Origin: Marasmitruncus massiliensis
GTDB taxonomy: Bacteria; Bacillota; Clostridia; Oscillospirales; Ruminococcaceae
Length of the DNA: 64,000 nucleotides
Reading direction: 5' to 3'
Assembly: GCF_900186535.1 (NCBI RefSeq)
Contig: NZ_FYDE01000004.1
Coordinates: forward strand, 558,001 to 622,000
The position numbers were made by a program, and so were the translations under genes. Positions 1-64,000 of this stretch are shown in pieces. Numbering within the stretch: position 1 is the stretch's first letter; each line of letters starts with the position of its first letter. Below the pieces are notes generated by a model. That model searched no databases, was not told where the DNA came from, and saw nothing but the letters and a program-made list of their open reading frames with translations.

Positions 1-2
1 TT

Positions 3-1055
3 TCCGGCTACGAATTTTTCGGCGGGGTTTCCAATGGGGTTGAAAAGCGCACCAAAGTAAAAACCCGTATTGTAGCGACGGCTTTGGCGGAATTGATGAA
101 CGGCAGCGACAATGTGCTGGTCATGGGGCACCAGAACTCCGATTTGGACTGCTTCGGCGCTTCTATCGGGATTTTAAAGGCCGCCCGCCTGATGGGTAAG
201 GATGCATGGCTGGTCATCCGTCGCGACAAAAACCTGGTGGGTCCTTTATATGACAAACTGCTGGAAAATGGCTATAACGGGCTGTTCATCGAGCCGGAGG
301 AAGCACTGTCCCATATCAGCAGAAAAACGCTGCTGGTAATCTGCGATACGCATGTGAAGACGTTTCTGGAATCGGCGGAAGTATTTGAGGCCTGCAAATC
401 CGTTGTGGTGATTGACCATCACCGCAAGATGGTGGGGCATATTGAAAACGCCGTGATCTTCTATCATGAGCCCTATGCGTCCAGCGCGTCGGAAATGGTG
501 ACGGAGCTGGTGCAGTATTTCGGCGAACGTTACCGCATCGGCCGCTACGAGGCGGAAGCTCTGCTGGCCGGCATTATGCTGGATACCAAAAACTTTGTGA
601 TCAAGACGGGCGTCCGTACCTTTGAAGCGGCTGCTTATCTGCGCAAAATCGGTGCGGATACGGTGGAGGTGCGCAAGCTTTTTGCCATCCAGATGGGAGC
701 GTACCAGCTGAAGGCACAGCTGGTTGCCAACGCTGAAATTTATAAAGGCTGCGCGATTGCCGTTTCTCCCAACCGGGAAATTTCGGATATTCAGGTGACT
801 GCCGCGCAGGCGGCGGATGAACTGCTGAATATCAGCGGGGTGCAGGCGTCGTTTTTGATCTTCCGCATTGGCGATGGGATCTCTTATTCGGCGCGGAGCA
901 TGGGGCAGCTGAATGTCCAGCTGATTATGGAAAAGCTGGGCGGAGGCGGGCATCACACGATGGCCGGAGCCCAGATTGCAAATATCAGTCTGGAAGAGGC
1001 AAAATCCAGGCTGACTGCGGCAATCGACGAATTTTTTGAAGAAAACAGCCGGTAG
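3..1055 (+). CDS. gdpP: Cyclic-di-AMP phosphodiesterase GdpP, C-terminal part (cut by left edge)
   Basis: The reading frame is open from the left edge, so the N-terminal membrane, PAS-like and degenerate GGDEF regions lie outside the window; about 350 of the usual roughly 650 residues are present. What is seen is the DHH/DHHA1 phosphoesterase half: the leading FGGVSNGVEKRTK stretch, the MGHQNSDLD motif, a later DTH, the VIDHHRK signature that gives the family its name, and the C-terminal GGGGHHTMAG motif of DHHA1. GdpP proteins hydrolyse c-di-AMP to pApA at the membrane and so affect potassium, cell wall and stress control. It sits directly upstream of rplI and dnaB, the same order as in many Firmicutes. 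An internal TTG at 84 is not the real start because the upstream codons match the family. Confidence 0.93.
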   Translation, partial: SGYEFFGGVSNGVEKRTKVKTRIVATALAELMNGSDNVLVMGHQNSDLDCFGASIGILKAARLMGKDAWLVIRRDKNLVGPLYDKLLENGYNGLFIEPEEALSHISRKTLLVICDTHVKTFLESAEVFEACKSVVVIDHHRKMVGHIENAVIFYHEPYASSASEMVTELVQYFGERYRIGRYEAEALLAGIMLDTKNFVIKTGVRTFEAAAYLRKIGADTVEVRKLFAIQMGAYQLKAQLVANAEIYKGCAIAVSPNREISDIQVTAAQAADELLNISGVQASFLIFRIGDGISYSARSMGQLNVQLIMEKLGGGGHHTMAGAQIANISLEEAKSRLTAAIDEFFEENSR

Positions 1056-1118
1056 TCTGTTTTACGGCATTTATTTATTGCCAGACAGTCCGAATTTATA
1101 TAGATAGGGGTTTTAAAT

Positions 1119-1568
1119 ATGAAAGTAATTTTGACAAAAGATGTACAGGGCAGCGGCAAAAAAGGTGACCTTGTGAATGTCTCAGACGGATACGCCCGTA
1201 ATTTTTTGCTGCCAAAAGGGCTTGCGGTCGAGGCAAACGCGCAGGCAATGGGAGAACTGAAGGCAAAAGAGGCTGCCGCGGCTCACAAGGCGGCTGTTGA
1301 AAAACAGGCGGCGCTGGATCTCGCTGCGAAACTGGAAGGCAAAACTGTCAAGCTCACTGCAAAAGCGGGGGCAAACGGCAAGCTCTTCGGTTCTGTTACA
1401 GCCAAAGAAATTTCGGAGGAACTGAAAAAGCAGTTCGGCGCTGAAATCGATAAACGGAAAATTTCGCTGGATTCCGATATCAAGGCGTTTGGAAGCTATA
1501 CGGCTGTGGCGAAGCTCCACCCCGGTATTACCGCAAGCATCTATGTGGTAGTTGGGGAAGCGGAATAA
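1119..1568 (+). CDS. rplI: 50S ribosomal protein L9
   Basis: The 149-residue product has the normal L9 length and the typical N-terminal beginning [17 protein letters not shown], followed by the [15 protein letters not shown] stretch that contacts 23S rRNA, then a long Ala/Lys-rich connecting helix and a small C-terminal domain. L9 binds near the L1 stalk and helps keep the reading frame. The ATG is preceded by AGGGG at 1106-1110. It lies 63 bp after gdpP and 35 bp before dnaB, a conserved order, so the three are probably cotranscribed. Confidence 0.97.
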
Positions 1569-1603
1569 AATTCATGAAGTAATTTGCATAAGGGGGGCAG
1601 AGC

Positions 1604-2959
1604 TTGGCTGATTTTGACATAAGCGGACAGTACGGCCAGCAGATGCCCTATAATCTGGAAGCGGAACAGAGCGTGCTCGGCGCTGTTCTGATCGACCCGG
1701 CATGCTTCCCTGTGGTTATGGAAAACCTGCGTACGGATATGTTCCACCGCCCGCAGCATCAGCAGATCTTTGATGCGTTCCTCGGCATGTTTACCCGCAA
1801 CGAGGTCATGGACTTCATCACCATTTTGGAAGAGGTCAAACGGCAGGAAGTTTTTGAAACCGCGGAAGACGCGAAAATCTACCTGACAAATCTTGCTCAG
1901 GTTGTGCCGTCTTCGGCAAATGTGGAGGCTTATTGCCGGATTGTCCGCGAAAAGTATTACATCCGCAGGCTGATTACCGCCTCGCGGGAGATTATAGAGA
2001 TGGCGCAGGAGCCGCAGGCGGATTCGGACATGCTGCTTGACAGCGCGGAGCAGACAATCTTCGATATCCGGCAGGGGCGCAATACCAGCGCGTTCAAGCA
2101 TATCCGTACGGCAATTACCGAAACCTATGAAACCCTCCAAAGGCTGTCCGGTGAGGACAGGGATCGATATAAAGGCATCTCCACCGGCTACCCGGCGCTG
2201 GACCATGTGATTACAGGGCTGAATAAGTCGGATTTGATCCTGATTGCCGCCCGCCCCGGTATGGGCAAGACTTCTTTCGCGCTGAACATCGCGGAAAATG
2301 TGGCGACAAAAACAGATAAAACCGTCGCAGTGTTTTCCCTTGAGATGAGCAGCGAGCAGCTTGCGCAAAGGCTGCTGTCCTCTCAGGCGTCTGTGGAAGG
2401 CAAGTCCCTCCGGACGGGGGAACTCTCCGGCGACGACTGGGTCCGCATCGCGATGGCGTCGCAGGTGCTTTCCAAGGCGGACATCTATCTGGATGATACT
2501 CCCGGCATCACCATCGGGGAGATGAAGGCAAAGCTGCGCAGACTCCGTAAGGTGGATGTGGTAATCATTGACTACCTGCAGCTGATGTCGTCCGGACGAC
2601 GGATTGAAAACCGTGTGCAGGAAATCTCTGAAATTACCCGAAACCTCAAAATTATGGCGAAAGAATTAAATGTTCCGGTAATTACCCTGTCCCAGCTTTC
2701 CCGTGGCCCGGAGTCCCGTGCCGACCACAAGCCGATGCTTTCCGATTTGCGTGAGTCAGGGTCCATTGAGCAGGATGCGGACATCGTGCTGCTATTGTAC
2801 CGTGAGGACTATTATGCGCGTGAAGAGGCGGAAGAACGCAACATCGTGGAATGTGATGTTGCGAAAAACCGCCATGGCGAAGTTGGCGTCGTAAAGCTTG
2901 GATGGGACAACCGTTATACAAGATTTACCAATTTGGAGTTATCGCGTCATGAACCATAA
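1604..2959 (+). CDS. dnaB: Replicative DNA helicase DnaB
   Basis: The protein has 451 residues, the usual length for DnaB/DnaC of Firmicutes. The N-terminal domain begins with the QMPYNLEAEQSVLGA signature that binds primase and loader. The C-terminal RecA-like motor has Walker A (RPGMGKTSFA, near residue 216), the VFSLEMSSEQLAQR helix, Walker B (VVIIDYLQLM) and the LSQLSRGPESR and DLRESGSIEQDADIV motifs. It unwinds DNA ahead of the replication fork as a hexamer. The start is TTG, chosen because AAGGGGGGCAG precedes it at a good distance and the N-terminus fits the family. Its last codons overlap tilS. Confidence 0.97.
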   Translation: MADFDISGQYGQQMPYNLEAEQSVLGAVLIDPACFPVVMENLRTDMFHRPQHQQIFDAFLGMFTRNEVMDFITILEEVKRQEVFETAEDAKIYLTNLAQVVPSSANVEAYCRIVREKYYIRRLITASREIIEMAQEPQADSDMLLDSAEQTIFDIRQGRNTSAFKHIRTAITETYETLQRLSGEDRDRYKGISTGYPALDHVITGLNKSDLILIAARPGMGKTSFALNIAENVATKTDKTVAVFSLEMSSEQLAQRLLSSQASVEGKSLRTGELSGDDWVRIAMASQVLSKADIYLDDTPGITIGEMKAKLRRLRKVDVVIIDYLQLMSSGRRIENRVQEISEITRNLKIMAKELNVPVITLSQLSRGPESRADHKPMLSDLRESGSIEQDADIVLLLYREDYYAREEAEERNIVECDVAKNRHGEVGVVKLGWDNRYTRFTNLELSRHEP

Positions 2960-4337
2960 GGCGAGAGCTACAATTGAACAATTCGCAATGCTTCGGCAGG
3001 GCGACACGGTTACGGCGGCGGTTTCGGGCGGCGCCGATTCGGTCGCGCTGCTCGATTTTTTATGTTCGGTCACGGATCTCGATCTGCATGTGCGCGCCTG
3101 CCATCTGAACCACTGCCTGCGCGGGGAAGAAAGCGACCGCGACGAACAGCTGGTCCGCACCATGTGCGGGCAGTATGGCGTTCCGCTTGATGTGCGCAGG
3201 GTGAACATCAAGCAGCTTGCGGGAGAACGCGGAACCTCGCTGGAAGTAACCGGCCGTGAGGAACGGTATGCGTTTTTTACTGAACTGGCCGAAAAGTATC
3301 ACAGCAAAATTGCAACGGCGCACACGCTTTCCGATACAGCGGAAACAGTTTTACTCAACCTTTCCCGCGGTACCGGGATTACCGGCCTGTGCGGGATTCC
3401 TCCGGTCAGAGGCCCCATTATCCGGCCGCTGATTGCCTGTTCACGCGAAGAGATTGAACGTTACTGCACTATGCATAACCTGTGCTATGTTACGGACAGC
3501 ACAAATCTGTCCAACGACTATACACGAAATCATATCCGGCATAACATTGTGCCTCTGCTGGCCCGCATCAATCCAGGCGCTTTGGATGCGATTGGGCGTT
3601 TGACTGATCTGCTGCGTCTGGACGCAGATTACCTGCAGCAGCAGGCGCTGGCGGAAGCCGGACGGTGCGCGGCGGAAGGCGGGTTTTCACTGGAAAAACT
3701 GGCTGATCTGCATCCTGCCGTCCGCTCGAGAATCATTTCGGGGATGCTGGAAGATCATGGAATTGAGCGCAGCGCGGAACGGATCAGCCTGATTGAGGAA
3801 ATCATAATAGGTGGAAAACGCCACGTGCTTCAGGTCGGGAAAAACTGGTATATTACGGCGCGCGGGGGAATCCTGCGCGCTGAGTGCCGCACAAGACGGA
3901 AAAGCGACCCGCTCAGGCAGGTGGCGGTCAGAAAAAACGGTCTTGACGGACAAACGATTCCGCTTGGAAACCGGAAAACAGTGACTTTTTCCGTATTGAA
4001 TTGTGCAGATTATGAAATTTTTGAGAACAATACCGATTTGGTATTAAAAAATGCTGCGGATTATGATAAAATAAATTCTGATATTTTTTTACGTTCGCGG
4101 CAGGCGGGAGATAAAATGAAGCCTGCTAACCGCGGCTGCACAAAATCGCTGAAAAAACTGTTCAGTGAACTTGCCCTGCAAGACAGGGATCAGCTGTGTG
4201 TGGCAGCGGATAGCGAGGGTGTGGTGTTTGTTGAAAATATCGGTGTGGATGCGAGGGTCAAAGTGGACCGCAGTACCCGCAATGTGTTAACGTTTACGAT
4301 TACTCAATCGGAAGATTACGGAGGGCGACAGGCGTGA
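2949..4337 (+). CDS. tilS: tRNA(Ile)-lysidine synthase TilS
   Basis: TilS attaches lysine to C34 of the tRNA(Ile) with a CAU anticodon, using ATP, so that the tRNA reads AUA. The 462-residue product shows the PP-loop [13 protein letters not shown] near residue 20, the HLNHCLRG and GREERY motifs, [17 protein letters not shown] and a [14 protein letters not shown] stretch, then a C-terminal domain with [17 protein letters not shown]. The chosen ATG overlaps the end of dnaB by 11 bases and has GGAG at 2935-2938; an in-frame ATG at 2898 would overlap dnaB much more and lacks family similarity. The tilS-hpt-ftsH order is the classical Firmicutes arrangement. Confidence 0.95.
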
Positions 4338-4903
4338 CAGACGATATCTTAAAAGTGCTCATCAGTGAAAATGAAATTAAACAAAAGGTGCAGGAACTTG
4401 GCAAAACGATTTCTTCAGATTATGAGGGGAAGAATGTGCTTGTGCTCGGGGTTCTGAAGGGCTCGTTCGTCTTTATGGCGGATCTGATCCGTGAGCTGAG
4501 CATCCCGGTTGAAGTGGAATTTATGGCGGTTTCCAGTTATCATTCCGGCGTAAAAACATCCGGAGTGGTTAAGATAATCAAGGATATTGACATTAACCCT
4601 CAAAACTTACACATATTGATTGTCGAGGATATTCTGGACAGCGGCCTGACTCTGAGCTATCTCAAAGGGCTGCTGATGCAGCGGGGTGCCACGGATATCA
4701 GGATTGCGACTCTGCTCGATAAGCCTGCCCGCCGGATTGCGGATATCAAAGCCGATTACACCTGCTTTGAAGTGCCGGATGAGTTTGTTGTAGGGTACGG
4801 GCTTGATTATGCGGAACAATACCGGAATCTCCCCTATGTCGGCGTGCTGAAGCCAGAGGTATATGGACAGCCTGCCGGCCAGGAAAAGCAAGCTAAGGGC
4901 TGA
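4334..4903 (+). CDS. hpt: Hypoxanthine phosphoribosyltransferase
   Basis: Purine salvage enzyme that joins hypoxanthine or guanine to PRPP. The 189-residue product has the [10 protein letters not shown] stretch, the [12 protein letters not shown] loop, and the PRPP-binding loop [16 protein letters not shown] around residues 94-107, plus the KPARR and [11 protein letters not shown]-like (here [14 protein letters not shown]) C-terminal motifs. The start is GTG, overlapping the tilS stop in a GTGA arrangement, which points to translational coupling. In Bacillus the TilS and HprT proteins also regulate ftsH transcription together, so the linkage may be functional. Confidence 0.95.
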
Positions 4904-4935
4904 TGCCCAATGATTTTGACAGGAGTGAAAAAAAT

Positions 4936-6876
4936 TTGAACAAAAAGTCGAAAGGCATCGGTATTTATATTTCGGTATTCCTGCTGCTGATGCTTATGGC
5001 GGTCATGTTGCTTTCATCGAGCATGAAAACTCCGACTTCCGTGAAATATTCCGAGGTGATCGGGTATTTCCAGAGGCTGGAAGTCAAGGAATTTGAGCTT
5101 GATCAAAACACAGGAAAACTGAATCTGACGCTGATTGATGATAAAAAGCTGGCGGATTATAAAATTCCGAACCTCAGTATTTTTTATAACGACGTCAACG
5201 GAACGCTCGCTGATGGGAGCGACGACCTGATTGCCGCTTACAATAAGGCGAATCCGGACGCGCCGATGAAATATGACTATATCCCTGTGAAAGAATACCC
5301 GGTATGGCTCAGCTTTATCCCGACTCTGCTGCTGGTCGGCATGCTGGTGTTTTTCTATGTGATGATGATGCGGCAGGCGCGCGGAGGCGGCACCGGCGGG
5401 GTCATGAGCTTTGGAAAGGCCAAGCCCCGCGCTCCGGAAGAGGGCCCGAAAGTTACGTTCAATGATGTTGCGGGTGCTGAAGAGGAAAAAGAAGAGCTGG
5501 TTGAAATCGTTGAATTCCTCAGGAATCCGAGTAAGTTCAACGCGCTGGGTGCGCGTATTCCCAAGGGCGTTTTGCTGATGGGCCCTCCGGGAACCGGTAA
5601 GACGCTGCTGGCCAAGGCGGTCGCAGGTGAAGCGGGTGTCCCGTTCTTCTCCATCTCGGGTTCCGACTTTGTAGAAATGTTTGTGGGTGTCGGTGCGTCC
5701 CGTGTCCGTGACCTGTTCGAGCAGGCAAAGAAAAATGCCCCCTCTATCATTTTCATCGACGAAATTGATGCGGTCGGCCGCCATCGCGGCGCCGGACTTG
5801 GCGGCGGACACGATGAACGTGAGCAGACACTGAACCAATTGCTGGTTGAAATGGACGGCTTTGGAACCAACAGCGGCGTCATTGTGATCGCTGCCACCAA
5901 CCGCCGCGATATTCTGGACCCGGCTTTGCTGCGCCCCGGCCGTTTTGACCGCCAGATCGCGGTCGGATATCCGGACATTAAGGGCCGTGAAGCAATCCTG
6001 CGCGTCCACACACGCAATAAGCCGATTGGTCCGGATGTGGACCTCAAGACGATTGCCGCGTCTACGGTAGGCTTTACCGGGGCAGATCTGGAAAATCTTT
6101 GCAATGAGGCTGCGCTGCTTTCAGCAAAAAAGGGCCTTAAAGCAATCACAATGACGGAAATTGAAGAAGCGACCATTAAAGTGATCGCAGGACCGGAAAA
6201 ACGTTCCCACGTTGTTACTGAAAAAGACAAAAAACTAACGGCTTATCATGAGGCAGGCCATGCGGTCTGTACTTACTATCTGCCGACACAGGACCCGGTT
6301 CACCAGATTTCCATTGTTCCGCGCGGAATGGCTGGCGGTTACACGCTGTCTTTGCCCGGTGAGGATAAATCCTATGTGACCAAGCGGGAGATGAACGAGG
6401 ATATCGTCACGTTGCTGGGCGGGCGCATGGCGGAAAAGCTGGTGCTGGAAGATATTTCGACAGGGGCTTCCAACGACATTGAAAGGGCTACAAAAGTCGC
6501 CCGCAATATGATCATGCGGTATGGCTTCTCCGAAAAATTAGGACCGATCGTTTACGGCCATGATGAGGATGAAATTTTCCTGGGGCGTGACTTTAACAAT
6601 ACGCCCAGCTATTCTGAGAATGTGGCGGCAGAAATTGACGCTGAAATCCGTGAAATCATCGATACTGCTTATGAACGCGCCCGCGATATCCTGACGGAAC
6701 ATATGAATCAGCTGCATCAGGTGGCGCAGTTCCTATTTAAACATGAGCGGATGGAAGAAGCAGAATTTGCCGCAATGATGCAGGGCTTGCCTGTTCCGGG
6801 AGATACAGAAGAGGAAACACCAAAAGAGGAACAGGATATCAATCAGATCCCTGAAGCGGACAAAACAACCGAATAG
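4936..6876 (+). CDS. ftsH: ATP-dependent zinc metalloprotease FtsH
   Basis: Membrane-bound AAA protease that degrades misfolded membrane proteins and some regulators. Two N-terminal membrane segments (near residues 8-28 and 120-143) enclose an extracytoplasmic domain. The AAA module has Walker A GPPGTGKT near residue 216, Walker [12 protein letters not shown] and the second region of homology RPGRFDRQI. The protease domain has the zinc motif HEAGH near residue 438. The start is uncertain: I use TTG at 4936 because AGGAG (4921-4925) stands 10 bases before it and MNKKSKG is a typical beginning; the ATG at 4903, overlapping the hpt stop, would add 11 residues but has a poor ribosome site. The tail is rich in Glu and Thr. 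Confidence 0.95.
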
Positions 6877-6892
6877 CTTTCAAAATATGCGT

Positions 6893-6916
6893 GCGGACGG
6901 CATCAAGGCCGTCCGC
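6893..6916 (+). terminator. GC-rich hairpin after ftsH
   Basis: Perfect 9-bp inverted repeat (6893-6901 with 6908-6916) with a 6-base loop. No T-tract follows, so it may be an mRNA-stabilising or partial termination hairpin between ftsH and the sugar kinase gene rather than a strong terminator. Confidence 0.35.
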
Positions 6917-6955
6917 CTCCTATGTCCTCATAGATAAAGGGAGGTCGGCTATTTT

Positions 6956-7897
6956 ATGATGTTTGATAAGATTATTACATTATCCCTCAACCCTGCGGCG
7001 GATTCTACCTGTTATATGAAGGAATTCATACAGGGGGAGAATAATGTTGTGGAAAGTGAGCTGTATGATGCCGCAGGCAAAGCGGTTGATGTGTCCCGCG
7101 TGCTGCAGTGTTACGGGATTGCCAATACAGCGTTGATTGTTGCCGGGCAGGATGGAAGCCGCCGCTATTTTGAACGCCTGAAAGACGAGAACGTTACGAC
7201 TCGCGTGATCTACACCGAAGGGCGTCTGCGGGAAAATCTCTGCATAGTGACAGCGGATGGTACGGAAACCCGTTTGGTCCGCAACGGTCCCAGAATCAAG
7301 CAACATACCATTCAGGAGCTGGAAACGGTTCTCGCGGAAGAAATTAAGCCGACCACGCTGGTTGTGGTTGCGGGGCTGATGCCGGAGGGCATTACCAATG
7401 TGAACCTTTGTGAAATCTGTGCGTTCATCCAGGAATGCGGCGGCATCATCGCGCTCGATACCCGTTCCGTTACGCTGGAAGATGTAGCGAAAATTAAACC
7501 ATGGGTGATCAAGCCGAACTATGAGGAACTGTGCGCGCTGGTGGGGAAAGAACTGCACTCCATCGAAGCGATCAAAGAGGCGGTGCTTCAGGTTTCAAAG
7601 GCGGGCGTGCACCATGTGCTGGCCAGTTTCGGAGAGGATGGAATGATCTATACGGACGGTTCCGTTACATATAAAGCGGACGTGCCTGTGCTTTCCGAGA
7701 TCAAGTCGTCGATCGGGGCGGGGGACGCAGCGCTGGCGGGATTCATTATCGCTCACGATTTTAAGTATGACCCCAAACGCTCCCTCCAGTATGCGGCCGC
7801 CTTTGGGACTGCGTCCTGTCTTGTGGAGGGAACCAATCCTCCGCGCAGAATTTCGGTGGCCATGATTAATAACCAGATCACAGTTTCGGAAATTTAA
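6956..7897 (+). CDS. PfkB-family sugar kinase, 1-phosphofructokinase/tagatose-6-phosphate kinase-like
   Basis: The 313-residue product belongs to the ribokinase fold and most resembles FruK/LacC kinases, which phosphorylate fructose-1-phosphate or tagatose-6-phosphate. It begins with a typical ITLSLNPAADSTCY segment and ends with the anion-hole/catalytic motif SSIGAGDAALAGF near residue 249. The family's usual second-position GGKGxNVA-like motif is replaced by AAGKAVDVSRVL, which keeps the general shape. AGGGAGGT at 6938-6945 supports ATG 6956 (a second ATG follows at once). No PTS or sugar transporter gene lies near it; an RpiR regulator is the next gene. Substrate cannot be told from sequence. 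Confidence 0.8.
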   Translation: MMFDKIITLSLNPAADSTCYMKEFIQGENNVVESELYDAAGKAVDVSRVLQCYGIANTALIVAGQDGSRRYFERLKDENVTTRVIYTEGRLRENLCIVTADGTETRLVRNGPRIKQHTIQELETVLAEEIKPTTLVVVAGLMPEGITNVNLCEICAFIQECGGIIALDTRSVTLEDVAKIKPWVIKPNYEELCALVGKELHSIEAIKEAVLQVSKAGVHHVLASFGEDGMIYTDGSVTYKADVPVLSEIKSSIGAGDAALAGFIIAHDFKYDPKRSLQYAAAFGTASCLVEGTNPPRRISVAMINNQITVSEI

Positions 7898-7910
7898 TAA
7901 GCAGTTTCAA

Positions 7911-7947
7911 AAAACAAGGCGTTGCGGGTTCGGCGCTTTGTTTTTTT
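7911..7947 (+). terminator. Rho-independent terminator of the sugar kinase gene
   Basis: Hairpin of CAAGGCG with CGCTTTG (one G-T pair) flanked by A-tract and followed by seven T residues, 14 bases after the stop codon. Confidence 0.7.
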
Positions 7948-8155
7948 ATGACGTAAAACAATTTGTTAGCATCGTTTTTTATTGACTTTGACTCTGGAAT
8001 TTAATTTCAACAGATGGTTATCACATTGTTTTCCTTGCTGGTCACAGGCAAAATAAAACCAATGATTTTATTAAATATTATGTTACTTTCCTATAAAAAA
8101 GAAATTATTATGTCGATTTTTGCACGAAAACATGTAAAAATATGTCGAAAAAACA

Positions 8156-8183
8156 TTGAAAATAGTTTTTATAATGCTATAAT
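8156..8183 (+). promoter_or_regulatory. Promoter of the RpiR regulator gene
   Basis: TTGAAA (8156-8161) and TATAAT (8178-8183) with a 16-base spacer, in an AT-rich stretch about 60 bases before the start codon; sigma-A type. Confidence 0.6.
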
Positions 8184-8244
8184 AACAAAGTAAAAAGAAA
8201 TTCCTGTTAGCATTGAAACCGATTGTATAGGAGGCTATTCAATA

Positions 8245-9090
8245 ATGAATATACCGCTGATCGCTGCCATTGAAGAACAAATGGACTTTCTGACAGATGC
8301 GGAAAAAAAGGTTGCGCAGTTTATTGTAAATAACCGCGAGGATGTTATTTACCTGACTGTGAGCGAACTTGCCAATCAATCCGGATCCAGCGAGGCAACG
8401 ATCGTGCGCTTTTGCAAATCAATGGGTTATCGGGGCTTTCAGGATTTTAAAATCAATGTTGCAAAAAACACAACCGATTCCCAAAGCGGCTCGAATGAAG
8501 CGTTGAAGCAGGATGACTCGACGTCTGCAATTAAGCGTAAGGTCTTCAATTCACGCATCCAGGCTTTGTCGGAAACGCAGAGTGTCCTGAGCGATAAAGA
8601 GTTTGAGCGCGCTGTGGATGCGCTCGTAAAAGCGAAACGGATTGAATTGTTCGGGGTAGGGGCTTCCGCTTATGTGGCGGTGGATGTGAAACATAAATTT
8701 TTAAAGTACGGAATAAAATGCGGTGTTGACCTCGACGCGGATACCCAGGCAATGTCCGCCAGCCTGCTTGGCAAAGGTGACGTTGCGATCGGGATTACCT
8801 ATTCGGGGCGTTCAAGTCTTACCATCCGGAATCTGCGCCTGGCAAAGGAACGCGGCGCAACAACGATTGCACTGACGGGCCATGCCCGCTCTCCGGCCTT
8901 AAAAGTCAGCGATATTGTATTATTTACAACGGCGAAGGAAACACTGTATAACAGCGATGCGTTCGCTTCCCGCATAGCGGAAATTACAGTGCTGGATGCG
9001 CTGCTTATGGCAATTTCGTTGCGGCGTTACGACGAAACACAAAATGCAATCTGTCTCACGAGGTATGCCTCGTCACAAGACAAACAATAA
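8245..9090 (+). CDS. MurR/RpiR family transcriptional regulator
   Basis: The 281-residue protein has the N-terminal HTH_6 domain (LTDAEKKVAQFIVNNRED... with SGSSEATIVRFCKSMGYRGFQDFK recognisable in parts, residues about 15-70) and a C-terminal SIS sugar-phosphate-binding domain (residues about 125-260, with GVGASAYVA and GITYSGRSSLTIRNL). Such regulators sense phosphosugars. A strong AGGAGG precedes the ATG. It may control the adjacent PfkB-type kinase, the only sugar gene nearby, but this is inference. A second RpiR gene lies at 60737. Confidence 0.88.
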   Translation: MNIPLIAAIEEQMDFLTDAEKKVAQFIVNNREDVIYLTVSELANQSGSSEATIVRFCKSMGYRGFQDFKINVAKNTTDSQSGSNEALKQDDSTSAIKRKVFNSRIQALSETQSVLSDKEFERAVDALVKAKRIELFGVGASAYVAVDVKHKFLKYGIKCGVDLDADTQAMSASLLGKGDVAIGITYSGRSSLTIRNLRLAKERGATTIALTGHARSPALKVSDIVLFTTAKETLYNSDAFASRIAEITVLDALLMAISLRRYDETQNAICLTRYASSQDKQ

Positions 9091-9130
9091 ACAGATCGAC
9101 TCATTCATTTTTAACTTTTCTGAATAACAC

Positions 9131-9159
9131 TGGAAAATCACGGAAAAATCGTATATACT
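9131..9159 (+). promoter_or_regulatory. Promoter of the cytidylate-kinase-like gene
   Basis: TGGAAA (9131-9136) and TATACT (9154-9159), 17-base spacer. An AGAGGAGG run follows at about 9161 with no start codon at usable distance. Confidence 0.5.
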
Positions 9160-9212
9160 AAAGAGGAGGACACCACACGTCTGAATAGAATGCTTCAAGG
9201 GAAGGGGCTGGA

Positions 9213-9845
9213 ATGATGGATCATTTTGTGGTTACCATTGCGAGAGGATATGGAAGCGGCGGCAGAACCATTGGCAGGATGCTGGCGGAAAAGCTCGGAG
9301 TTCCTTACTATGATAAGGAGCTGCTGCATCGTGCTGCGGATGACAGCGGCATCAATGTGAAGCTGTTTGCCCAATCGGATGAAAACCTGAAAAGGCCCAA
9401 GCTCTTTAAAACGGGAAAGGCAAACTATTCCGGTGAAGTCATTCCTCCTGACAGCGACGATTTCATATCCGAAGAAAATCTGTTTAATTACCAGGCGAAA
9501 ATCATCCGGGAGCTTGCTGAAACGGAATCCTGTGTAATCGTTGGGCGCTGCGCGGATTTTATTTTAAAGGATTATGATTACGTCCTGCGCATCTATGTCC
9601 ATGCGCCGATGGATTACTGCATCGAAAAAACGATGGAGATTCACGCCAATTTCAGCAGGGAGGAAGCCGAGCGGTATATTCACAAAACCGATAAACGCCG
9701 TGCCGGATACTATCGCTATTTTACCGGGCATGACTGGAAAGATGCCGACAACTACGATTTGTGCATCAACAGCAGCATGCTTGGATGGGACAAATGTGTT
9801 GCGCTGGTAAGGTCGTATCTTTCCATTAAATTATCGGAAGACTGA
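9213..9845 (+). CDS. Cytidylate kinase-like family protein
   Basis: The 210-residue product starts with a P-loop-like ITIARGYGSGGRTIGRMLAEKLG segment (written here in parts: GYGSGGRTIG at about residues 10-19) and has GVPYYDKELLHRAADDSGI, IVGRCADFIL and the Arg/Lys-rich TDKRRAGYYRY lid. These fit the AAA_26/cytidylate-kinase-like family common in gut Clostridia. Substrate is not established for the family; a nucleotide is likely. It is distinct from the true cmk at 62873. AAGGGG upstream supports ATG 9213 (ATG 9216 also possible). It stands alone between a promoter and a strong terminator. Confidence 0.8.
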   Translation: MMDHFVVTIARGYGSGGRTIGRMLAEKLGVPYYDKELLHRAADDSGINVKLFAQSDENLKRPKLFKTGKANYSGEVIPPDSDDFISEENLFNYQAKIIRELAETESCVIVGRCADFILKDYDYVLRIYVHAPMDYCIEKTMEIHANFSREEAERYIHKTDKRRAGYYRYFTGHDWKDADNYDLCINSSMLGWDKCVALVRSYLSIKLSED

Positions 9846-9855
9846 AAAGATAGAG

Positions 9856-9892
9856 AAAAAGCCCGTTCGGATAACATCCGAACGGGCTTTTT
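9856..9892. terminator. Bidirectional terminator between convergent genes
   Basis: Perfect 17-bp inverted repeat (9856-9872 with 9876-9892), 3-base loop, A-tract on the left and T-tract on the right, so it can end both the kinase-like gene (+) and birA (-). Confidence 0.92.
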
Positions 9893-9901
9893 AAGGTACG
9901 T

Positions 9902-10876
9902 TCAAAGCAGTATGGAAACTTCTCCTGAATGAAGCGTTTCCATACTGTTGTCCGGATAACGGACAAGCAGTCCACCGTCATGATCGACTTCGCAGGCGAC
10001 CGCTGATTGTTTTTTACCGGACCGGTAAAGCGTAATTTCCCTGCCCAATATCAGAGAGCGCTGGCGGTATTCTTCCAGAAATGTTCTGTTTTCCATCGAA
10101 TTGCATAGTGCGTAAACGTGGTTCAGAATGGCCCCGGCGAGCCGGCTGCGCGTAATGCCGTCCGGCTTCTCCGCAAACAGAAAACCGGCCTGCTCCCGAA
10201 GTTCCGGCGGGAAACCTCTTTCCGGCCGGCTGAAATTCAAACCGATTCCCAAAATCACGCATTCGACGGAGCCGCTTTCAAACCCTGTGAGCGCTTCGGT
10301 CAGGATGCCGCAGATCTTGCGCCCATTCAGATAAATGTCGTTTACCCATTTGATTTGTGTTTCGGCGCCCGCAATTTCTTTTACCGCGCGGCAGACCGCG
10401 ACCGCTGCCGCCGTGGTGATGAGTACCGCTTCGGAGGCTTTCAGATCGGGCCGCAAAATAACGCTCAGATAGATTCCAGCGCCGGCGGGGGAAAAAAAGG
10501 AACGCCCAAGGCGCCCGCGCCCCAGCGTCTGCTCTTCGGCTAAAATGACGGTGCCTTCCTCGGCGCCGGCAAGAGCCAGTTGTTTGGCGGTGAGATTGGT
10601 GGATTCCAGCGAAGAAAAAGTCTGAATCTTTAACTTCTGGCAATGCTCACCTAAAAACGGGGCGATGCTTTCCGCCGACAGCAGATCGGTATTTGCGGCG
10701 ATTCGATATCCTTTATGGGTGACCGCTTCAATTTCATATCCGGATTTTTTCAGCGATTCCACCGCTTTCCAGACTGCGGCACGGGAAACACCCAATTCTT
10801 TTGCCAGAAGCTCTCCGGAACAAAAGCCATTCCTGTGCTGTTCCAGATAAGCCAGAATATCATTTTTGACAGCCAT
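9902..10876 (-). CDS. birA: Bifunctional biotin-protein ligase / biotin operon repressor BirA
   Basis: BirA loads biotin onto carboxylase carrier proteins and, in the form with an HTH domain, represses biotin genes. The 324-residue protein has an N-terminal winged helix (residues 1-65, with ELGVSRAAVWKAVESLKKSGY) and the ligase core with the biotin/ATP loop GRGRLGRSFFSPAG near residue 125 and the KWVNDIYLNGRKICG motif, then a small SH3-like C-terminal domain. A promoter is seen just upstream. No bio genes occur in the window, so its regulatory targets are elsewhere. Confidence 0.94.
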   Translation of the reverse strand: MAVKNDILAYLEQHRNGFCSGELLAKELGVSRAAVWKAVESLKKSGYEIEAVTHKGYRIAANTDLLSAESIAPFLGEHCQKLKIQTFSSLESTNLTAKQLALAGAEEGTVILAEEQTLGRGRLGRSFFSPAGAGIYLSVILRPDLKASEAVLITTAAAVAVCRAVKEIAGAETQIKWVNDIYLNGRKICGILTEALTGFESGSVECVILGIGLNFSRPERGFPPELREQAGFLFAEKPDGITRSRLAGAILNHVYALCNSMENRTFLEEYRQRSLILGREITLYRSGKKQSAVACEVDHDGGLLVRYPDNSMETLHSGEVSILL

Positions 10877-10904
10877 GGCACACCCCCATTGTTTATTACA
10901 CTTT

Positions 10905-10933
10905 ATTATAGTCTGTTAAGTATTTTGCGTCAA
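10905..10933 (-). promoter_or_regulatory. Promoter of birA
   Basis: On the minus strand TTGACG (10933-10928) and TATAAT (10910-10905) are separated by 17 bases, about 30 bases before the birA start. I see no clear BirA-type operator palindrome. Confidence 0.6.
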
Positions 10934-11061
10934 CTCGGGCAGATACAGTGAAAATAAAATTCGGAAAATACGTTCTTTCGGTGTTTTCGTGTGCTGTATT
11001 CATGTGCTATAATAGAAAACAACATCGAAAAATCTTAGGCTTCGGAAGGGGGCAAAAGCAG

Positions 11062-11778
11062 ATGAAAAAACCAATAATTGGGGTTACACCGCTTTTTGAT
11101 GAGGAACGGGACAGCATCTGGATGCTGCCGGGGTATTTGAACGGCATCGCAGGCGCGGGCGGGATTCCCGTTATTTTGCCGATGGCCAAAAGCAGGGAGG
11201 ACATTCTGCGTCTTGCCGTTGAACTGGACGGTTTCCTGTTTACAGGCGGGCAGGACGTTGCCCCTTCCGTTTATGGGGAGGAACCGCTTGCTTTCTGCGG
11301 AACACCCTGCCCGGACAAGGACAGGCTGGAACTGCTTTTGCTGCGGGAGGTGATCGGATTGGATAAACCCGCGCTTGGGATTTGCCGGGGCCTTCAGTTT
11401 TTCAATGCGGCACTTGGCGGGACGCTCTATCAGGATTTGCCGCAGCAGTTGAAGCTGAAAAGCCCGCTGAACCATCACCAGAGCCCGCCTTACGATCAGC
11501 CGGCACACGCTGTGTCCATCCTGCCTGACACGCCGCTGCGCGCGGCTACCGGGTGTGAAAAGATACAGGTCAACAGCTACCATCATCAAGCGGTCAAGTC
11601 GCTGGCGGCGGCGCTCAAACCGGCTGCTGTCGCTCCGGACGGCCTGATTGAAGCGGCATTCCATCCCGGAAAGCGCTTTCTGATAGGCGTCCAGTGGCAT
11701 CCTGAATATATGTATCGAACCGATAAGCCTTCTGCCGATCTGTTTGCAGAATTTGTGTACTGCTGCAGGCAGGGCTGA
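11062..11778 (+). CDS. Gamma-glutamyl-gamma-aminobutyrate hydrolase family protein (class C26 peptidase)
   Basis: The 238-residue protein is a class I glutamine-amidotransferase-like hydrolase. It starts KKPIIGVTPLFDEERDS, shows FTGGQDVAPSVYGE, the nucleophile elbow GICRGLQFFN (Cys near residue 111), NSYHHQAVK, and the His/Glu pair in GVQWHPEY. The family includes PuuD, which cleaves gamma-glutamyl-GABA in putrescine breakdown, but many members have unknown substrates and no other putrescine gene is nearby. I chose ATG 11062 with the upstream GGAAGGGGG; an earlier in-frame ATG at 10948 would add a stretch unlike the family. TATAAT at 11008-11013 may be its -10 box. Confidence 0.85.
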   Translation: MKKPIIGVTPLFDEERDSIWMLPGYLNGIAGAGGIPVILPMAKSREDILRLAVELDGFLFTGGQDVAPSVYGEEPLAFCGTPCPDKDRLELLLLREVIGLDKPALGICRGLQFFNAALGGTLYQDLPQQLKLKSPLNHHQSPPYDQPAHAVSILPDTPLRAATGCEKIQVNSYHHQAVKSLAAALKPAAVAPDGLIEAAFHPGKRFLIGVQWHPEYMYRTDKPSADLFAEFVYCCRQG

Positions 11779-11809
11779 CTCGCTAATTTTTCAATCAAAA
11801 GAGGACAAT

Positions 11810-12889
11810 ATGAACTTATCCGATATCATTGAGCCGTTGCTGAACTGGTACGAGGCTGAAAAACGTGATCTGCCGTGGCGCGTCAGCAAAGATCCTTACC
11901 GCATCTGGATCTCCGAGATTATGCTCCAGCAAACCCGTGTGGAGGCGGTCAAGGGATACTTCGCCCGGTTTTTGACCGCTTTGCCGGATGTGTCCGCGCT
12001 TGCCGGGGTACCCGAGCAGCAGCTTCTCAAACTTTGGGAAGGGCTCGGATACTATAACCGCGCGCGCAATCTGCAAAAAGCCGCACAGCAGGTAATGGAG
12101 CGCTTTCAGGGAGTCTTGCCGGAAAACTATGAAGATCTGCTGACGCTGCCCGGAATCGGCAGCTACACCGCAGGCGCAGTTGCTTCCATTGCTTTTGGAA
12201 AGCCGGTACCCGCTGTTGACGGAAATGTACTGCGCGTTCTTTCCCGCCTGACTGCGAATTACGATGATATTGCGGACCCCAAAACCAAACGCGCCGCGGA
12301 GGACACACTGCGCGCGGTCATGCCGGCGGGGCGCTGCGGGGAGTTTAATCAGAGCCTGATGGAACTTGGCGCCGTGATTTGCGTGCCCAACGGGCCGCCC
12401 GATTGTGGACGCTGCCCTCTGGCGGGCCTGTGCGAAGCGAAGAAACGGGGAACTGCTCTGGAACTGCCCGTAAAATCCGCGAAAAAGCCGCGGCGTATCG
12501 AGCAGCATACAATCCTGCTGCTGGTGCGCGACGACCTTCTCGCGATCCGCAGGCGCAAGGGGAAAGGGCTGCTGGCAGGCCTGTGGGAACTGCCTTCCGC
12601 GCCGGGGATGCTTACCCGCGAACAGGCCGTATCGCAGGCCCGCACGTTCGGCTTGGAGCCATTGCGTGCCGAGGAGCTGTGCGGTGCGAAGCATATTTTT
12701 ACACATGTCGAATGGCAGATGACCGGATGGCGCGTCACGGTTGCAGAGAGCAGCCCGATGCAGTCGGGACTGATTTGGGCAAAACCGGAACAGCTCCGGG
12801 AGGAATATCCGCTGCCGGCTGCATTTCGAGCCTATCTGGCACCTTTTTTGGAAGAAAACCCAGAATCTTCTCAAACTTCAAAAATATAG
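11810..12889 (+). CDS. mutY: A/G-specific adenine glycosylase MutY
   Basis: MutY removes adenine mispaired with 8-oxoguanine. The 359-residue product has RDLPWR, the catalytic MLQQTRVEAV helix, the helix-hairpin-helix LPGIGSYTAGAVASIA near residue 110, AVDGNVLRVL with the catalytic Asp, the 4Fe-4S ligand set (Cys-x6-Cys-x2-Cys-x5-Cys type, CVPNGPPDCGRCPLAGLC) and a C-terminal NUDIX-like domain that recognises 8-oxoG (KHIFTHVEWQ). The start is ATG 11810 with AGAGG upstream; a longer frame from 11744 overlaps the previous gene and is not needed. Confidence 0.94.
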   Translation: MNLSDIIEPLLNWYEAEKRDLPWRVSKDPYRIWISEIMLQQTRVEAVKGYFARFLTALPDVSALAGVPEQQLLKLWEGLGYYNRARNLQKAAQQVMERFQGVLPENYEDLLTLPGIGSYTAGAVASIAFGKPVPAVDGNVLRVLSRLTANYDDIADPKTKRAAEDTLRAVMPAGRCGEFNQSLMELGAVICVPNGPPDCGRCPLAGLCEAKKRGTALELPVKSAKKPRRIEQHTILLLVRDDLLAIRRRKGKGLLAGLWELPSAPGMLTREQAVSQARTFGLEPLRAEELCGAKHIFTHVEWQMTGWRVTVAESSPMQSGLIWAKPEQLREEYPLPAAFRAYLAPFLEENPESSQTSKI

Positions 12890-12987
12890 ATTCCTTATTT
12901 TCCGATTGAATCTGATTTCTTTTTTATCCGCAATCTGCTATAATAAATTATTCTACAAAATGAAAGATGAGTAAAGGAGAGTTGCAT

Positions 12988-14364
12988 ATGCCGTTCAATC
13001 CGTTTTCCGAAGTAACCCAGGAAATTCTGGAGCTTACGGAGCTCTGCAGAAGAAGCAGTGCGATTGACCCAGCACTTTATGAAAAGTACGACGTCAAACG
13101 CGGACTGCGCGACATCAACGGAAAAGGCGTTCTCACCGGCCTGACCGAAATTTCTGAGATTCAGTCTACCCAGCGGGATGAAAACGGAGCGGAGGTTCCC
13201 TGTGAGGGCCGCCTGTTTTATCATGGAGTAGATGTCAAGAACCTGGTGAGCGGATTTATCCGTGAAAACCGGTTTGGCTTTGAGGAAACAACCTACTTAC
13301 TGCTGTTTGGAAAGCTTCCCACGCAGGAGCAGCTTGACCAGTTTACCGCTCTGCTTACGCGGTACCGTTCGCTGCCCACCAGCTTTGTGCGCGATATCAT
13401 TATGAAAGCCCCCAGCCGCGACATGATGAATACACTGGCCCGCAGCGTCCTGACGCTCTATTCCTACGACGACCGCGCCGACGACATCTCCCTCCCCAAT
13501 GTTCTCCGCCAGTGCCTGCAGCTGGTTGCGCTGTTCCCCATGCTGTCCGTCTACGGCTACCAGGCATATAACCATTACCATGAGGGAAAGAGCCTGTTCA
13601 TTCATGCGCCGCAGCCCCATCTTTCCACGGCGGAAAACATTCTGCACATTCTGCGCCCCGACAGCAAGTATACCAAGCTGGAGGCGCGTGTACTGGATGT
13701 GGCGCTTGTTCTGCACGCAGAACACGGCGGCGGCAACAACTCCACCTTTACCACGCATGTGGTAAGCTCTTCGGGCACGGACACCTATTCGGCGGTGGCG
13801 GCTGCGATCGGTTCGCTGAAGGGGCCGCGCCATGGCGGAGCAAACATCAAAGTTGTGCAGATGTTTGAAGACCTGAAGAAGACGGTCTCCGACTGGTCGG
13901 ATGAAGAAGCGGTCGCATGTTACTTAAAGAAGCTCCTCCGCAAGGAAGCGTTTGACAAGGCGGGGCTGATCTATGGAATGGGCCATGCGGTTTACTCGCT
14001 GTCCGACCCGCGTGCCGATGTGTTCAAATACTACGTCAAGAGCCTGTCCGAGGAAAAAGGGCGGGATAAGGAATTCGGCCTGTATTCGCTTGTTGAGCGG
14101 CTGGCGCCCCAGATCATCGGGGAGGAGCGCCGCATCTATAAAGGCGTTTCCGCCAATGTCGATTTCTTCAGCGGCTTTGTCTACAGCATGCTCGATCTGC
14201 CGACCGAGTTGTTTACCCCGATTTTTGCGATCTCCCGTATCGCAGGCTGGAGCGCGCATCGGATTGAAGAGCTTTGCAATTCCGGGAAGATTATCCGTCC
14301 CGCTTATCTCAGTATTTCTCCGCACTATGATTATGTGCCGATCGATCAGCGGACGGAAGGATAA
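12988..14364 (+). CDS. Citrate synthase (citrate/2-methylcitrate synthase)
   Basis: Condenses oxaloacetate with acetyl-CoA. The 458-residue product is longer than the usual 370-430, with an N-terminal extension before the KGVLTGLTEISEI segment. The active-site regions are present: LHAEHGGGNNSTF, GPRHGGANIKV, and GMGHAVYSLSDPRA with the His and Asp expected. The ATG at 12988 has AAAGGAGAG at good spacing; an upstream ATG at 12967 lacks one. TATAAT at 12939-12944 may be a -10 box. It stands alone, without aconitase or isocitrate dehydrogenase in the window, so a biosynthetic role for glutamate is likely but not shown. Confidence 0.9.
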   Translation: MPFNPFSEVTQEILELTELCRRSSAIDPALYEKYDVKRGLRDINGKGVLTGLTEISEIQSTQRDENGAEVPCEGRLFYHGVDVKNLVSGFIRENRFGFEETTYLLLFGKLPTQEQLDQFTALLTRYRSLPTSFVRDIIMKAPSRDMMNTLARSVLTLYSYDDRADDISLPNVLRQCLQLVALFPMLSVYGYQAYNHYHEGKSLFIHAPQPHLSTAENILHILRPDSKYTKLEARVLDVALVLHAEHGGGNNSTFTTHVVSSSGTDTYSAVAAAIGSLKGPRHGGANIKVVQMFEDLKKTVSDWSDEEAVACYLKKLLRKEAFDKAGLIYGMGHAVYSLSDPRADVFKYYVKSLSEEKGRDKEFGLYSLVERLAPQIIGEERRIYKGVSANVDFFSGFVYSMLDLPTELFTPIFAISRIAGWSAHRIEELCNSGKIIRPAYLSISPHYDYVPIDQRTEG

Positions 14365-14381
14365 TAAAGGGCCCTCCGGCG

Positions 14382-14420
14382 AAAAAGAGCGTTCCCGTTT
14401 TTCGGGAACGCTCTTTTTCT
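14382..14420. terminator. Bidirectional terminator after citrate synthase
   Basis: Perfect 16-bp inverted repeat (14382-14397 with 14403-14418) with 5-base loop, A-tract left and T-tract right; serves the citrate synthase gene (+) and the exported-protein gene (-). Confidence 0.92.
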
Positions 14421-14424
14421 AAGA

Positions 14425-17373
14425 TTATTGACCGGTGATTCCGGAAATCAGCCCTTTGCACCAGTCCAGAAAGCCGCTTTTTTCTTCTGTAACAGGTGCG
14501 GTTTCCTTTTCAACCTCGGGGGCCTTGATTTCATCGGTCTTCATGATGAATTTCAGCTCGGTGCCCAGTTCGGCGGGCGCGTCAGTAAAGATCCGGTATT
14601 GATCGGACAGCGCCACAAGTGCCTCCTTGCGATCGAACAGCTCATCGGCATCATCCATTTTGTTCAGCGAACTGCCGACAGTGTCTTTTGCCTGTAATCT
14701 GTCCAGCGTTTCGATCATGCTCCGGCCGATGTCAACGTTTTTCGGCAGCAGTGCCCATCTCAGAGAATCGCTGATATCGCGATGATTTTCCAGGTCGTCT
14801 TTCATTTTCAGAAGGGTGGTGGTGGTTTTGGGAGACTGATGCAGACTGACATTGATGTCGCCCTTTTTCAGGTCGCGGTTGAGCGCTTTCACGATTGGGC
14901 GCAAATCCTGCATGTCCTTGCGGAGATCGTCAATATATTCAATATCGTCCAGCAAATCTTCTTCCTTCAGCTGGTTCATCAGCAGGATGAGAGAGGTGAA
15001 GTTCTCCTGATTATAGGCCAAATCCTCTGTGAGTTGTTCCATCGCAGCCTGAATCATCTGCGCCTTTTTTGCGGGGTCTGTCTCATTTTTCACCAGCGGC
15101 GCAAAGCAGGCTTCCGCAAGCGGCTGCAGGCTTTCCACTTTGGTGAGCAGGCTGTCGGCAAATGCCATGGCGGCGGGCAGGTCATCGTCCGAAGTAATAC
15201 CGTTTTCCGCCATTGCCAGCTTCAAAGCGTTCGTATGGCTGCGCAGGGCAATCAGCGATTGAAAAGACGCGTTGTCTTTCAGCATTTCGCAGACGGCATC
15301 AAGCTTTTCAGGGTCGCTGAAGATGCTTCCCAGCGCGCTGACAATTTTTGCGCGGGGGGTGCTGCTGCTGTCGGCTTCAAGCTCGTGGGTTACAGGAGAT
15401 AAGTCGACGGTGTCTGTTTCTTCAGCATTAGTTTCTTCTTCTGCTTGTTCGCCGCCTTCCGGGAGGGATTCATCTGCCTGAGAAGAGGCGTCCTGCCCGT
15501 CACTTTCCACATAGGCGGCGAGTACAGAGGTATGCGTATCTTCGCCGTCGGTTTCTTCGGACGGCTCAGGGGTCTTTTCCGGCTGCTCCGATTCCTGAGA
15601 TTGGGCTTCGGATTCTTCGTCCGAAGAGCTGTTTTCGGGTTCGCTGGAAACGTCGGAACTTTCTTCAGAATCGGGAACGGAAGCATCGGAGGAGGATGAG
15701 TCCGCTTCCTCGGGCACCGAAGAGGAAGCATCGGGAACGGCACTTGGAGATATCTGCTGATGATCTGCGAAGATGTCCAACCCGGTGGAAGTGATGCCCG
15801 CATCGGCAATATAGCCTGCGGCCATATCTTTGTCAATCTCCTCGGAAAGAGAAGGCAGCAGCGCTTTGAGCAGGACTTTCAGGGATGCGTCCTCAATTTT
15901 TCCTGTTCCCGGTATCTGTGCGGCAATGCCTGCATACAGAAGCTGCCCGAAAGCGGCGTCGTCGAGCGTCTGTACATCTCCCAGAAGGGCGAACATCGGC
16001 TCTCGGCAGGCAGCCAGCTTTTTCAGGGTTGCAATATTTTTCTGCGCGTCTGCGGTGCCGAAAACAGAGGTGAGCTCGCTGCATCTGCTCATCAGTGTCC
16101 GCAGTGCTTTCATGTCCATCTGATCGAAGTCATCCGCGAGAGCCTGCAATTTTGCGGGGCTAAGCTCGTCAACGCGGTCAAGAAGATCAAATACAACATC
16201 GTCGTCCAGCAGGGTGTCGAGGGTGCTGTCCTTTAAATCGTATTTGATGCGGTCGTAGAGCTTGATGTTTTCGTCTGTAACGTACTTTGGCAGGATATCC
16301 AGCATATCTTTGTTTAAATCATAAAATGCGAAAATGTCGTCCACCAGAAGCTGAGCGGCTTCTGTGCGATCGGGGTCGGTAATCAGGGAGCGCAGATCCC
16401 TGTCGGGATCGGCGCGGTCCAGATCGTCCTGCATATCCTGCAGATCGTACAGGTCCCGCCGCATATCGTCAATATCGTCGCTTTTCTTGATTTCGTCCAG
16501 ATTCGGAAGCTCTGAGGTGACGGCAATTCCGACAGGACCCATTTCAAATTCCTTTGCGTCGGCCGTAACGGTAAATTCCTCCGGAAAATCGAGATCATTG
16601 ATTTCTTTCAGGCTGTATTTCCCGAGCCCGAGGCTTTCCGACAGTCCCGGCATGCAGACGATGGAAACCGCCTGATTGTTGCCGTCCGCAACAACAGAGC
16701 CGTCGCTGACCTGCAAATTGGAAAAGTGATCGTCGGAGAAGCTCATTCCCGCAATCACCATGAGCGGCGTATGCATAACCGTTTGCCTGCCTGCCACCGT
16801 CACTTCATTGGCGGTGGCATTTTTAAAGCACAGTTTCATCTCCATCTTACCGGATTTCCCCGCCATTTCCTCGGGTGACAGCTCCCTGCCGTCCATGGAG
16901 TAAGTAATGGATATTTCCAGCGGCAGCGGTTTGCTGGTGGTACCGCGGTAATAGAGGTCAGTCCCATCCAGTTTCCACCTGAGGGAATCTCCCTCTTTCT
17001 GCGGTGTTTCAGTTCCTTTCACGTTGGTCAGCCCATCAATATCTGTTCTGTCGGGAAGTTCCGCGCCGGGAGTGTCGCTGTGCAGCCAGTCGGTAACGAT
17101 GGATTCGCGCACGCTGCCGTCCGCGTTCAGGTTCACATAAACAGTTTCGCTCTTTTTCCCAAGATAAGCGGGTTCCTGCTGCTCCTGCCCGGGCTGTGGT
17201 TCCGGGGCCTCCGGCGCATCGGTGCTTTCCTGCGGCAGAGAGTCGGAAGGAGCGCTGTACGCGGAAATCGGAGGCAGGGAATCGGCGGTTGCGGCGGCGG
17301 CCGATACGGTGGTCGCCAGCACAAGCGCCATTGACCCGCACATGACCCTTAGGGTGTTTTTTTGCAGTTTCAT
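14425..17373 (-). CDS. Large exported protein partner of the MMPL transporter (YhgE/Pip-like C-terminus)
   Basis: The 982-residue protein begins with a clear Sec signal peptide (MKLQKNTLRVMCGSMALVLA, cut expected after an Ala near residue 30) and has no later membrane segment. The first half is an extracytoplasmic region with a beta-rich part; the centre (about residues 540-670) is a low-complexity Ser/Glu/Asp/Pro tract; helical Leu/Asp-rich segments flank it. The end (LSDQYRIFTDAPAELGTE followed by FIMKTDEI) resembles the C-terminal region of YhgE/Pip-type proteins that accompany RND-like exporters, from memory. It is 19 bp after the MMPL gene on the same strand, with GGAGG before the ATG. 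The role is likely as a periplasm-side accessory of that transporter; function unproven. Confidence 0.7.
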   Translation of the reverse strand: MKLQKNTLRVMCGSMALVLATTVSAAAATADSLPPISAYSAPSDSLPQESTDAPEAPEPQPGQEQQEPAYLGKKSETVYVNLNADGSVRESIVTDWLHSDTPGAELPDRTDIDGLTNVKGTETPQKEGDSLRWKLDGTDLYYRGTTSKPLPLEISITYSMDGRELSPEEMAGKSGKMEMKLCFKNATANEVTVAGRQTVMHTPLMVIAGMSFSDDHFSNLQVSDGSVVADGNNQAVSIVCMPGLSESLGLGKYSLKEINDLDFPEEFTVTADAKEFEMGPVGIAVTSELPNLDEIKKSDDIDDMRRDLYDLQDMQDDLDRADPDRDLRSLITDPDRTEAAQLLVDDIFAFYDLNKDMLDILPKYVTDENIKLYDRIKYDLKDSTLDTLLDDDVVFDLLDRVDELSPAKLQALADDFDQMDMKALRTLMSRCSELTSVFGTADAQKNIATLKKLAACREPMFALLGDVQTLDDAAFGQLLYAGIAAQIPGTGKIEDASLKVLLKALLPSLSEEIDKDMAAGYIADAGITSTGLDIFADHQQISPSAVPDASSSVPEEADSSSSDASVPDSEESSDVSSEPENSSSDEESEAQSQESEQPEKTPEPSEETDGEDTHTSVLAAYVESDGQDASSQADESLPEGGEQAEEETNAEETDTVDLSPVTHELEADSSSTPRAKIVSALGSIFSDPEKLDAVCEMLKDNASFQSLIALRSHTNALKLAMAENGITSDDDLPAAMAFADSLLTKVESLQPLAEACFAPLVKNETDPAKKAQMIQAAMEQLTEDLAYNQENFTSLILLMNQLKEEDLLDDIEYIDDLRKDMQDLRPIVKALNRDLKKGDINVSLHQSPKTTTTLLKMKDDLENHRDISDSLRWALLPKNVDIGRSMIETLDRLQAKDTVGSSLNKMDDADELFDRKEALVALSDQYRIFTDAPAELGTELKFIMKTDEIKAPEVEKETAPVTEEKSGFLDWCKGLISGITGQ

Positions 17374-17392
17374 CGGTATTCCTCCAGTGTAT

Positions 17393-19495
17393 TCATGCTT
17401 TTTTCTCAGGCGCGGCTGCCTGCTTAAAAATCCAGCCCCGCGAAGTTTTCCTGAACAGCTTTTCACATGCCAGCAAAACCGACGGGAGGATGAACATGCT
17501 GACGAATGCGCTGATGATGGCGCCGCGGGCCAGCATGGAGCAGATGCTTTTGATGATTTCAATGCGGGAAATCAGGCTGACGCCGATATTCGCGCAGAAG
17601 AAAACCAGAGCGCTGGTGACGATGGATTTGTCAGCCACATTGGACGCGATTTTGATTGCGGTGACACGGTCGTACCCATTATTCAGTTCCTCGCGGAAAC
17701 GCGTGGTCAGCAGGATTGCGTAATCGACGGTTGCGCCGAGTTGGATGCATCCGATGACGATCGGCGATACAAAGGGGATCACGGTTCCAGAAAGGGATGG
17801 GATTCCCTGGTTGATGAAAATTGCCAGCTCAATGGCGGAGACAAGCACAACCGGGATTGTAAATGATTGAAAGCAGATGCCAACAATCACCAGAATTGCG
17901 ACAATGGACAGGATATTCGTGACCTGAATATCCACCGTGGTGATTTCGCTCAAATCCTTGGTCATTGCGCCTTCGCCGGTAATCAGGCCGTTCGGATCGT
18001 AGCGCTTTACAATTTCGGTAATTTGATCAATCTGCGCATTTTCTTCCGGCAAGGCGGCTTTATAACGGGAATTGACCATGATCATCTGCAAACCGTCCTT
18101 TTTGCAGAGATCCTTCACGTCATCCGGGATGAATTCGTCCGGTACCAGCGGCCCGACAAATTTGTCATATGCCAGCATGCTTTCGATACCGTCGACCTTT
18201 TCAATCTCCTTCTCCATCGCGCTTAATTGATAGGGAGGCAGAGAATCGTCCACGATGATAAAATGCGTGGTGGCCATTTTGAACTGTTCCTTCATTTTGT
18301 CGGTAGCGACGGTGGAAGGAAGATCAGCCGGAAGGGAACGGTCGATATTGTAGTAAATCTGCGTCCTGCTCTGAATGATCCAGGAGGGAATAAACAGGAC
18401 CAAAAAGATGAAGACGAAGGATTTTTTATGATTGATAATCCATTCGTTCAGTCTGGAAAAATCCGGTGTAAGTGTGCGATGCCGCCATTTGTGAATCGGT
18501 GCGTCAAACTGTAAGACCAGCGCAGGCAGCACAAAAATGACGACCAGGATACCGATGACAATGCCTTTTGCCATCACCAACCCCAAATCGGGGCCGAGTC
18601 CAAGGCGCATGGCACAAAGCGCGAGAAAGCCCGCGACGGTGGTCATGGACGAACCGGACAGTGAAACAAACGCGCTCTCGATAGCGCTCGCCATCGCGTC
18701 GCGCCTGTCCGCAAATTTGGGCTTTTCCTCGTCGTAACGGTCCACAAGAAAAATCGAATAATCCATGGAAACGCCCAGCTGCAAAATAGCGGCGATCGCT
18801 TTCGTGATGTAGGAAACCTGCCCTAAAAACAGGTTGGTCCCGAAGTTATAAGCCACAGCAAAGCCGATCCCCATGATGAATACAAACGGCAGCACATAGG
18901 ATTCCATCGTCAGCATCATAGCTAAAATGGAAAAGATAATAGCCAAAATCGTGTAGGTTGGCATTTCGCTTTCCACGATATCTTTTGTATCCTTCAAAAA
19001 GATGGACACGCCGGCTAAAAAGCACCGTTCGTCGCAAACAGCGCGCACCCGGTCTATTGCCGCCAAAGTTTCATTGGAGGCGCCCGGGCGGTCAAACTGA
19101 ATAATCATCAGGGTTGAATCCTGATACTGCTCGCTGTAAAAGATGTTTTTGATATCATCCGGCAGAATTTCTTTCGGCACACTGATGTCCATCATGCTGG
19201 AAACCCAGAAGGCGTTGCTGACATTTGGAATCTGCTCAATCTCATCCCGCAGCTTTTCCGTATCACGTGCCGGCATGCCCTCCACTACCAGCATGGCGGT
19301 AGCGGCGCTTTGAAAGGTATCCTCCAATATGGTCTGCCCCTTTGTAGAATCCAGTGTGTCGGGCAGATAGGACAAAATATCGTAGTTGACTTTTGTGCGT
19401 ATCGCGCCGTAGATGCTGGGAATCAGCAGCAGCAGGGCAATCGTGACGATTACCGCAGGACTGCGGGTCAATACCCGCGCAATTTTTTTCAACAA
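17393..19495 (-). CDS. MMPL/RND-family transporter
   Basis: The 700-residue membrane protein has the RND architecture: one N-terminal membrane segment, a large extracytoplasmic loop, a group of five to six membrane segments, then the same again (the second copy begins about residue 345). The Gly-Val-Ser-Met-Asp-Tyr-Ser-Ile motif (LGVSMDYSIFLVDRY) and the matching LGATVDYAILLTTRF in the second half are the paired proton-relay segments of the MMPL family. Such proteins export lipids, siderophores or other hydrophobic compounds. The start is TTG with AAGGGGG upstream. A TetR gene is divergent from it and probably represses it. Confidence 0.9.
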   Translation of the reverse strand: MLKKIARVLTRSPAVIVTIALLLLIPSIYGAIRTKVNYDILSYLPDTLDSTKGQTILEDTFQSAATAMLVVEGMPARDTEKLRDEIEQIPNVSNAFWVSSMMDISVPKEILPDDIKNIFYSEQYQDSTLMIIQFDRPGASNETLAAIDRVRAVCDERCFLAGVSIFLKDTKDIVESEMPTYTILAIIFSILAMMLTMESYVLPFVFIMGIGFAVAYNFGTNLFLGQVSYITKAIAAILQLGVSMDYSIFLVDRYDEEKPKFADRRDAMASAIESAFVSLSGSSMTTVAGFLALCAMRLGLGPDLGLVMAKGIVIGILVVIFVLPALVLQFDAPIHKWRHRTLTPDFSRLNEWIINHKKSFVFIFLVLFIPSWIIQSRTQIYYNIDRSLPADLPSTVATDKMKEQFKMATTHFIIVDDSLPPYQLSAMEKEIEKVDGIESMLAYDKFVGPLVPDEFIPDDVKDLCKKDGLQMIMVNSRYKAALPEENAQIDQITEIVKRYDPNGLITGEGAMTKDLSEITTVDIQVTNILSIVAILVIVGICFQSFTIPVVLVSAIELAIFINQGIPSLSGTVIPFVSPIVIGCIQLGATVDYAILLTTRFREELNNGYDRVTAIKIASNVADKSIVTSALVFFCANIGVSLISRIEIIKSICSMLARGAIISAFVSMFILPSVLLACEKLFRKTSRGWIFKQAAAPEKKA

Positions 19496-19552
19496 CTAAA
19501 GTACCCCCTTGCGATGTCCTGAAAGCCGCTCTGCCGCGGCCGAAAAAACCAT

Positions 19553-19581
19553 TTGAAAACAGTCTGCGTTTAAGCTATGAT
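19553..19581 (+). promoter_or_regulatory. Promoter of the TetR gene
   Basis: TTGAAA (19553-19558) and TATGAT (19576-19581), 17-base spacer, about 35 bases before the ATG. The divergent MMPL operon starts 57 bases away, so operator sites for TetR are expected in this gap; I do not see a convincing palindrome. Confidence 0.55.
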
Positions 19582-19616
19582 AAGAATGGAAAAATTCTGA
19601 AAAAAGGGGATCGCAT

Positions 19617-20183
19617 ATGGCCGAGGTTTCTCTCACGAAGCGGGTGCTGGCTCAGTCGATTAAGGAACTGATGCAGAACACGCCGCTTTCCAAGATCACA
19701 GTGGGCGATATAACCGCGCACTGCGGGGTGAACCGCAATACCTTTTACTACCATTTTAAAGATAAATTTGAACTGGTAAATTGGATTTACTATACGGAAA
19801 CGCTCGAACAGATGAGCTCCTTTACGGACTACCGGCACTGGGAAGAAGGGCTGCGGAACCTGTGCCTCTATATGCAGCAAAACCGGAAATTCTATATCAA
19901 CGCATTAAGCACGATGGGACAGAACTCCTTTTCGGATTATCTGGTCGATTTTTATAACAACCTGCTGATCACCTGCATTGAGGAGCTTACCGGCGGGCAG
20001 AAGGTGGACGAGCGGGATGTCCGGTTTATTGCGAAATTCTATACCTATGCTTTTGTCGGTATCATAGAGGAATGGGCGAAAGGCGGCATGGAGGAAGACC
20101 CGGCAAGGTGGATTTCCCGCGTGAAGGAATTGATTGACGGCAGCATGGCGCGGGAACTGCTGGGCGACCGCAGACTAGATTAG
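19617..20183 (+). CDS. TetR/AcrR family transcriptional regulator
   Basis: The 188-residue protein has the TetR helix-turn-helix in residues 8-55 (ITVGDITAHCGVNRNTFYYHF, with KFELVNWIYY after it) and a C-terminal ligand domain of the DhaS-like type. GGGGA precedes the ATG. It is divergent from the MMPL exporter operon, the standard layout for a local repressor that responds to an exported compound. Its stop codon overlaps the end of the convergent gene at 20180. Confidence 0.9.
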   Translation: MAEVSLTKRVLAQSIKELMQNTPLSKITVGDITAHCGVNRNTFYYHFKDKFELVNWIYYTETLEQMSSFTDYRHWEEGLRNLCLYMQQNRKFYINALSTMGQNSFSDYLVDFYNNLLITCIEELTGGQKVDERDVRFIAKFYTYAFVGIIEEWAKGGMEEDPARWISRVKELIDGSMARELLGDRRLD

Positions 20184-21130
20184 CGGCTGCTCTCCCGCAG
20201 GATTGCCTCAAGATCGAATTGGTGCCGCAGGACAGCGTCTTCATGGATGACCTGATATCCGCTGCCCGGGACGATCTGCCCGCCGATTTCCGGCACGTCC
20301 CGCTGGAGATCGATCAGCGCGAGCGGGATACGCCGTTTTCCGCTTGTATAGAAAAAGCGCCGTTCGCGCTTACCCGCCGCGTTCAGGGGAGCGGCGCCTG
20401 TGTAGACCCCGAACAGGCAGCCGGACGCTGTCATTGCGGAAAGAAAAGCGCGATCATCGAACGGTTTGCGGTCGCGGCACAAGAAGCCATACAGCAGCCG
20501 CTGTGCCTTCAGCGGTTCAAAAGGGAAGGCGGCCGTATCGGAAACTTCCGCAATGACGACGATGTTTTTTAATTCCCGGACGGCATGAGAAGTCTGCACG
20601 TCCGCGAGAAAAGGCGGAATGACCGCCCAGAACAGGCATTCCTGAAATTCTTTTGCCAGCTTTGCCAGCACTGTGAACTGTTCCCGCGATCGGACGGAAA
20701 AAATGTAAGACAAAATGCCGTAATTGCCTCCCTCGCGCAGGACCCCGGAAAGCTGCCCGGCGGAACAGCCGGGGCAGTCAAGCTGAATCATCCAGGGAAG
20801 CGGGACTGCCCATTTTGCGGAATAGTTCTGCAAAAGGCCGGAACCGCAGGTGAGGGCGGTGTAACCCAGATTGACTCCCGCGCGCTTTACAATTCCTGTG
20901 TCTGTCTCATTCACGGCACGGATTAACAGAGCGCTGTACGGATTTTTAGGGTTGCGCGCAATCTCCTGCAGCTTGCAGAAAAACGCTTTCTGGCGTTCAC
21001 CGGACGCAAACTGGGCGCCGAGGTCGACGAGGCTGCGGATGCCCCGATTGTGGTCCTTTTTTAGTTTGGGAATTGTGCGCTCCACGGCAGAATCAATGGC
21101 CAGCCGCATCAGCCTGCGTTTAAACTCCAT
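20180..21130 (-). CDS. Degenerate radical-SAM-like protein, function unknown
   Basis: The 316-residue product has no obvious catalytic motif. Its layout recalls clostridial radical-SAM proteins of about 440 residues: a helical N-terminal region (RSLVDLGAQF, then NPKNPYSALLIRAV), a SAKWAVPLPWMIQLD segment where such enzymes have a similar ...IPWAILLDPTSACN... run, and GGNYGILSYIFSV where they have the GGEP region. Here the CxxxCxxC cluster motif is missing: only CPGC remains and the GGEP motif is absent. So it may be a non-catalytic paralogue. This is inferred by eye and could be wrong. It converges on the TetR gene, with overlapping stops. Confidence 0.5.
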   Translation of the reverse strand: MEFKRRLMRLAIDSAVERTIPKLKKDHNRGIRSLVDLGAQFASGERQKAFFCKLQEIARNPKNPYSALLIRAVNETDTGIVKRAGVNLGYTALTCGSGLLQNYSAKWAVPLPWMIQLDCPGCSAGQLSGVLREGGNYGILSYIFSVRSREQFTVLAKLAKEFQECLFWAVIPPFLADVQTSHAVRELKNIVVIAEVSDTAAFPFEPLKAQRLLYGFLCRDRKPFDDRAFLSAMTASGCLFGVYTGAAPLNAAGKRERRFFYTSGKRRIPLALIDLQRDVPEIGGQIVPGSGYQVIHEDAVLRHQFDLEAILRESSR

Positions 21131-21248
21131 TCATCCGCACCTTCTTTCAATTCCTACGGAATTTAGTATAGTAATTTTGGGAAAAATGTGTATAGGCACT
21201 TTTGGCTTTTGTTTAAATTTTGGGCAAAAGAAGAAAATTGCCTAAAAG

Positions 21249-21284
21249 AGCGTCTTCGTAATTAGCGAAGACGCTTGGTTTTTT
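21249..21284 (+). terminator. Terminator-like hairpin in a divergent gap
   Basis: Perfect 10-bp inverted repeat (21249-21258 with 21266-21275) and a T-run at 21279-21284. It lies between a minus-strand gene starting at 21130 and a plus-strand gene starting at 21383, so no annotated gene reads into it from either side. Confidence 0.65.
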
Positions 21285-21305
21285 AGATCGTTCTTTTCTA
21301 AAGAG

Positions 21306-21334
21306 TTGAATCATTCGGGAATCTGCGGTATGAT
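21306..21334 (+). promoter_or_regulatory. Promoter of the first iron alcohol dehydrogenase gene
   Basis: TTGAAT (21306-21311) and TATGAT (21329-21334) with a 17-base spacer, just after the orphan hairpin and about 45 bases before the start codon. Confidence 0.6.
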
Positions 21335-21382
21335 AGCAATATGTAGATAATAGCCTGATTAAAAAACTGGAGGGGTTTCTTC

Positions 21383-22561
21383 ATGCAAAACTTTCTATTT
21401 TATTCGCCTACCGAAGTGGTTTTCGGGAAAGACGCGGAACTGCAGACAGTTCAGGAGATTCAGAAATTCGGCGGGCATCGTGTGCTTGTGGTTTACGGCG
21501 GCAGCAGCGCGGTAAAAAGCGGGCTGCTGGCAAGGATAGAGGGGAACCTGAAAACAAAAGGGATGGAATATGAGCTGCTGGGCGGTGTCAAACCCAACCC
21601 GCTCCTTTCCTTTGCCAGAAAGGGCGTAAAGCAGGCGACTGCGTTCGGCGCTGATTTCATCCTTGCGGTCGGCGGGGGCAGCGTGATAGACACGGCGAAA
21701 GGCATAGCGCACGGCGCCGCCAACCCGGACATCGATATCTGGGAATTCTGGTGCGGGCGGGAAATTGAAAAAAGCCTTCCGGTGGGCGCGGTGCTCACGA
21801 TTTCGGCGGCGGGAAGCGAGACAAGCAATTCCGCTGTTCTGACCAATGAGGAAACCGGAGAAAAGCGGGGACTGCCTTCCGACTTTAACCGGCCCAAGTT
21901 TGCGATTATGAATCCGGAGCTTACCTATTCGCTCCCGTCTTTCCAGATCGCCTGCGGAATCACCGATATTATGATGCACACGCTCGACCGCTATTTCACG
22001 CCGACCGAGGGGAACCAGCTGACGGACGGAATTGCGGAGGCATTGCTTCGCACTGCCATTGAAAACGGCAGGATTGCCATGAAAAACCACAGCGATTACG
22101 ACGCCATGAGCGAACTGATGTGGTGCGGAAGCCTGTCCCATAACGGCCTGACCGGGCTGGGGGCGGCTGCCGACTTCGCGCCCCACAAGCTCAGCCATGA
22201 ACTGAGCGGAAAATTTGATGTGGCGCACGGCGCCGCGCTTTCGGCGGTCTGGGAGGCGTGGGCAACCTATTCCTGGAAAGAAAAACCCGAACGGTTTGTC
22301 CGTTACGCCGATAAGGTCTGGGGCATCCAAAAGGAAAAGCCGGAAGACGCGGTGAAAGCCGGCATTGACGCCACGGTTTCGTATTTCCGGTCGCTTGGGA
22401 TGCCGACCTGTTTTACGGAACTCGGCATCGGCGTGCAAAATAACGAAACACTGCGGGAGCTTGCGGGACGTGTAACGGGCAACGATGCTTATACAGTGGG
22501 CAGCTTTAAAGTGATTCATACGGAAGATGCCTACTGCATTTACCAGCTTGCCAATCACTAA
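21383..22561 (+). CDS. Iron-containing alcohol dehydrogenase (butanol dehydrogenase/YqhD-like)
   Basis: The 392-residue enzyme belongs to the group III metal alcohol dehydrogenases. It starts MQNFLFYSPTEVVFGKD and has the nucleotide-binding GGGSVIDTAKGIAHGA motif near residue 95, SAAGSETSN, and the metal-ligand His residues in MMHTLDRYF, PHKLSHELSG and VAHGAALSAV. This form is typical of NADPH-dependent butanol/aldehyde reductases (BdhA, YqhD) of clostridia. GGAGGGG precedes the ATG. Monocistronic, with its own promoter and a strong terminator; likely in fermentative reduction of aldehydes. Confidence 0.9.
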   Translation: MQNFLFYSPTEVVFGKDAELQTVQEIQKFGGHRVLVVYGGSSAVKSGLLARIEGNLKTKGMEYELLGGVKPNPLLSFARKGVKQATAFGADFILAVGGGSVIDTAKGIAHGAANPDIDIWEFWCGREIEKSLPVGAVLTISAAGSETSNSAVLTNEETGEKRGLPSDFNRPKFAIMNPELTYSLPSFQIACGITDIMMHTLDRYFTPTEGNQLTDGIAEALLRTAIENGRIAMKNHSDYDAMSELMWCGSLSHNGLTGLGAAADFAPHKLSHELSGKFDVAHGAALSAVWEAWATYSWKEKPERFVRYADKVWGIQKEKPEDAVKAGIDATVSYFRSLGMPTCFTELGIGVQNNETLRELAGRVTGNDAYTVGSFKVIHTEDAYCIYQLANH

Positions 22562-22602
22562 AAAATGGGACGCGGAAATGTACATTTCCGCGTCCCATTT
22601 TT
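22561..22602. terminator. Bidirectional terminator between the dehydrogenase and yedF
   Basis: A 42-base near-perfect palindrome with A-tract on the left and T-tract on the right; it begins at the stop codon of the dehydrogenase and ends 10 bases before the end of the convergent yedF gene. Confidence 0.92.
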
Positions 22603-22611
22603 GCATGTTGA

Positions 22612-23208
22612 TTATAAGGTAATCACTTTGTCCGCCTGCTGCATCCGTTGAGTAATGTCGTACATATTGCTGACGGTGCCGACTTTCAGCTGGTCCGCAA
22701 TTTTGTAAAAATTCAGGCAGGTGCCGCAGACGAGGATTTCCACGCCCTTGTCGGCAAGAACCTTGAGATGTCCGATAATCTGTTCATCACCGGCCGGAAG
22801 TTTTACCCCCCCGTTCATAAATAAAAGGCTCGTTGGGAGCTGGTCGGACTCTGTCATCGTGTAAAAATACATCCGCATCAGGTTTTTTCCCAGTTCGGAA
22901 TCCCCGTCCCCGATGATCTCTTTCCCAATAAAAACCGCCCACTTCCCGGTGCGGGGCTTCGGTGAAAGCAGCTGCTCCGCTTCCTCGCAGGCAACACATC
23001 CGGTTTTGGAAAAAGCCAGCTGGAAACCGCCGGGGACTTCCTGGACAGCGGCGTTGAATCCCTGATTGTCAGCGAGACGGCGCAGATTTTCCACAGCGGT
23101 TTGGTTATCGACCTCAATCGTAAATGTACTGATACCGTTATCAATTTCTTTTTTTGCCAAAACGACTGGAATGGGGCAATTTTTCCCCTTAGCATCGATG
23201 AAAGTCAT
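22612..23208 (-). CDS. yedF: Sulfurtransferase-like selenium metabolism protein YedF
   Basis: The 198-residue protein joins an N-terminal TusA-like domain (residues 1-70, with DAKGKNCPIPVVLAKKEI holding the conserved Cys-Pro-x-Pro) to a C-terminal DsrE-like domain (LLFMNGGVKLPAGDE, ILVCGTCLNFYKIAD with the Cys pair). Both domains are linked to handling of activated sulfur or selenium, and the fused form accompanies selenium genes in many Clostridia. GAGGAA stands before the ATG. It is divergent from a DUF3343 gene, another selenium/sulfur-associated family. No selD, selA or selenoprotein is seen here. Confidence 0.88.
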   Translation of the reverse strand: MTFIDAKGKNCPIPVVLAKKEIDNGISTFTIEVDNQTAVENLRRLADNQGFNAAVQEVPGGFQLAFSKTGCVACEEAEQLLSPKPRTGKWAVFIGKEIIGDGDSELGKNLMRMYFYTMTESDQLPTSLLFMNGGVKLPAGDEQIIGHLKVLADKGVEILVCGTCLNFYKIADQLKVGTVSNMYDITQRMQQADKVITL

Positions 23209-23252
23209 GTTAAGTTCCTCACTTTTTCAGATTTTTGCGAGCTCTTATTTTC

Positions 23253-23281
23253 AGAATAGATTCCTGATCCCGTAAAGTCAA
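23253..23281 (-). promoter_or_regulatory. Promoter of yedF
   Basis: Minus-strand TTGACT (23281-23276) and TATTCT (23258-23253), 17-base spacer, 45 bases before the start codon. Confidence 0.5.
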
Positions 23282-23341
23282 CGGCTTGAAGGCATTATAG
23301 AAATTATTGATAAAATAGAGAATCCTATTGAAAAACGCCTC

Positions 23342-23370
23342 TCGACTTTTTTGTCAAAAAAGCCTATACT
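23342..23370 (+). promoter_or_regulatory. Promoter of the DUF3343 gene
   Basis: TCGACT (23342-23347) and TATACT (23365-23370), 17-base spacer. Transcription would begin near 23377, so the ATG at 23377 cannot be a normal leadered start; this favours the later GTG. Confidence 0.45.
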
Positions 23371-23436
23371 AAAATTATGTTTAAAAGCCAGTTGGTCAGT
23401 AATGACTTTTTCAAGGATTCTTTAGGGGGACAATTG

Positions 23437-23709
23437 GTGGAATCTCAGTTTTATCTGATGACCTTTGATTCTGTCACGCACAGCATGCAGACAGAAAAGC
23501 TCGCGAAGCGGCAGTTCCCGGTCATTGTCATGCCTGCTCCGAGAGAAATTACGCAGAGCTGCGGGCTTGCTCTTAAATTTTTAATATGGGAACCGAAAAA
23601 AATTGAGCAGTTTTTTCAGTCACTTTCGGTTCCATGCAGGTTATATAAAATGGGAACTTCCCATGTAGATGGCAAACGTCCGCTGGAATTGGTTGCCGAG
23701 GTCCAATAG
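23437..23709 (+). CDS. DUF3343 domain protein (putative Se/S carrier-like)
   Basis: The small product (90 residues from GTG 23437) has the pattern of the DUF3343 family: QFYLMTFDSVTHSMQTEKLA, then PVIVMPAPREITQSCGLALKF with the conserved Cys, and a C-terminal half with VPCRLYKMGT. The family is found beside YedF and selenium genes, and the Cys may carry Se or S. I chose GTG 23437 because AGGGGG at 23424-23429 is 7 bases before it; the ATG at 23377 sits at the expected transcription start and lacks a ribosome site. Confidence 0.72.
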   Translation: MESQFYLMTFDSVTHSMQTEKLAKRQFPVIVMPAPREITQSCGLALKFLIWEPKKIEQFFQSLSVPCRLYKMGTSHVDGKRPLELVAEVQ

Positions 23710-23764
23710 AAAAACCTGACGGCGCACGGTGGGCTTCCAAGGTCATTTAAGGCGGTGCAATCGA

Positions 23765-24283
23765 TTGAATTCAGGCGAAAGACGGGACAAAATCATCGAA
23801 ATACTCAGGGGAGGCAGCCAGCCTGTCAGTGCTTCCGCCCTGGCAAAAAAGCTCAATGTCAGCCGGCAGATCATTGTCGGGGACGTTGCGCTCCTGCGCG
23901 CCGCCAATGTGCAGATTTCCGCCACACCGCGCGGCTATGTGCTGGAGGAACAAAAGGACAGGCCGGAAACGGTTTATACCATTGCCTGCCGCCACAGCAG
24001 GGAAAATCTCGCGGAGGAGCTTTATACCATTGTAGACAATGGCGGGGAGGTGCTGGATGTTATTGTCGAACATCCGGTTTACGGCCAGATTTCCGGCCAG
24101 CTCCGCATCTTTTCCCGGTATGACGTGGATATGTTCCTGCAGAAACTGGATAAAAGCAAAGCGCCGCCGCTTTCCATGCTGACCAACGGCGTGCATCTGC
24201 ATACCATCACCTGCCGGACACCGGAAATTTATCAGCGGATTCTTGCGGCCCTTGAAGAAAGGGATATTTTATTCCACACCTGA
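23765..24283 (+). CDS. niaR: Niacin-responsive transcriptional repressor NiaR
   Basis: NiaR (YrxA) represses NAD synthesis and niacin uptake genes when nicotinic acid is plentiful. The 172-residue product has an N-terminal HTH_11 winged helix (residues 5-60, with SASALAKKLNVSRQIIVGDV) and the C-terminal 3H domain, named for its three His: here in ACRHSRE, IVEHPVYGQ and HLHTIT, where nicotinate and a metal bind. The TTG start at 23765 follows AAGGCGGTG (23749-23757). A likely NiaR operator lies at 24343 in front of the next gene, niaX. Confidence 0.92.
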   Translation: MNSGERRDKIIEILRGGSQPVSASALAKKLNVSRQIIVGDVALLRAANVQISATPRGYVLEEQKDRPETVYTIACRHSRENLAEELYTIVDNGGEVLDVIVEHPVYGQISGQLRIFSRYDVDMFLQKLDKSKAPPLSMLTNGVHLHTITCRTPEIYQRILAALEERDILFHT

Positions 24284-24309
24284 AATTGTACAGTTTGCAT
24301 ACGCAATGC

Positions 24310-24338
24310 TTGACTTTTTCGTTTCGCTGCGATAATAT
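24310..24338 (+). promoter_or_regulatory. Promoter of niaX
   Basis: TTGACT (24310-24315) and TAATAT (24333-24338), 17-base spacer. The expected start point near 24345 falls inside the operator palindrome. Confidence 0.6.
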
Positions 24339-24342
24339 ATAC

Positions 24343-24362
24343 ACAGGTGTCAAGACACATGT
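24343..24362. promoter_or_regulatory. Putative NiaR operator
   Basis: A 20-base palindrome, ACAGGTGTC-AA-GACACATGT with one mismatch between arms. It matches my memory of the Firmicutes NiaR site (ACAGGTGTC arms around two bases). It overlaps the expected transcription start of niaX, ideal for repression. Confidence 0.68.
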
Positions 24363-24389
24363 AAATGTTATTGAAGTGAGGGCTGAAAA

Positions 24390-24986
24390 GTGAAAACAAA
24401 TCAAAAAATTAAAACAATGGTTATCGCTGCGTTATTATGTGGAATCGGGATTGCAATCCCGATGTTTATGCCGAAGGTTGTACTTGGGCCGATGTCCTTT
24501 ACGCTGGCAAGCCATGTGCCGGTATTCCTCGCCGTATTTATCTCGCCTCCGGTTGCGGCGGTGGTTTCCGTCATTACCGGATTCGGGTTTTTGATGGCCG
24601 GTTTTCCGATTGTAATTGTTCTGCGCGCGTTCAGTCATCTGGGGTTTGCGCTGGTCGGCGCTCTGCTTCTTAAAAAGAGGCCGGAAACGCTTTGCTCGGT
24701 TGGCGGGACACTGGGGCTGGGTGCCTTAACCGCCGTCATTCATGCCATATGCGAGGTTTTTGTGGTGACCGCTTTCTTTTTCAGCGGCGCCATGGGGGAA
24801 GCTAGCTATCAGCAGGGCTACTGGTATACGGTGTTTTTCATGGTCGGCGTAGGTACTCTGATCCACAGCTCGGTTGATTATTCCATTTCGGTATTTGTCT
24901 GGAAGCATGTTCAAAGCGTCATCCATATCCCTGTCTGTGCCCGCGTGAAACCGCTGGCATCCGGTTCTTCCGGCGAAACCTGTTGA
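24390..24986 (+). CDS. niaX: Niacin ECF transporter S component NiaX
   Basis: A 198-residue membrane protein with about six hydrophobic segments, the size of an ECF substrate-binding subunit. It contains the LGPMSFTLASHVPVFLA and PIVIVLRAFSHL stretches that I associate with the NiaX niacin family. The energising EcfA/EcfT parts are not nearby, as usual for group II ECF systems that share them. The start is GTG with GAGGG upstream. The adjacent niaR gene and the operator in front support uptake of nicotinate or nicotinamide. The tail after residue 180 is polar. Confidence 0.85.
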   Translation: MKTNQKIKTMVIAALLCGIGIAIPMFMPKVVLGPMSFTLASHVPVFLAVFISPPVAAVVSVITGFGFLMAGFPIVIVLRAFSHLGFALVGALLLKKRPETLCSVGGTLGLGALTAVIHAICEVFVVTAFFFSGAMGEASYQQGYWYTVFFMVGVGTLIHSSVDYSISVFVWKHVQSVIHIPVCARVKPLASGSSGETC

Positions 24987-25032
24987 CGATAAGGCCGCCT
25001 TTATCGTAAAATAGGCCATGGAGGTGCGAAAG

Positions 25033-25581
25033 ATGAAACTGATGATCGCTTCGGATATCCATGGTTCCTTATACTATTGTGAAAAGGTCCGGGATATCTA
25101 CCAAAAGGAAAAGCCGGAAAAGCTGCTGCTGCTCGGAGATCTGCTTTACCATGGTCCGAGAAATGACCTGCCGCGGGATTATAATCCCAAGGGGGTCATC
25201 AAACTGCTCAACGAAATGAAACAGGAACTGCTGTGCGTGCGCGGAAACTGCGACGCGGAAGTTGACCAGATGGTGCTGGAATTTCCGATCATGGCAGATT
25301 ATATGATCCTTTATCTGGAAGGCCATCTGATTTTTGCGACGCATGGGCATATCCACAATAAGGAGCATATGCCGATGCTGAAGAAGGGTGATGTGCTGCT
25401 TCATGGGCATACCCATGTGCAGGCGATGGAAGACCTGGACGGGGTCTTTTATCTGAACCCCGGGTCCGTTTCGCTGCCTAAAGAGGGAAATCAGAACAGC
25501 TACATGATTTATGAGGACGGCTGTTTCCAGATTAAGAATTTGGACGGGCAGTTAATCAAAAGCTATCAGATGAAATCATGA
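25033..25581 (+). CDS. YfcE-type phosphodiesterase (calcineurin-like)
   Basis: The 182-residue metallophosphoesterase carries the five family blocks: SDIHGS near residue 7, LLGDLLYHGP, VRGNCDAEVD, ATHGHIHN and LLHGHTHVQ, all metal ligands. YfcE/MJ0936-type enzymes hydrolyse phosphodiesters in vitro; the natural substrate is unclear. The ATG at 25033 has GGAGGTG at 25020-25026; an ATG at 25018 lies within that region and is not used. It lies 46 bp after niaX and may be read with it. Confidence 0.88.
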   Translation: MKLMIASDIHGSLYYCEKVRDIYQKEKPEKLLLLGDLLYHGPRNDLPRDYNPKGVIKLLNEMKQELLCVRGNCDAEVDQMVLEFPIMADYMILYLEGHLIFATHGHIHNKEHMPMLKKGDVLLHGHTHVQAMEDLDGVFYLNPGSVSLPKEGNQNSYMIYEDGCFQIKNLDGQLIKSYQMKS

Positions 25582-25584
25582 AAG

Positions 25585-25620
25585 ACCAAAAAAGGGCTGC
25601 ATATACAGCCCTTTTTTGGT
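25585..25620. terminator. Bidirectional terminator between phosphodiesterase and permease
   Basis: Perfect 15-bp inverted repeat (25585-25599 with 25606-25620), 6-base loop, with A and T runs inside the arms; ends both convergent genes. Confidence 0.9.
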
Positions 25621-25652
25621 GTCTTATAGGAATGAGGCAGTGGTAAGCAGGT

Positions 25653-27008
25653 TCAAACCGATTCCAGAATGTTCTTTTCCGGTTTTTCGACTTCCATGTT
25701 TTTCGGAAGCACCAGATTGAGCACCAGTGCGACGATAAATACGATCGCGACACAGTTGCTTTGCAGAACCTCTCTGGCCATAGTCGGCAGGATGGAAAAG
25801 ATGCCGGGCACCTGCGTGAATCCGATGCCGATACCGATGGATAAGGCCACAATGGTGGTGTTGCGCTGGTTGAAGCCGCAGCGGGTAATCATCTGCACGC
25901 CGCTTACAACAATGGAACCGAACATCATAATGGTGCAGCCGCCAAGGACCGCGTCGGGCAGGGTGGCGAAAATAGCGCCGATGGGAGGGAACAGGCCCGC
26001 CAGAATCATGCAGGCTGCGCCGGTCATGATCGTAAATCGGTTGACAACCTTTGTCATTGCGATCAGGCCGACGTTCTGGCTGAAAGAGGTGATCGGCAGA
26101 CAGCCAAACAGAGCGGAGAAAGAACTCATATATCCGTCGCAGCCAAGGCCGCCTCTGATTTCTTTTTCCGTAACGTCGCGTCCAAGCCCGGTCACGGTCA
26201 TGGCGGAGATGTCACCGATGGTTTCCGTCGCGGAAACCAGAAAGATCACAGTAACTGCCAGGATCGCGCTGATATTGAATTCAGGGATAAACGGCAGAAA
26301 TCTCGGGACTGAAATGAAACTTGCCTGTGTTATAGTGGAAAAATTCACCATTCCCATAAAGGCGGCCGTGATATAGCCGACCGCAAGCCCGAATAAGACC
26401 GAAAGTTGTTTCCAGAACGATTTCGCGAAGATATTGAACAGCAGACAGGAAATCAGGGTGATGCTGCCGAGCAGGATATTTTGCGCGGAACCGAAAGCCG
26501 GGTTGCCCGAGCCGCCGCCGAAGGACGATGCGCCGACACTCAGCAGGGAAAAGCCAATCGAGGTCACGACGCATGCGGAAACAATCGGAGCGACAAACCG
26601 CCTCCAGTATTTTGCGAACATGCCGAGTGTTCCTTCAATGAGGCCGCCCACCAAAGCGGCGCCGATCATAGCGGGAACGCCGTAGGTTGCGGCGACATAG
26701 CAGAGGATGGTTACGAAGGTAAAACTGACGCCCATAACAATCGGCAGCCGCGCGCCGATTTTCCAGAGCGGATACAGCTGAACAAGCGTGCCGATCCCCG
26801 CGACAAACATTGCGTTTTGAATCAGCATTGCCTTCTGCGCTTCATCCAGACCCGCAGCGCCTGCAACAATAATAATCGGTGCGATATTTGCCACAAACAT
26901 CGCAAGCACATGCTGCAATCCGAATGGAATCGCTTTTGAGAGAGGAACTCTTCCGTCCAGTTGATAAATATTTTCTACCGTGCAGTTGGCCTGTGTCTTT
27001 GTTGACAT
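25653..27008 (-). CDS. NCS2 family purine/xanthine permease
   Basis: The 451-residue membrane protein has about 14 hydrophobic segments and the nucleobase-transporter signatures: LQHVLAMFVANIAP early on (the QH motif), SATETIGDISA and the QNVGLIAMTKVVNRF motif, which follows the QN-x-G-x4-T pattern of the xanthine/urate group. It should import a purine with protons or sodium. The ATG at 27008 has GGAGGTG upstream; the frame extends further left without a ribosome site. Its promoter is followed by a striking palindrome (27052-27085). No purine riboswitch is seen. Confidence 0.9.
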   Translation of the reverse strand: MSTKTQANCTVENIYQLDGRVPLSKAIPFGLQHVLAMFVANIAPIIIVAGAAGLDEAQKAMLIQNAMFVAGIGTLVQLYPLWKIGARLPIVMGVSFTFVTILCYVAATYGVPAMIGAALVGGLIEGTLGMFAKYWRRFVAPIVSACVVTSIGFSLLSVGASSFGGGSGNPAFGSAQNILLGSITLISCLLFNIFAKSFWKQLSVLFGLAVGYITAAFMGMVNFSTITQASFISVPRFLPFIPEFNISAILAVTVIFLVSATETIGDISAMTVTGLGRDVTEKEIRGGLGCDGYMSSFSALFGCLPITSFSQNVGLIAMTKVVNRFTIMTGAACMILAGLFPPIGAIFATLPDAVLGGCTIMMFGSIVVSGVQMITRCGFNQRNTTIVALSIGIGIGFTQVPGIFSILPTMAREVLQSNCVAIVFIVALVLNLVLPKNMEVEKPEKNILESV

Positions 27009-27051
27009 AACGCACCTCCAAGTTTGATTCCCAATCAGTAAAAAATGGTAA

Positions 27052-27085
27052 TAGGTAATAGGTAATACTAATAACCTATTACCTA
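27052..27085. promoter_or_regulatory. Operator-like palindrome at the permease start point
   Basis: Perfect 12-bp inverted repeat (27052-27063 with 27074-27085) built from the unit GGTAATA, of which three direct copies occur at 27048-27068. It begins only 1-2 bases after the -10 box of the permease, so a bound protein or an RNA hairpin would block expression. Confidence 0.55.
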
Positions 27086-27086
27086 C

Positions 27087-27115
27087 ATTATAATCAAACA
27101 ATTAGAGAAATACAA
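27087..27115 (-). promoter_or_regulatory. Promoter of the purine permease gene
   Basis: Minus-strand TTGTAT (27115-27110) and TATAAT (27092-27087) with a 17-base spacer, about 80 bases before the ATG. Confidence 0.62.
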
Positions 27116-27165
27116 TAAAAAATCCTACAAATATTTACGATAATTATTGATGTTTTCCATAAAAT

Positions 27166-27204
27166 AAAAAGCAGAGACTTCCATTATGGAAATCTCTGCT
27201 TTTT
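27166..27204 (-). terminator. Terminator of the LysR gene
   Basis: Hairpin of 27171-27184 with 27186-27199 (one mismatch) flanked by A5 and T5, 14 bases after the LysR stop; it separates LysR from the downstream permease. Confidence 0.8.
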
Positions 27205-27217
27205 ATATCTTAAAAAA

Positions 27218-28147
27218 CTATAAAACAGGCTCCCGGCTGCACTGTTCCCGAAGGAACGCAAGAAACCGATTTTGAACCTTGTTAAACTGGTGCCCTCTGC
27301 GAAAAATTAAGACGTCTTTATTCAGAAGTTTCGAAAGCGGGCATGCCCGGGTTACCATTCCGCAGCGGTCTAAAATCTCTTTCGGCATGGGCGAAACCCA
27401 CATATAGGACCCGGCAACACGATGCAAAAGGTCAAACTGGCTGCCGCGCTCATAGACATAGATTCTCCGCGCGGGCGATTCCAGCCCCGCGCCGACGGCA
27501 ATTTCGGAAAATGACAGGGAAGGTACCTGCAAATCGCCGTGCACGATTTCCGTATAGCCTCCGAGCATGTGGTAATTAACTTCCGGCAGCTGTGCAAGCG
27601 GATGCTCCTTCGACATCAAAAGCTGCATGGTGAATTCCCGCAGCGGCTCGGCGGTCAGCTTGAGGTCATGCAGATAGGAGACAAAATAGGACTCGTAAAT
27701 CACCTGATAACGGATAACCCCCAGGTCGGATTCCCCGCAGCTTACGTCATTGGCGGCGGCCATCGAATTTGTTTCCCGATAATGGATATCCATATGTTCT
27801 TTCACGTCAAGACGGCTGACAAATTCAGCAAACAGGGAGGAAAGATATGTCGCTCTTGGAACCGACAGGCTGAGTTGAATTGCATGCTGCGTCTTCGGCT
27901 GGTAAAGCGATTCCAATTCATCGATCTGGGAAAGAATCGTATTGGCATACGCCAGAAATTCTTCCCCTTTTCTGGTTGTCTCAACACCTTTGGCTGTGCG
28001 GCGGAAAATGGTGATCCCAATTTCCTTTTCCAGCTCCTTGATAGCCTTGCTCAGGTTCGGCTGCCCCATATAAAGATTTTGTGCAGCTTTCGTAATCGAA
28101 CCGCTTTTTTCGACTTCCGAAACATAGCGTAGGTAGGCGAGATTCAT
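27218..28147 (-). CDS. LysR family transcriptional regulator
   Basis: The 309-residue protein has the LysR winged helix-turn-helix in residues 1-60 (MNLAYLRYVSEVEKSGSITK, QNLYMGQPNLSKAIKELE, FRRTAKGVETTRKG) and a C-terminal periplasmic-binding-like effector domain. The ATG at 28147 follows GGAGG. It is divergent from the iron alcohol dehydrogenase at 28297 with a 149-base gap, the usual layout for a LysR regulator and its target; the gap is AT-rich with an imperfect palindrome near 28171-28199. The effector is unknown. Confidence 0.88.
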   Translation of the reverse strand: MNLAYLRYVSEVEKSGSITKAAQNLYMGQPNLSKAIKELEKEIGITIFRRTAKGVETTRKGEEFLAYANTILSQIDELESLYQPKTQHAIQLSLSVPRATYLSSLFAEFVSRLDVKEHMDIHYRETNSMAAANDVSCGESDLGVIRYQVIYESYFVSYLHDLKLTAEPLREFTMQLLMSKEHPLAQLPEVNYHMLGGYTEIVHGDLQVPSLSFSEIAVGAGLESPARRIYVYERGSQFDLLHRVAGSYMWVSPMPKEILDRCGMVTRACPLSKLLNKDVLIFRRGHQFNKVQNRFLAFLREQCSREPVL

Positions 28148-28296
28148 GATGCTTTCCTCCATCAATATAAGACATAAGTGATATATAAATTATACATTAC
28201 CCGACGGCAAATGACAATGATAAAATAATAACAAGCTTAAAAGATCGTATAAAAACAAATCATATAATCAAAATCGAGAATTTGGAGGAATTAGTT

Positions 28297-29466
28297 ATGG
28301 CACGCTTTACATTACCGAGAGATATTTATTATGGGCCGGGAGCCATCAACGAGCTGAAAAACCTGAAGGGTCACAAAAAAGCAATGCTGTTGACCGGCGG
28401 AAGCTCGATGAAAAAAGCCGGATTCCTTCAGAAAACGGAAGAGGTTCTGAAGAGTGCGGGCATGGAAGTGCAGCTGTTTGAAGGTATTGAGCCGGACCCG
28501 TCCATTGAAACCGTTTTCCGCGGCGCGGCTGCGATGAGGGAGTTTCAGCCGGATGTCATTGTTGCCATCGGCGGCGGTTCTCCAATGGATGCCGCGAAAG
28601 CCATGTGGGTTTTCTATGAGTATCCGGAAAAAACCTTTGACGATATCAAAGATCCGTTTACCATGCCGAAACTGCGCCAGAAGGCGATTTTCGTCGCGAT
28701 TCCGTCCACTTCCGGCACCGCTTCGGAAGTGACCGCTTTCTCAGTCATCACCGATTATTCCACCAATATCAAATATCCGCTTGCGGACTTTGAAATTACC
28801 CCGGATATTGCGGTACTGGATACCGATATTCCGCTAACCATGCCCAAGACACTGACCGCGCACACCGGTATGGACGCGCTCACTCATGCAATTGAGGCCT
28901 ATGTGGCAACCGCGCGTTCGGATTTCTCCGACCCGCTTGCCATGAAAGCGATTTCCGATATTTATGACAGTCTGCTGGATTCCTATCACGGTGACGTGGA
29001 GGCGCGCGGTAAGATGCATATTGCGCAGTGCCTGGCCGGTATGGCGTTCTCAAACGCATTGCTCGGAATTGCGCACAGCCTTGCCCACAAAACCGGCGCC
29101 GTATTTGAAATCCCGCATGGCTGCTGCAACGCGATCCTGCTGCCCGCTGTGATCCAGTATAACTCAAAAGTCTGCATGGAAAGATATGCGCAGATTGCCC
29201 GCGCGATCGGCCTGCCCGGCAGCACAGACAAACAGCTGGTCAACTCGCTGGTTGATTCCATCAAGGCGATGAATAAAAAACTCGGAATTGCCCAGACCTA
29301 TCAGGAAAACGGCGTTTCGGAGGAGCTGTTCAACGCGAATGTGGATAAGATTGCGGAAAACGCGGTAAAAGACCCCTGCACAGGTTCCAATCCCCGCGCG
29401 ATTGATGTTGAAAATATGAAGAAAGTACTTACCTGCGCCTTCACCGGCGAAGATGTAACTTTCTAA
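28297..29466 (+). CDS. Iron-containing alcohol dehydrogenase (AdhB/1,3-propanediol dehydrogenase-like)
   Basis: The 389-residue enzyme starts with ARFTLPRDIYYGPGA and shows the nucleotide site GGGSPMDAAKAMW near residue 93, PSTSGTASEVTAFSVI, the ligand-bearing GMDALTHAIEAYV and AHSLAHKTGAVFEIPHG stretches. It is a different subgroup from the enzyme at 21383: closer to NAD-dependent butanol or 1,3-propanediol type dehydrogenases. GGAGG at 28283-28287 supports ATG 28297. Divergent LysR gene is its probable regulator. Confidence 0.9.
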   Translation: MARFTLPRDIYYGPGAINELKNLKGHKKAMLLTGGSSMKKAGFLQKTEEVLKSAGMEVQLFEGIEPDPSIETVFRGAAAMREFQPDVIVAIGGGSPMDAAKAMWVFYEYPEKTFDDIKDPFTMPKLRQKAIFVAIPSTSGTASEVTAFSVITDYSTNIKYPLADFEITPDIAVLDTDIPLTMPKTLTAHTGMDALTHAIEAYVATARSDFSDPLAMKAISDIYDSLLDSYHGDVEARGKMHIAQCLAGMAFSNALLGIAHSLAHKTGAVFEIPHGCCNAILLPAVIQYNSKVCMERYAQIARAIGLPGSTDKQLVNSLVDSIKAMNKKLGIAQTYQENGVSEELFNANVDKIAENAVKDPCTGSNPRAIDVENMKKVLTCAFTGEDVTF

Positions 29467-29840
29467 ATATAAGGCATTTTCATATTCTCCTTTCTGAAAA
29501 GGGACGCTGATGAATTCAGCGTCCCTTTTCACTTGTTTTAAAAAGCGAAACTGAATGGCGCCTGACGGTTCAGGGCATATTTCTGTGAGATTGTTCAGGA
29601 AGAATTATGGCTTGGAAATGATTTTTGATCATTTTGATAAATATCGGGGACAGACATAAATCTTTACAAATCCTAGTTGATTTTTATATATCTTAGTGTC
29701 AAAATGAAGAAATTAAAATTGCGGGAGGATCAAATAAAAGCCTCCTGTATCAGGGAAAAGATGTCTTGATTTTTTTCCGCAGCACTTCAATTTGAAGACA
29801 GCGGACAGGGAAGCTCGTTATATCACCAGGAGGCGATTTT
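29467..29840. other. Intergenic region before the glycosyltransferase gene
   Basis: This 374-base gap has the dehydrogenase terminator at its left. The rest is AT-rich. A 21-codon frame at 29704-29769 (begins MKKLKLRED) exists but has no good ribosome site. I see no convincing promoter. Confidence 0.5.
29495..29531 (+). terminator. Terminator of the second alcohol dehydrogenase gene
   Basis: Perfect 16-bp inverted repeat (29495-29510 with 29516-29531) with a 5-base loop and T4 inside the 3' arm. Confidence 0.75.
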
Positions 29841-31118
29841 GTGGCAATTCTATTGGATTTAAAACATCTGGCATGGACTTTGAGTTTTCTGTTTACAATT
29901 TATATCGCATATTACGCTGTTTTTTCCCTGCTTTCCCTCAAACGCTCAAAAGCGCTGAAAGAATGTGCCCCGCAAAACAGGTTCGCGATTGTCATTGCCG
30001 CGCGGAATGAGGCGTGCGTCATTGGAAATCTGGTGGAGAGCCTGATGGTGCAGAATTATCCCAAAGAACTCTACGACGTTTATGTTGTGCCGAATAACTG
30101 CACCGACAACACCGGGGCGGCGGCCAGGGAAGCGGGAGCCCTTCTGCTGGAATGCCGCGTACCGGTAAAATCCAAAGGCCAGGTACTGAACGATGCCTTT
30201 GACCAGCTTTTGTCCGGAGGCGGCTATGATGCATTCTGTGTTTTTGACGCCGACAACCTGGTGCATCAAGATTTCCTTAAATCCATGAATAATGCCCTTT
30301 GCGCCGGTGCCAGGGTAGGACAAGCGTACCGCGACAGCAAAAACCCTTATGATTCCGTCGTATCCGGGTGCTATTCCGTCTATTACTGGATGATCAATCG
30401 TCTGATTAACCATACGCGAAGTGTGGTTGGCCTTTCGGCCATCATCAACGGCAGCGGGTTTATGGTGCGTGCGGATCTGCTTCAGGAGATGGGGGGCTGG
30501 CATACCTTTACCATGACAGAAGATATCGAATTTACGACCCAGTGTCTGCTCCGCGGCGAAAAAGTCATGTGGGTGCCCGACGCCCGGATTTATGATGAAC
30601 AGCCTGTAACGTTCGCCCAATCCTGGAAGCAGCGCAAGCGCTGGTCCACCGGTCTGCTTCAGGGCTTTGAACTATATTTTACCAAGCTGGTGAAAGCAGT
30701 CTTCGTGGAGAAAAAAGTGAACTGCATTGACCAGATGGTCTTTTTGTTGGCCCCATGTATGCAGGTTATTTATATTGCATCCCTTGCGGTAGGGCTTCTG
30801 TTGGATTTGTGCTACGTCAAATATGATCTGTTTCCGGAGAAAGTGCTTTACTATAAGATGTTTGTTTCGCTTAATGTTTCTTATCTTACGACACTGGCTT
30901 TGTCGGTCTATACGATCATCATGGAACGTAAGAGCAGCCTTCGGATACTCGGCGGCGCGGCGGCTTATTGGCTGTTTATTGTAAGCTGGATTCCGATCAA
31001 TATCATCTGTCTTTTTAGGAAAACGACAACATGGGATGAAATCAAGCATACCAGAAATGTTTCAATCGATGAAATCAGCGGCGGCCGTAAGCAGCCGTCC
31101 TTTTTAAAGATCACCTGA
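29841..31118 (+). CDS. Membrane glycosyltransferase family 2
   Basis: The 425-residue protein has an N-terminal membrane segment (residues 10-33), a GT-A catalytic domain and three to four C-terminal membrane segments. Seen motifs are FAIVIAARNEACVIGNL, the VFDADNLV metal-binding DxD site near residue 135, the acceptor-side MTEDIEFTTQ and the QRKRWSTG motif (Q-x-x-R-W) near residue 260 that marks processive polysaccharide synthases such as hyaluronan, cellulose or poly-GlcNAc synthases. The product cannot be told. GTG start with AGGAGGC upstream. It stands alone, without other polysaccharide genes. Confidence 0.87.
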   Translation: MAILLDLKHLAWTLSFLFTIYIAYYAVFSLLSLKRSKALKECAPQNRFAIVIAARNEACVIGNLVESLMVQNYPKELYDVYVVPNNCTDNTGAAAREAGALLLECRVPVKSKGQVLNDAFDQLLSGGGYDAFCVFDADNLVHQDFLKSMNNALCAGARVGQAYRDSKNPYDSVVSGCYSVYYWMINRLINHTRSVVGLSAIINGSGFMVRADLLQEMGGWHTFTMTEDIEFTTQCLLRGEKVMWVPDARIYDEQPVTFAQSWKQRKRWSTGLLQGFELYFTKLVKAVFVEKKVNCIDQMVFLLAPCMQVIYIASLAVGLLLDLCYVKYDLFPEKVLYYKMFVSLNVSYLTTLALSVYTIIMERKSSLRILGGAAAYWLFIVSWIPINIICLFRKTTTWDEIKHTRNVSIDEISGGRKQPSFLKIT

Positions 31119-31142
31119 CGGTTCTCAGAACTTTGCTGCATA

Positions 31143-31171
31143 TTGACAGATTTTAAGGGGACTGTTATACT
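31143..31171 (+). promoter_or_regulatory. Promoter of the TPP riboswitch-cytX unit
   Basis: Consensus TTGACA (31143-31148) and TATACT (31166-31171) with a 17-base spacer; transcript would begin about 31178, just before the aptamer. Confidence 0.75.
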
Positions 31172-31184
31172 AATTTACAGTTGA

Positions 31185-31270
31185 ATAGCTGGGGAGCTTG
31201 TATCGCAGGCTGAGAGGAAGTGCTCAAACTTCGACCCTGATACCTGATTTGGATAATGCCAACGTAGGAA
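31185..31270 (+). promoter_or_regulatory. TPP riboswitch (THI element)
   Basis: Contains all conserved blocks in order: GGGGAGC at 31191, GGCTGAGAGG at 31208-31217, GACCCTGATACCTGATTTGG at about 31233-31252, and GATAATGCCAACGTAGG ending near 31268. These form the thiamine pyrophosphate aptamer. It precedes a transporter gene and a terminator, so the switch stops transcription when TPP is abundant. Confidence 0.93.
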
Positions 31271-31285
31271 AAAACAGACGCCTTT

Positions 31286-31318
31286 GCGGGATATGCCTAC
31301 GTGCATATCCCGCTTTTT
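31286..31318 (+). terminator. Riboswitch-controlled terminator upstream of cytX
   Basis: Perfect 11-bp stem (31286-31296 with 31303-31313), 6-base loop and T5. The loop with one stem base (31296-31302, CCTACGT) is complementary to ACGTAGG at 31262-31268 at the end of the aptamer, which offers an antiterminator pairing. Confidence 0.88.
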
Positions 31319-31335
31319 ATGTGAAGGAGACAAAA

Positions 31336-32529
31336 ATGATGAACAGTTCAGAAAAAACATCCAGTATCAGTCAGGGATTTTTGTGGTTTGGGGCGGCTGT
31401 CTCGATTGCGGAAATCCTGACCGGCGCTTTGCTTGCCCCGCTGGGCTTCACATGGGCGCTGCTGGCAATCCTGATTGGCCATGCAATTGGAGGAATCATC
31501 TTCTATTTTGCCGGGTATATCGGTGCGAAAAGCGGTTTGTCCGCGATTGAAACCACACGGATTTCCTTTGGAAAATACGGTTCCTTCTGGTTTTCCATTC
31601 TCAATGTGGTGCAGCTTTTGGGATGGACGGCGGTTATGATCATCAACGGGGCAAAAGCGCTGAACGCCGCCACTCCGACGATACAGAATGAACCATTATG
31701 GTGCGTGGTGATCGGAGGCCTGATCTGCGTCTGGATTCTGGTTGGAATCAAAAATCTGGCAAAGGTGAACGTGATTGTTGTTTCAGCTCTGTTTATGTTT
31801 ACGCTGGTACTTGGCGTTGTTGTATTCCGCGGCATGTCAAGCGGGCAGGCCGCGGTATCCGACGCACTGAGCTTTGGCGCGGCAGTCGAATTAAGTGTGA
31901 CCATGCCGCTTTCCTGGCTGCCGCTGATTTCCGATTATACCCGCACCGTAAAAAATGCAAAGGCGGGTTCCGCCGTGAGCGCGGCAGGCTACACCGTCGG
32001 AAGCTGCATGATGTATGTCATTGGGCTGGGTGCCGCAGTATATACCGGGTCGGACGACATCGCCTCTATTCTGGTAACTGCGGGCCTCGGATTGATCGCA
32101 CTGTTGATTGTGATTTTTTCCACCGTTACGACGACTTTTCTGGATGCGTGGTCGGGCGGTGTCAGCCTTGTCAATCTAAACCACAAAATCAATGAAAAAG
32201 TCGCCGCGCTTGCGGTCTGCATAGTCGGCACCGGAATGGCGGTTCTGATTCCCACGAGCCAGTATGAGAATTTTCTCTATCTGATCGGCTCTGTCTTTGC
32301 GCCGCTGTTTGCTGTGCTGATCACAGATTATTTTCTCCTCGGAATCAAAAACGCAGATGACAGCAAGGTGCTGAATGTCAAAAACATGGTGATCTGGGCT
32401 TTGGGTTTTGCGTTTTACCGTGTGATGCTGAATGTGGATACCCCTGTGGGCGTCACGCTCCCGACAATGCTGTTCGTATCGCTCCTCTGCCTTTTGGCAG
32501 CAAAACTGACAAAAAAACAGCGTTCTTAA
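31336..32529 (+). CDS. cytX: Putative hydroxymethylpyrimidine transporter CytX
   Basis: The 397-residue NCS1-family permease has about 12 membrane segments; it begins with WFGAAVSIAEILTGALLAPL, has GLSAIETTRISFGKYG and an SWLPLISDYTR stretch, all typical of CytX. CytX is thought to import the thiamine precursor HMP. The control by a TPP riboswitch, the strongest evidence for its substrate, lies directly upstream. Start ATG 31336 with AAGGAG; earlier starts would lie inside the riboswitch. Confidence 0.9.
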   Translation: MMNSSEKTSSISQGFLWFGAAVSIAEILTGALLAPLGFTWALLAILIGHAIGGIIFYFAGYIGAKSGLSAIETTRISFGKYGSFWFSILNVVQLLGWTAVMIINGAKALNAATPTIQNEPLWCVVIGGLICVWILVGIKNLAKVNVIVVSALFMFTLVLGVVVFRGMSSGQAAVSDALSFGAAVELSVTMPLSWLPLISDYTRTVKNAKAGSAVSAAGYTVGSCMMYVIGLGAAVYTGSDDIASILVTAGLGLIALLIVIFSTVTTTFLDAWSGGVSLVNLNHKINEKVAALAVCIVGTGMAVLIPTSQYENFLYLIGSVFAPLFAVLITDYFLLGIKNADDSKVLNVKNMVIWALGFAFYRVMLNVDTPVGVTLPTMLFVSLLCLLAAKLTKKQRS

Positions 32530-32550
32530 CTGCACACTGTTTTCGTTTGG

Positions 32551-32581
32551 AAAAACGCCCGGAATCCCGGGCGTTTTTTTA
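32551..32581 (+). terminator. Terminator of cytX
   Basis: Perfect 12-bp stem (32551-32562 with 32567-32578), 4-base loop, T-run to 32581. Confidence 0.9.
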
Positions 32582-32627
32582 TGCAATCGCTTTTGCTGCG
32601 ACGATGGCGATTTGTGCAGTTTTGCTC

Positions 32628-32655
32628 TTGAAGCCGTCTGTCTGCGTGATACAAT
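32628..32655 (+). promoter_or_regulatory. Promoter of the D-aminoacylase gene
   Basis: TTGAAG (32628-32633) and TACAAT (32650-32655), 16-base spacer, about 50 bases before the ATG. Confidence 0.45.
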
Positions 32656-32709
32656 AGATATGAAACTATTTTAGTGCTGATTATTTATTTTTAGATTGGT
32701 GGCATAAAG

Positions 32710-34299
32710 ATGTATGATCTTGTTATCCGGGACGGAACGGTCATAGACGGCAGCGGCGCACCGGGAATCCGTGCCGATCTGGCAATCAAAAACGGAAAAA
32801 TCGCTCAGATTTCGCGACAGATTTCCGAATCCGCGCAGCAGGCGATTGACGCCGGCGGACGATATGTTACGCCGGGATTTATCGATATCCATCGCCACGC
32901 GGACATCAACTTGTTTCTGCCGTCCTTTGGGGAAGCGGAGCTGCGGCAGGGCCTTACGACGATCGTCAATGGGAACTGCGGATTGAGCGTGGTGCCCTGT
33001 CCGCCGGCACATCGGGCGGAAATTTTCCGGTTTTTGCAGCCGGTTATCGGGGAAGCGGCCTTGCCGGCTGACTTTTCCACGATGGGGGAATATCTTTCGC
33101 TGGCAGAACAGATGCCGCTGCCGCTGAATGTCGGAATGGATATCGGCAACGGCACCGTGCGCGCGGCGGTAAAGGGCTACCAGACCGGCCGCCTCACGCG
33201 GGAAGAGCTGGCCGCTGCTCGGAGGTTCCTGCACGACTCGCTGGAGGCGGGCGCGCTCGGTGTTTCGCTTGGCATCGTGTATGCACCGGAAAACTGTTAT
33301 GATGCGGACGGTTTTGTGGAAGTCCTCCGGCCCATGAAGGAGTTCGGCGTTCCGCTTGTCACCCATATCCGTGGAGAGGGCGATTTGTTTCACCAATCGC
33401 TTTATGAAGTGATAGACATTGCGCGGCGGCTGGAGGTTCCGCTTCATGTCAGCCATCTGAAGTGCATCGGGAAGCGAAACTGGGGGCATGGCGTAAAAAA
33501 AGCGCTGGAGATTCTTGCAAAGGCCCGTGCCTCCGGCATGGACGTTTCCTACGATGTTTACCCCTATACCGCCGGTTCCACGCAGCTGATTCAGATTCTG
33601 CCGCCCGACTATCTGGAAGGCGGCGTGGAAGAGATGGTCAGACGCCTGAAGGACCCCGCCAAGCGGCGGGAACTGGCCGAAATACTGAGACAGCCACAGG
33701 ATTATTTTGAGAATCTGGTTTCCTCCATCGGCTGGGGAAATATCCGTATGAGCACCCTGACGTTGCCGGAAAATCAGAAATATGTTGGGAAATCCGTTTC
33801 TGAAATCGCGGCGACGCAGGGAAAAGACCCCTGCGAATGTGTCTGCGACATGCTCGCGGACGAACAATGCAAGATCTCGATGGTGGATTTTATCACCTCC
33901 GAGGACGATATCTGCACGATCCTGCGCGACCCTTACAGTTCGGTGATTTCCGACTCGGTCTATCCGACCGGCGGCGTTCCCCACCCCCGGCTTTACGACA
34001 CCTTTCCGCGCATTCTGCAAACCTATGTGCGGGAGCGCGGGGTGCTCACACTCGAGCAGGCGATTCACAAAATGACGGCTTTGCCAGCTTGCGTATACCA
34101 TCTGAAAAAAGGGTTGCTTCAGGAAGGCGCAGATGCCGATGTGAATGTCTTTGCGCTGGAGAATATCCAAACAGATGCAACCTATGAAGACCCGAAGCGT
34201 TTTGCGACGGGATTCGATTACGTCCTTGTCAATGGAGAAATTGCGGTCAACCACGACAGAATGACGCACAAGCCCGCCGGAAAGGTGCTCCGCAGATAA
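32710..34299 (+). CDS. N-acyl-D-amino-acid deacylase (D-aminoacylase)
   Basis: The 529-residue amidohydrolase starts MYDLVIRDGTVIDGSGAPG and has PGFIDIHRHADINLF (first metal His pair), NGNCGLSVVP, a THIRGEGDLFH stretch, HVSHLKCIGKRNWG, and a DLISSD-like region replaced by MVDFITSEDD. This is the D-aminoacylase/N-acyl-D-glutamate deacylase group, which frees D-amino acids from N-acyl or small peptide derivatives. The ribosome site is weak (GGTGG). It stands alone between two terminators. Exact substrate unknown. Confidence 0.85.
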   Translation: MYDLVIRDGTVIDGSGAPGIRADLAIKNGKIAQISRQISESAQQAIDAGGRYVTPGFIDIHRHADINLFLPSFGEAELRQGLTTIVNGNCGLSVVPCPPAHRAEIFRFLQPVIGEAALPADFSTMGEYLSLAEQMPLPLNVGMDIGNGTVRAAVKGYQTGRLTREELAAARRFLHDSLEAGALGVSLGIVYAPENCYDADGFVEVLRPMKEFGVPLVTHIRGEGDLFHQSLYEVIDIARRLEVPLHVSHLKCIGKRNWGHGVKKALEILAKARASGMDVSYDVYPYTAGSTQLIQILPPDYLEGGVEEMVRRLKDPAKRRELAEILRQPQDYFENLVSSIGWGNIRMSTLTLPENQKYVGKSVSEIAATQGKDPCECVCDMLADEQCKISMVDFITSEDDICTILRDPYSSVISDSVYPTGGVPHPRLYDTFPRILQTYVRERGVLTLEQAIHKMTALPACVYHLKKGLLQEGADADVNVFALENIQTDATYEDPKRFATGFDYVLVNGEIAVNHDRMTHKPAGKVLRR

Positions 34300-34302
34300 A
34301 GA

Positions 34303-34335
34303 AAAACCATGCCGTTCTCATAACGGCATGGTTTT
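34303..34335 (+). terminator. Terminator of the D-aminoacylase gene
   Basis: Perfect 14-bp inverted repeat (34303-34316 with 34322-34335), 5-base loop, T4 in the 3' arm. Confidence 0.82.
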
Positions 34336-34418
34336 GTACTGTATGCATTCAATTCCGTGACATAGCGGCCGGCGCATCCGCATAGACATAGAACGAGAAG
34401 AATAGGAGGTCGAATACG

Positions 34419-34700
34419 ATGGTTGAAGAAAAGAAAAAAGCAATGCCGCATAACGTCATACTTGAAGACCGTAAACGCCTGTCTGTATCCGGCGTTACCG
34501 ATATTGACAGCTTTGATGAGCAGACGGTGGCGCTGTTCTGTGATTCCGGGGAACTGGTGATTCACGGCCAGGGGCTCCATATTAACCGGATTGACGTGGA
34601 TACAGGGGAACTGAATCTGGAAGGGGAAAGCATCGACGGCCTTTCTTATACCGATAACCATCCGATGCACGGAGGATTTTTCAGTAAGCTGTTCCGCTGA
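34419..34700 (+). CDS. yabP: Sporulation protein YabP
   Basis: The 93-residue protein matches YabP in length and pattern: PHNVILEDRKRLSVSGVTDI, then FDEQTVALFCDSGELVIHGQ and DTGELNLEGESIDGLSY. In Bacillus YabP is a mother-cell protein needed for spore maturation. AGGAGGTCG precedes the ATG. It heads the run yabP-yabQ-divIC-S1 protein, conserved in spore-forming Firmicutes. Confidence 0.92.
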   Translation: MVEEKKKAMPHNVILEDRKRLSVSGVTDIDSFDEQTVALFCDSGELVIHGQGLHINRIDVDTGELNLEGESIDGLSYTDNHPMHGGFFSKLFR

Positions 34701-34829
34701 CAGGCCTCATCCATATACCGTTCTGTCTATAGCGGGCAGGAAGAATCGGCCGCCTGCATACTGCGGCCGGTTTTGTTATGCGGGTCATTTTGATAAGCCG
34801 GATTTCAGCGAATAAGGAGGGTATTGCTT

Positions 34830-35387
34830 TTGGAGATCTCAGTGGCGGAACAGACATGGATGTTTCTGGCGTCTGTCGCCCTTGGAGCGGCGCTCGGCGT
34901 CTGTTACGACGTGTTCCGTATCCTGAGAATTGCAATTCCGCATCGGACTGTGGCGGTAGTGGCGGAAGATATTCTGTTTTTTGCGCTCTGCGCGGCCGCA
35001 ACCTTTTGCTTTTTGCTTGCTGCCGGTGACGGGCAGCTGCGTGCGTTCATAATAATCGGGGAAGCGGTCGGGGGGATCCTGTATTATTGTACAATCGGCG
35101 TGCTGATAATTGGCATAGCCAGATGGATCATCGCGGCAATCAAATGGGTTTTTCATATGATTTGGAAAATTTTTATCCGGCCAGTCTGGAGCATGGCAAA
35201 GAAAATAGCGGGATTCTTTAGGAAAAAGCTGGGAAATACAGCAAATTGTATAAAAAGCAAGGTGAAAAATTCAAATTCACACTTGAAAAACCACAGCCAG
35301 ATATTGTATAATCTAAAGAGTAATATTATGCGGACCAAAAAGAAAACCGGAGACGGCAACAGCCGTAAAAAGCGGAGCGAAAAGTGA
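34830..35387 (+). CDS. yabQ: Spore cortex biosynthesis protein YabQ
   Basis: A 185-residue membrane protein with four to five hydrophobic segments in the first 120 residues (LASVALGAALGVCYDVFRI near residue 15) followed by a Lys-rich tail. Position after yabP and the GxxxDxxR-type YDVFRILR motif support YabQ, which is needed for spore cortex formation. Start is TTG 34830, with AAGGAGGG 8 bases before it; TTG 34824 is too close to that site. The tail from residue 125 is polar and variable. Confidence 0.85.
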   Translation: MEISVAEQTWMFLASVALGAALGVCYDVFRILRIAIPHRTVAVVAEDILFFALCAAATFCFLLAAGDGQLRAFIIIGEAVGGILYYCTIGVLIIGIARWIIAAIKWVFHMIWKIFIRPVWSMAKKIAGFFRKKLGNTANCIKSKVKNSNSHLKNHSQILYNLKSNIMRTKKKTGDGNSRKKRSEK

Positions 35388-35388
35388 T

Positions 35389-35679
35389 ATGAAAAATGTC
35401 AGGACGGGGAAAAAAAGTCTGTTGATGCGGCTTTGCCTGTTAGGCTTTGCCGCATATATTGCTGTGTCTCTTGTGACGCTTCAGATGGAGATTAATTCCA
35501 AGCGTTCACAGCTTGCCGATGTGTCTGAAAAATGTGAGGAACAGCGGTTGGCCAATAAAGAAATTGAGCGGCTGATCAGCTTGGGAAATGATAAATCCTA
35601 CCTTGCCCGCATCGCTCGGGAAAAGCTGAATATGGGACTGCCTGAAGAGCATGTTTATAAGGATGCTTCGGGTTCATAA
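35389..35679 (+). CDS. divIC: Septum formation initiator family protein DivIC
   Basis: A 96-residue single-pass membrane protein: membrane segment at residues 12-31, then a coiled coil (QMEINSKRSQLADVSEKCEE) and the end LARIAREKLNMGLPEEHVY typical of DivIC/FtsB. It works with FtsL and DivIB in the divisome. The start follows yabQ by one base, with a purine-rich AGCGGAG upstream. Confidence 0.88.
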   Translation: MKNVRTGKKSLLMRLCLLGFAAYIAVSLVTLQMEINSKRSQLADVSEKCEEQRLANKEIERLISLGNDKSYLARIAREKLNMGLPEEHVYKDASGS

Positions 35680-35738
35680 AACCCGGCAGATATAGAGTTA
35701 AAAAGCTAAAGGATTTGAAGGAGGCAGCGTAATAGATT

Positions 35739-36266
35739 ATGCAGCTTGAGGTAGGGAGTATTTTAGAGGGCAAGGTAACCGGCATCACAAAATTTGGGGC
35801 GTTCATTGAGCTGCCAGGCGGCAAAACCGGAATGGTGCATATTTCGGAGGTGGCTTCGTCCTATGTGAAAGAAATATCCGATCATCTGACCCTGAATCAG
35901 ACGGTAAAGGTCAAAGTGATTGGCATTACGCCTGAAGGAAAGGTAAGCCTGTCGATGAAACAGGCGGCACCGGCTCCTGCCGCTACGCAACAGCAGTATT
36001 CTCCGCGTCCGGCCGGCGGCGCTCCGCGCCCGTTTACTGCAGCAGGCGGACAAGGGGTTCCTCCCCGCAGGCCGCAGGCTTCCCGCAGACCTGTCCGCGA
36101 AGTCAGCTATGGCTTTGAACGCAGGCAGCCGATCAGCAGTGAAAACATGTCTTTTGAGGATATGATGAGCAAGTTCAAACAGGCCAGCGACGATAAGATA
36201 TCCGACCTAAAGAAATATACAGATGTTAAGCGCGGCACATCGAGAAACCGCAATACACCGAAATAA
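35739..36266 (+). CDS. S1 RNA-binding domain protein (YabR-like)
   Basis: The 175-residue protein has one S1/OB-fold domain (residues 1-72, VGSILEGKVTGITKFGAFIE with GMVHISEVASSYV and GKVSLSMKQ) followed by a Pro/Arg-rich, probably disordered region (residues 80-135) and a helical end. It occupies the yabR place after divIC. AAGGAGG lies 14 bases before the ATG, longer than usual, and an in-frame stop just upstream excludes an earlier start. Confidence 0.88.
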   Translation: MQLEVGSILEGKVTGITKFGAFIELPGGKTGMVHISEVASSYVKEISDHLTLNQTVKVKVIGITPEGKVSLSMKQAAPAPAATQQQYSPRPAGGAPRPFTAAGGQGVPPRRPQASRRPVREVSYGFERRQPISSENMSFEDMMSKFKQASDDKISDLKKYTDVKRGTSRNRNTPK

Positions 36267-36270
36267 TTCG

Positions 36271-36297
36271 AAAGGGCGCTGAGGCGCCCTTTTTTTA
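36271..36297 (+). terminator. Terminator of the yabP-S1 operon
   Basis: Perfect 9-bp stem (36271-36279 with 36284-36292), 4-base loop, T-run. Confidence 0.87.
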
Positions 36298-36312
36298 TAC
36301 GAGGAGAACCAA

Positions 36313-37467
36313 ATGGTCATTTATAACGCAAGGGTACGCACGATGTGCGGTATGGATTTTGAAAATGGATATATTCAAATGGAAAATGGGAAAATTAGTT
36401 CGGTTGGCGATATGTCGGACTGCCCCGCTTCAGAGGAACGGTTTGACGCCTGCCGTGCGGTAGCGCTGCCTGGCCTGATTGATGCGCACTGCCATATCGG
36501 TATGTGGGAAGATGGGATGGGTTTTGAGGGGGACGACGGCAATGAGGATACCGACCCCTGCACGCCGCATTTACGGGGCATGGATGGCATCAATCCACTC
36601 GACCGATCCTTTTCCGAAGCGCTTGACTATGGCATCACCACGGTGGTGACGGGGCCCGGAAGCGCAAATCCGATTGCGGGACAGATGTGCGCAATGAAAA
36701 CTTATGGGTGCAGGATTGACAAAATGCTGATTAAGGAGCCGCTTGCCATCAAATTTGCGCTGGGTGAAAATCCGAAAAACAGCTACCACGAAAAAGAGCA
36801 GGGCCCTGCGACCCGCATGGCGATTGCCGCGATTATCCGCGAGCAGCTTGCGAAAGCCAGACAATATGCAAAACAGCGTGCGGAAGCAGCGGAAGACGAG
36901 GAACTTGATGAGCCGGATTTTGATGCCAAATGCGAGGCGCTGCTGCCTTTGCTTGACCATCGTATTAAAGCGCATATTCATGCGCACCGGGCGGATGATA
37001 TTTTTACGGCAATCCGAATTGCAAAGGAATTCGACTTTGAGTATGTCATTGTGCATGGAACGGAAGGGCACCTTGTGGCGGAAGAACTGGCGGAAGAGGG
37101 GGCAAGCGTGCTGACGGGGCCGCTGATCGGATCACGTTCCAAGCCCGAGCTTGTCAACGCCAGCGTTGCGGGGGTGGGAATTTTGGACCGGGCGGGGGTG
37201 CGCGTCGCGATCACAACGGATCATCCTGAAGTGCCAAGCCGCTTTTTGCTGATGAGCGCGCAGCTTGCCGTGCAGGAGGGGCTTGCGCCGGATGCGGCCC
37301 TGCGGGCGATCACTTCCCAGGCTGCCGCGATTGTCGGTATAGAAGACCGTGTGGGAGCGCTGAAAGCCGGGCTTGACGCGGATGTGGCGCTGTTTTCCAC
37401 GGACCCCATTCAGGAGCGCGGTAAACCAATCGCCGTCTTTGTGGGCGGAAAACAGGTAAGAGGTTAA
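36313..37467 (+). CDS. Amidohydrolase family protein (imidazolonepropionase-like)
   Basis: The 384-residue protein has the metal-dependent hydrolase fold: LPGLIDAHCHIGMW near residue 55 (first His pair), GITTVVTGPGSANPI, HIHAHRADD near residue 221, VIVHGTEG and TTDHPEVPSR with the catalytic Asp, and the C-terminal GLDADVALFS strand. It matches a clostridial group of amidohydrolases with unknown substrate related to imidazolonepropionases. AGGAGA precedes the ATG. Only 46 bases separate it from the preceding operon, with a terminator between. Confidence 0.86.
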   Translation: MVIYNARVRTMCGMDFENGYIQMENGKISSVGDMSDCPASEERFDACRAVALPGLIDAHCHIGMWEDGMGFEGDDGNEDTDPCTPHLRGMDGINPLDRSFSEALDYGITTVVTGPGSANPIAGQMCAMKTYGCRIDKMLIKEPLAIKFALGENPKNSYHEKEQGPATRMAIAAIIREQLAKARQYAKQRAEAAEDEELDEPDFDAKCEALLPLLDHRIKAHIHAHRADDIFTAIRIAKEFDFEYVIVHGTEGHLVAEELAEEGASVLTGPLIGSRSKPELVNASVAGVGILDRAGVRVAITTDHPEVPSRFLLMSAQLAVQEGLAPDAALRAITSQAAAIVGIEDRVGALKAGLDADVALFSTDPIQERGKPIAVFVGGKQVRG

Positions 37468-37503
37468 ACTTTACAAATCATTTTGAAAACCTTTGAATAT
37501 CTC

Positions 37504-37532
37504 TTGTAAATTCAGACAATATGATGTATAAT
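37504..37532 (+). promoter_or_regulatory. Promoter of hpf
   Basis: TTGTAA (37504-37509) and TATAAT (37527-37532), 17-base spacer; transcript start near 37539 gives an 83-base leader. Confidence 0.65.
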
Positions 37533-37560
37533 AATGACGTAAAATCTAGATGATCTGTTA

Positions 37561-37597
37561 AAAACAGCGACAACTGTACAAACAGCTGTTCTGTTTT
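37561..37597 (+). promoter_or_regulatory. Stable hairpin in the hpf leader
   Basis: Arms 37561-37577 and 37582-37597 pair almost fully (one bulge, one A-C mismatch, one G-U) around a 4-base loop, in the leader between promoter and ribosome site. Flanking ATCT and AGAT may extend it. It could act on mRNA stability, attenuation or translation. Confidence 0.5.
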
Positions 37598-37621
37598 AGA
37601 TAAAGCAAAGGGGTTGAACGT

Positions 37622-38158
37622 ATGAACATTACCATTACTGCAAGAAAGACTTCAGTCCGTGATTCTTTTAAAGAAAGAATTGACCGGAAGCTTTCAAAGC
37701 TGGACCGCTTTTTTGATGAGGGTGCAAGCGCAACTGTCACGGTAACCAACGAGGGCGACCGCGATACAGTGGAGGTAACGATTCAGTCGCGGGGCATGTA
37801 TTACCGCGCGGAAAAAACAACTTCCGACCGGTTTGATTCTTTGGAAGCAGTTGTTGATAATCTGTTCCGTCAGATCGTGAAAAACAAAAACAAGCTTGGG
37901 AAACGCCTGAGAGATACAGCGTTCGCTCCCGCCAATCTGGAGGCCGGTGAGGAACAGGAACATCAGACCGGGGAATATGACATTGAGCGTGTCAAGCGGT
38001 TTGTAATGCGTCCGATGGATGTAAACGAGGCGATTCTTCAGATGAATCTGCTCGAACATGAGTTCTTTATTTTCCTGAATGCCGAGACAAATGAAACCAA
38101 TGTGGTCTATAAACGGCATAACGGCACTTACGGCGTTCTGGAACCCACAGTGGGCTGA
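37622..38158 (+). CDS. hpf: Ribosome hibernation-promoting factor, long form
   Basis: HPF joins 70S ribosomes into inactive 100S dimers in stationary phase. The 178-residue length is the long form. The N-terminal domain (residues 1-97) has ITARKTSVRDSFKERIDRKL and the C-terminal dimerisation domain (VKRFVMRPMDVNEAILQMNL, then FIFLNAETNETNVVYKRHNG) is complete. AAAGGGG precedes the ATG. Confidence 0.95.
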   Translation: MNITITARKTSVRDSFKERIDRKLSKLDRFFDEGASATVTVTNEGDRDTVEVTIQSRGMYYRAEKTTSDRFDSLEAVVDNLFRQIVKNKNKLGKRLRDTAFAPANLEAGEEQEHQTGEYDIERVKRFVMRPMDVNEAILQMNLLEHEFFIFLNAETNETNVVYKRHNGTYGVLEPTVG

Positions 38159-38183
38159 CGGCTAAAAACAACATGAAATTGCG

Positions 38184-38217
38184 GCGAAAGCGGATTCATT
38201 CCGCTTTCGCATTTTTT
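38184..38217 (+). terminator. Terminator of hpf
   Basis: Perfect 11-bp stem (38184-38194 with 38200-38210), 5-base loop, then ATTTTTT. Confidence 0.88.
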
Positions 38218-38221
38218 GACC

Positions 38222-38250
38222 TTGTATGCACGTCCTGTTTATGGTAAGAT
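38222..38250 (+). promoter_or_regulatory. Promoter of the zinc-ribbon gene
   Basis: TTGTAT (38222-38227) and TAAGAT (38245-38250), 17-base spacer. Confidence 0.42.
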
Positions 38251-38281
38251 AAAGAAAAAAGCAGACTTTGGAGGTGGAGGA

Positions 38282-38917
38282 ATGTTTTGCACGGAATGCG
38301 GAAAGCCTGTAAAAAATGACTATAAGTTCTGCCCGCATTGCGGAGCCCCCCGCGACAAGGACCTCATGGAGAATCCGGGGGAAGAAACATTTCCCCGCGC
38401 TTCCGAAACGTGGGCGGTGGAAGAATCTCCGGCTGATCACGCCGATGCTGCGGATGATCTGTATTCTGAAACTGCGCGTACGCAGGATCCGGAGGCCGAA
38501 GAGCCGTCCGAGCCGGAAGTGGAGAGCCGCGATTGGTCCGCTTCCCGGTTTGAGATAAGCGAAGAGGACGACCTGGACCCGCCGCTTTCTTTCAGCTATG
38601 AAGAGGAACCGCCCCGCCGGTCCGCGCAAAATCCACCCTATTTTATATATCATCCTGATCCGGACAGGCATAAGGTCAAGACAGGGCCGAGAGAAAAGCC
38701 GGATAGGTTGGATCTCCACGCGGATGAATCTGCAAAGAGATCCCCCATCGCATTTTCACCGGCCGTAAGCAGGGGGCCGTCATGGGGAATCAAGGTGCTT
38801 GTCATTCTTGCCATGGTTGCGCTTGCACTGGTCGCTTCCGTATTTGGATATCAGTATCTGTTTGCTTCCAAACCGTTTGAACCGGGCTGGTTTTTTGGCC
38901 TGCATTTTGTTTTATAG
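38282..38917 (+). CDS. Zinc-ribbon membrane protein with acidic linker
   Basis: The 211-residue protein has a zinc ribbon at its N-terminus (CTECGKPV and CPHCGAP, residues 3-24), a long Glu/Asp/Pro-rich linker, probably disordered (about residues 30-165), and a C-terminal membrane segment (residues about 172-195, VLVILAMVALALVASVF) with a short outside end. This N-in tail-anchored layout is common in Firmicutes proteins of unknown role. GGAGG precedes the ATG 38282. Confidence 0.75.
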   Translation: MFCTECGKPVKNDYKFCPHCGAPRDKDLMENPGEETFPRASETWAVEESPADHADAADDLYSETARTQDPEAEEPSEPEVESRDWSASRFEISEEDDLDPPLSFSYEEEPPRRSAQNPPYFIYHPDPDRHKVKTGPREKPDRLDLHADESAKRSPIAFSPAVSRGPSWGIKVLVILAMVALALVASVFGYQYLFASKPFEPGWFFGLHFVL

Positions 38918-39220
38918 ACCGTAAGTATGTGATCTGGCCCGTAAATTCTGTATTTCATTACAATCTGTATGATAAGGCTGAAACACATGTCGGAACATAT
39001 CTGGAGTTCGGAGGGGGGCTTCCAGTGGAGGCAGCCGAAAGGGTAGAGCGATGTGTGCGGAATGAAACAGGTGAAGTGCGCAAAAAGCGGCTTCGCCTGT
39101 TCCATTTTTACCGGAAAAGGGTGATGCGCTTGAAAAAACTGTTGGCTGCCATAAGCGGCAGCGTGGGCAGGCCGTCGCTTTTTATGATGGAAAAGAAATT
39201 TTGGGAGGTGCCGTTATTTT
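38918..39220. other. Intergenic region between the zinc-ribbon and EamA-like genes
   Basis: This 303-base stretch carries a terminator-like hairpin at 39066-39109. A 114-codon frame crosses it but has no ribosome site or protein-like composition, so I do not call a gene. Confidence 0.5.
39066..39109 (+). terminator. Terminator-like hairpin after the zinc-ribbon gene
   Basis: 11-bp stem (39066-39076 with 39091-39101, one G-U), then T5 at 39105-39109. Confidence 0.55.
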
Positions 39221-39646
39221 ATGACACTTGCAATACCGATTTTGATTATCATTGCGTCAAATGTGCTGTATAATTTATTTACCAAAAGCATGCCTGCCGA
39301 TGCAAATCCTTTCGCAGCGCTTGTGGTGACCTATCTGAGCGCTGCTGCTGTTGCGTTTTTACTGCTGCTGGGCAGTAACCATGGGAAATCGCTTGGCAGT
39401 TCCTTCGGCTCTGTGAACTGGACAAGCGTCGCGCTTGGATTTGCCATTGTGTGGCTGGAATTCGGCTATATCAGGGCGTATCGGGTTGGCTGGAATATCA
39501 GCACCTGTTCTCTTGTGGCAAACATTGCTTTGGCAGTGATTTTGCTGATCATCGGCGTTCTGGCCTATCGTGAACGCCTTGCGGCCACACAGATATTCGG
39601 AATGGTACTCTGCGTAGCCGGTTTATTTTTCATCAATAAACATTAA
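39221..39646 (+). CDS. EamA-type half-size membrane transporter
   Basis: The 141-residue hydrophobic protein has four to five membrane segments and one EamA/DMT repeat rather than the two of a full transporter: LAIPILIIIASNVLYNLFTK first, then VSYLS-like LVVTYLSAAAVAFLLLL and a final IFGMVLCVAGLFFIN. Such single-repeat proteins likely work as dimers. GGGAGGTG lies 11 bases before the ATG. Substrate unknown. Confidence 0.75.
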   Translation: MTLAIPILIIIASNVLYNLFTKSMPADANPFAALVVTYLSAAAVAFLLLLGSNHGKSLGSSFGSVNWTSVALGFAIVWLEFGYIRAYRVGWNISTCSLVANIALAVILLIIGVLAYRERLAATQIFGMVLCVAGLFFINKH

Positions 39647-39679
39647 AACAAGGCTCTGCGCAAAGCGCAGAGCCTTGTT
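39647..39679. terminator. Palindrome between convergent genes
   Basis: Perfect 15-bp inverted repeat (39647-39661 with 39665-39679) with a 3-base loop; short A and T flanks. It likely ends both the EamA-like gene and the minus-strand operon. Confidence 0.72.
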
Positions 39680-39681
39680 GA

Positions 39682-40212
39682 CTATTTGACCGTTATTTCA
39701 AGCGGACACGTCAGTGTATCAACCAGATCAAGTGTACCGGCATCCACCGCGTTCAAATAAGCGGTTGCCCTGTATTCACCGGAGGGAAGCTGCTTTTGCA
39801 GGTCAATGGAGCTGATGTACTGGTTCGGGGCAATATATTGGGATCGATATACAGTGCCGTCTGTTCCGTCTACTGTGATTTCCAGAACCATCAGGTAACG
39901 ATTAAAGGAAGGGTTCTGAACCTTGATATCCCCGCCGGAACCATTCGACTGGAATACGGGGGTGGGATTGATACGGTAGCTGAACATCCCCTCTCCCGGT
40001 GACTTTTCATCCTTCGGAACCCCGGGCAGTCTGCCGTTCTTCGCGTCCGGGTCCAGATTTTCGACCTGAAACTGTTTCTGGATCAGATTGCCGGATGCGG
40101 TGCTGTGAAAGAAGTAAAAATAATAGATGGCTGCCGCAAGGATTCCCGCAAGCAGAACAGAGAAAAGTACAATCGGAACAATGTGCACACGTCTTTTTTG
40201 TCGAAGCACCAA
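39682..40212 (-). CDS. Membrane-anchored protein, last gene of the J-domain operon
   Basis: The product (about 176 residues) has a membrane segment near residues 12-35 (IVPIVLFSVLLAGILAAAIYY) and an extracytoplasmic beta-rich domain of about 135 residues ending VDTLTCPLEITVK. I do not recognise the domain; its repeated polar beta pattern recalls Ig-like folds. The start is uncertain: TTG 40212 follows a weak GCGGGTG just after the upstream stop; TTG 40275 would overlap the upstream gene and has no ribosome site. Confidence 0.6.
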   Translation of the reverse strand: MVLRQKRRVHIVPIVLFSVLLAGILAAAIYYFYFFHSTASGNLIQKQFQVENLDPDAKNGRLPGVPKDEKSPGEGMFSYRINPTPVFQSNGSGGDIKVQNPSFNRYLMVLEITVDGTDGTVYRSQYIAPNQYISSIDLQKQLPSGEYRATAYLNAVDAGTLDLVDTLTCPLEITVK

Positions 40213-40238
40213 ACCAAAGGCACCCGCTTTCAGTAAAA

Positions 40239-40775
40239 TTAAGGAATTTTCCGCAAAATACGGGGACGGAACCAATGAATATAAATAAAAAGCACCTTGC
40301 TCAAAAGATAATCATACATGAAAAACGTGTAGTTTGCCAGGCCGATCGCAACGTAAGAGGTATATTTCCCCAGAGAGCCCCAGTCGGACAGCAGGTCAGG
40401 AATGCCGAGCAGGTAGATTGTCGCGTAGTAGAACGCAACGATGACCACGTTGAAAAGCGCCAGCTTCAAAAGATATACAAAAGGCTTGGGAATGCGCTCC
40501 AGTTTGGGCTTGATCATAGGATAATACCCGAGCAGCATGATAAATAAAAGCACAGACTCCCGGTCAGGCACAATAAACAGGGAGAGCACGGAGGTTGCTA
40601 CAAATACCAGCAGCGCGGTCGCTCCGCCGATTTCGGTGGCAACCGCAATCAGGACGATGCCCGCCATCCCGGGAAACACATAGGTGGAAAACGGAATCAG
40701 TCCTGTCATAAACATCAGCAGGACGCAAAGCGCGGAAGACAGCCCTCCAATTGCCACCTGTGTACTTTTCTTCAT
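40239..40775 (-). CDS. Small integral membrane protein, ECF S-component-like
   Basis: The 178-residue protein has about five to six membrane segments. Its size, the N-terminal MKKSTQVAIGGLSSALCVLL pattern and the loops recall ECF substrate-binding subunits, but I cannot assign a substrate. GGAGGC stands 7 bases before the ATG, inside the end of the upstream J-domain gene (13-base gap), so the genes are coupled. Confidence 0.6.
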   Translation of the reverse strand: MKKSTQVAIGGLSSALCVLLMFMTGLIPFSTYVFPGMAGIVLIAVATEIGGATALLVFVATSVLSLFIVPDRESVLLFIMLLGYYPMIKPKLERIPKPFVYLLKLALFNVVIVAFYYATIYLLGIPDLLSDWGSLGKYTSYVAIGLANYTFFMYDYLLSKVLFIYIHWFRPRILRKIP

Positions 40776-40788
40776 ATAAACGCCTCCA

Positions 40789-41409
40789 TCAGAAACAGCC
40801 GTTCATACAGCAGTCCGCGCACCACAGCGCCGCGCAGATATCACAGCAGCTGCAGCCGCCCAGACTGGCACCACCTTGCGGATAACTGCCGTAACCGCTG
40901 GGGCGCCCGCTTTGCCGCTGCCAGACCAGCTGGTTATAGGCTGCGGCATATTCCGCATTCTGCGGGCTCATGGAGCAGGCTTTCTGGAAACACTGCAGAG
41001 CGTCGTCCAGCCAGCCGCGGGAATAATGGATACTGCCTCTCAAAAAATACCATTCGGCGTCCCTGTTGGCCGCCGCGACACCGTCCAGAAGTTCCTGGGC
41101 CTCGGCGATTCTGCCGGAATTAATCAGGCGGCGGATATCGGCAAATTGCGATCCGCCGGAACCGTAACCGTAACCATAGGATGCTGTGTTGCCGTACGCT
41201 GTACCGCCTGCCTGCGCATTCTTCCGCTGCTTGGAAATCTCATCATATGCGCGGTTGATTTCCTGCATTTTTTCTTCCGCCAAATCCGAGAGGGGATTGC
41301 CCGCGTAATTGTCAGGATGATACTTTTTTGCAAGTTCGCGGTATGCGGCCTTGATTTGCTCATCGCTGGCATTGGGAGAGACCCCTAGGATTTTATATGG
41401 ATCTGTCAT
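40789..41409 (-). CDS. J-domain protein with TPR-like middle and Cys-rich tail
   Basis: The 206-residue protein has an N-terminal J domain (residues 1-66) with the HPD tripeptide (KKYHPDNY), a Gly/Tyr-rich linker, a short TPR-like helical region (about residues 95-160, AEWYFLRGSIHYSRGWLDDA) and a Cys-rich C-terminus (residues about 185-206, CSCCDIC, CADCC) that could bind metal. J domains stimulate DnaK. Its ATG overlaps the stop of the upstream DUF5685 gene in an ATGA arrangement, so the two are translationally coupled. Confidence 0.85.
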   Translation of the reverse strand: MTDPYKILGVSPNASDEQIKAAYRELAKKYHPDNYAGNPLSDLAEEKMQEINRAYDEISKQRKNAQAGGTAYGNTASYGYGYGSGGSQFADIRRLINSGRIAEAQELLDGVAAANRDAEWYFLRGSIHYSRGWLDDALQCFQKACSMSPQNAEYAAAYNQLVWQRQSGRPSGYGSYPQGGASLGGCSCCDICAALWCADCCMNGCF

Positions 41410-42284
41410 TGGTGTTCAGTCTCCTTCGGCATCATGATTCGTTCCACGGTTTCGCGCAAACCAAGGTGGATGATATTGTCCAGAATTGGCTGATAAGTAT
41501 GCAGTTCAAGCAGCTCATAGGTTTTAATCAGTTCCCCGATGGTAAGAAACAGGGAGCCTTTTGCGTTTTCACGGATTTCAGCCAGTTGTTTTGCATCAGG
41601 CGAGGTCAGATGCTCTCTGAGCAGAAAGGCATTGTAACTGCCCTGCCGCGCATCCTCTTCCAGATCGTCCAGGGCATCCGCCAGATACACATAACGCCCC
41701 AGCAGATAGCCGAACCGTTCCAGAATGCGCTTCTGGCTCTTATCGTCGGAAAGCAGCCCGCAGATTCCGGAGAGGACAAGCGCGGTAGGCTCGCAGGCCT
41801 GATCGACACTGTCGCACTGCTCCTCCTCAATCAGGCTTTGCTTGCTGATGGCTTCATAAATAATCTGTGCCGCTGCGGGGTACTGTTCCGAAGCTTTCCG
41901 GTAAGCAAACCGCGCGAATGGCATGCAGAGCGCAGCCAGCGCCTTGTCGCGAAACCCGCCGTCATTAAAGTTGTCCAGAGCTTTGTAGTAAAACATCATC
42001 ATCGCCACGCCGGAAGAAAAATTCAGTTCCAGCCCGTCGTTCAGACAGGGAAGCCTGCGAAGAGGATTGAGCAGACATCGCTTCCGGCAGAACTGAGCAG
42101 TATTTTCCGGCTTCAGGGAAAGGCCGAGCAAAGCAAGGAAGGTGAAATCATAGCTGAGAGTCAGGCGGGAAAAAGGGCCGTATTTGCGCCCCAGCTGTTT
42201 GCAGAGCCCGCAATATACCGCTTTATAAGTTTCATATTCGCATACGCGCATTTGCGGTTTGCAGGGTTTGATATATCCAAACAT
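41406..42284 (-). CDS. DUF5685 family protein, prenyl-synthase-like Asp motifs
   Basis: The 292-residue protein looks like DUF5685, often next to J-domain genes. It is all-alpha by composition. It has an N-terminal Cys set (C8, C15, C25, C28, C66, C70, C80) and two Asp-rich motifs: A-L-D-N-F-N-D at residues 102-108 and D-A-L-D-D-L-E-E-D-A-R-Q-G at 203-215. The second is strikingly like the second motif of squalene/phytoene synthases (ILRDVGEDARRG). Whether it has such activity is unknown. ATG 42284 follows GGAG. Confidence 0.7.
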   Translation of the reverse strand: MFGYIKPCKPQMRVCEYETYKAVYCGLCKQLGRKYGPFSRLTLSYDFTFLALLGLSLKPENTAQFCRKRCLLNPLRRLPCLNDGLELNFSSGVAMMMFYYKALDNFNDGGFRDKALAALCMPFARFAYRKASEQYPAAAQIIYEAISKQSLIEEEQCDSVDQACEPTALVLSGICGLLSDDKSQKRILERFGYLLGRYVYLADALDDLEEDARQGSYNAFLLREHLTSPDAKQLAEIRENAKGSLFLTIGELIKTYELLELHTYQPILDNIIHLGLRETVERIMMPKETEHQ

Positions 42285-42505
42285 AGCAATCTCCAAATGA
42301 CAGTGACCATACTTCTGTTAACTTTTTTATTTTACACGAATTAATGGCCAATTTGTTTAATAAACTATGAATTTGTCGTGGAGATCAAGCAAATCAACCT
42401 GTTTTTGCTGCATATCAGGCCCCTGAAAGATTAGGGTGCGTATGTTTGCCGGTATTATGTAAATACAAGCGTTTTGAAAAGCGGATGCTGAAAATACTTC
42501 AAAAC

Positions 42506-42529
42506 AAAAAAAGCCGCCCCTGCGGGCGG
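42506..42529 (-). terminator. Terminator of the YjfB-like gene
   Basis: Minus-strand 6-bp GC stem (42514-42519 with 42524-42529), 4-base loop, then T7. Confidence 0.78.
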
Positions 42530-42533
42530 ACAG

Positions 42534-42722
42534 TCAGGCGTAGGTATCGAGAAGATGTCCGGATAAAGGCGCCGGAATCGTGTTGCGCAGGCTGTCGATC
42601 ATCTGCTCACTTTGTGCTGTCGTTGTGTCCATTGCTTTCTTCAGCATTGCGACGGATACCGACTGCTGCGTTTGTGCAAGATGCATGTCGATGCTGACAG
42701 CACCAATCGAAGAAAGATCCAT
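42534..42722 (-). CDS. YjfB-family small protein
   Basis: The 62-residue protein fits the YjfB motility-protein family: MDLSSIGAVSIDMHLAQTQQ, then VSVAMLKKAMDTTTAQSEQMI. The family is often tied to motility, but no flagellar gene is in this window. AAAGGAG precedes the ATG and a terminator follows, so it is a real, separately expressed small gene. Confidence 0.72.
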   Translation of the reverse strand: MDLSSIGAVSIDMHLAQTQQSVSVAMLKKAMDTTTAQSEQMIDSLRNTIPAPLSGHLLDTYA

Positions 42723-42844
42723 CCAATCAACTCCTTTTATTTATAAATCGACAGGTTAGCGCAAAAGGAAAGCAGATGACGGACAAAAGCTGTAAGACTT
42801 TTTCAACAATCAGATCGGATCATTGAGAATAACTGCCCAAGGGG

Positions 42845-42873
42845 TTGATTTTGGGGGCTGACTTTGTTATGAT
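42845..42873 (+). promoter_or_regulatory. Promoter of the paaK-ior operon
   Basis: TTGATT (42845-42850) and TATGAT (42868-42873), 17-base spacer, about 80 bases before the first gene. Confidence 0.6.
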
Positions 42874-42951
42874 AAGAAGAATGGATTTAACAGATAAATG
42901 CGTTAAAGTGTTGTGTGTTTCGGTGCGCATAAAGGAAATGGAGTGAAAACC

Positions 42952-44259
42952 GTGATCTATAACCCTGAAATGGAAACCATGCCGCGGGAAAAGCTGGAGG
43001 CTCTCCAACTGGAACGTCTCAAGAGGGTTGTGCGATACTGTTACGATCATGTGAAATTTTATCATGACCGCCTGGACGCGGCCGGCCTGGACCCGGATAA
43101 ATTCCGGGCGCTTTCCGATATCCAGTATATCCCGCCGACCACCAAGGCCGACCTGCGCGACCATTATCCGTTCGGGCTGTTTGCCGTTCCGCAAAAACAG
43201 GTCGTGCGTCTCCACGCGTCTTCCGGGACCACCGGAAAACCGACCGTGGTGGGCTATACCAAAAATGACCTTGGCATGTGGTCGGAGCTTATGGCGCGGA
43301 TTATCGCGGCGGCCGGAGTCACGGACGAAGACATCGCGCAGATATGCTTCGGGTACGGGCTGTTTACCGGCGCGCTTGGCCTGCACTACGGGCTGGAACG
43401 CATCGGCGCGACGGTCGTGCCATCCTCCAGCGGGAACAGCGAAAAACAGATCATGCTGATGAAGGATTTCGGCACGACTACCCTGATCGCAACGCCCACG
43501 TATGCGCTTTATCTTGGGGAACTGGCGCACGAAATGGGTTACGATCTTTCCGATTTTAAGCTGCGTATCGGCTTGTTCGGCTCGGAGGGCTGTACCACGG
43601 AAATGCGCGCGAAGATTGAACATCGCCTGGGCCTCTTCGCGACCGACAACTATGGTATGTCCGAACTGATGGGGCCGGGTGTCTCCGGCGAATGCGAACA
43701 ACGGTGTGGGCTACATATCGCGGAAGACCACTTTTTTGCGGAAATCGTCGACCCCGGTACGCTTGCCCCGAAAAACGAGGGCGAAACAGGGGAACTGATT
43801 GTCACCACCATGACGAAGGAGGCGTTCCCGCTGCTGCGCTACCGCACACGGGACTTAACCCGCATTGTGAAAACCCCATGTGCCTGCGGGCGGACGGCGG
43901 CGCGGATGGATAAAGTCAAGGGGCGCAGCGACGACATGCTGAAAATCAAGGGTGTGAATGTGTTCCCATCCCAGATCGAAAGCGTGCTGATGCCTATGGA
44001 ACAGATCAGCCCACATTACATGCTGTATGTGCGGCATGAAGGGTATACGGATACGCTTGAAGTGAAAGTGGAACTTGTGGACGCTTCCCTGCTGGAGCGT
44101 TATTCGGATCTGGAAAAGCTGACCTGTGTCATCCGTTCCAGACTGCGCACCGTGCTTGGAATTGACGCCAGGGTGACGCTGGTGGAGCCGAAATCCATCG
44201 AGCGGTTTGCCGGAAAAGCCAAACGTGTTGTCGACCTGAGAGAAAACGAATCAAAATGA
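42952..44259 (+). CDS. paaK: Phenylacetate-CoA ligase family protein, copy 1
   Basis: Adenylate-forming enzyme that joins an aryl acid such as phenylacetate or indoleacetate with CoA. The product of about 435 residues has the AMP site [14 protein letters not shown] near residue 100, the YGMSELMGPGV segment, RYRTRDL and a Cys-x-Cys-Gly-Arg site (CACGRTAARM), with the PaaK-type C-terminus ([16 protein letters not shown]). The start is GTG 42952 (GGAG 8 bases before) or GTG 42943. It heads the operon with iorAB and a second paaK. Confidence 0.9.
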   Translation: MIYNPEMETMPREKLEALQLERLKRVVRYCYDHVKFYHDRLDAAGLDPDKFRALSDIQYIPPTTKADLRDHYPFGLFAVPQKQVVRLHASSGTTGKPTVVGYTKNDLGMWSELMARIIAAAGVTDEDIAQICFGYGLFTGALGLHYGLERIGATVVPSSSGNSEKQIMLMKDFGTTTLIATPTYALYLGELAHEMGYDLSDFKLRIGLFGSEGCTTEMRAKIEHRLGLFATDNYGMSELMGPGVSGECEQRCGLHIAEDHFFAEIVDPGTLAPKNEGETGELIVTTMTKEAFPLLRYRTRDLTRIVKTPCACGRTAARMDKVKGRSDDMLKIKGVNVFPSQIESVLMPMEQISPHYMLYVRHEGYTDTLEVKVELVDASLLERYSDLEKLTCVIRSRLRTVLGIDARVTLVEPKSIERFAGKAKRVVDLRENESK

Positions 44260-44278
44260 TGGTAAGGAGCAGGATACA

Positions 44279-46021
44279 TTGAAACAGTTGATGTTGGGCA
44301 ATCAGGCGGTTGCCAGAGGCCTTTTTGAGGCCGGATGCAGGGTAGTTTCCAGTTATCCGGGAACCCCCTCCACCGAAATTACCGAATATGTGAGTCTTTA
44401 TAACGAGATTTATGCCGAATGGGCGCCGAATGAAAAGGTTGCCTGCGAAGTGGCGCTCGGCGCCTCGATCGGCGGCGCGCGCTCGTTCTGCGCGATGAAG
44501 CATGTGGGGCTTAACGTGGCGGCCGACCCGCTGTTTACAGCTTCCTATACGGGAGTGGGCGGCGGTTTCATTCTCTGCGTTGCGGACGACCAGGGAATGC
44601 ACAGCTCCCAGAACGAGCAGGATTCCCGTCACTACGCCGTGGCGTCAAAGCTGCCGATGCTGGAACCGGCGGATTCTCAGGAATGCATTGATTTTGTGAA
44701 GGCGGCCTATGACCTTTCGGAAGAATACGATACGCCGGTCATCCTGCGCACCTGTACCCGCGTGGCACATTCCCAGAGTATTGTGGAGACCGGCGAACGG
44801 GCGGAAGTTCCTGTCAGGCCGTATGTGAAGGACCCCAAAAAATATGTGATGATGCCCGGCAACGCGATCGGCCGCCATGTGGTGGTTGAAGAGCGTATGC
44901 GCAGGCTGGCGGCCCTTGCGGAAACAACGGGGCTGAACCGCATCGAATACGGCGACAAAAAGATTGGGTTTGTCACCGCGGGCATCTGCTATCAGTATGT
45001 CAAAGAAGCGTTCCCGCAGGCGAGCGTCCTCAAGCTCGGCATGGTGAATCCCTTGCCGGTGGATTTGATCCGCCAGTTTGCTTCGCAGGTAGATACACTC
45101 TACGTTGTGGAGGAGCTTGACCCCGTCATTGAAACACATTGCAAGGCGAATGGCATCCAGACGGAAGGGAAGTCCTTGTTCGGCCTGCTCGGCGAGCTTT
45201 CCCAGCGGAAGGTTGCGGCGGCTCTGGGTCAGCCTGTGCCGGAATCCTTCGGGTTCGGTGAAACAATTCCGGTGCGCCCGCCTGTCCTCTGCCCGGGCTG
45301 TCCCCACCGCGGCCTGTTCTATACGCTGAACAAGCTGAAAGTCATGGTAAGCGGCGATATCGGCTGCTATACGCTCGGCGCCCTTCCGCCGCTGAACGCG
45401 GTGGACACCACCATCTGCATGGGTGCGTCGGTATCGGGCCTGCATGGGTTCAATCTCGCGCGCGGCGGTGATTCCGCCCGCAAATCGGTTGCGGTCATCG
45501 GAGACTCGACCTTTATGCATTCCGGTATTACCGGACTGATTGATATTACCTATAACCGCGGCAATTCCACGGTGATTGTGCTGGACAATTCCATCACCGG
45601 CATGACCGGCCACCAGCAGAACCCCACCACCGGGCTGACGCTGAAAAATCAGCCTACACCGCAGGTTTCCATTGAAAAAATCTGCGAGGCGGCGGGCGTC
45701 AGACGTGTGCGCGTGGTCGACCCCAACGAGCTGAAAGAACTGGAAGCGGTTATCCGGGAGGAACTCGAAGCGGATGAGCCTTCGGTCATCATTACAAGGC
45801 GTCCCTGCGCACTCTTAAAGTGCGTCAAGCACAAGCCCGCGCTGGCAGTTAATCAGGAAAAATGCAAAAGCTGTAAAATGTGCATGAAGATCGGCTGTCC
45901 CGCGATCAGCATCGTCGGCGGCAGAATCGTGATCGACGATACGCTGTGCGTGGGCTGTGACCTGTGCAAAAAGATGTGCGGTTTCGGAGCAATCCAATCC
46001 GCTGAGGAGGCGGCAAAATGA
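44279..46021 (+). CDS. iorA: Indolepyruvate ferredoxin oxidoreductase subunit alpha
   Basis: Catalyses oxidative decarboxylation of aryl pyruvates to aryl-acetyl-CoA while reducing ferredoxin. The 580-residue subunit starts MKQLMLGNQAVARGLFEAG, has SSYPGTPSTEITEY, the TPP region (CPGCPHRGLFYTL, SGDIGCYTLG, GDSTFMHSGI near residue 405) and at the C-terminus two ferredoxin-type clusters (CKSCKMCMKIGCPA and CVGCDLCKKMCG). Start TTG 44279 with AAGGAG at 44264. Coupled by overlap to iorB. Confidence 0.96.
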   Translation: MKQLMLGNQAVARGLFEAGCRVVSSYPGTPSTEITEYVSLYNEIYAEWAPNEKVACEVALGASIGGARSFCAMKHVGLNVAADPLFTASYTGVGGGFILCVADDQGMHSSQNEQDSRHYAVASKLPMLEPADSQECIDFVKAAYDLSEEYDTPVILRTCTRVAHSQSIVETGERAEVPVRPYVKDPKKYVMMPGNAIGRHVVVEERMRRLAALAETTGLNRIEYGDKKIGFVTAGICYQYVKEAFPQASVLKLGMVNPLPVDLIRQFASQVDTLYVVEELDPVIETHCKANGIQTEGKSLFGLLGELSQRKVAAALGQPVPESFGFGETIPVRPPVLCPGCPHRGLFYTLNKLKVMVSGDIGCYTLGALPPLNAVDTTICMGASVSGLHGFNLARGGDSARKSVAVIGDSTFMHSGITGLIDITYNRGNSTVIVLDNSITGMTGHQQNPTTGLTLKNQPTPQVSIEKICEAAGVRRVRVVDPNELKELEAVIREELEADEPSVIITRRPCALLKCVKHKPALAVNQEKCKSCKMCMKIGCPAISIVGGRIVIDDTLCVGCDLCKKMCGFGAIQSAEEAAK

Positions 46022-46599
46022 GCGTGAAAAAGATTATGATTGTAGGTGTGGGCGGTCAGGGCTCCCTGCTGGCTTCCAGGCTGATGGGAAATGTGCTGAT
46101 GGCGCAGGGCTTTGACGTCAAAGTATCGGAAGTGCACGGAATGGCACAGCGCGGCGGTTCGGTCGTTACCTATGTCACCTACGGCGACAAGGTGTATTCC
46201 CCGGTTATCACGGAAGGGGAAGCAGACGCGATTGTCTCCTTTGAAAAACTGGAGGCCGCGAGATGGCTGTCCTACCTCAAAAAAGGCGGCAGGCTGATCG
46301 TCAATGACCAGCAGATTTCCCCAATGCCGGTCATTACCGGCGCAATGGAGTATCCGTCGGTTATTCTGGAAAAAATCAGGGAAAAGGGCGTTCAGGTAAT
46401 GGCGCTGGACGCGCTGGCTCTGGCGCATGAGGCCGGCAGCGCAAAGGCGGTCAATGTGGTGCTGATCGGGGTGCTGTCCGCCATGCTGGATTTTTCAGAC
46501 GAAGTATGGCAGAAGACGATTGAAACGACCGTCCCTGCCAAATTTCTTGAGCTGAACAGAAAAGCGTTCGAGCTTGGACGCCACGCAGTTTCAAAATAA
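46018..46599 (+). CDS. iorB: Indolepyruvate ferredoxin oxidoreductase subunit beta
   Basis: The 193-residue subunit shows the pyruvate-ferredoxin-oxidoreductase gamma-like fold: [38 protein letters not shown] and [16 protein letters not shown]. Its ATG overlaps the iorA stop in an ATGA arrangement, so both subunits are made in equal amounts. It completes the IorAB enzyme. Confidence 0.95.
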
Positions 46600-46618
46600 A
46601 TTTACAGGAGTGATCATT

Positions 46619-47923
46619 GTGCCGCAGTACCGCGATCCCATTGAATGCGCCCCGCTCGGGGAACTTCGCGCGCTCCAGTCCTACCGTTTGATCAAAACGG
46701 TGCGACATGTCTATGAAAATGTTCCGTTTTATCGCGATCGGTTTGACAAGCTGGGGCTGAAACCGGAGGATATCCGGTCGGTGGACGATTTGAGCAAGCT
46801 TCCTTTTACCTATAAGCAGGATTTGAGGGACAACTATCCGTACGGCCTGTTTGCGGTGCCGCAGGACCAGGTGGTGCGTATCCACGCGTCCTCCGGCACG
46901 ACCGGAAAGCAGACGGTTGTCGGTTACACCCAGAACGATCTCGACGTCTGGGCGGAGATTACCGCGCGCGCGTTGGTGGCCGCGGGCGGTTCGAAAAACG
47001 ACTTTGTACATATTTCTTATGGCTACGGCCTGTTTACAGGCGGATTGGGCCTGCATCAGGGCGCAACCGCGCTGGGCGCGTCGGTTATCCCGGTTTCCAC
47101 CGGCAACACCAAACGCCAGATTCAGATTATGCAGGATTTTGGTTCGGACATCCTCTGCTGCACCCCGTCCTATGCGCTTTACATGGGGGAGACGGTGCGC
47201 GAAATGGGTATCGACCCAAAAACCCTGAAACTGCGCGCGGGCGTTTTCGGCGCTGAGCCGTGGACGGAGCATATGCGTCAGGAAATCGAGCGGATGCTGG
47301 CGATCAAAGCCTATGACATTTACGGCCTTTCGGAAATCATGGGCCCGGGCGTTTCCTATGAATGTCCGGAACAGTCCGGCATGCATATCAATGAAGACCA
47401 TTTTATCGCGGAGATCATCGACCCGGATACCGGCGAGGTGCTCCCGGAAGGCGTCATGGGCGAACTGGTCTTTACCTGCATCACCAAGGAAGCGCTGCCG
47501 CTCATCCGCTACCGCACCCGCGATATCGCGATGCTCACCCGCAAGCCCTGCTCCTGCGGGCGCACGTTCATCAAGATGACAAAACCGGCCGGCCGGACCG
47601 ACGACATGCTGATTATCCGCGGCGTCAATGTGTTCCCGTCGCAGGTGGAAAGCGTTCTGCTCCAGTTCAGCGGCACCACGCCCAACTACCAGCTGATTGT
47701 GGATCGCGTGGGCGCACTGGATACGCTTGAGGTGCAGGTGGAAATGGATGAGCATATGACCTTCGACGCGGTACGCCTGATCGAAAAGCGCGAAAAGGAA
47801 ATCCGCGGCGCGCTCGAATCCACGCTTGGAATCGCCGCCGTGGTGCATCTTGTTTCCCCGAAAACGATCGCGCGCAGCGAAGGAAAAGCAAAACGCGTTA
47901 TCGACAAACGCTGCCTGGAATGA
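46619..47923 (+). CDS. paaK: Phenylacetate-CoA ligase family protein, copy 2
   Basis: A second aryl-CoA ligase in the operon, 434 residues, with [32 protein letters not shown] and [10 protein letters not shown]. It is clearly a paralogue of copy 1 but diverged (about half identical by eye), so the two may have different substrates. GTG 46619 follows AGGAG at 46606-46610; the longer frame from 46574 overlaps iorB. Confidence 0.9.
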
Positions 47924-47929
47924 TATAAT
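47901..47929 (+). promoter_or_regulatory. Possible internal promoter before the ACT gene
   Basis: TCGACA (47901-47906) and TATAAT (47924-47929), 17-base spacer, at the 3' end of the second paaK. Confidence 0.45.
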
Positions 47930-47983
47930 AAAACCATAAAGTGGCAAATAAAAGCCGGATATCGGCAGAATGGGTGTTGAGCA

Positions 47984-48409
47984 ATGATCATTAAGCAGTT
48001 ATCCGTTTTTGTGGAAAACCAGCCGGGCAGGCTTGCGGAGATTACCGACGCACTTTATAAAAAAGATATCGACATCCGTGCGCTTTCTATCGCAGATACC
48101 ACGAATTTCGGTATTCTGCGCCTGATTGTCAACCATCCTTCGCGCGCGGAATCGGCGCTGAAAGAACAGGGGTTCACCGTTTCGCAGACCGATGTGATCG
48201 GCGTGGGTGTTGAGGACCGCCCCGGCGGGCTTGCCGCCGCGCTGGAGGTGCTCAGGGACGCGAATATTGCGGTGGAGTATATGTACGCTTTCGTCAGCAA
48301 GGCGGAAAAAACCGCTTTTGTGATTCTTCGCGTGGAGGATAATGACGCAGCCATCCGGACGCTTCAGGAAAAGGGCGTGAAAATTCTCAGCGCCAATGAG
48401 ATTTACTGA
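47984..48409 (+). CDS. Tandem ACT domain protein
   Basis: The 141-residue protein consists of two ACT domains (residues 1-65, LSVFVENQPGRLAEITDAL; residues 70-141, VGVEDRPGGLAAALEVL), which bind amino acids. It resembles the ACT proteins that accompany iorAB and paaK in Firmicutes and may sense aromatic or branched amino acids to tune the pathway. It can be read with the operon or from the internal promoter. Confidence 0.88.
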   Translation: MIIKQLSVFVENQPGRLAEITDALYKKDIDIRALSIADTTNFGILRLIVNHPSRAESALKEQGFTVSQTDVIGVGVEDRPGGLAAALEVLRDANIAVEYMYAFVSKAEKTAFVILRVEDNDAAIRTLQEKGVKILSANEIY

Positions 48410-48424
48410 AAACAGGTTCTTTCG

Positions 48425-48456
48425 AAAAACGGGCGGAAATGCTTCCGCCCGTTTTT
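48425..48456. terminator. Bidirectional terminator after the ACT gene
   Basis: Perfect 14-bp inverted repeat (48425-48438 with 48443-48456), 4-base loop, with A5 and T5 flanks; shared with the convergent lipoprotein gene. Confidence 0.92.
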
Positions 48457-48457
48457 A

Positions 48458-49663
48458 TCATTCTGTCAGATACTTTGGATTCAAAAAACGCATCTCTACA
48501 TTTGCAAGGTCGGAGTAATAGACAAAGCAGTCGGGCGTATTCTGCGCAAGCATCAGGGTAGGCTGGTCAACAAGCAGCAGGCTGTGATTATATCCCTCCT
48601 CTCCGGAACCCTCGTAACCACTTGCGCATACCTGAATCAGACCGCCGGGCTTTAACTGTAAAATCGTGTCCACAACATCGCCTTTAAGCCCGTATTCCAT
48701 CTCTTCCGACGCATACCCCCAGAAATGCGCCACATTTTCCCATGCGGGTGACCCGCCCCCTGATCCCGCGAACCATTCCCCGGTCATTTCGTCCCGCCGT
48801 TCAACCGCGTCCTGCTCCCCTCCGCTGAAGCCATACCAGATGCACTGCGATGTAAAGTTGGAACAGTTCCCCATCCAGTCGCTGATCCGGTAAAAGGCGG
48901 GGTTCGGCGTTTCCGTGTAAGCTTTTGCATAACGAACGGCCTGTCTGCTGTTATAGGGGATGGAACCGGGCGGCCGGTCTGTTTGCTGAACGTCATATCG
49001 AACTGTCTCTTTGCGAAACTCGTTTTGCAGGCTTTTCAGCAGGTCCTGTTTTGATGGCGGTTCAAGCAGGGAATCCCGGCCGAATTTGCGTTCCGATCCC
49101 GGGTAGTAGTGGAAAGTAATGACCCATCCGCCGCTTATCTGCTTGAGCTTCATCGTGTGCTGGGCGTTTACTGCGAAAAAAGGCGGGTAGGCGCGCCCTT
49201 TCTCACCTGTGATTGTAAAATGGATGATCGTTTCCGTGCTGTCCGCGAATTCTTCTTTTTCCCAGAACTCCATACGTTCGTCATTTGCGTCCCGGTCGAA
49301 GTGAATGGTATATGGAAAATGGCGGGTTTCCACATAGCAGAACCGATTTTCGGCGATCAGTTTTCTGCGCAGGATCAGCGTATCCAGCCATGCCGCTTCA
49401 TTGCGGTTCTGAATTTGGCCCATATCCATCAGGCGGCTGTAATCGGCATTTTTCAGGCTGGTGTATGCCTGATACTGTAAATCCAGAAATAGTTCGATAA
49501 TCTCCCGGGGCGTAAGCCCCGCAGAAGGTAATAGAGCCTGTTCCGCTTTTTCAGAACGATGATCGGATCTTTGCAGTATTTTGGCAAAAGCCGTGCATTC
49601 CTCTTTCACCGCGCAGCCCGCCAGCAGAATGGAGGCAAGAAAAACAAAAATCAGTTTTTTCAT
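48458..49663 (-). CDS. Lipoprotein with putative amidase domain
   Basis: The 401-residue protein has a lipoprotein signal peptide ending in LLAGC (Cys at residue 17). The C-terminal part (about residues 235-401) matches the putative amidase domain family, with YNSRQAVRYAKAYTETPN, then NCSNFTSQCIWYGF and HSLLLVD, consistent with a Cys/His active site. The ATG at 49663 follows AAGGAGG; TTG 49669 lies too close. Likely acts on the cell wall outside the membrane. Confidence 0.78.
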   Translation of the reverse strand: MKKLIFVFLASILLAGCAVKEECTAFAKILQRSDHRSEKAEQALLPSAGLTPREIIELFLDLQYQAYTSLKNADYSRLMDMGQIQNRNEAAWLDTLILRRKLIAENRFCYVETRHFPYTIHFDRDANDERMEFWEKEEFADSTETIIHFTITGEKGRAYPPFFAVNAQHTMKLKQISGGWVITFHYYPGSERKFGRDSLLEPPSKQDLLKSLQNEFRKETVRYDVQQTDRPPGSIPYNSRQAVRYAKAYTETPNPAFYRISDWMGNCSNFTSQCIWYGFSGGEQDAVERRDEMTGEWFAGSGGGSPAWENVAHFWGYASEEMEYGLKGDVVDTILQLKPGGLIQVCASGYEGSGEEGYNHSLLLVDQPTLMLAQNTPDCFVYYSDLANVEMRFLNPKYLTE

Positions 49664-49769
49664 GAACAACCTCCTTGATTCCAGATTCCCTTCTATTCTT
49701 ATGAATGCTGATTCCGATCTTTTACTGAGATACGGCCGCTTTTAAAATTTTGTGGTCCGGTTTCCAACA

Positions 49770-49807
49770 AAAATCCCCTCGCCCGCGACGCGGGCAAGGG
49801 GGATTTT
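49770..49807 (-). terminator. Terminator of the DUF3298-type gene
   Basis: Hairpin with GC arms around GAC (49774-49802 region) and T/A flanks; reads best as a minus-strand terminator just after the gene at 49863. Confidence 0.7.
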
Positions 49808-49862
49808 GCATGGCTTTCTTGTTTGGTTTCCATGGGAAAGCTTCTTGAGGGACTCAGCCTGT

Positions 49863-50555
49863 TTATTGAGCCCTGCCGCACACCGGGCGACGAGGCCCTC
49901 TCGGCGAATACGGGATCACAAATTCGCGGATTCCGGCGACATAAGGGGCGATTTCATAAAGCTGGAAGTAAATCACCAATCCCTCCGGTTTCAGATAAAA
50001 GTTGCTTTCGTCAAAACTATTGGATACGTTTTCCTCATAATCCTCGAAATATGGATTGTCACCGGCTTTAATCTGGTCAGCGATTTGTTTTTGAATAGTT
50101 TTGATCAGATATGTTCGATAGTTGGCGTTTCCGGGGAACAGCTGTGAAAGCGAAAGCCTGCGTCCGCTTTGCAGATTCCAGGTATCCGAGCTCCTTACCG
50201 TATTGCCGTGTGCCCCTCCGGTATATTCGTACCGGTCATAGTAAAGGCTGAGTGCGCAATTCTGCCGGTAGGTGACGGTATAGTCCTGCTCCGCCTGAAA
50301 TTCCCTGACTGGGTAATCATGCTCCATGGATTCCCTGTATTGTTCTACGGCCATCCGATAAAGCCTGGTCCTGCAGTAATGCTCAAACGCGAGCGCGTTA
50401 GCCTGATAAAATAAACTGATTCTGAGCGCGGTTCCCTGAAATACCGGTGAAATAAACAGCGGATAATTGATTTTATAGCTTAAAACCGCCGTTTCCCGAT
50501 AATACATCGTATCTTTCAGCGTATTGTTCCTTACGATTACGCTTTGAACTGGCAT
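49863..50555 (-). CDS. DUF3298/DUF4163-type domain protein
   Basis: The 230-residue protein lacks a signal peptide in this reading. It has the pattern DYTVTYRQNCALSLYYDRYEYTGGAHG (in parts) and LFPGNANYRTYLIKTIQKQI, then FYLKPEGLVIYFQLYEIAPY, which is the DUF4163-DUF3298 layout also found in RsiV-like anti-sigma factors. Function here is unknown. ATG 50555 has AGGAGGTG upstream; the frame continues left into a terminator hairpin and is not used there. Confidence 0.75.
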   Translation of the reverse strand: MPVQSVIVRNNTLKDTMYYRETAVLSYKINYPLFISPVFQGTALRISLFYQANALAFEHYCRTRLYRMAVEQYRESMEHDYPVREFQAEQDYTVTYRQNCALSLYYDRYEYTGGAHGNTVRSSDTWNLQSGRRLSLSQLFPGNANYRTYLIKTIQKQIADQIKAGDNPYFEDYEENVSNSFDESNFYLKPEGLVIYFQLYEIAPYVAGIREFVIPYSPRGPRRPVCGRAQ

Positions 50556-50613
50556 TGCCAAACACCTCCTTACATGCAGGATATGCCGCACGGCGCCGTT
50601 TTGACTATCAGCC

Positions 50614-50660
50614 AAAAACAGAAGAACCACCCCGATAACCGGAGTGGTTCTTCTGTTTTT
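50614..50660 (-). terminator. Terminator of murC
   Basis: Long stem (50614-50634 with 50640-50660, one mismatch) with A5 and T5 ends, 30 bases after the murC stop. Confidence 0.88.
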
Positions 50661-50689
50661 GCCGCGACACCGGCGGCTTATCCTTGTTT

Positions 50690-52051
50690 CTATCTTTTCA
50701 GCATCATTTTGGCACATTTGTTGACGTCGCCGCAGCCCAGTGTAATAACCAGGTCTCCGGGCTGGGCGTTCGTCGTGACATAATCGGTAATTTCTTCAAA
50801 TTCAGGGAACCAGACCGAACCGGGGATTTTTTCGGCAAGCTGGCTGGTATAAATACCGTCCGTATTTTTCTCCCGGCTCCCCATAATTTCAGACATCACG
50901 ACTTTGTCGGCCAGCGACAGCGCCTTTGCGAAATCATCCATCAGAAGCTTTGTACGGGAATAGGTAAACGGCTGGAATACCGCCCAGACCTGATTGAAAT
51001 GCAGCTCCTTGGCGGCTTTCAGCGTAACGGCAATTTCTGCGGGATGGTGGGCGTAGTCGTCCGCGATCGTGATGCCGCGTACCTTTCCCAGAATTTCAAA
51101 CCTGCGTGCCGCGCCGCGGAATCCGGCGAGCTGCTCTTTCATTGCTTCGACAGGGGTTCCAACGTAAAGGGCGGCGGCAATGGCTGCGACCGCGTTGAGA
51201 ATGTTATGCCGTCCGGGAACATGGATGGTAAAACGCCCCAGTCTATTTTTGCCGGAATACAGGTCAAAAGAGGACTCCGCGCCTTCATGCACAATTTCGG
51301 CGGGGTAGTAGTCGCAATGATCCGACCAGCCAAACGTCAGCAGCTCTTTGCCGGATATGCCCTCCATTGCCTTAACGGTATTCGCGTCGTCGCCGTTATA
51401 GAAAACCGCTTTCTGCGCCAGGGACGCAAATCGGTGAAAGGAACGGATGACATTCTCGATCGTTCCAAAATAGTCGAGATGGTCGGCATCGACATTCAAA
51501 ATGACGGCAATATCGGGGAAAAGCTGCAAAAAGTGATCGTTGAACTCGCAGGCTTCGCAGACCATGATGTCACTTTTACCTACACAGCCGCTTCCGTGAA
51601 TCAGCGGGAGCTTTCCGCCGATGACCGCAGTCGGGTCCAGCCCGGCGCCGACCAAAACCTGCGTGATCATGGAAGTCGTGGTGGTCTTGCCGTGGGTGCC
51701 GCAGACACAGATGCAGTTTTGATACCGCGAGGTCAGATAACCCAGCAGCTCCGCGCGTTCAATCGTGGGGACGCCGCTGCCCTTTGCGGCGCGAAGCTCG
51801 GGATTGTCGCTCATAATCGCAGCGGTGTAAACGATCAAATCGGCGCCGCCGATATTTTCGGCGCGCTGCCCCAGAAATACTTCCACACCCATCTCCCGTT
51901 CAAGCGCAAGGGTGTCGGTTTCATTGTTATCGCTCCCGGAAATGCGGTAGCCTTTGCTGTGTAAAATCTGGACGAGCGGATACATTCCTGACCCGCCGAC
52001 CCCGATAAAATGAATATGTTTTGCGTTTTCCAACAGTTTTCCGTCGAACAT
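50690..52051 (-). CDS. murC: UDP-N-acetylmuramate-L-alanine ligase MurC
   Basis: Adds L-alanine to UDP-MurNAc with ATP, the first peptide step of peptidoglycan synthesis. The 453-residue product has FIGVGGSGMYPLVQIL, GSDNNETD, the ATP loop GTHGKTTTTSMI near residue 110, HHPAEI and RTRTK-like YSRTKLL motifs. The ATG at 52051 has GGAG upstream; ATG 52063 is the alternative and adds four residues. Confidence 0.95.
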   Translation of the reverse strand: MFDGKLLENAKHIHFIGVGGSGMYPLVQILHSKGYRISGSDNNETDTLALEREMGVEVFLGQRAENIGGADLIVYTAAIMSDNPELRAAKGSGVPTIERAELLGYLTSRYQNCICVCGTHGKTTTTSMITQVLVGAGLDPTAVIGGKLPLIHGSGCVGKSDIMVCEACEFNDHFLQLFPDIAVILNVDADHLDYFGTIENVIRSFHRFASLAQKAVFYNGDDANTVKAMEGISGKELLTFGWSDHCDYYPAEIVHEGAESSFDLYSGKNRLGRFTIHVPGRHNILNAVAAIAAALYVGTPVEAMKEQLAGFRGAARRFEILGKVRGITIADDYAHHPAEIAVTLKAAKELHFNQVWAVFQPFTYSRTKLLMDDFAKALSLADKVVMSEIMGSREKNTDGIYTSQLAEKIPGSVWFPEFEEITDYVTTNAQPGDLVITLGCGDVNKCAKMMLKR

Positions 52052-52370
52052 TGCAAGCTCCATTCCGCCGTCCTGCACGGCACGTAGAATTCACCTATAC
52101 TTTCCCCCAAAACAGGTAAATGGAAAAGTTTGTATGCGCACCGTTTCCGGCGTGGGCCAGACCGATGCGAAAACATAGCAGAAACAACCGCCAGCCTAAA
52201 AGATTTCTGTACAAGCCGCCAGTTTTCAATAGTGATCATTGGTTATCATGCTTTATCTTATCCAGTATAGGGTGTTTTTGTGAAAAATTCAAGTGGACAA
52301 GCAGCTGCTGCATAACTTTCCCCGGCCTGCCAAATACTATCATTGACAAACATTTAGGAGGAAATGCAGC
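52052..52370. other. Divergent gap between murC and spoVG
   Basis: The 319-base gap holds the murC leader on the left and the spoVG leader on the right. I see no clear sigma-A promoter or repeat; sigma-H control of spoVG, as in Bacillus, is possible. Confidence 0.45.
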
Positions 52371-52676
52371 ATGACCATCACCGATATTAAAATTCGACGT
52401 ACCTATCAGGACACACGGCTGCGCGCGTTAGTTTCACTGACCATCGACGGAGAGTTCGCCGTGCATGATATCAAGGTAATTGAGGGGCCGGAGCGCCTGT
52501 TTGTTGCGATGCCCAGCAGAAGGGACGAAAATGGAATTTTCCGCGATATTGCCCATCCGATTACCACCGGGGCGCGCCATATGATGGAGGAGAGTATTTT
52601 GGCAGCCTATCACGAACATATCACAAATCAGCAGGCTCATGAGCATGAATCGGCGGAAAAAGAAGGGAACCCGTAA
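52371..52676 (+). CDS. spoVG: Septation regulator SpoVG
   Basis: The 101-residue protein has the SpoVG core MTITDIKIRRTY, RLRALVSLTIDGEFAVHDIK and FVAMPSRRDENG followed by DIAHPIT. SpoVG affects septation, sporulation timing and gene expression, likely as an RNA/DNA-binding protein. AGGAGG precedes the ATG. The stop codon lies in the loop of its terminator. It is upstream of a dac gene and the dpa operon, so sporulation and wall genes are grouped. Confidence 0.95.
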   Translation: MTITDIKIRRTYQDTRLRALVSLTIDGEFAVHDIKVIEGPERLFVAMPSRRDENGIFRDIAHPITTGARHMMEESILAAYHEHITNQQAHEHESAEKEGNP

Positions 52677-52689
52677 GGGTCCCCTTTTT
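52663..52689 (+). terminator. Terminator of spoVG
   Basis: Stem 52663-52672 with 52677-52686 (one mismatch), then T-run; the TAA of spoVG is in the loop. Confidence 0.78.
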
Positions 52690-52794
52690 GTGTCTTATTT
52701 TACACTTTTTTCACAAATTTAGACGGCTTTATGGTATATAATAATATCGATTGTTTTTTGATATTTTTTACTTTTCGATAGAGGACTTAGAAAT

Positions 52795-54171
52795 ATGCTG
52801 AAAAAATTAGCCTGTATACTGGCGTCTTTGATTGCTTTTTCCATATACCCCAATTACATATCGGCGGCTGAAGTACCGGTTCCCCCGAGCCTTTACTCTG
52901 AAGCCGCAGTGCTGATGGACGCGGATACCGGGCAGGTGATTTATGGAAAACAAATGCACGCGAGAAAATATCCGGCGTCAACGACCAAGCTGCTGACCCT
53001 GCTGCTTGCCATGGAGCGTGGCAAGTCGTCGGACATTGTTACGATTAATGACGAATGTGTCGAGACCGTTCCGCGCAACACCACGCACATTGCCCTGACG
53101 CAGGGAGAACAGCTGACGTTTGAACAGCTGGAATATGCGATGATGGTGGAATCGGCCAACGACGCGGCGAATGCCATTGCGATTCATCTCGCCGGCACGA
53201 TCGCAAATTTTGCGAAACAGATGAATGAGCGGGCGGCGCAGCTTGGCGCGAATGATACGCATTTCACCAATGCCAACGGGCTGCCGGATGACAATCACTA
53301 TACCAGCGCCTATGATCTGGCGCTGTTTGCAAAAGAGGGACTGACCCATCCGGAATTCCGGAGCCTGGCGGGTACCCAGCATTATGAGATCCCGCCTACC
53401 AATAAACAAAAGGATACCCGGATGCTCAATAACCAGCAGTACATGTTTTGCCTGAACGACACCTACCCGGGCGCGTTTGCCGGAAAGACCGGGTGGACGG
53501 AAGAAGCGGGCAAGACGCTTGTCACTCTGGCCGAGCGGGACGGCGTTACGCTGATTTCCGTGGTGCTGAAAGCCGCCGGAACGGTGGACGCGGAGTTTAA
53601 GGATTCCACCGCATTGCTGGATTATGGATTTGATCATTTTAAACGGGTGGCGGTTCCGCCGGATTTTGTGACCTCCCGCATTGATACACAGCAGGCCGCC
53701 TACTTGCCTAAGGCGCAAATGCGCGTACTGCTGCCCGATGCGGTCAGCCTTCAGGATTTAAGCTGTGCGCTGAATACCTCAGGACAGGAGGTTACGCTGC
53801 AGGCGCCGGCAAGCTCCGATTCGTTTATGGATACCACAGTAGGTGTTTTCCCGCTCGAACAAACTCTGGTTCAGGGAACACCTGTGGAGGTGACAGCAAT
53901 ATCCGACCCGCCGTCCCAGAAAAAGGATTCCGGGCGAATTTGGATGATTGTTGTGGCTGTCTGTGCCGGCATCCTGCTGTTGGCTTTTTTGGGGATTTTT
54001 CTTCTCAGGCTGTACGTTCTTCGGAAATATCGCGCAAAAATGCGAAGGAGAAACCGGCTGGAGCGAAAAATGATGCAAAAGCAGCGCCCTCAGGCATCGC
54101 AGATCATCGATGTCACACAGGATAAAATGCAAAAAAATAAAATCAGGGTAATTGATCAGGACAAACAGTGA
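52795..54171 (+). CDS. D-alanyl-D-alanine carboxypeptidase (DacF-like)
   Basis: Penicillin-binding peptidase that trims wall peptides. The 458-residue protein has a signal peptide (cut after ISAA near residue 25), the S-x-x-K site (PASTTKLLTLLLAM) near residue 63, S-x-N (VESANDAANAIA) and KTG (GKTGWTEEAGKT) near residue 230, a beta-rich C-terminal domain and a C-terminal membrane segment (residues about 380-405) with a basic cytoplasmic tail. The tail is more hydrophobic than the amphipathic anchor of DacA. GAGGA precedes the ATG. Confidence 0.9.
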   Translation: MLKKLACILASLIAFSIYPNYISAAEVPVPPSLYSEAAVLMDADTGQVIYGKQMHARKYPASTTKLLTLLLAMERGKSSDIVTINDECVETVPRNTTHIALTQGEQLTFEQLEYAMMVESANDAANAIAIHLAGTIANFAKQMNERAAQLGANDTHFTNANGLPDDNHYTSAYDLALFAKEGLTHPEFRSLAGTQHYEIPPTNKQKDTRMLNNQQYMFCLNDTYPGAFAGKTGWTEEAGKTLVTLAERDGVTLISVVLKAAGTVDAEFKDSTALLDYGFDHFKRVAVPPDFVTSRIDTQQAAYLPKAQMRVLLPDAVSLQDLSCALNTSGQEVTLQAPASSDSFMDTTVGVFPLEQTLVQGTPVEVTAISDPPSQKKDSGRIWMIVVAVCAGILLLAFLGIFLLRLYVLRKYRAKMRRRNRLERKMMQKQRPQASQIIDVTQDKMQKNKIRVIDQDKQ

Positions 54172-54177
54172 ATAATC

Positions 54178-54205
54178 ACCCAAAATAAACGACCCTCATA
54201 GGATA
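54178..54205 (+). promoter_or_regulatory. Candidate sigma-K promoter of dpaA
   Basis: AC at 54178-54179 and CATAGGATA at 54197-54205 with 17 bases between match the sigma-K pattern (AC, then CATAnnnTA). In Bacillus dpaA is under sigma-K. Confidence 0.5.
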
Positions 54206-54242
54206 TGGTATCTGAAAAGATGTCAGAAAATCCTATGGGGGT
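54192..54242 (+). repeat. Inverted repeat covering the dpaA ribosome site
   Basis: Arms 54192-54204 and 54230-54242 are complementary over 13 bases (one G-U), with a 25-base loop; the right arm holds the GGGGG of dpaA. It may act as a terminator after the dac gene, or sequester the ribosome site in long read-through transcripts; transcripts from 54211 would lack the left arm. Confidence 0.42.
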
Positions 54243-54249
54243 TATTATT

Positions 54250-55128
54250 ATGGTTCCATATAAAACATATGCCGTAATTGGCGGAGACTTGCGGCAGGCA
54301 CATATTGCCAACCGGATTGCCGCGGAGGGCAACACGGTCTATCCGCTGCTGCTGGAGGAAAATCCGACTCTTCTTCGGGAACTGATCTGCGAGGAACCGC
54401 TGGAAACTGTGCTTCCCCGCTGTGACGTCGTGATATTGCCGCTGCCCCTTTCAGTTGACGATAGCAATATAAACGCTCCATTCTCCAAGCGTAAGCTTTC
54501 ATTGAAGCATTGTTTTGAGTCAATTAAGCCGGGGACGGCGATTTTTGCGGGAAAAGTGGATGCTGCCGCCAAACTCGCCAAGAAGTATGGACATTCCATT
54601 ACAGATTATCTGGAGCGGGAAGAACTCGCTGTTAAAAACGCGGCTATTACCGCGGAAGCGGCTGTTGCAATTGCTGTGGAGGAACAGCCGGTCGCTCTGT
54701 TTGGGTCGCATTGCCTGATTGTCGGTCATGGGCGCATCGCAAGATCATTGATGCGCATATTGAACGGAATGAGCGCAAGCGTGGCGGTAGCTGCGCGGAA
54801 ATATGGCGACCTTGCGCAAATACAGGCCGAAGGCTGTGAACCGATCCCATTCGGGGAGCTGAAACGTTATCTGCATGATGCGGATATCGTGTTCAATACA
54901 GTGCCGGCTAAAGTTTTAAACAGAGAAGAGTTGAGCTTAATTCGCAGCACAACGCTGTTGATAGATTTGGCTTCCCGTCCGGGAGGTATCGATCTGGATG
55001 CAGCCGGAGAACTGGGTGTCAAAACAATATGGGCGCTTTCACTGCCCGGGAAAACGTCTCCGATTTCAGCGGGAGAGTTTATTTGGGAGACGGTCGAGAA
55101 TTGTTTGCGTGAAAGAGGCGATGCATAG
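54250..55128 (+). CDS. dpaA: Dipicolinate synthase subunit A
   Basis: DpaA (SpoVFA) is the NAD(P)-binding half of the enzyme that makes dipicolinic acid for the spore core in the mother cell. The 292-residue product has YAVIGGDLRQAHIANRI, a middle DVVILPLPLSVD segment, a Rossmann nucleotide site CLIVGHGRIARSLMRIL near residue 155 and a HDADIVFNTVPAKVL stretch. The ATG at 54250 follows GGGGG at 54237-54241. Confidence 0.95.
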   Translation: MVPYKTYAVIGGDLRQAHIANRIAAEGNTVYPLLLEENPTLLRELICEEPLETVLPRCDVVILPLPLSVDDSNINAPFSKRKLSLKHCFESIKPGTAIFAGKVDAAAKLAKKYGHSITDYLEREELAVKNAAITAEAAVAIAVEEQPVALFGSHCLIVGHGRIARSLMRILNGMSASVAVAARKYGDLAQIQAEGCEPIPFGELKRYLHDADIVFNTVPAKVLNREELSLIRSTTLLIDLASRPGGIDLDAAGELGVKTIWALSLPGKTSPISAGEFIWETVENCLRERGDA

Positions 55129-55694
55129 TGGGAAAATTAAGAATTGGATTCGGGATGACCGGCTCCTTTTGCACTTGGGAACAAGTAATATCGGTTTTGA
55201 AGCAATTAGGAAACACCTATGAGATCACTCCGATTCTCTCATCAATCTCCTGCGTATCGGAGAACCGTTTTGGAAAGGCATCTGACTGGATCAAACAGAT
55301 CGAAGAAATCTGCGGGAAAAAAATCTGGAGCACGATTGAAGAAGTGGAACCCATTGGACCCCAAAATCTCCTGGATGCGATGGTAATCGTGCCATGTACC
55401 GGAAACACACTGGGAAAGCTGGCAAACGGGATCAATGATTCTGCGGTCACAATGGCTGCCAAATCGACACTGCGCAACGGAAACCCTCTGGTTTTGGCGG
55501 TGTCCACAAACGATGCCCTTGGAGCTTCTGCCCGCAATATAGGTACCCTGCTGAACGCAAAAAATGTCTATTTTGTGCCGATGCATCAGGATGATCCGGA
55601 GCGAAAGCCGACCTCTATGGTAGCTAACTTTGATCAGCTGGAGCCGGCTTTAAAAGCGGCATTGCAGCATCGCCAGATACAGCCGATGTTCTAA
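55128..55694 (+). CDS. dpaB: Dipicolinate synthase subunit B
   Basis: DpaB (SpoVFB) is the flavoprotein-like partner of DpaA. The 188-residue protein has KLRIGFGMTGSFCTWEQVI, CVPTIGPQNLLDAMVIVPCTGNT (in parts), then AAKSTLRNGNPLVLAVSTND, as in phosphopantothenoylcysteine decarboxylase-like flavoproteins. The GTG start overlaps the dpaA stop by one base, so the two subunits are coupled. Confidence 0.94.
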   Translation: MGKLRIGFGMTGSFCTWEQVISVLKQLGNTYEITPILSSISCVSENRFGKASDWIKQIEEICGKKIWSTIEEVEPIGPQNLLDAMVIVPCTGNTLGKLANGINDSAVTMAAKSTLRNGNPLVLAVSTNDALGASARNIGTLLNAKNVYFVPMHQDDPERKPTSMVANFDQLEPALKAALQHRQIQPMF

Positions 55695-55744
55695 TGTCCG
55701 AATACAGGAAACAGGGAAATACGCCCTTGCCCTGTATTTTAAAT

Positions 55745-55774
55745 AAGCGCCGGTGCAAATATGCACCGGCGCTT
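55745..55774. terminator. Palindrome between dpaB and the small minus-strand gene
   Basis: Perfect 13-bp inverted repeat (55745-55757 with 55762-55774), 4-base loop; short T runs on both sides. Probably ends dpaAB (+) and the small gene at 55808 (-). Confidence 0.65.
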
Positions 55775-55807
55775 CAGCTTTATGCAATTGGTTAAGGGAA
55801 AACCTGT

Positions 55808-56014
55808 CTACCGCCCAAATGTGATGTCCGGGGTGCTGTCTGCCGCACATGCCGCCTGCTGGGAGGCGATGATGCCAAGACTGTCACCGACCGCGTTGAA
55901 AAAGTTACATAAAATATTAAGATCGTCTGTATCCAGCCCTTCTGATATTGCAACGGCGGCAGTCGCAGCAAGATAGGCTATCTTTTCTCCGGAAAGACAT
56001 TTCAGCTGTGACAT
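55808..56014 (-). CDS. Small conserved protein (DUF6774-like)
   Basis: The 68-residue helical protein begins MSQLKCLSGEKIAYLAATAA and continues ISEGLDTDDLNILCNFFNAV, then GDSLGIIASQQAAC. It resembles small clostridial DUF6774 proteins of unknown role. GAGGTG precedes the ATG. Confidence 0.68.
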   Translation of the reverse strand: MSQLKCLSGEKIAYLAATAAVAISEGLDTDDLNILCNFFNAVGDSLGIIASQQAACAADSTPDITFGR

Positions 56015-56096
56015 AAAATTTCACCTCATAATACCATATGCTGGATCCATCGGTTTGTTCAAAAATACGGTCTGCCGATAGACGAAGATAGCCGGA

Positions 56097-56378
56097 TCAC
56101 TTATCCAGCATGTCAGAGAATTCTTCGTGTTTTAAAAACCAATTCTCGGCGTATGGGCAGGATGTCCTTGTTTTCATTCCCTTTACCTGGATATCCGCGA
56201 CAGCGGCACGCATCAGGGAATCCGCGACGCCCTGCCCGCGCAGGGAAGGGTCCACAAAGGTGTGGTCGATGTCAACCGTTTTGTCAGAGACAGCCGGGAA
56301 GGTGATCTCCGCAATGACCCGCCCACCTTGATCGATGGCATAGATGCGATGATTTTCATGCTGCAAGGAAAGTTCCAA
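56097..56378 (-). CDS. GNAT-family N-acetyltransferase (small, YjdJ-like)
   Basis: The 93-residue product fits the small acetyltransferase group: GGRVIAEITFPAVSD, DIDHTFVDPSLRGQGVADSL (the acetyl-CoA loop RGQGVA) and CPYAENWFLKHEEF. Such proteins lack the N-terminal part of larger GNATs. The start is TTG 56378 with GGGGGG upstream; the frame extends to 56423 but without a ribosome site. Confidence 0.82.
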   Translation of the reverse strand: MELSLQHENHRIYAIDQGGRVIAEITFPAVSDKTVDIDHTFVDPSLRGQGVADSLMRAAVADIQVKGMKTRTSCPYAENWFLKHEEFSDMLDK

Positions 56379-56450
56379 GATGATCCCCCCAATTGAATGA
56401 TCAAAAATCAAACCGGCCTGCATACAAAGGCACGCCTGAAGTGATTTACA

Positions 56451-56540
56451 TTATTTTTTACTGATAAACAGCACAGCGCCCACTACTATGACAGCAATTA
56501 ATATTACAATACCAAGCATAAATATACCGCTGAAAGCCAT
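56451..56540 (-). CDS. Single-pass membrane micropeptide, 29 residues
   Basis: A short frame with a very good ribosome site (GGAGGG, 7 bases before ATG). The product is a hydrophobic helix (FMLGIVILIAVIVVGAVLF) with two Lys at the end. It has the look of a small membrane protein or regulator peptide. It has no match I can name, and could be missed by gene finders. It lies between the acetyltransferase and a divergent metallopeptidase. Confidence 0.55.
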   Translation of the reverse strand: MAFSGIFMLGIVILIAVIVVGAVLFISKK

Positions 56541-56634
56541 AGGAATCCCTCCTTTTTTCTTTTATCATAACATACCGCCCGGCCAAAGTCACCAAGGATT
56601 GAAAAAACGCATGAAATACTTTCTTGACAGCGTC

Positions 56635-56663
56635 TGGACATCCCTTCGCCGGGCTGTTATGAT
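56635..56663 (+). promoter_or_regulatory. Promoter of the YgjP-type gene
   Basis: TGGACA (56635-56640) and TATGAT (56658-56663), 17-base spacer, just before the gene. Confidence 0.45.
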
Positions 56664-56689
56664 AAAAAGCGGCATTGGGGGCGGTTCAT

Positions 56690-57214
56690 ATGACGCGGAC
56701 AACTGGGAATATCAGCTACCAGTTAACTTATAAAAAGGTGAAAAACCTGAATATGCGGGTGTATCCGGACGGAACTGTGTGGGTATCCGCTCCGAAGCGG
56801 GTCCCGGTTTCGGAAATCGACCGGTTTGTGGAATCGAAAGCAAACTGGCTTGCAGCTGCGCGGGAACGGCTGCGCGGCCGGACAACGATTCCTAAGGATA
56901 CGCACTCCAACCAGGAATGCCTAGCGCTGTTTACAATGATCAGCGACCGGATTTATCCGATGTTTGCTGCAAAAATCGGAGAAAAGCCGGAACTGCGCGT
57001 ACGCTGGATGAAATCCCGATGGGGTGTATGCTACCCGGCAAAACATCGCATTACGCTGAATCAGCAGCTTTTTGAAAAGCCGCTGGCAGCGGTAGAATAT
57101 GTGGTGATGCATGAATATATGCACTTCCTGTATCCCAACCATCAAAAAGGATTCCATGCGGCGATGGCAAAAGCAATGCCTGACTATCAGGAAAGGCGCA
57201 GTCTCTTAAAATGA
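56690..57214 (+). CDS. YgjP-type M48-like metallopeptidase
   Basis: The 174-residue protein has a SprT/YgjP-like layout: YQLTYKKVKNLNMRVYPDGT early, RVRWMKSRWGVCY, LNQQLFEKPLAAVEYVVMHEYMHFL (in parts) with the zinc motif HEYMH near residue 143, and a third His in PNHQKGFHAAM. It likely is a cytosolic zinc protease of unknown substrate. ATG 56690 has GGGGGCGG upstream. Confidence 0.88.
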   Translation: MTRTTGNISYQLTYKKVKNLNMRVYPDGTVWVSAPKRVPVSEIDRFVESKANWLAAARERLRGRTTIPKDTHSNQECLALFTMISDRIYPMFAAKIGEKPELRVRWMKSRWGVCYPAKHRITLNQQLFEKPLAAVEYVVMHEYMHFLYPNHQKGFHAAMAKAMPDYQERRSLLK

Positions 57215-57268
57215 GCTGATACAGCAAGGTAACCGTGGAAATCGGCGGCGAAAGGAACAGATTTCTGG

Positions 57269-57297
57269 TTGTCAAAATATTAACAATATGATAAAAT
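57269..57297 (+). promoter_or_regulatory. Promoter upstream of the hydrogenase-sensor operon
   Basis: TTGTCA (57269-57274) and TAAAAT (57292-57297), 17-base spacer, giving a leader of about 160 bases. Confidence 0.45.
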
Positions 57298-57464
57298 AAG
57301 AATCAGACCCAAATAGATAGATCCCGTCTGTTTCTGGAACATAACCTGGCGCATTGAAAAAACAAAAATTTTGTAGTATCCTGTTAATAGTGTGATGGAG
57401 CATTCTGATATTTTGGACAGTTTGTACAGAACTCCCATCGAAATGACTGAACGGGGGAAACGCT

Positions 57465-57710
57465 ATGGAAATCTATATCTGCATTGGGAGCTCCTGCCAT
57501 CTCAAAGGCTCCTACGATGTCATCAAAGCATTTAAAGATTTAATTGCGCAAAATCATCTGGAAGACAAGGTCAGCCTGAATGCTTCGTTCTGTTTGGGAT
57601 ACTGCCAAAACGGTGTGTCCGCCAAAATCGACGGCCAGCTTGTAACCGGCCTCAGCCGGGACAATGCGGAAGATGTGTTCAATAAGATGGTTCTGAAGGA
57701 GCTGCGGTAA
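57465..57710 (+). CDS. Thioredoxin-like 2Fe-2S protein
   Basis: The 81-residue protein has the four Cys of a [2Fe-2S] thioredoxin-like ferredoxin (CIGSSC near residue 6, CLGYC near 43), as in the NuoE-like C-terminal part and hydrogenase HydC-type subunits. It lies 4 bases before the [FeFe]-hydrogenase-like gene, so it likely passes electrons to or from that protein. AACGGGGGAAACG precedes the ATG. Confidence 0.88.
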   Translation: MEIYICIGSSCHLKGSYDVIKAFKDLIAQNHLEDKVSLNASFCLGYCQNGVSAKIDGQLVTGLSRDNAEDVFNKMVLKELR

Positions 57711-57714
57711 ACTT

Positions 57715-59406
57715 ATGACGGACGTTTTATCCTTAAAAAAAGCCAACTGTAAGAATTGCCATAAATGTATCCGTGCCTGTCCGGTCAAGTCCATCCGCTT
57801 TGCGGATAACCAGGCGAAAATTATTAACGAGGAATGCATTCTCTGCGGACGGTGTGTCGTGGCCTGTCCTCAGAATGCGAAGAAGGTGCGCAACGATCTG
57901 ACCGAAGTGATCGGCGCGATCGGCAGCGGGCGCCGGGTCATTGCGACTTTGGCCCCATCCTTCATCAGCGAGTTCCCCGTTTCCGGTATTGAAAAGATGG
58001 AAGCCTGCCTGAAAGAGCTGGGCTTTTTCGCCGTACGCGAAACCGCAGAGGGCGCTTATATTGTCAAAAGCGAGTATGAGCGGATGATCCGGGAAAACAG
58101 TCAGGAGGTCATCATCTCGTCCTGCTGCAGTACGGTTGTCACGCTGATCCAGAAATATTACCCCGCGGCAATCCCGTTTATCGCGCCGGTCCTCTCGCCG
58201 ATGATGGCGAGCGCCCGGCTGATCAAGCAAGACTATCCGGACGCTTATGTCGTATTTATCGGGCCATGCATCTCCAAAAAGAAAGAGATGGAAAAAGTCC
58301 CCGGCTATGTGGACTGTGTGCTGACGTTTGACGAGCTGGAACAATGGTTTAAGCAGCGCGGAATTGTTCCGGAACGGGAAGCTGTTGCGGAACAGGAGGG
58401 GCGCGCGTCCCGCTTTTTCCCGCGCGTCGGCGGTATCATCAAATGTATGCACACCGAGAATACCGGCTGGAACTATCTCGCGGTGGACGGGGTGGAAAAC
58501 TGTATCCTTGCGATTGAGGAGATTCAGCGCGGCGGGCTCAAAGGCTATTTTGTCGAGATGAATGCCTGTACCGGCAGCTGCATCAACGGTCCGTCTACCA
58601 AAGCCTATCAGGAAAATTTTCTGCGCAGCCATGTGCGGGTGGACAGCTACGCCCAGCCGGATGAACGCAGGAAACCGGATTTCAGTGCCGAGGCACGGTT
58701 CGGGCTGCTGCGCTCCATCCCCAATGAATTTGTGCATGAAGTGCAGCCCCCCGAAAGCGCAATTACGGAAATTCTCGCAAAGATGGGAAAAACAAAGCCG
58801 GAGCACGAGCTCAACTGCGGCAGCTGCGGCTATCCGACCTGTCGGGAAAAAGCGAAAGCGGTGTATAACGGCAAGGCGGACATTACCATGTGCCTGCCGT
58901 TCCTGCTGGAGAAGGCAGAATCCTTTTCCGATAACGTGTTTAATGTCAGCCCGAACGCGATTTTTGTTCTGGACGACAAGCTGTGCATCCAGCGGATGAA
59001 TATGCCGGCCTGCCACCTGTTCAATGTCAGCGCGCAGACAATGGTGGGCTCGATGATTATTGACCTGATGGACCCCACGGACTTCCAGAACGTACTGGAC
59101 ACCGGAAACGATATCATAGACAAAAAACTGTATTTGTCGGAATACAATAAGTACATTGAACTGACAGTCGTTCTGGACGGGGAACATAACCTGCTGTTCG
59201 GTATCATCAAGGATATTACGGGCGAGCAGAGGCGCCGTGAGAAATATCGGGAAACCCGTGCGCAGACGATTGAAATCACCGACAAGGTAATTGAAAAGCA
59301 GATGCGGATTGTGCAGGAAATTGCTTCCCTGCTCGGTGAAACGACTGCGGAAACGAAAATAGCACTTTCAAAGATCAAGAACACGGTGCTCTCGGAGGAT
59401 GAATGA
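57715..59406 (+). CDS. Sensory-type [FeFe] hydrogenase with PAS domain (HydS-like)
   Basis: The 563-residue protein has two 4Fe-4S ferredoxin motifs at its start (CKNCHKCIRACP, CILCGRCVVACP), an [FeFe]-hydrogenase catalytic domain, an extra CGSCGYPTC...C iron-sulfur domain (residues about 368-395), then a PAS-like domain (about 405-510) and a coiled-coil end. The three H-cluster motifs are changed: L1 is SSCCS (residues about 135-139), L2 is GPCISKKKE (about 183), L3 is EMNACTGSCINGP (about 281). That is the putative sensory group (C/D) rather than the fast metabolic enzymes. The start at 57715 is an ATG 4 bases after the previous gene. Confidence 0.9.
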   Translation: MTDVLSLKKANCKNCHKCIRACPVKSIRFADNQAKIINEECILCGRCVVACPQNAKKVRNDLTEVIGAIGSGRRVIATLAPSFISEFPVSGIEKMEACLKELGFFAVRETAEGAYIVKSEYERMIRENSQEVIISSCCSTVVTLIQKYYPAAIPFIAPVLSPMMASARLIKQDYPDAYVVFIGPCISKKKEMEKVPGYVDCVLTFDELEQWFKQRGIVPEREAVAEQEGRASRFFPRVGGIIKCMHTENTGWNYLAVDGVENCILAIEEIQRGGLKGYFVEMNACTGSCINGPSTKAYQENFLRSHVRVDSYAQPDERRKPDFSAEARFGLLRSIPNEFVHEVQPPESAITEILAKMGKTKPEHELNCGSCGYPTCREKAKAVYNGKADITMCLPFLLEKAESFSDNVFNVSPNAIFVLDDKLCIQRMNMPACHLFNVSAQTMVGSMIIDLMDPTDFQNVLDTGNDIIDKKLYLSEYNKYIELTVVLDGEHNLLFGIIKDITGEQRRREKYRETRAQTIEITDKVIEKQMRIVQEIASLLGETTAETKIALSKIKNTVLSEDE

Positions 59407-60581
59407 TGGACCGACTGTTTATGGAAAACGGCTACGTCAGCCTCAATAAGGTAGGGGAAGAACTGTGTGGGGACCGGGTCATGGTAAAAAACCGGACGCC
59501 GGAAGGCGACTTTACGATGGTGCTGGCGGACGGGCTGGGCAGCGGCGTCAAAGCAAACATCCTTTCCACGCTGACGGCGCAGATCATCGCTACGATGATG
59601 GATTCCGATATGCCGATTGAGGAATGTGTTACGACCATCGCGCAGACCCTGCCGGTCTGTTCGGTGCGGCAGGTCGCTTATTCCACCTTTACGATTATCA
59701 AGGTCTACCGCAACAAGGATGTTTATCTCATCCAGTATGACAATCCGGATGTTGTCCTGCTGCGTGACGGCAAAAATTACGATTACCCCAAATATGAAAA
59801 AATCATATCCGGCAAAAAAATTTTTGAATCCCGCTTTCAGATTCATCTAGGAGACCTGTTTCTGCTGATGAGCGACGGCGTCATTCACGCCGGCGTCGGC
59901 CAGTCGCTCAACTTCGGCTGGGAAAGGCCGAATGTAATTGAATATCTGGAGGAGCGTTACCGCCCTGACATGTCGGCAAAAACGGTGGCAAAACTGGTGA
60001 GCGGTGCCTGCCATGATTTATATATGGGTAAGCCTGGGGACGATACGACGGTCGGGGTGCTGCGCATCCGCGAACGGCAGCTGGTGAATCTGATGATCGG
60101 CCCGCCGGTCAATCCGGAGGATGACGAAAAGGTGATGGAGCTTTTCTTTTCCAAGGATGGGAAGACCATCGTCTGCGGCGGGACAACCTCCACACTGGCC
60201 GCCCGTTTCCTGAAAACCGCGGTAAAAACCAAAATTGATTATCTCGACCCGAGCATCCCCCCCATCGGATACATAGACGGCGTGGACCTCTGCACCGAAG
60301 GAGTGCTTACTATGGGACGCGTGGTGGAACTTGCCAAGCGGTACGCCTCGTCTCCAAGCGCCAACTGCGACTGGGAGGGGAAACGCGACGGAGCTTCTCT
60401 CATTGCCAAAATGCTGTTCGAGGATGCGACCGATGTCAACCTGTTTGTAGGCCGGGCGATGAACCCGGCCCATCAGAATCCCAACATGCCGATTGATCTC
60501 TCTATTAAACTCCGCTTAATGGAAGACCTGCAAAAACATCTGGAAAAGATGGGAAAGCACGTCAAAATGAGCTTTTATTAA
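59403..60581 (+). CDS. SpoIIE-type serine phosphatase with a C-terminal extension
   Basis: The 392-residue protein has an N-terminal PP2C/SpoIIE phosphatase domain (residues about 15-225: the metal-site ADGLGSGVKANIL, LLMSDGVIHAG and GDDTTVGVLRI) and a C-terminal region of about 160 residues (ELFFSKDGKTIVCGGTTSTL, then SIPPIGYIDGVDLCTEG) that I do not recognise. Its ATG overlaps the stop of the hydrogenase-like gene (ATGA). It likely removes phosphate from a target in response to the redox state or hydrogen. Confidence 0.88.
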   Translation: MMDRLFMENGYVSLNKVGEELCGDRVMVKNRTPEGDFTMVLADGLGSGVKANILSTLTAQIIATMMDSDMPIEECVTTIAQTLPVCSVRQVAYSTFTIIKVYRNKDVYLIQYDNPDVVLLRDGKNYDYPKYEKIISGKKIFESRFQIHLGDLFLLMSDGVIHAGVGQSLNFGWERPNVIEYLEERYRPDMSAKTVAKLVSGACHDLYMGKPGDDTTVGVLRIRERQLVNLMIGPPVNPEDDEKVMELFFSKDGKTIVCGGTTSTLAARFLKTAVKTKIDYLDPSIPPIGYIDGVDLCTEGVLTMGRVVELAKRYASSPSANCDWEGKRDGASLIAKMLFEDATDVNLFVGRAMNPAHQNPNMPIDLSIKLRLMEDLQKHLEKMGKHVKMSFY

Positions 60582-60608
60582 AATCAGGGCCTTTTCAGGC
60601 ACTTTTAT

Positions 60609-60644
60609 AAAAATGCAGGGATTTGAAGAAGTTCCTGCATTTTT
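60609..60644 (+). terminator. Terminator of the hydrogenase-sensor operon
   Basis: Perfect 11-bp stem (60609-60619 with 60634-60644) with a 14-base loop and T5 in the 3' arm. Confidence 0.7.
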
Positions 60645-60667
60645 ACTTGCTGATTTTGCTTTCTTGC

Positions 60668-60696
60668 TTGATTTTTGCAGGAATTTAAGATATGAT
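60668..60696 (+). promoter_or_regulatory. Promoter of the second RpiR gene
   Basis: TTGATT (60668-60673) and TATGAT (60691-60696), 17-base spacer, 40 bases before the ATG. Confidence 0.62.
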
Positions 60697-60736
60697 ATGA
60701 TGAGATATGAAATAGGGGTAAGAGAGGATTCCGGAA

Positions 60737-61615
60737 ATGAATAGTGATTTACTGACGGTAATCGGGCAGATGATGCCTAAATTTTCGAAAGGACAGCGGC
60801 TGATTGCCGGATTTATTGTCAATCATTTTGATAAGGCCGCGTTTATGACCGCATCCAAGTTGGGCGCTACAGTTGGGGTGAGCGAATCCACAGTGGTGCG
60901 CTTCGCTTCAGAGGTTGGCTATGAAGGGTATCCGGAACTGCAGAAAGCGCTGCAGGAACTGATTCGGAACAAGCTGACCACGGTGCAGCGCATGGATGCC
61001 ACAAGTGAACAGCTGGAGTCTTCCAACGTCCTGCCCAAGGTATTGGGGAAAGATATCGAAAAAATCCGCCGCACACTGGAGGAAACCAGCGGCAGGGATT
61101 TTGAAGCCGCCGTGGCAGGGATCTGCGAGGCAAAAAATATCTATATTATCGGCGTCCGGTCCTCCTCCGCACTGGCACAGTTCCTCAGCTTCTACTTCAA
61201 CCATATCTTTCCGAGCGTGCGGCTCATCAACACAACCAGCCGCAGCGAAATGTTTGAGCAGATTATGCGCATCGGCCCGGGCGACGTGTTTATCGGGATC
61301 AGCTTTCCGCGTTATTCCAAACGGACGGTACAGGCTTCGCATTACGCAAGGACGAACGGCGCGAAGGTCATTGCAATCACCGATTCCATGAAATCTCCCA
61401 TAGCGGAGGTTGCCGACCATGTCCTCATGGCGCGCAGCGACATGGTTTCGTTTATAGATTCGCTTGTCGCGCCGCTTTCGCTGATCAATGCACTGATTGT
61501 CGCGGTCGGGCTCAAAAAGAGAGACGAAATTGCGCAGACCTATGCGCGTCTGGAGCGTATTTGGGACGAATACGAAGTTTATGAAAAACATGAGGAAGAT
61601 GTCGGTGAGCAATAA
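60737..61615 (+). CDS. MurR/RpiR family transcriptional regulator
   Basis: The 292-residue protein has an N-terminal HTH_6 domain (FSKGQRLIAGFIVNHFDKAA, VGVSESTVVRFASEVGY) and a C-terminal SIS domain (YIIGVRSSSALAQFLSFYF, FIGISFPRYSKRTVQ). It is not closely similar to the RpiR at 8245. It overlaps the start of the HI0933-type gene, so it leads an operon that includes cmk and plsC. Ligand unknown. Confidence 0.88.
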   Translation: MNSDLLTVIGQMMPKFSKGQRLIAGFIVNHFDKAAFMTASKLGATVGVSESTVVRFASEVGYEGYPELQKALQELIRNKLTTVQRMDATSEQLESSNVLPKVLGKDIEKIRRTLEETSGRDFEAAVAGICEAKNIYIIGVRSSSALAQFLSFYFNHIFPSVRLINTTSRSEMFEQIMRIGPGDVFIGISFPRYSKRTVQASHYARTNGAKVIAITDSMKSPIAEVADHVLMARSDMVSFIDSLVAPLSLINALIVAVGLKKRDEIAQTYARLERIWDEYEVYEKHEEDVGEQ

Positions 61616-62843
61616 AGCGGTTATCATTGGCGGGGGAGCCGCCGGGCTGTTCTGCGCGGGGCTGGCGGCGCAGCGCGGTTTGGACGTTACGGTATTGGAC
61701 AAAAACGCAAAGCCTGCCCGGAAACTGCTGATTACCGGAAAGGGCCGCTGCAATGTGACCAATAACTGCACCCCGGAGGATTTTTTGCAGAATGTGCGCA
61801 CGAATCCCCGATTCTTATACAGCGCAATCCATGCGTTTGCGCCCGCGGATACCATGCGGTTTTTTGAGGAGCGGGGCGTGCCGCTGAAAACGGAACGCGG
61901 CAGCCGCGTTTTTCCGGTCTCGGATAAGGCTGTGGAGATTGTTGACACCCTGACGGCGTTTGCAAAACAGTCCGGCGTCAAAATCGTACCGAAAACGCGG
62001 GCGGCCGCGGTCAGCTGTGAAAACGGCGCAGTCACCGGCGTTGTATGCGAAGACCGGCAGAAATTTGATGCCGCCGCCGTGGTCATTGCAACCGGCGGCG
62101 CCAGCTATCCGCTGACCGGCAGCAACGGGGACGGGTACCGGCTGGCGGCGCAATTGGGCCATTCTGTGATACCCTCGAGGCCGTCGCTGGTTCCTGTGGT
62201 GACCGCCGAACCGTGGTGTGCCGAGATGATGGGGCTGTCTTTGAAAAATGTGACGCTCACTTTAAAGAATGCAAACAACAAAGTTGTCTATCAGGAGCTT
62301 GGCGAAATGCTGTTTACGCATTTCGGGATATCGGGGCCGCTGGTGCTGTCGGCTTCTTCTTATATGACGGAACCGCCCCAAACCTACCGGATGAGCATCG
62401 ATATGAAGCCGGCCCTGGAGCCGGATCAGCTGGATGCCCGTATCCTGCGGGATTTCGAGGAACAGAAAAATAAAGACTTTGCGAACTCGCTGGACGCCCT
62501 GCTTCCACGCAAAATGATTCCGGTGGTGGTACGCCTGTCCGGCATTCCGGCGGATACCAAGGTAAATTCGGTTACGCGCGAACAGCGCAGGAAGCTGGTC
62601 TCACTGATCAAAGCGCTGCCGCTGACACCGATCCGTTTCCGGCCCATTGAGGAAGCGATTATTACGTCGGGCGGGGTGTCTGTGAAAGAAATTTCGCCAA
62701 AGACGATGGAATCAAAGCTGATAAATGGGTTGTTTTTCGCCGGGGAAGTGATTGACGTGGACGCGTTTACCGGCGGATTCAATCTGCAGATTGCGTTTGC
62801 AACCGCTTTTCTGGCCGCTCAGAGCCTGTGCCCGGAACAGTAA
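61599..62843 (+). CDS. HI0933/YhiN-type NAD(P)/FAD oxidoreductase
   Basis: The 414-residue flavoprotein starts with the FAD-binding VIIGGGAAGLFCAGLAA motif, has DKNAKPARKLLITGKGRCNVTNN (in parts), the VVIATGGASYPLTGSNGDGY stretch and the C-terminal GLFFAGEVIDVDAFTGGFNLQ motif typical of this family of unknown function. The start is ATG 61599, or GTG 61605 with AGGAAG 7 bases upstream; both overlap the RpiR gene. It lies in the common order before cmk and plsC in Clostridia. Confidence 0.9.
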   Translation: MSVSNKAVIIGGGAAGLFCAGLAAQRGLDVTVLDKNAKPARKLLITGKGRCNVTNNCTPEDFLQNVRTNPRFLYSAIHAFAPADTMRFFEERGVPLKTERGSRVFPVSDKAVEIVDTLTAFAKQSGVKIVPKTRAAAVSCENGAVTGVVCEDRQKFDAAAVVIATGGASYPLTGSNGDGYRLAAQLGHSVIPSRPSLVPVVTAEPWCAEMMGLSLKNVTLTLKNANNKVVYQELGEMLFTHFGISGPLVLSASSYMTEPPQTYRMSIDMKPALEPDQLDARILRDFEEQKNKDFANSLDALLPRKMIPVVVRLSGIPADTKVNSVTREQRRKLVSLIKALPLTPIRFRPIEEAIITSGGVSVKEISPKTMESKLINGLFFAGEVIDVDAFTGGFNLQIAFATAFLAAQSLCPEQ

Positions 62844-62872
62844 ACCACAATTTTCATTTGGAGGTTATAGCG

Positions 62873-63547
62873 ATGACGGCAATTGCCATCGACGGACCGG
62901 CCGGAGCCGGAAAAAGTACCATTGCACGCGCGGTTGCGCAAAAGCTGGGCTATCTTTATGTGGATACAGGCGCGCTTTACCGGGCAATCGGGCTCGCTGT
63001 TTTTGAGCAGGGCGACGATACCGCCGATCCTGATGTGGTCATTCCCGCGCTGAAGCAGATCAAGGTTGAACTTCGTTTTATTGACGGCGAGCAGCGTGTA
63101 TTTCTAAATGGCCGGGATGTCTCGGCAGATATCCGCCGCAACGAAATTTCCATGGCTGCCAGCAATGTCAGTGCGATTCCCGCTGTCCGGGAATTCCTGT
63201 TTGAGCTTCAGCGCAGTTTTGCGAAAAACAATCATGTCGTCATGGACGGGCGCGACATCGGAACAGTGGTTCTGCCGCATGCGCAGGTAAAAATCTTTCT
63301 GACGGCTTCCGCGGAAGAACGCGCCCGGCGGCGGTTTGAAGAGCTGACGCAGAAAGGGCAGCAGGTGGACTATGATACGCTGCTGGCGGAGGTCAGGCAG
63401 CGGGACTATAACGATTCGCACCGTGCGGTTGCCCCGCTCAAACAGGCGGACGACGCGATACTTGCGGATACGACGGGTAACCGTATGGAGGAATCAATTG
63501 AGCAGATTTTGAAAATCGTTGAGAAGAGGCTGTGCGATGTTATATAA
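62873..63547 (+). CDS. cmk: (d)CMP kinase
   Basis: Phosphorylates CMP and dCMP with ATP. The 224-residue product has the P-loop IDGPAGAGKSTIARAVA, VDTGALYRAIG, NEISMAASNVSAIPAVREFL (in parts) and MDGRDIGTVVLP, then FEELTQKGQ and RDYNDSHRAVAPLKQADDA, all standard. GGAGG precedes ATG 62873. Its end overlaps plsC by 11 bases. Confidence 0.95.
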   Translation: MTAIAIDGPAGAGKSTIARAVAQKLGYLYVDTGALYRAIGLAVFEQGDDTADPDVVIPALKQIKVELRFIDGEQRVFLNGRDVSADIRRNEISMAASNVSAIPAVREFLFELQRSFAKNNHVVMDGRDIGTVVLPHAQVKIFLTASAEERARRRFEELTQKGQQVDYDTLLAEVRQRDYNDSHRAVAPLKQADDAILADTTGNRMEESIEQILKIVEKRLCDVI

Positions 63548-64000
63548 AGCCGGACGGAGCCTTTGCATGATCCTTCTGCGGATTCTGTTTTCCGTCAAGA
63601 TTGAGGGCAAAGAGAACATTCCTGGCACAGGATATATTTTGGTGGCGAACCACCGCACAAACTTTGACCCTCTGTTTGTGGTGACAGGCATCCGTGCGCA
63701 GGTCTGCTTTATGGCAAAAGTGGAGCTTTTCCAGAATCCTTTGCTGGGATGGCTGCTTAAGCACCTGGGCGCGTTTCCGGTGGAGCGCGGAAAAGGCGAT
63801 ACCGGCGCGATTGACTGGGCAGTCGACCTGATCCGCGGCGGAAAGGTGCTGGGCATGTTTCCGGAGGGGACGAGGTCGCTTACCGGAGCTCCGCAGAGGC
63901 CTAAATCTGGTGCGGCGCTGATTGCCATGCAGACAGGGGCGGATCTGCTTCCATGTGCCGTGTGTTACGGCGAGAAGCTGGGCTTTCGCACAAAGGTTAC
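63537..64000 (+). CDS. plsC: 1-acyl-sn-glycerol-3-phosphate acyltransferase PlsC (cut by right edge)
   Basis: The gene is open at the right edge; 154 complete codons are present of the usual roughly 200. The product begins MLYKAGRSLCMILLRILF, a hydrophobic start, and has the acyltransferase motifs N-H-R-T-N-F-D (ANHRTNFDPLF) and F-P-E-G-T-R-S near residue 110. It adds the second acyl chain to lysophosphatidic acid in membrane lipid synthesis. ATG 63537 overlaps cmk by 11 bases. In Clostridia ispH or an IspH-S1 fusion often follows. Confidence 0.93.
   Translation, partial: MLYKAGRSLCMILLRILFSVKIEGKENIPGTGYILVANHRTNFDPLFVVTGIRAQVCFMAKVELFQNPLLGWLLKHLGAFPVERGKGDTGAIDWAVDLIRGGKVLGMFPEGTRSLTGAPQRPKSGAALIAMQTGADLLPCAVCYGEKLGFRTKV

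Follow-up and report, generated by a model that had tools for sequence, protein, structure and literature searches.

Gene content and motifs of the locus

Within the 64,000-nucleotide stretch of DNA analysed (hereafter the window), three genes on the forward strand encode a small [2Fe-2S] protein, a sensory-type [FeFe]-hydrogenase (HydS) and a phosphatase. A 4-base gap separates the first two genes and a 4-base overlap joins the last two (ORF list), as the original prediction had it. The features of the locus were as follows:

57269..57286, no strand: Rex-like palindrome TTGTCAAAATATTAACAA, predicted site, the sole match in 64 kb
57465..57710, + strand: [2Fe-2S] protein, thioredoxin-like, 81 aa (ORF; C-terminal part of PF01257)
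57715..59406, + strand: HydS, 563 aa, sensory-type [FeFe]-hydrogenase with PAS domain (ORF, Pfam)
57748..57867, + strand: two N-terminal [4Fe-4S] motifs, C12 C15 C18 C22 and C41 C44 C47 C51, invariant in 38 aligned sequences
58114..58131, + strand: L1 motif ISSCCS, with the C299 equivalent and ligand C300 both kept (alignment)
58261..58269, + strand: L2 motif GPC, M353 to G, in 80/80 relatives (best 80 of 177)
58555..58581, + strand: L3 motif EMNACTGSC, M497 to N (alignment)
58810..58899, + strand: C-terminal CX2CX4CX16C [4Fe-4S] motif, PF04060 (Pfam, alignment)
58939..59220, + strand: PAS domain of HydS (Pfam)
59317..59358, + strand: HydS C-terminal motif EIASLLGETTAETK, strongly conserved (alignment of relatives)
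59403..60581, + strand: SpoIIE-type (PPM) phosphatase, 392 aa (ORF, Pfam)
59502..60068, + strand: SpoIIE/PPM catalytic domain, residues 34-222 (Pfam, alignment)
60084..60578, + strand: phosphatase C-terminal domain, 165 aa, strongly conserved (alignment)

Pfam searches bore out the domains claimed for the three proteins. The 81-aa ORF matched the C-terminal part of PF01257 (E = 2.5e-8), HydS matched 4Fe-4S motifs, PF02906 (8e-49), PF04060 (5e-12) and the PAS family PF00989 (2e-6), and residues 34-222 of the 392-aa phosphatase matched SpoIIE PF07228 (8e-15). The PAS match to PF00989 spanned residues 409-458 and was above the cut-off, while that to PF13426 (413-502) was weak (E = 0.047) and below it. 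The gene directly after the phosphatase encodes an RpiR-type regulator (ORFs, Pfam), and no hydrogenase follows the phosphatase in the window.

The H-cluster ligands C138, C185, C285 and C289 were present in HydS and in all 80 relatives compared (the best 80 of 177 confirmed, a sample that favours close relatives), and the maturases HydE, HydF and HydG are encoded in the genome. All three motifs that had been put forward as sensory-type (SSCCS, GPC and EMNACTGSC) were found, and both M353 and M497 are replaced in HydS (G183 and N283); SSCCS, in contrast, is not a sensory change at the key position, since both L1 positions are Cys here and in 80/80 of the best 80 of 177 relatives. The proton-relay C299 equivalent is thus kept, leaving GPC and the M497 replacement as the only sensory-type changes, and a catalytically competent enzyme also fits. 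Replacement of C299 is typical of group C, and Cys is retained by only 17% of HydDB sensory sequences, according to excerpts of PMC10055695. At the M497 position the same 80 relatives carried Ser (78/80), Asn (1) or Tyr (1). The PAS domain and the C-terminal CX2CX4CX16C motif (C368, C371, C376 and C393) expected of group C were both present, and HydS scored 216.7 against the [FeFe] group B model TIGR04105, below its NCBIfam cut-off of 450.

Four aspartates of the phosphatase (D43, D158, D213 and D214), together with D24 just before the domain, were invariant in 63 phosphatase sequences; from the alignments, we take them to be metal-binding. The fold matched 3pu9 and the SpoIIE phosphatase domain. 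With the expected metal-site aspartates and fold present, the protein is assigned to the SpoIIE/PPM family and phosphatase activity is predicted; the H-cluster ligands, the maturases and these aspartates uphold the claim that a PPM/SpoIIE phosphatase is paired with a hydrogenase of the sensory type. The catalytic domain and fold are common to Bacillus subtilis SpoIIE and RsbU, which carry other regulatory parts, whereas the window phosphatase has its own 165-aa C-terminal domain and no STAS partner in the operon. That domain was covered by full-length matches in the class sample. At E values up to 1 the window copy had no Pfam match, other members gave a few scattered weak Pfam matches, no fold in the PDB was matched (best E = 0.11), and a profile match to phosphoheptose isomerase was weak (E = 0.007), making this strongly conserved domain an object for further study.

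Linkage in relatives and resemblance to known systems

The phosphatase gene lay directly after hydS in 79 of the best 80 of 177 relatives, the single exception being a contig that ends 118 bp after hydS; conversely, among 391 genomes of the class, 109 of the 111 that bear the phosphatase had hydS directly before it. These counts indicate that the adjacency is not due to chance. The two genes overlapped in 63/79 of these relatives, a figure that partly reflects the mechanical setting of ORF starts. Of the 76 relatives with at least 1 kb of sequence before hydS, 63 had a homologue of the [2Fe-2S] protein ending within that distance, and a hydrogenase or NuoE/F gene started within 2.5 kb past the phosphatase in 43 of the 58 with enough sequence (both from the best 80 of 177). 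The lack of a hydrogenase 3' of the phosphatase means that the usual local output gene is absent here, which counts against a sensor function. A relocated hydA2 was sought in this genome with the hydrogenases that lie downstream in six relatives, but the best match (L023), 37-39% identical to them, was unconvincing.

The near-constant adjacency also bears on whether HydS might mainly be a slow catalytic hydrogenase or a redox buffer, co-transcribed with a phosphatase to which it is not directly coupled. Conservation of all H-cluster ligands and of the proton-relay Cys is what such an enzyme would display; nevertheless, its PAS domain and conserved C-terminal motif, as well as the constancy of its neighbour, make this highly improbable.

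By its sequence features, the trio matches a known kind of system, namely HydDB [FeFe] group C3 and the HydS and HfsB-HfsC pairs of Ruminococcus albus and Thermoanaerobacterium. Group C3 is phosphatase-linked and putative, with the entry "Undetermined role. May sense H2 and regulate processes via serine/threonine phosphatases" (excerpts of PMC5037454); its sensory-type hydrogenase stands beside a Ser/Thr phosphatase, in the window as an overlapping gene, and no difference in kind was found in those excerpts. In the R. albus hydS locus (excerpts of PMC6776011; strain AR67 locus, L095) the trio is as in the window, with a HydS 49% identical, and the locus also holds adhE, a kinase-like gene and a second hydrogenase. 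The window, in contrast, has the trio alone, with no hydrogenase 3' and with adhE and the kinase-like gene on another contig. Expression of the R. albus cluster was 111-fold lower in co-culture, an effect that its authors ascribe mainly to the H2 level (PMC6776011).

According to excerpts of three papers on T. saccharolyticum (PMC5707799, PMC11837493, PMC5886521), HfsB is a hydrogenase with a PAS domain, as HydS is, and HfsC is homologous to serine phosphatases, so that its likeness to the window phosphatase is one of description. The operon includes the hydrogenase hfsD; this downstream catalytic hydrogenase, a trait of hydS/hfs operons, has no counterpart in the window. Loss of hfsB led to more ethanol, and the authors conclude that a high ethanol yield needs wild-type hfsC (phosphatase) and hfsD; these excerpts describe no strain that separates the two needs in an hfsB deletion.

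Two further hydrogenases were compared from excerpts of their descriptions. Thermotoga maritima HydS (group C, PMC10055695) resembles the window protein in its M353 to G change, its replaced M497 and its PAS domain, but has Ala at the C299 position where the window has Cys, and Ser rather than Asn at M497. The group D protein TamHydS of T. mathranii (PMC8163306, PMC13104023) shares the C-terminal CX2CX4CX16C cluster; unlike HydS, it is without a PAS domain and adjoins a histidine-kinase-like ATPase. Its C-terminal cluster was not reduced by H2, which weakens a simple electron-wire model. A separate group-D-like hydrogenase gene, labelled by its anatomy, is present in this genome (L021).

Rex-like sites and the fermentation context

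The Rex consensus of T. saccharolyticum is TTGTTANNNNNNTAACNN, with predicted sites at adhE and before hfsABCD (excerpts of PMC5707799, PMC11837493 and PMC5886521), and the window trio likewise has a Rex-like palindrome before it, against 0.04 matches expected in shuffles of the window. The best promoter-like site (TTGTCA, spacer of 17, TAAAAT; 57269-57297) has its -35 box overlapped by the palindrome. The sequence of this genome that was examined, roughly 172 kb, held only two other Rex-like sites, both before adhE. A site within 300 bp was detected in 14 of the best 80 of 177 relatives, compared with a shuffle mean of 0.17; the remaining 66 had none within that distance, and some operons start further upstream.

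Gene neighbourhoods and the Rex-like site suggest alcohol/hydrogen fermentation, not spore formation, as the context, and with the relatives taken into account the range of likely outputs shrinks to fermentation control. Group C hydrogenases are putative H2 sensors; in the excerpts of the literature examined, the signalling steps that follow the PAS domain are proposed ones, and no H2 response of a phosphatase is reported. We consider it probable (about 60%) that the trio is a group C3-type putative H2/redox sensor gating the phosphatase of an ethanol-hydrogen switch. The HydS H-cluster would bind H2, or would report electron pressure by way of the [4Fe-4S] clusters of HydS and its small [2Fe-2S] partner. 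The state of HydS may then be relayed by the C-terminal FeS domain and the PAS domain to the conserved segment EIASLLGETTAETK, the proposed contact to the phosphatase of the adjacent gene, and so change how active this enzyme is on a phosphoprotein that belongs to the ethanol/H2 fermentation switch. Rex, responding to NADH/NAD+, probably governs transcription of the trio together with adhE, and such shared control would make H2 and NADH signals meet at one branch point. Beside the observed anatomy, conservation, linkage and Rex-like sites, we infer H2 as the signal, the HydS-phosphatase contact, the direction of control, the role of Rex and the substrate. Rex, adhE, the adhE-linked kinase-like gene and the HydS-linked phosphatase would form a testable candidate pathway in a tractable ethanol producer.

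Candidate targets of the phosphatase

The original prediction implied a link to spore formation through an anti-sigma-factor antagonist. The phosphatase would dephosphorylate a STAS protein of this type, as RsbU and SpoIIE do, and free a sigma factor, with SpoIIAA as the possible target here. Its SpoIIE domain family fits, and one of the two STAS matches in this genome adjoins a SpoIIAB-type ATPase; the other is a 541-aa frame. The operon, however, is without a STAS gene or RsbW-like kinase, and its neighbours and Rex-like site lead to fermentation instead. At least one STAS match occurred in 76 of 80 phosphatase-bearing genome entries (79 genomes, as G396 and G237 share match coordinates and look identical), and 74 of the 80 had one in a short frame; none was found in G200, G209, G244 and G398, and the matches in G039 and G355 were all in long frames. 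R. albus and Pelolinea, both presumably non-sporulating, carry this trio too, and for this reason and because of the STAS counts a sporulation target was set low.

An RsbW-like ATPase adjoins the group-D-like hydrogenase in this genome, and such ATPases (matches weaker than 1e-20 scored as absent) were found in 31/44 phosphatase-bearing genomes versus 17/36 others (p = 0.04). The 44 include 14 hand-picked genomes, reached through loci and chosen for carrying the trio. In the class sample alone (30 and 36 genomes picked by handle number and kinship) the difference was not significant (20/30 versus 17/36, p = 0.14), which leaves the ATPase of the group-D cluster a doubtful candidate for the opposing kinase. 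Partner switching by the phosphatase appears quite unlikely.

Another possibility is that H2 gates AdhE phosphorylation: an APH/RIO-like kinase encoded next to adhE would add phosphate to AdhE or to a partner, and the phosphatase under HydS control would take it off. In R. albus-type loci the kinase-like gene comes ahead of hydS; 27 genomes have it no more than 3 kb before hydS, and in this genome it adjoins adhE. Of the 46 phosphatase-negative genomes with the gene, the 20 with the best scores were sampled, and all 20 had it directly beside adhE. Among phosphatase-positive genomes whose kinase-like gene is not near hydS, 14 of 15 were sampled (G183, a partial match, was left out), and adhE was in view in 11 of them. 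With phosphatases split at 570 bits into core and divergent types (partial matches G345, G042 and G062 placed in the core by hand; weak kinase matches in G049, G136 and G242 dropped), the gene accompanied core-type phosphatases in 37/59 genomes versus 52/332 (p = 4e-13, ancestry ignored). Deletion of hfsB raised NADH-ADH but not NADH-ALDH activity, both of them activities of AdhE (excerpts of PMC5707799, PMC11837493 and PMC5886521). On the other hand, the gene was missing from 68/111 phosphatase genomes and from all five Anaerotruncus genomes searched, bearers of the closest phosphatases; it was rarer with divergent phosphatases than elsewhere (6/52, p = 0.05, ancestry ignored); the kinase-like protein of this genome has Asn at both catalytic Asp positions; and evidence of phospho-AdhE was not found in the literature searched. 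AdhE is a bold candidate substrate, and this route is doubtful. In its fuller and equally tentative form, H2 would gate reversible phosphorylation on AdhE or an AdhE-bound regulator, and the 165-aa domain would read the substrate or a ligand.

Anatomy of the trio and motifs of HydS

The [2Fe-2S] protein, the putative sensor HydS and the SpoIIE/PPM phosphatase are all encoded on the forward strand, with a 4-base gap between the [2Fe-2S] gene and HydS and a 4-base overlap between HydS and the phosphatase gene, confirming the tightly joined three-gene set of the original prediction.

Features of the trio and its surroundings (window positions)
56675-57214: YgjP-like metallopeptidase gene, upstream neighbour of the trio
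57269-57286: Rex-like palindrome TTGTCAAAATATTAACAA, overlapping the -35 element of the top-ranked promoter-like site
57465-57710, +: [2Fe-2S] protein gene, 81 aa, thioredoxin-like, C-terminal part of PF01257 (E 2.5e-8)
57715-59406, +: HydS gene, 563 aa, two N-terminal [4Fe-4S] motifs, PF02906 (8e-49), PF04060 small FeS domain, PAS domain
59403-60581, +: phosphatase gene, 392 aa, SpoIIE/PPM domain at residues 34-222, C-terminal part without Pfam match
60084-60578, +: phosphatase C-terminal domain, 165 aa, well modelled and strongly conserved

An RpiR-type regulator gene lies downstream. A YgjP-like lookalike gene, recognised by eye, was present in all six Anaerotruncus loci (L027-L032); we know of no functional link between this metallopeptidase and the trio. 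Six matches to the [FeFe]-hydrogenase catalytic domain and the maturases HydE, HydF and HydG were all found in the window's genome, so the H-cluster can probably be made.

HydS was compared with the best 80 of 177 confirmed relatives from a search of genome contigs, using the residue numbering of C. pasteurianum CpI. All four H-cluster ligand cysteines were invariant; the equivalent of M353 was Gly in 80/80 relatives. That of M497, which is Asn in the window, was Ser in 78 relatives, with a single Asn and a single Tyr. Among the sensory-type changes first proposed, GPC and the Asn at M497 were borne out, whereas SSCCS was not, the equivalent of the proton-relay C299 being Cys in the window and in all 80 of these relatives. 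A Cys at this position is retained by only 17% of HydDB sensory sequences (PMC10055695, excerpt), and we suggest that these largely correspond to the phosphatase-linked subgroup. The stretch EIASLLGETTAETK after the PAS domain, a candidate contact with the phosphatase, was strongly conserved, with every position shared by 66 or more of the best 80 relatives and most by at least 75.

Linkage of HydS to the phosphatase

Loss of linkage among relatives had been named beforehand as evidence against the proposed signalling set, and a neighbourhood check found the linkage retained: the phosphatase gene lay directly 3' of HydS in 79 of the best 80 of 177 relatives, the sole miss (locus L075) being on a contig that ends 118 bp past HydS. 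In a class sample of 391 genomes the phosphatase (E ≤ 1e-30) was present in 111, with HydS directly upstream in 109; the exceptions were genome G096, where HydS lies about 15 kb off on the same contig, and G121, with no HydS at E ≤ 1e-80. HydDB lists group C3 as "Phosphatase-linked (putative)", of undetermined role, which may sense H2 and act via serine/threonine phosphatases (PMC5037454, in the part available); an excerpt of PMC8924675 likewise calls the sensory role putative.

Eight class genomes without the phosphatase (G056, G037, G093, G021, G036, G233, G302 and G057) gave HydS-like matches, which are perhaps fused signalling relatives: each scored under 350 bits and lay in a frame of 765-891 aa. 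HydS and the phosphatase were also seen in records labelled Pelolinea (Chloroflexota), Spirochaetaceae and Treponema (L043, L065, L098, L104); if these MAG labels are right, this suggests horizontal spread of the pair.

The phosphatase structure model (mean pLDDT 86.5) matched PPM phosphatases, the top hits being 3pu9 and the phosphatase domain of B. subtilis SpoIIE, and D24, D43, D158 and D213/D214, which from the alignments we take to be the expected metal-site aspartates, were invariant in 63 sequences. The last 165 residues, folded alone, also gave a confident model (pLDDT 89.5), with a mean column identity of 72% across 45 sequences and the conserved motifs GPP, GGTTS, TEGV, DGAS and NPAHQNP; the window's copy of this domain had no Pfam match at E ≤ 1, and a PDB comparison of the model gave no fold below E 0.1. 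The domain was included in the full-length phosphatase matches of the class sample.

Rex-like sites and proposed control

The palindrome TTGTCAAAATATTAACAA was the sole Rex-like match in the 64-kb window (0.04 expected). A further scan of the window's genome covered about 93 kb at L021-L026 (further hydrogenase and maturase genes and the SpoIIAA/AB region) and 15 kb at adhE (L109). It gave only two more matches, which begin 98 and 65 bp upstream of the start of adhE. A Rex-like site occurred within 300 bp before the trio in 14 of the best 80 of 177 relatives, against a mean of 0.17 and a maximum of 2 in 100 shuffles; across whole relative loci, 31 of 3697 300-bp tiles held a match. For T. saccharolyticum, Rex sites have been predicted upstream of both adhE and hfsABCD (PMC5886521, excerpt).

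In the mechanism we propose, HydS would read H2 or redox state and, via its PAS domain and C-terminal segment, restrain or release the phosphatase, and the level of the trio would be set by Rex, jointly with that of adhE. The anatomy, conservation, linkage and Rex-like sites were observed here; H2 as the HydS ligand, the direction of control and the phosphatase substrate are what we infer. H2- or redox-controlled dephosphorylation by the trio is a reasonable reading, already published as a proposal. According to the accessible part of PMC5707799, deletion of hfsA or hfsB (a hydrogenase with PAS) in T. saccharolyticum gave higher ethanol, with NADH-ADH activity up and NADH-ALDH not; wild-type hfsC (phosphatase-like) and hfsD (hydrogenase) were needed for high ethanol yield, and the authors suggest regulation after transcription as well. 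One reading of these hfs results is that HydS holds the phosphatase back, but that excerpt does not tell the requirement for hfsC apart from that for hfsD.

Candidate targets and a putative second sensor locus

The system is of a catalogued kind, and the neighbourhood evidence suggests a few directly testable options for what the phosphatase acts on. A unit of kinase, phosphatase, repressor, Aad, HydS and HydA2 was reportedly described by Zheng in 2014. The adjacent protein kinase at that locus is mentioned in PMC5707799 (excerpt), which cites that work.

One bold option is that an APH/RIO-like kinase-like protein (PF01636) encoded beside adhE acts, together with the phosphatase, on AdhE. In R. 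albus-type loci its gene separates adhE from HydS, and in 27 class-sample genomes it lies no more than 3 kb ahead of HydS. Where 5.5 kb or more of sequence preceded HydS (54 relatives), adhE was found there in 14, the kinase-like gene in 12, a Rex-type gene in 13 and a LysR-type gene in 11. In the class sample it co-occurred with the core-type phosphatase (37/59 vs 52/332, p = 4e-13 ignoring ancestry), and was rarer with the divergent type than elsewhere (6/52, p = 0.05). It lay directly beside adhE in all 20 phosphatase-free genomes sampled (the 20 best-scoring of 46), and adhE could be seen in 11 of the 14 retrieved phosphatase-bearing genomes that have it away from HydS, so the gene is tied to adhE first and to HydS second. 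Against joint action on AdhE, the gene was missing from 68/111 phosphatase genomes and, at E ≤ 1e-20, from all five Anaerotruncus genomes searched, which carry the closest trio (the whole search, of 14 genomes, gave 4 positives). The window's genome has a copy just before adhE on another contig (L109:7955-8704), but Asn replaces both catalytic aspartates (HGN, NW), which 20/20 relatives from HydS loci keep. In a FastTree tree of 13 sequences this copy groups, at support 0.988, with HGN-type proteins of four further genomes. The second Asp is kept in three of these four and is missing from the second copy in the R. albus genome; two HGN-type relatives (L151, L157) are also beside adhE. Judged by sequence, the L109 protein may be an AdhE-linked pseudokinase, and if the phosphatase reverses anything in this genome, another kinase may be needed. 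A literature search, with sources available in part, returned no paper testing AdhE as the phosphatase substrate.

STAS proteins are another option. The window's genome has two matches, of which one adjoins the SpoIIAB-type ATPase and the other falls within a 541-aa frame. A match was found in 76 of 80 phosphatase-bearing genome handles searched (in G039 and G355 in long frames only) and in none of G200, G209, G244 and G398, so STAS is usual but not required. The implied tie to sporulation was not supported. An RsbW-like kinase adjoins a group-D-like hydrogenase in the window's genome; at E ≤ 1e-20 it was found in 20/30 phosphatase-bearing vs 17/36 other class-sample genomes (p = 0.14), and in 31/44 vs 17/36 (p = 0.04) with 14 trio genomes reached via loci added (11/14).

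That kinase belongs to L021:5244-13975 (genome C3), where two clusters diverge, one being NuoE-HATPase-2Fe2S-NuoF-HydA and the opposite one small protein-RsbW-like ATPase-group-D-like hydrogenase-small protein-PHP-like protein; we assigned the labels NuoE/F, bifurcating HydA, PHP, group D and, for the small proteins, DRTGG tentatively from the sequences. The window's genome thus seems to hold both C-type and D-type putative sensors. The HydA at L021:5244-6986 reads TSCSP, vs TSCCP in most enzymes, and the alignment suggests that TSCSP is also present in HydA1 of 7q4v, a solved structure.
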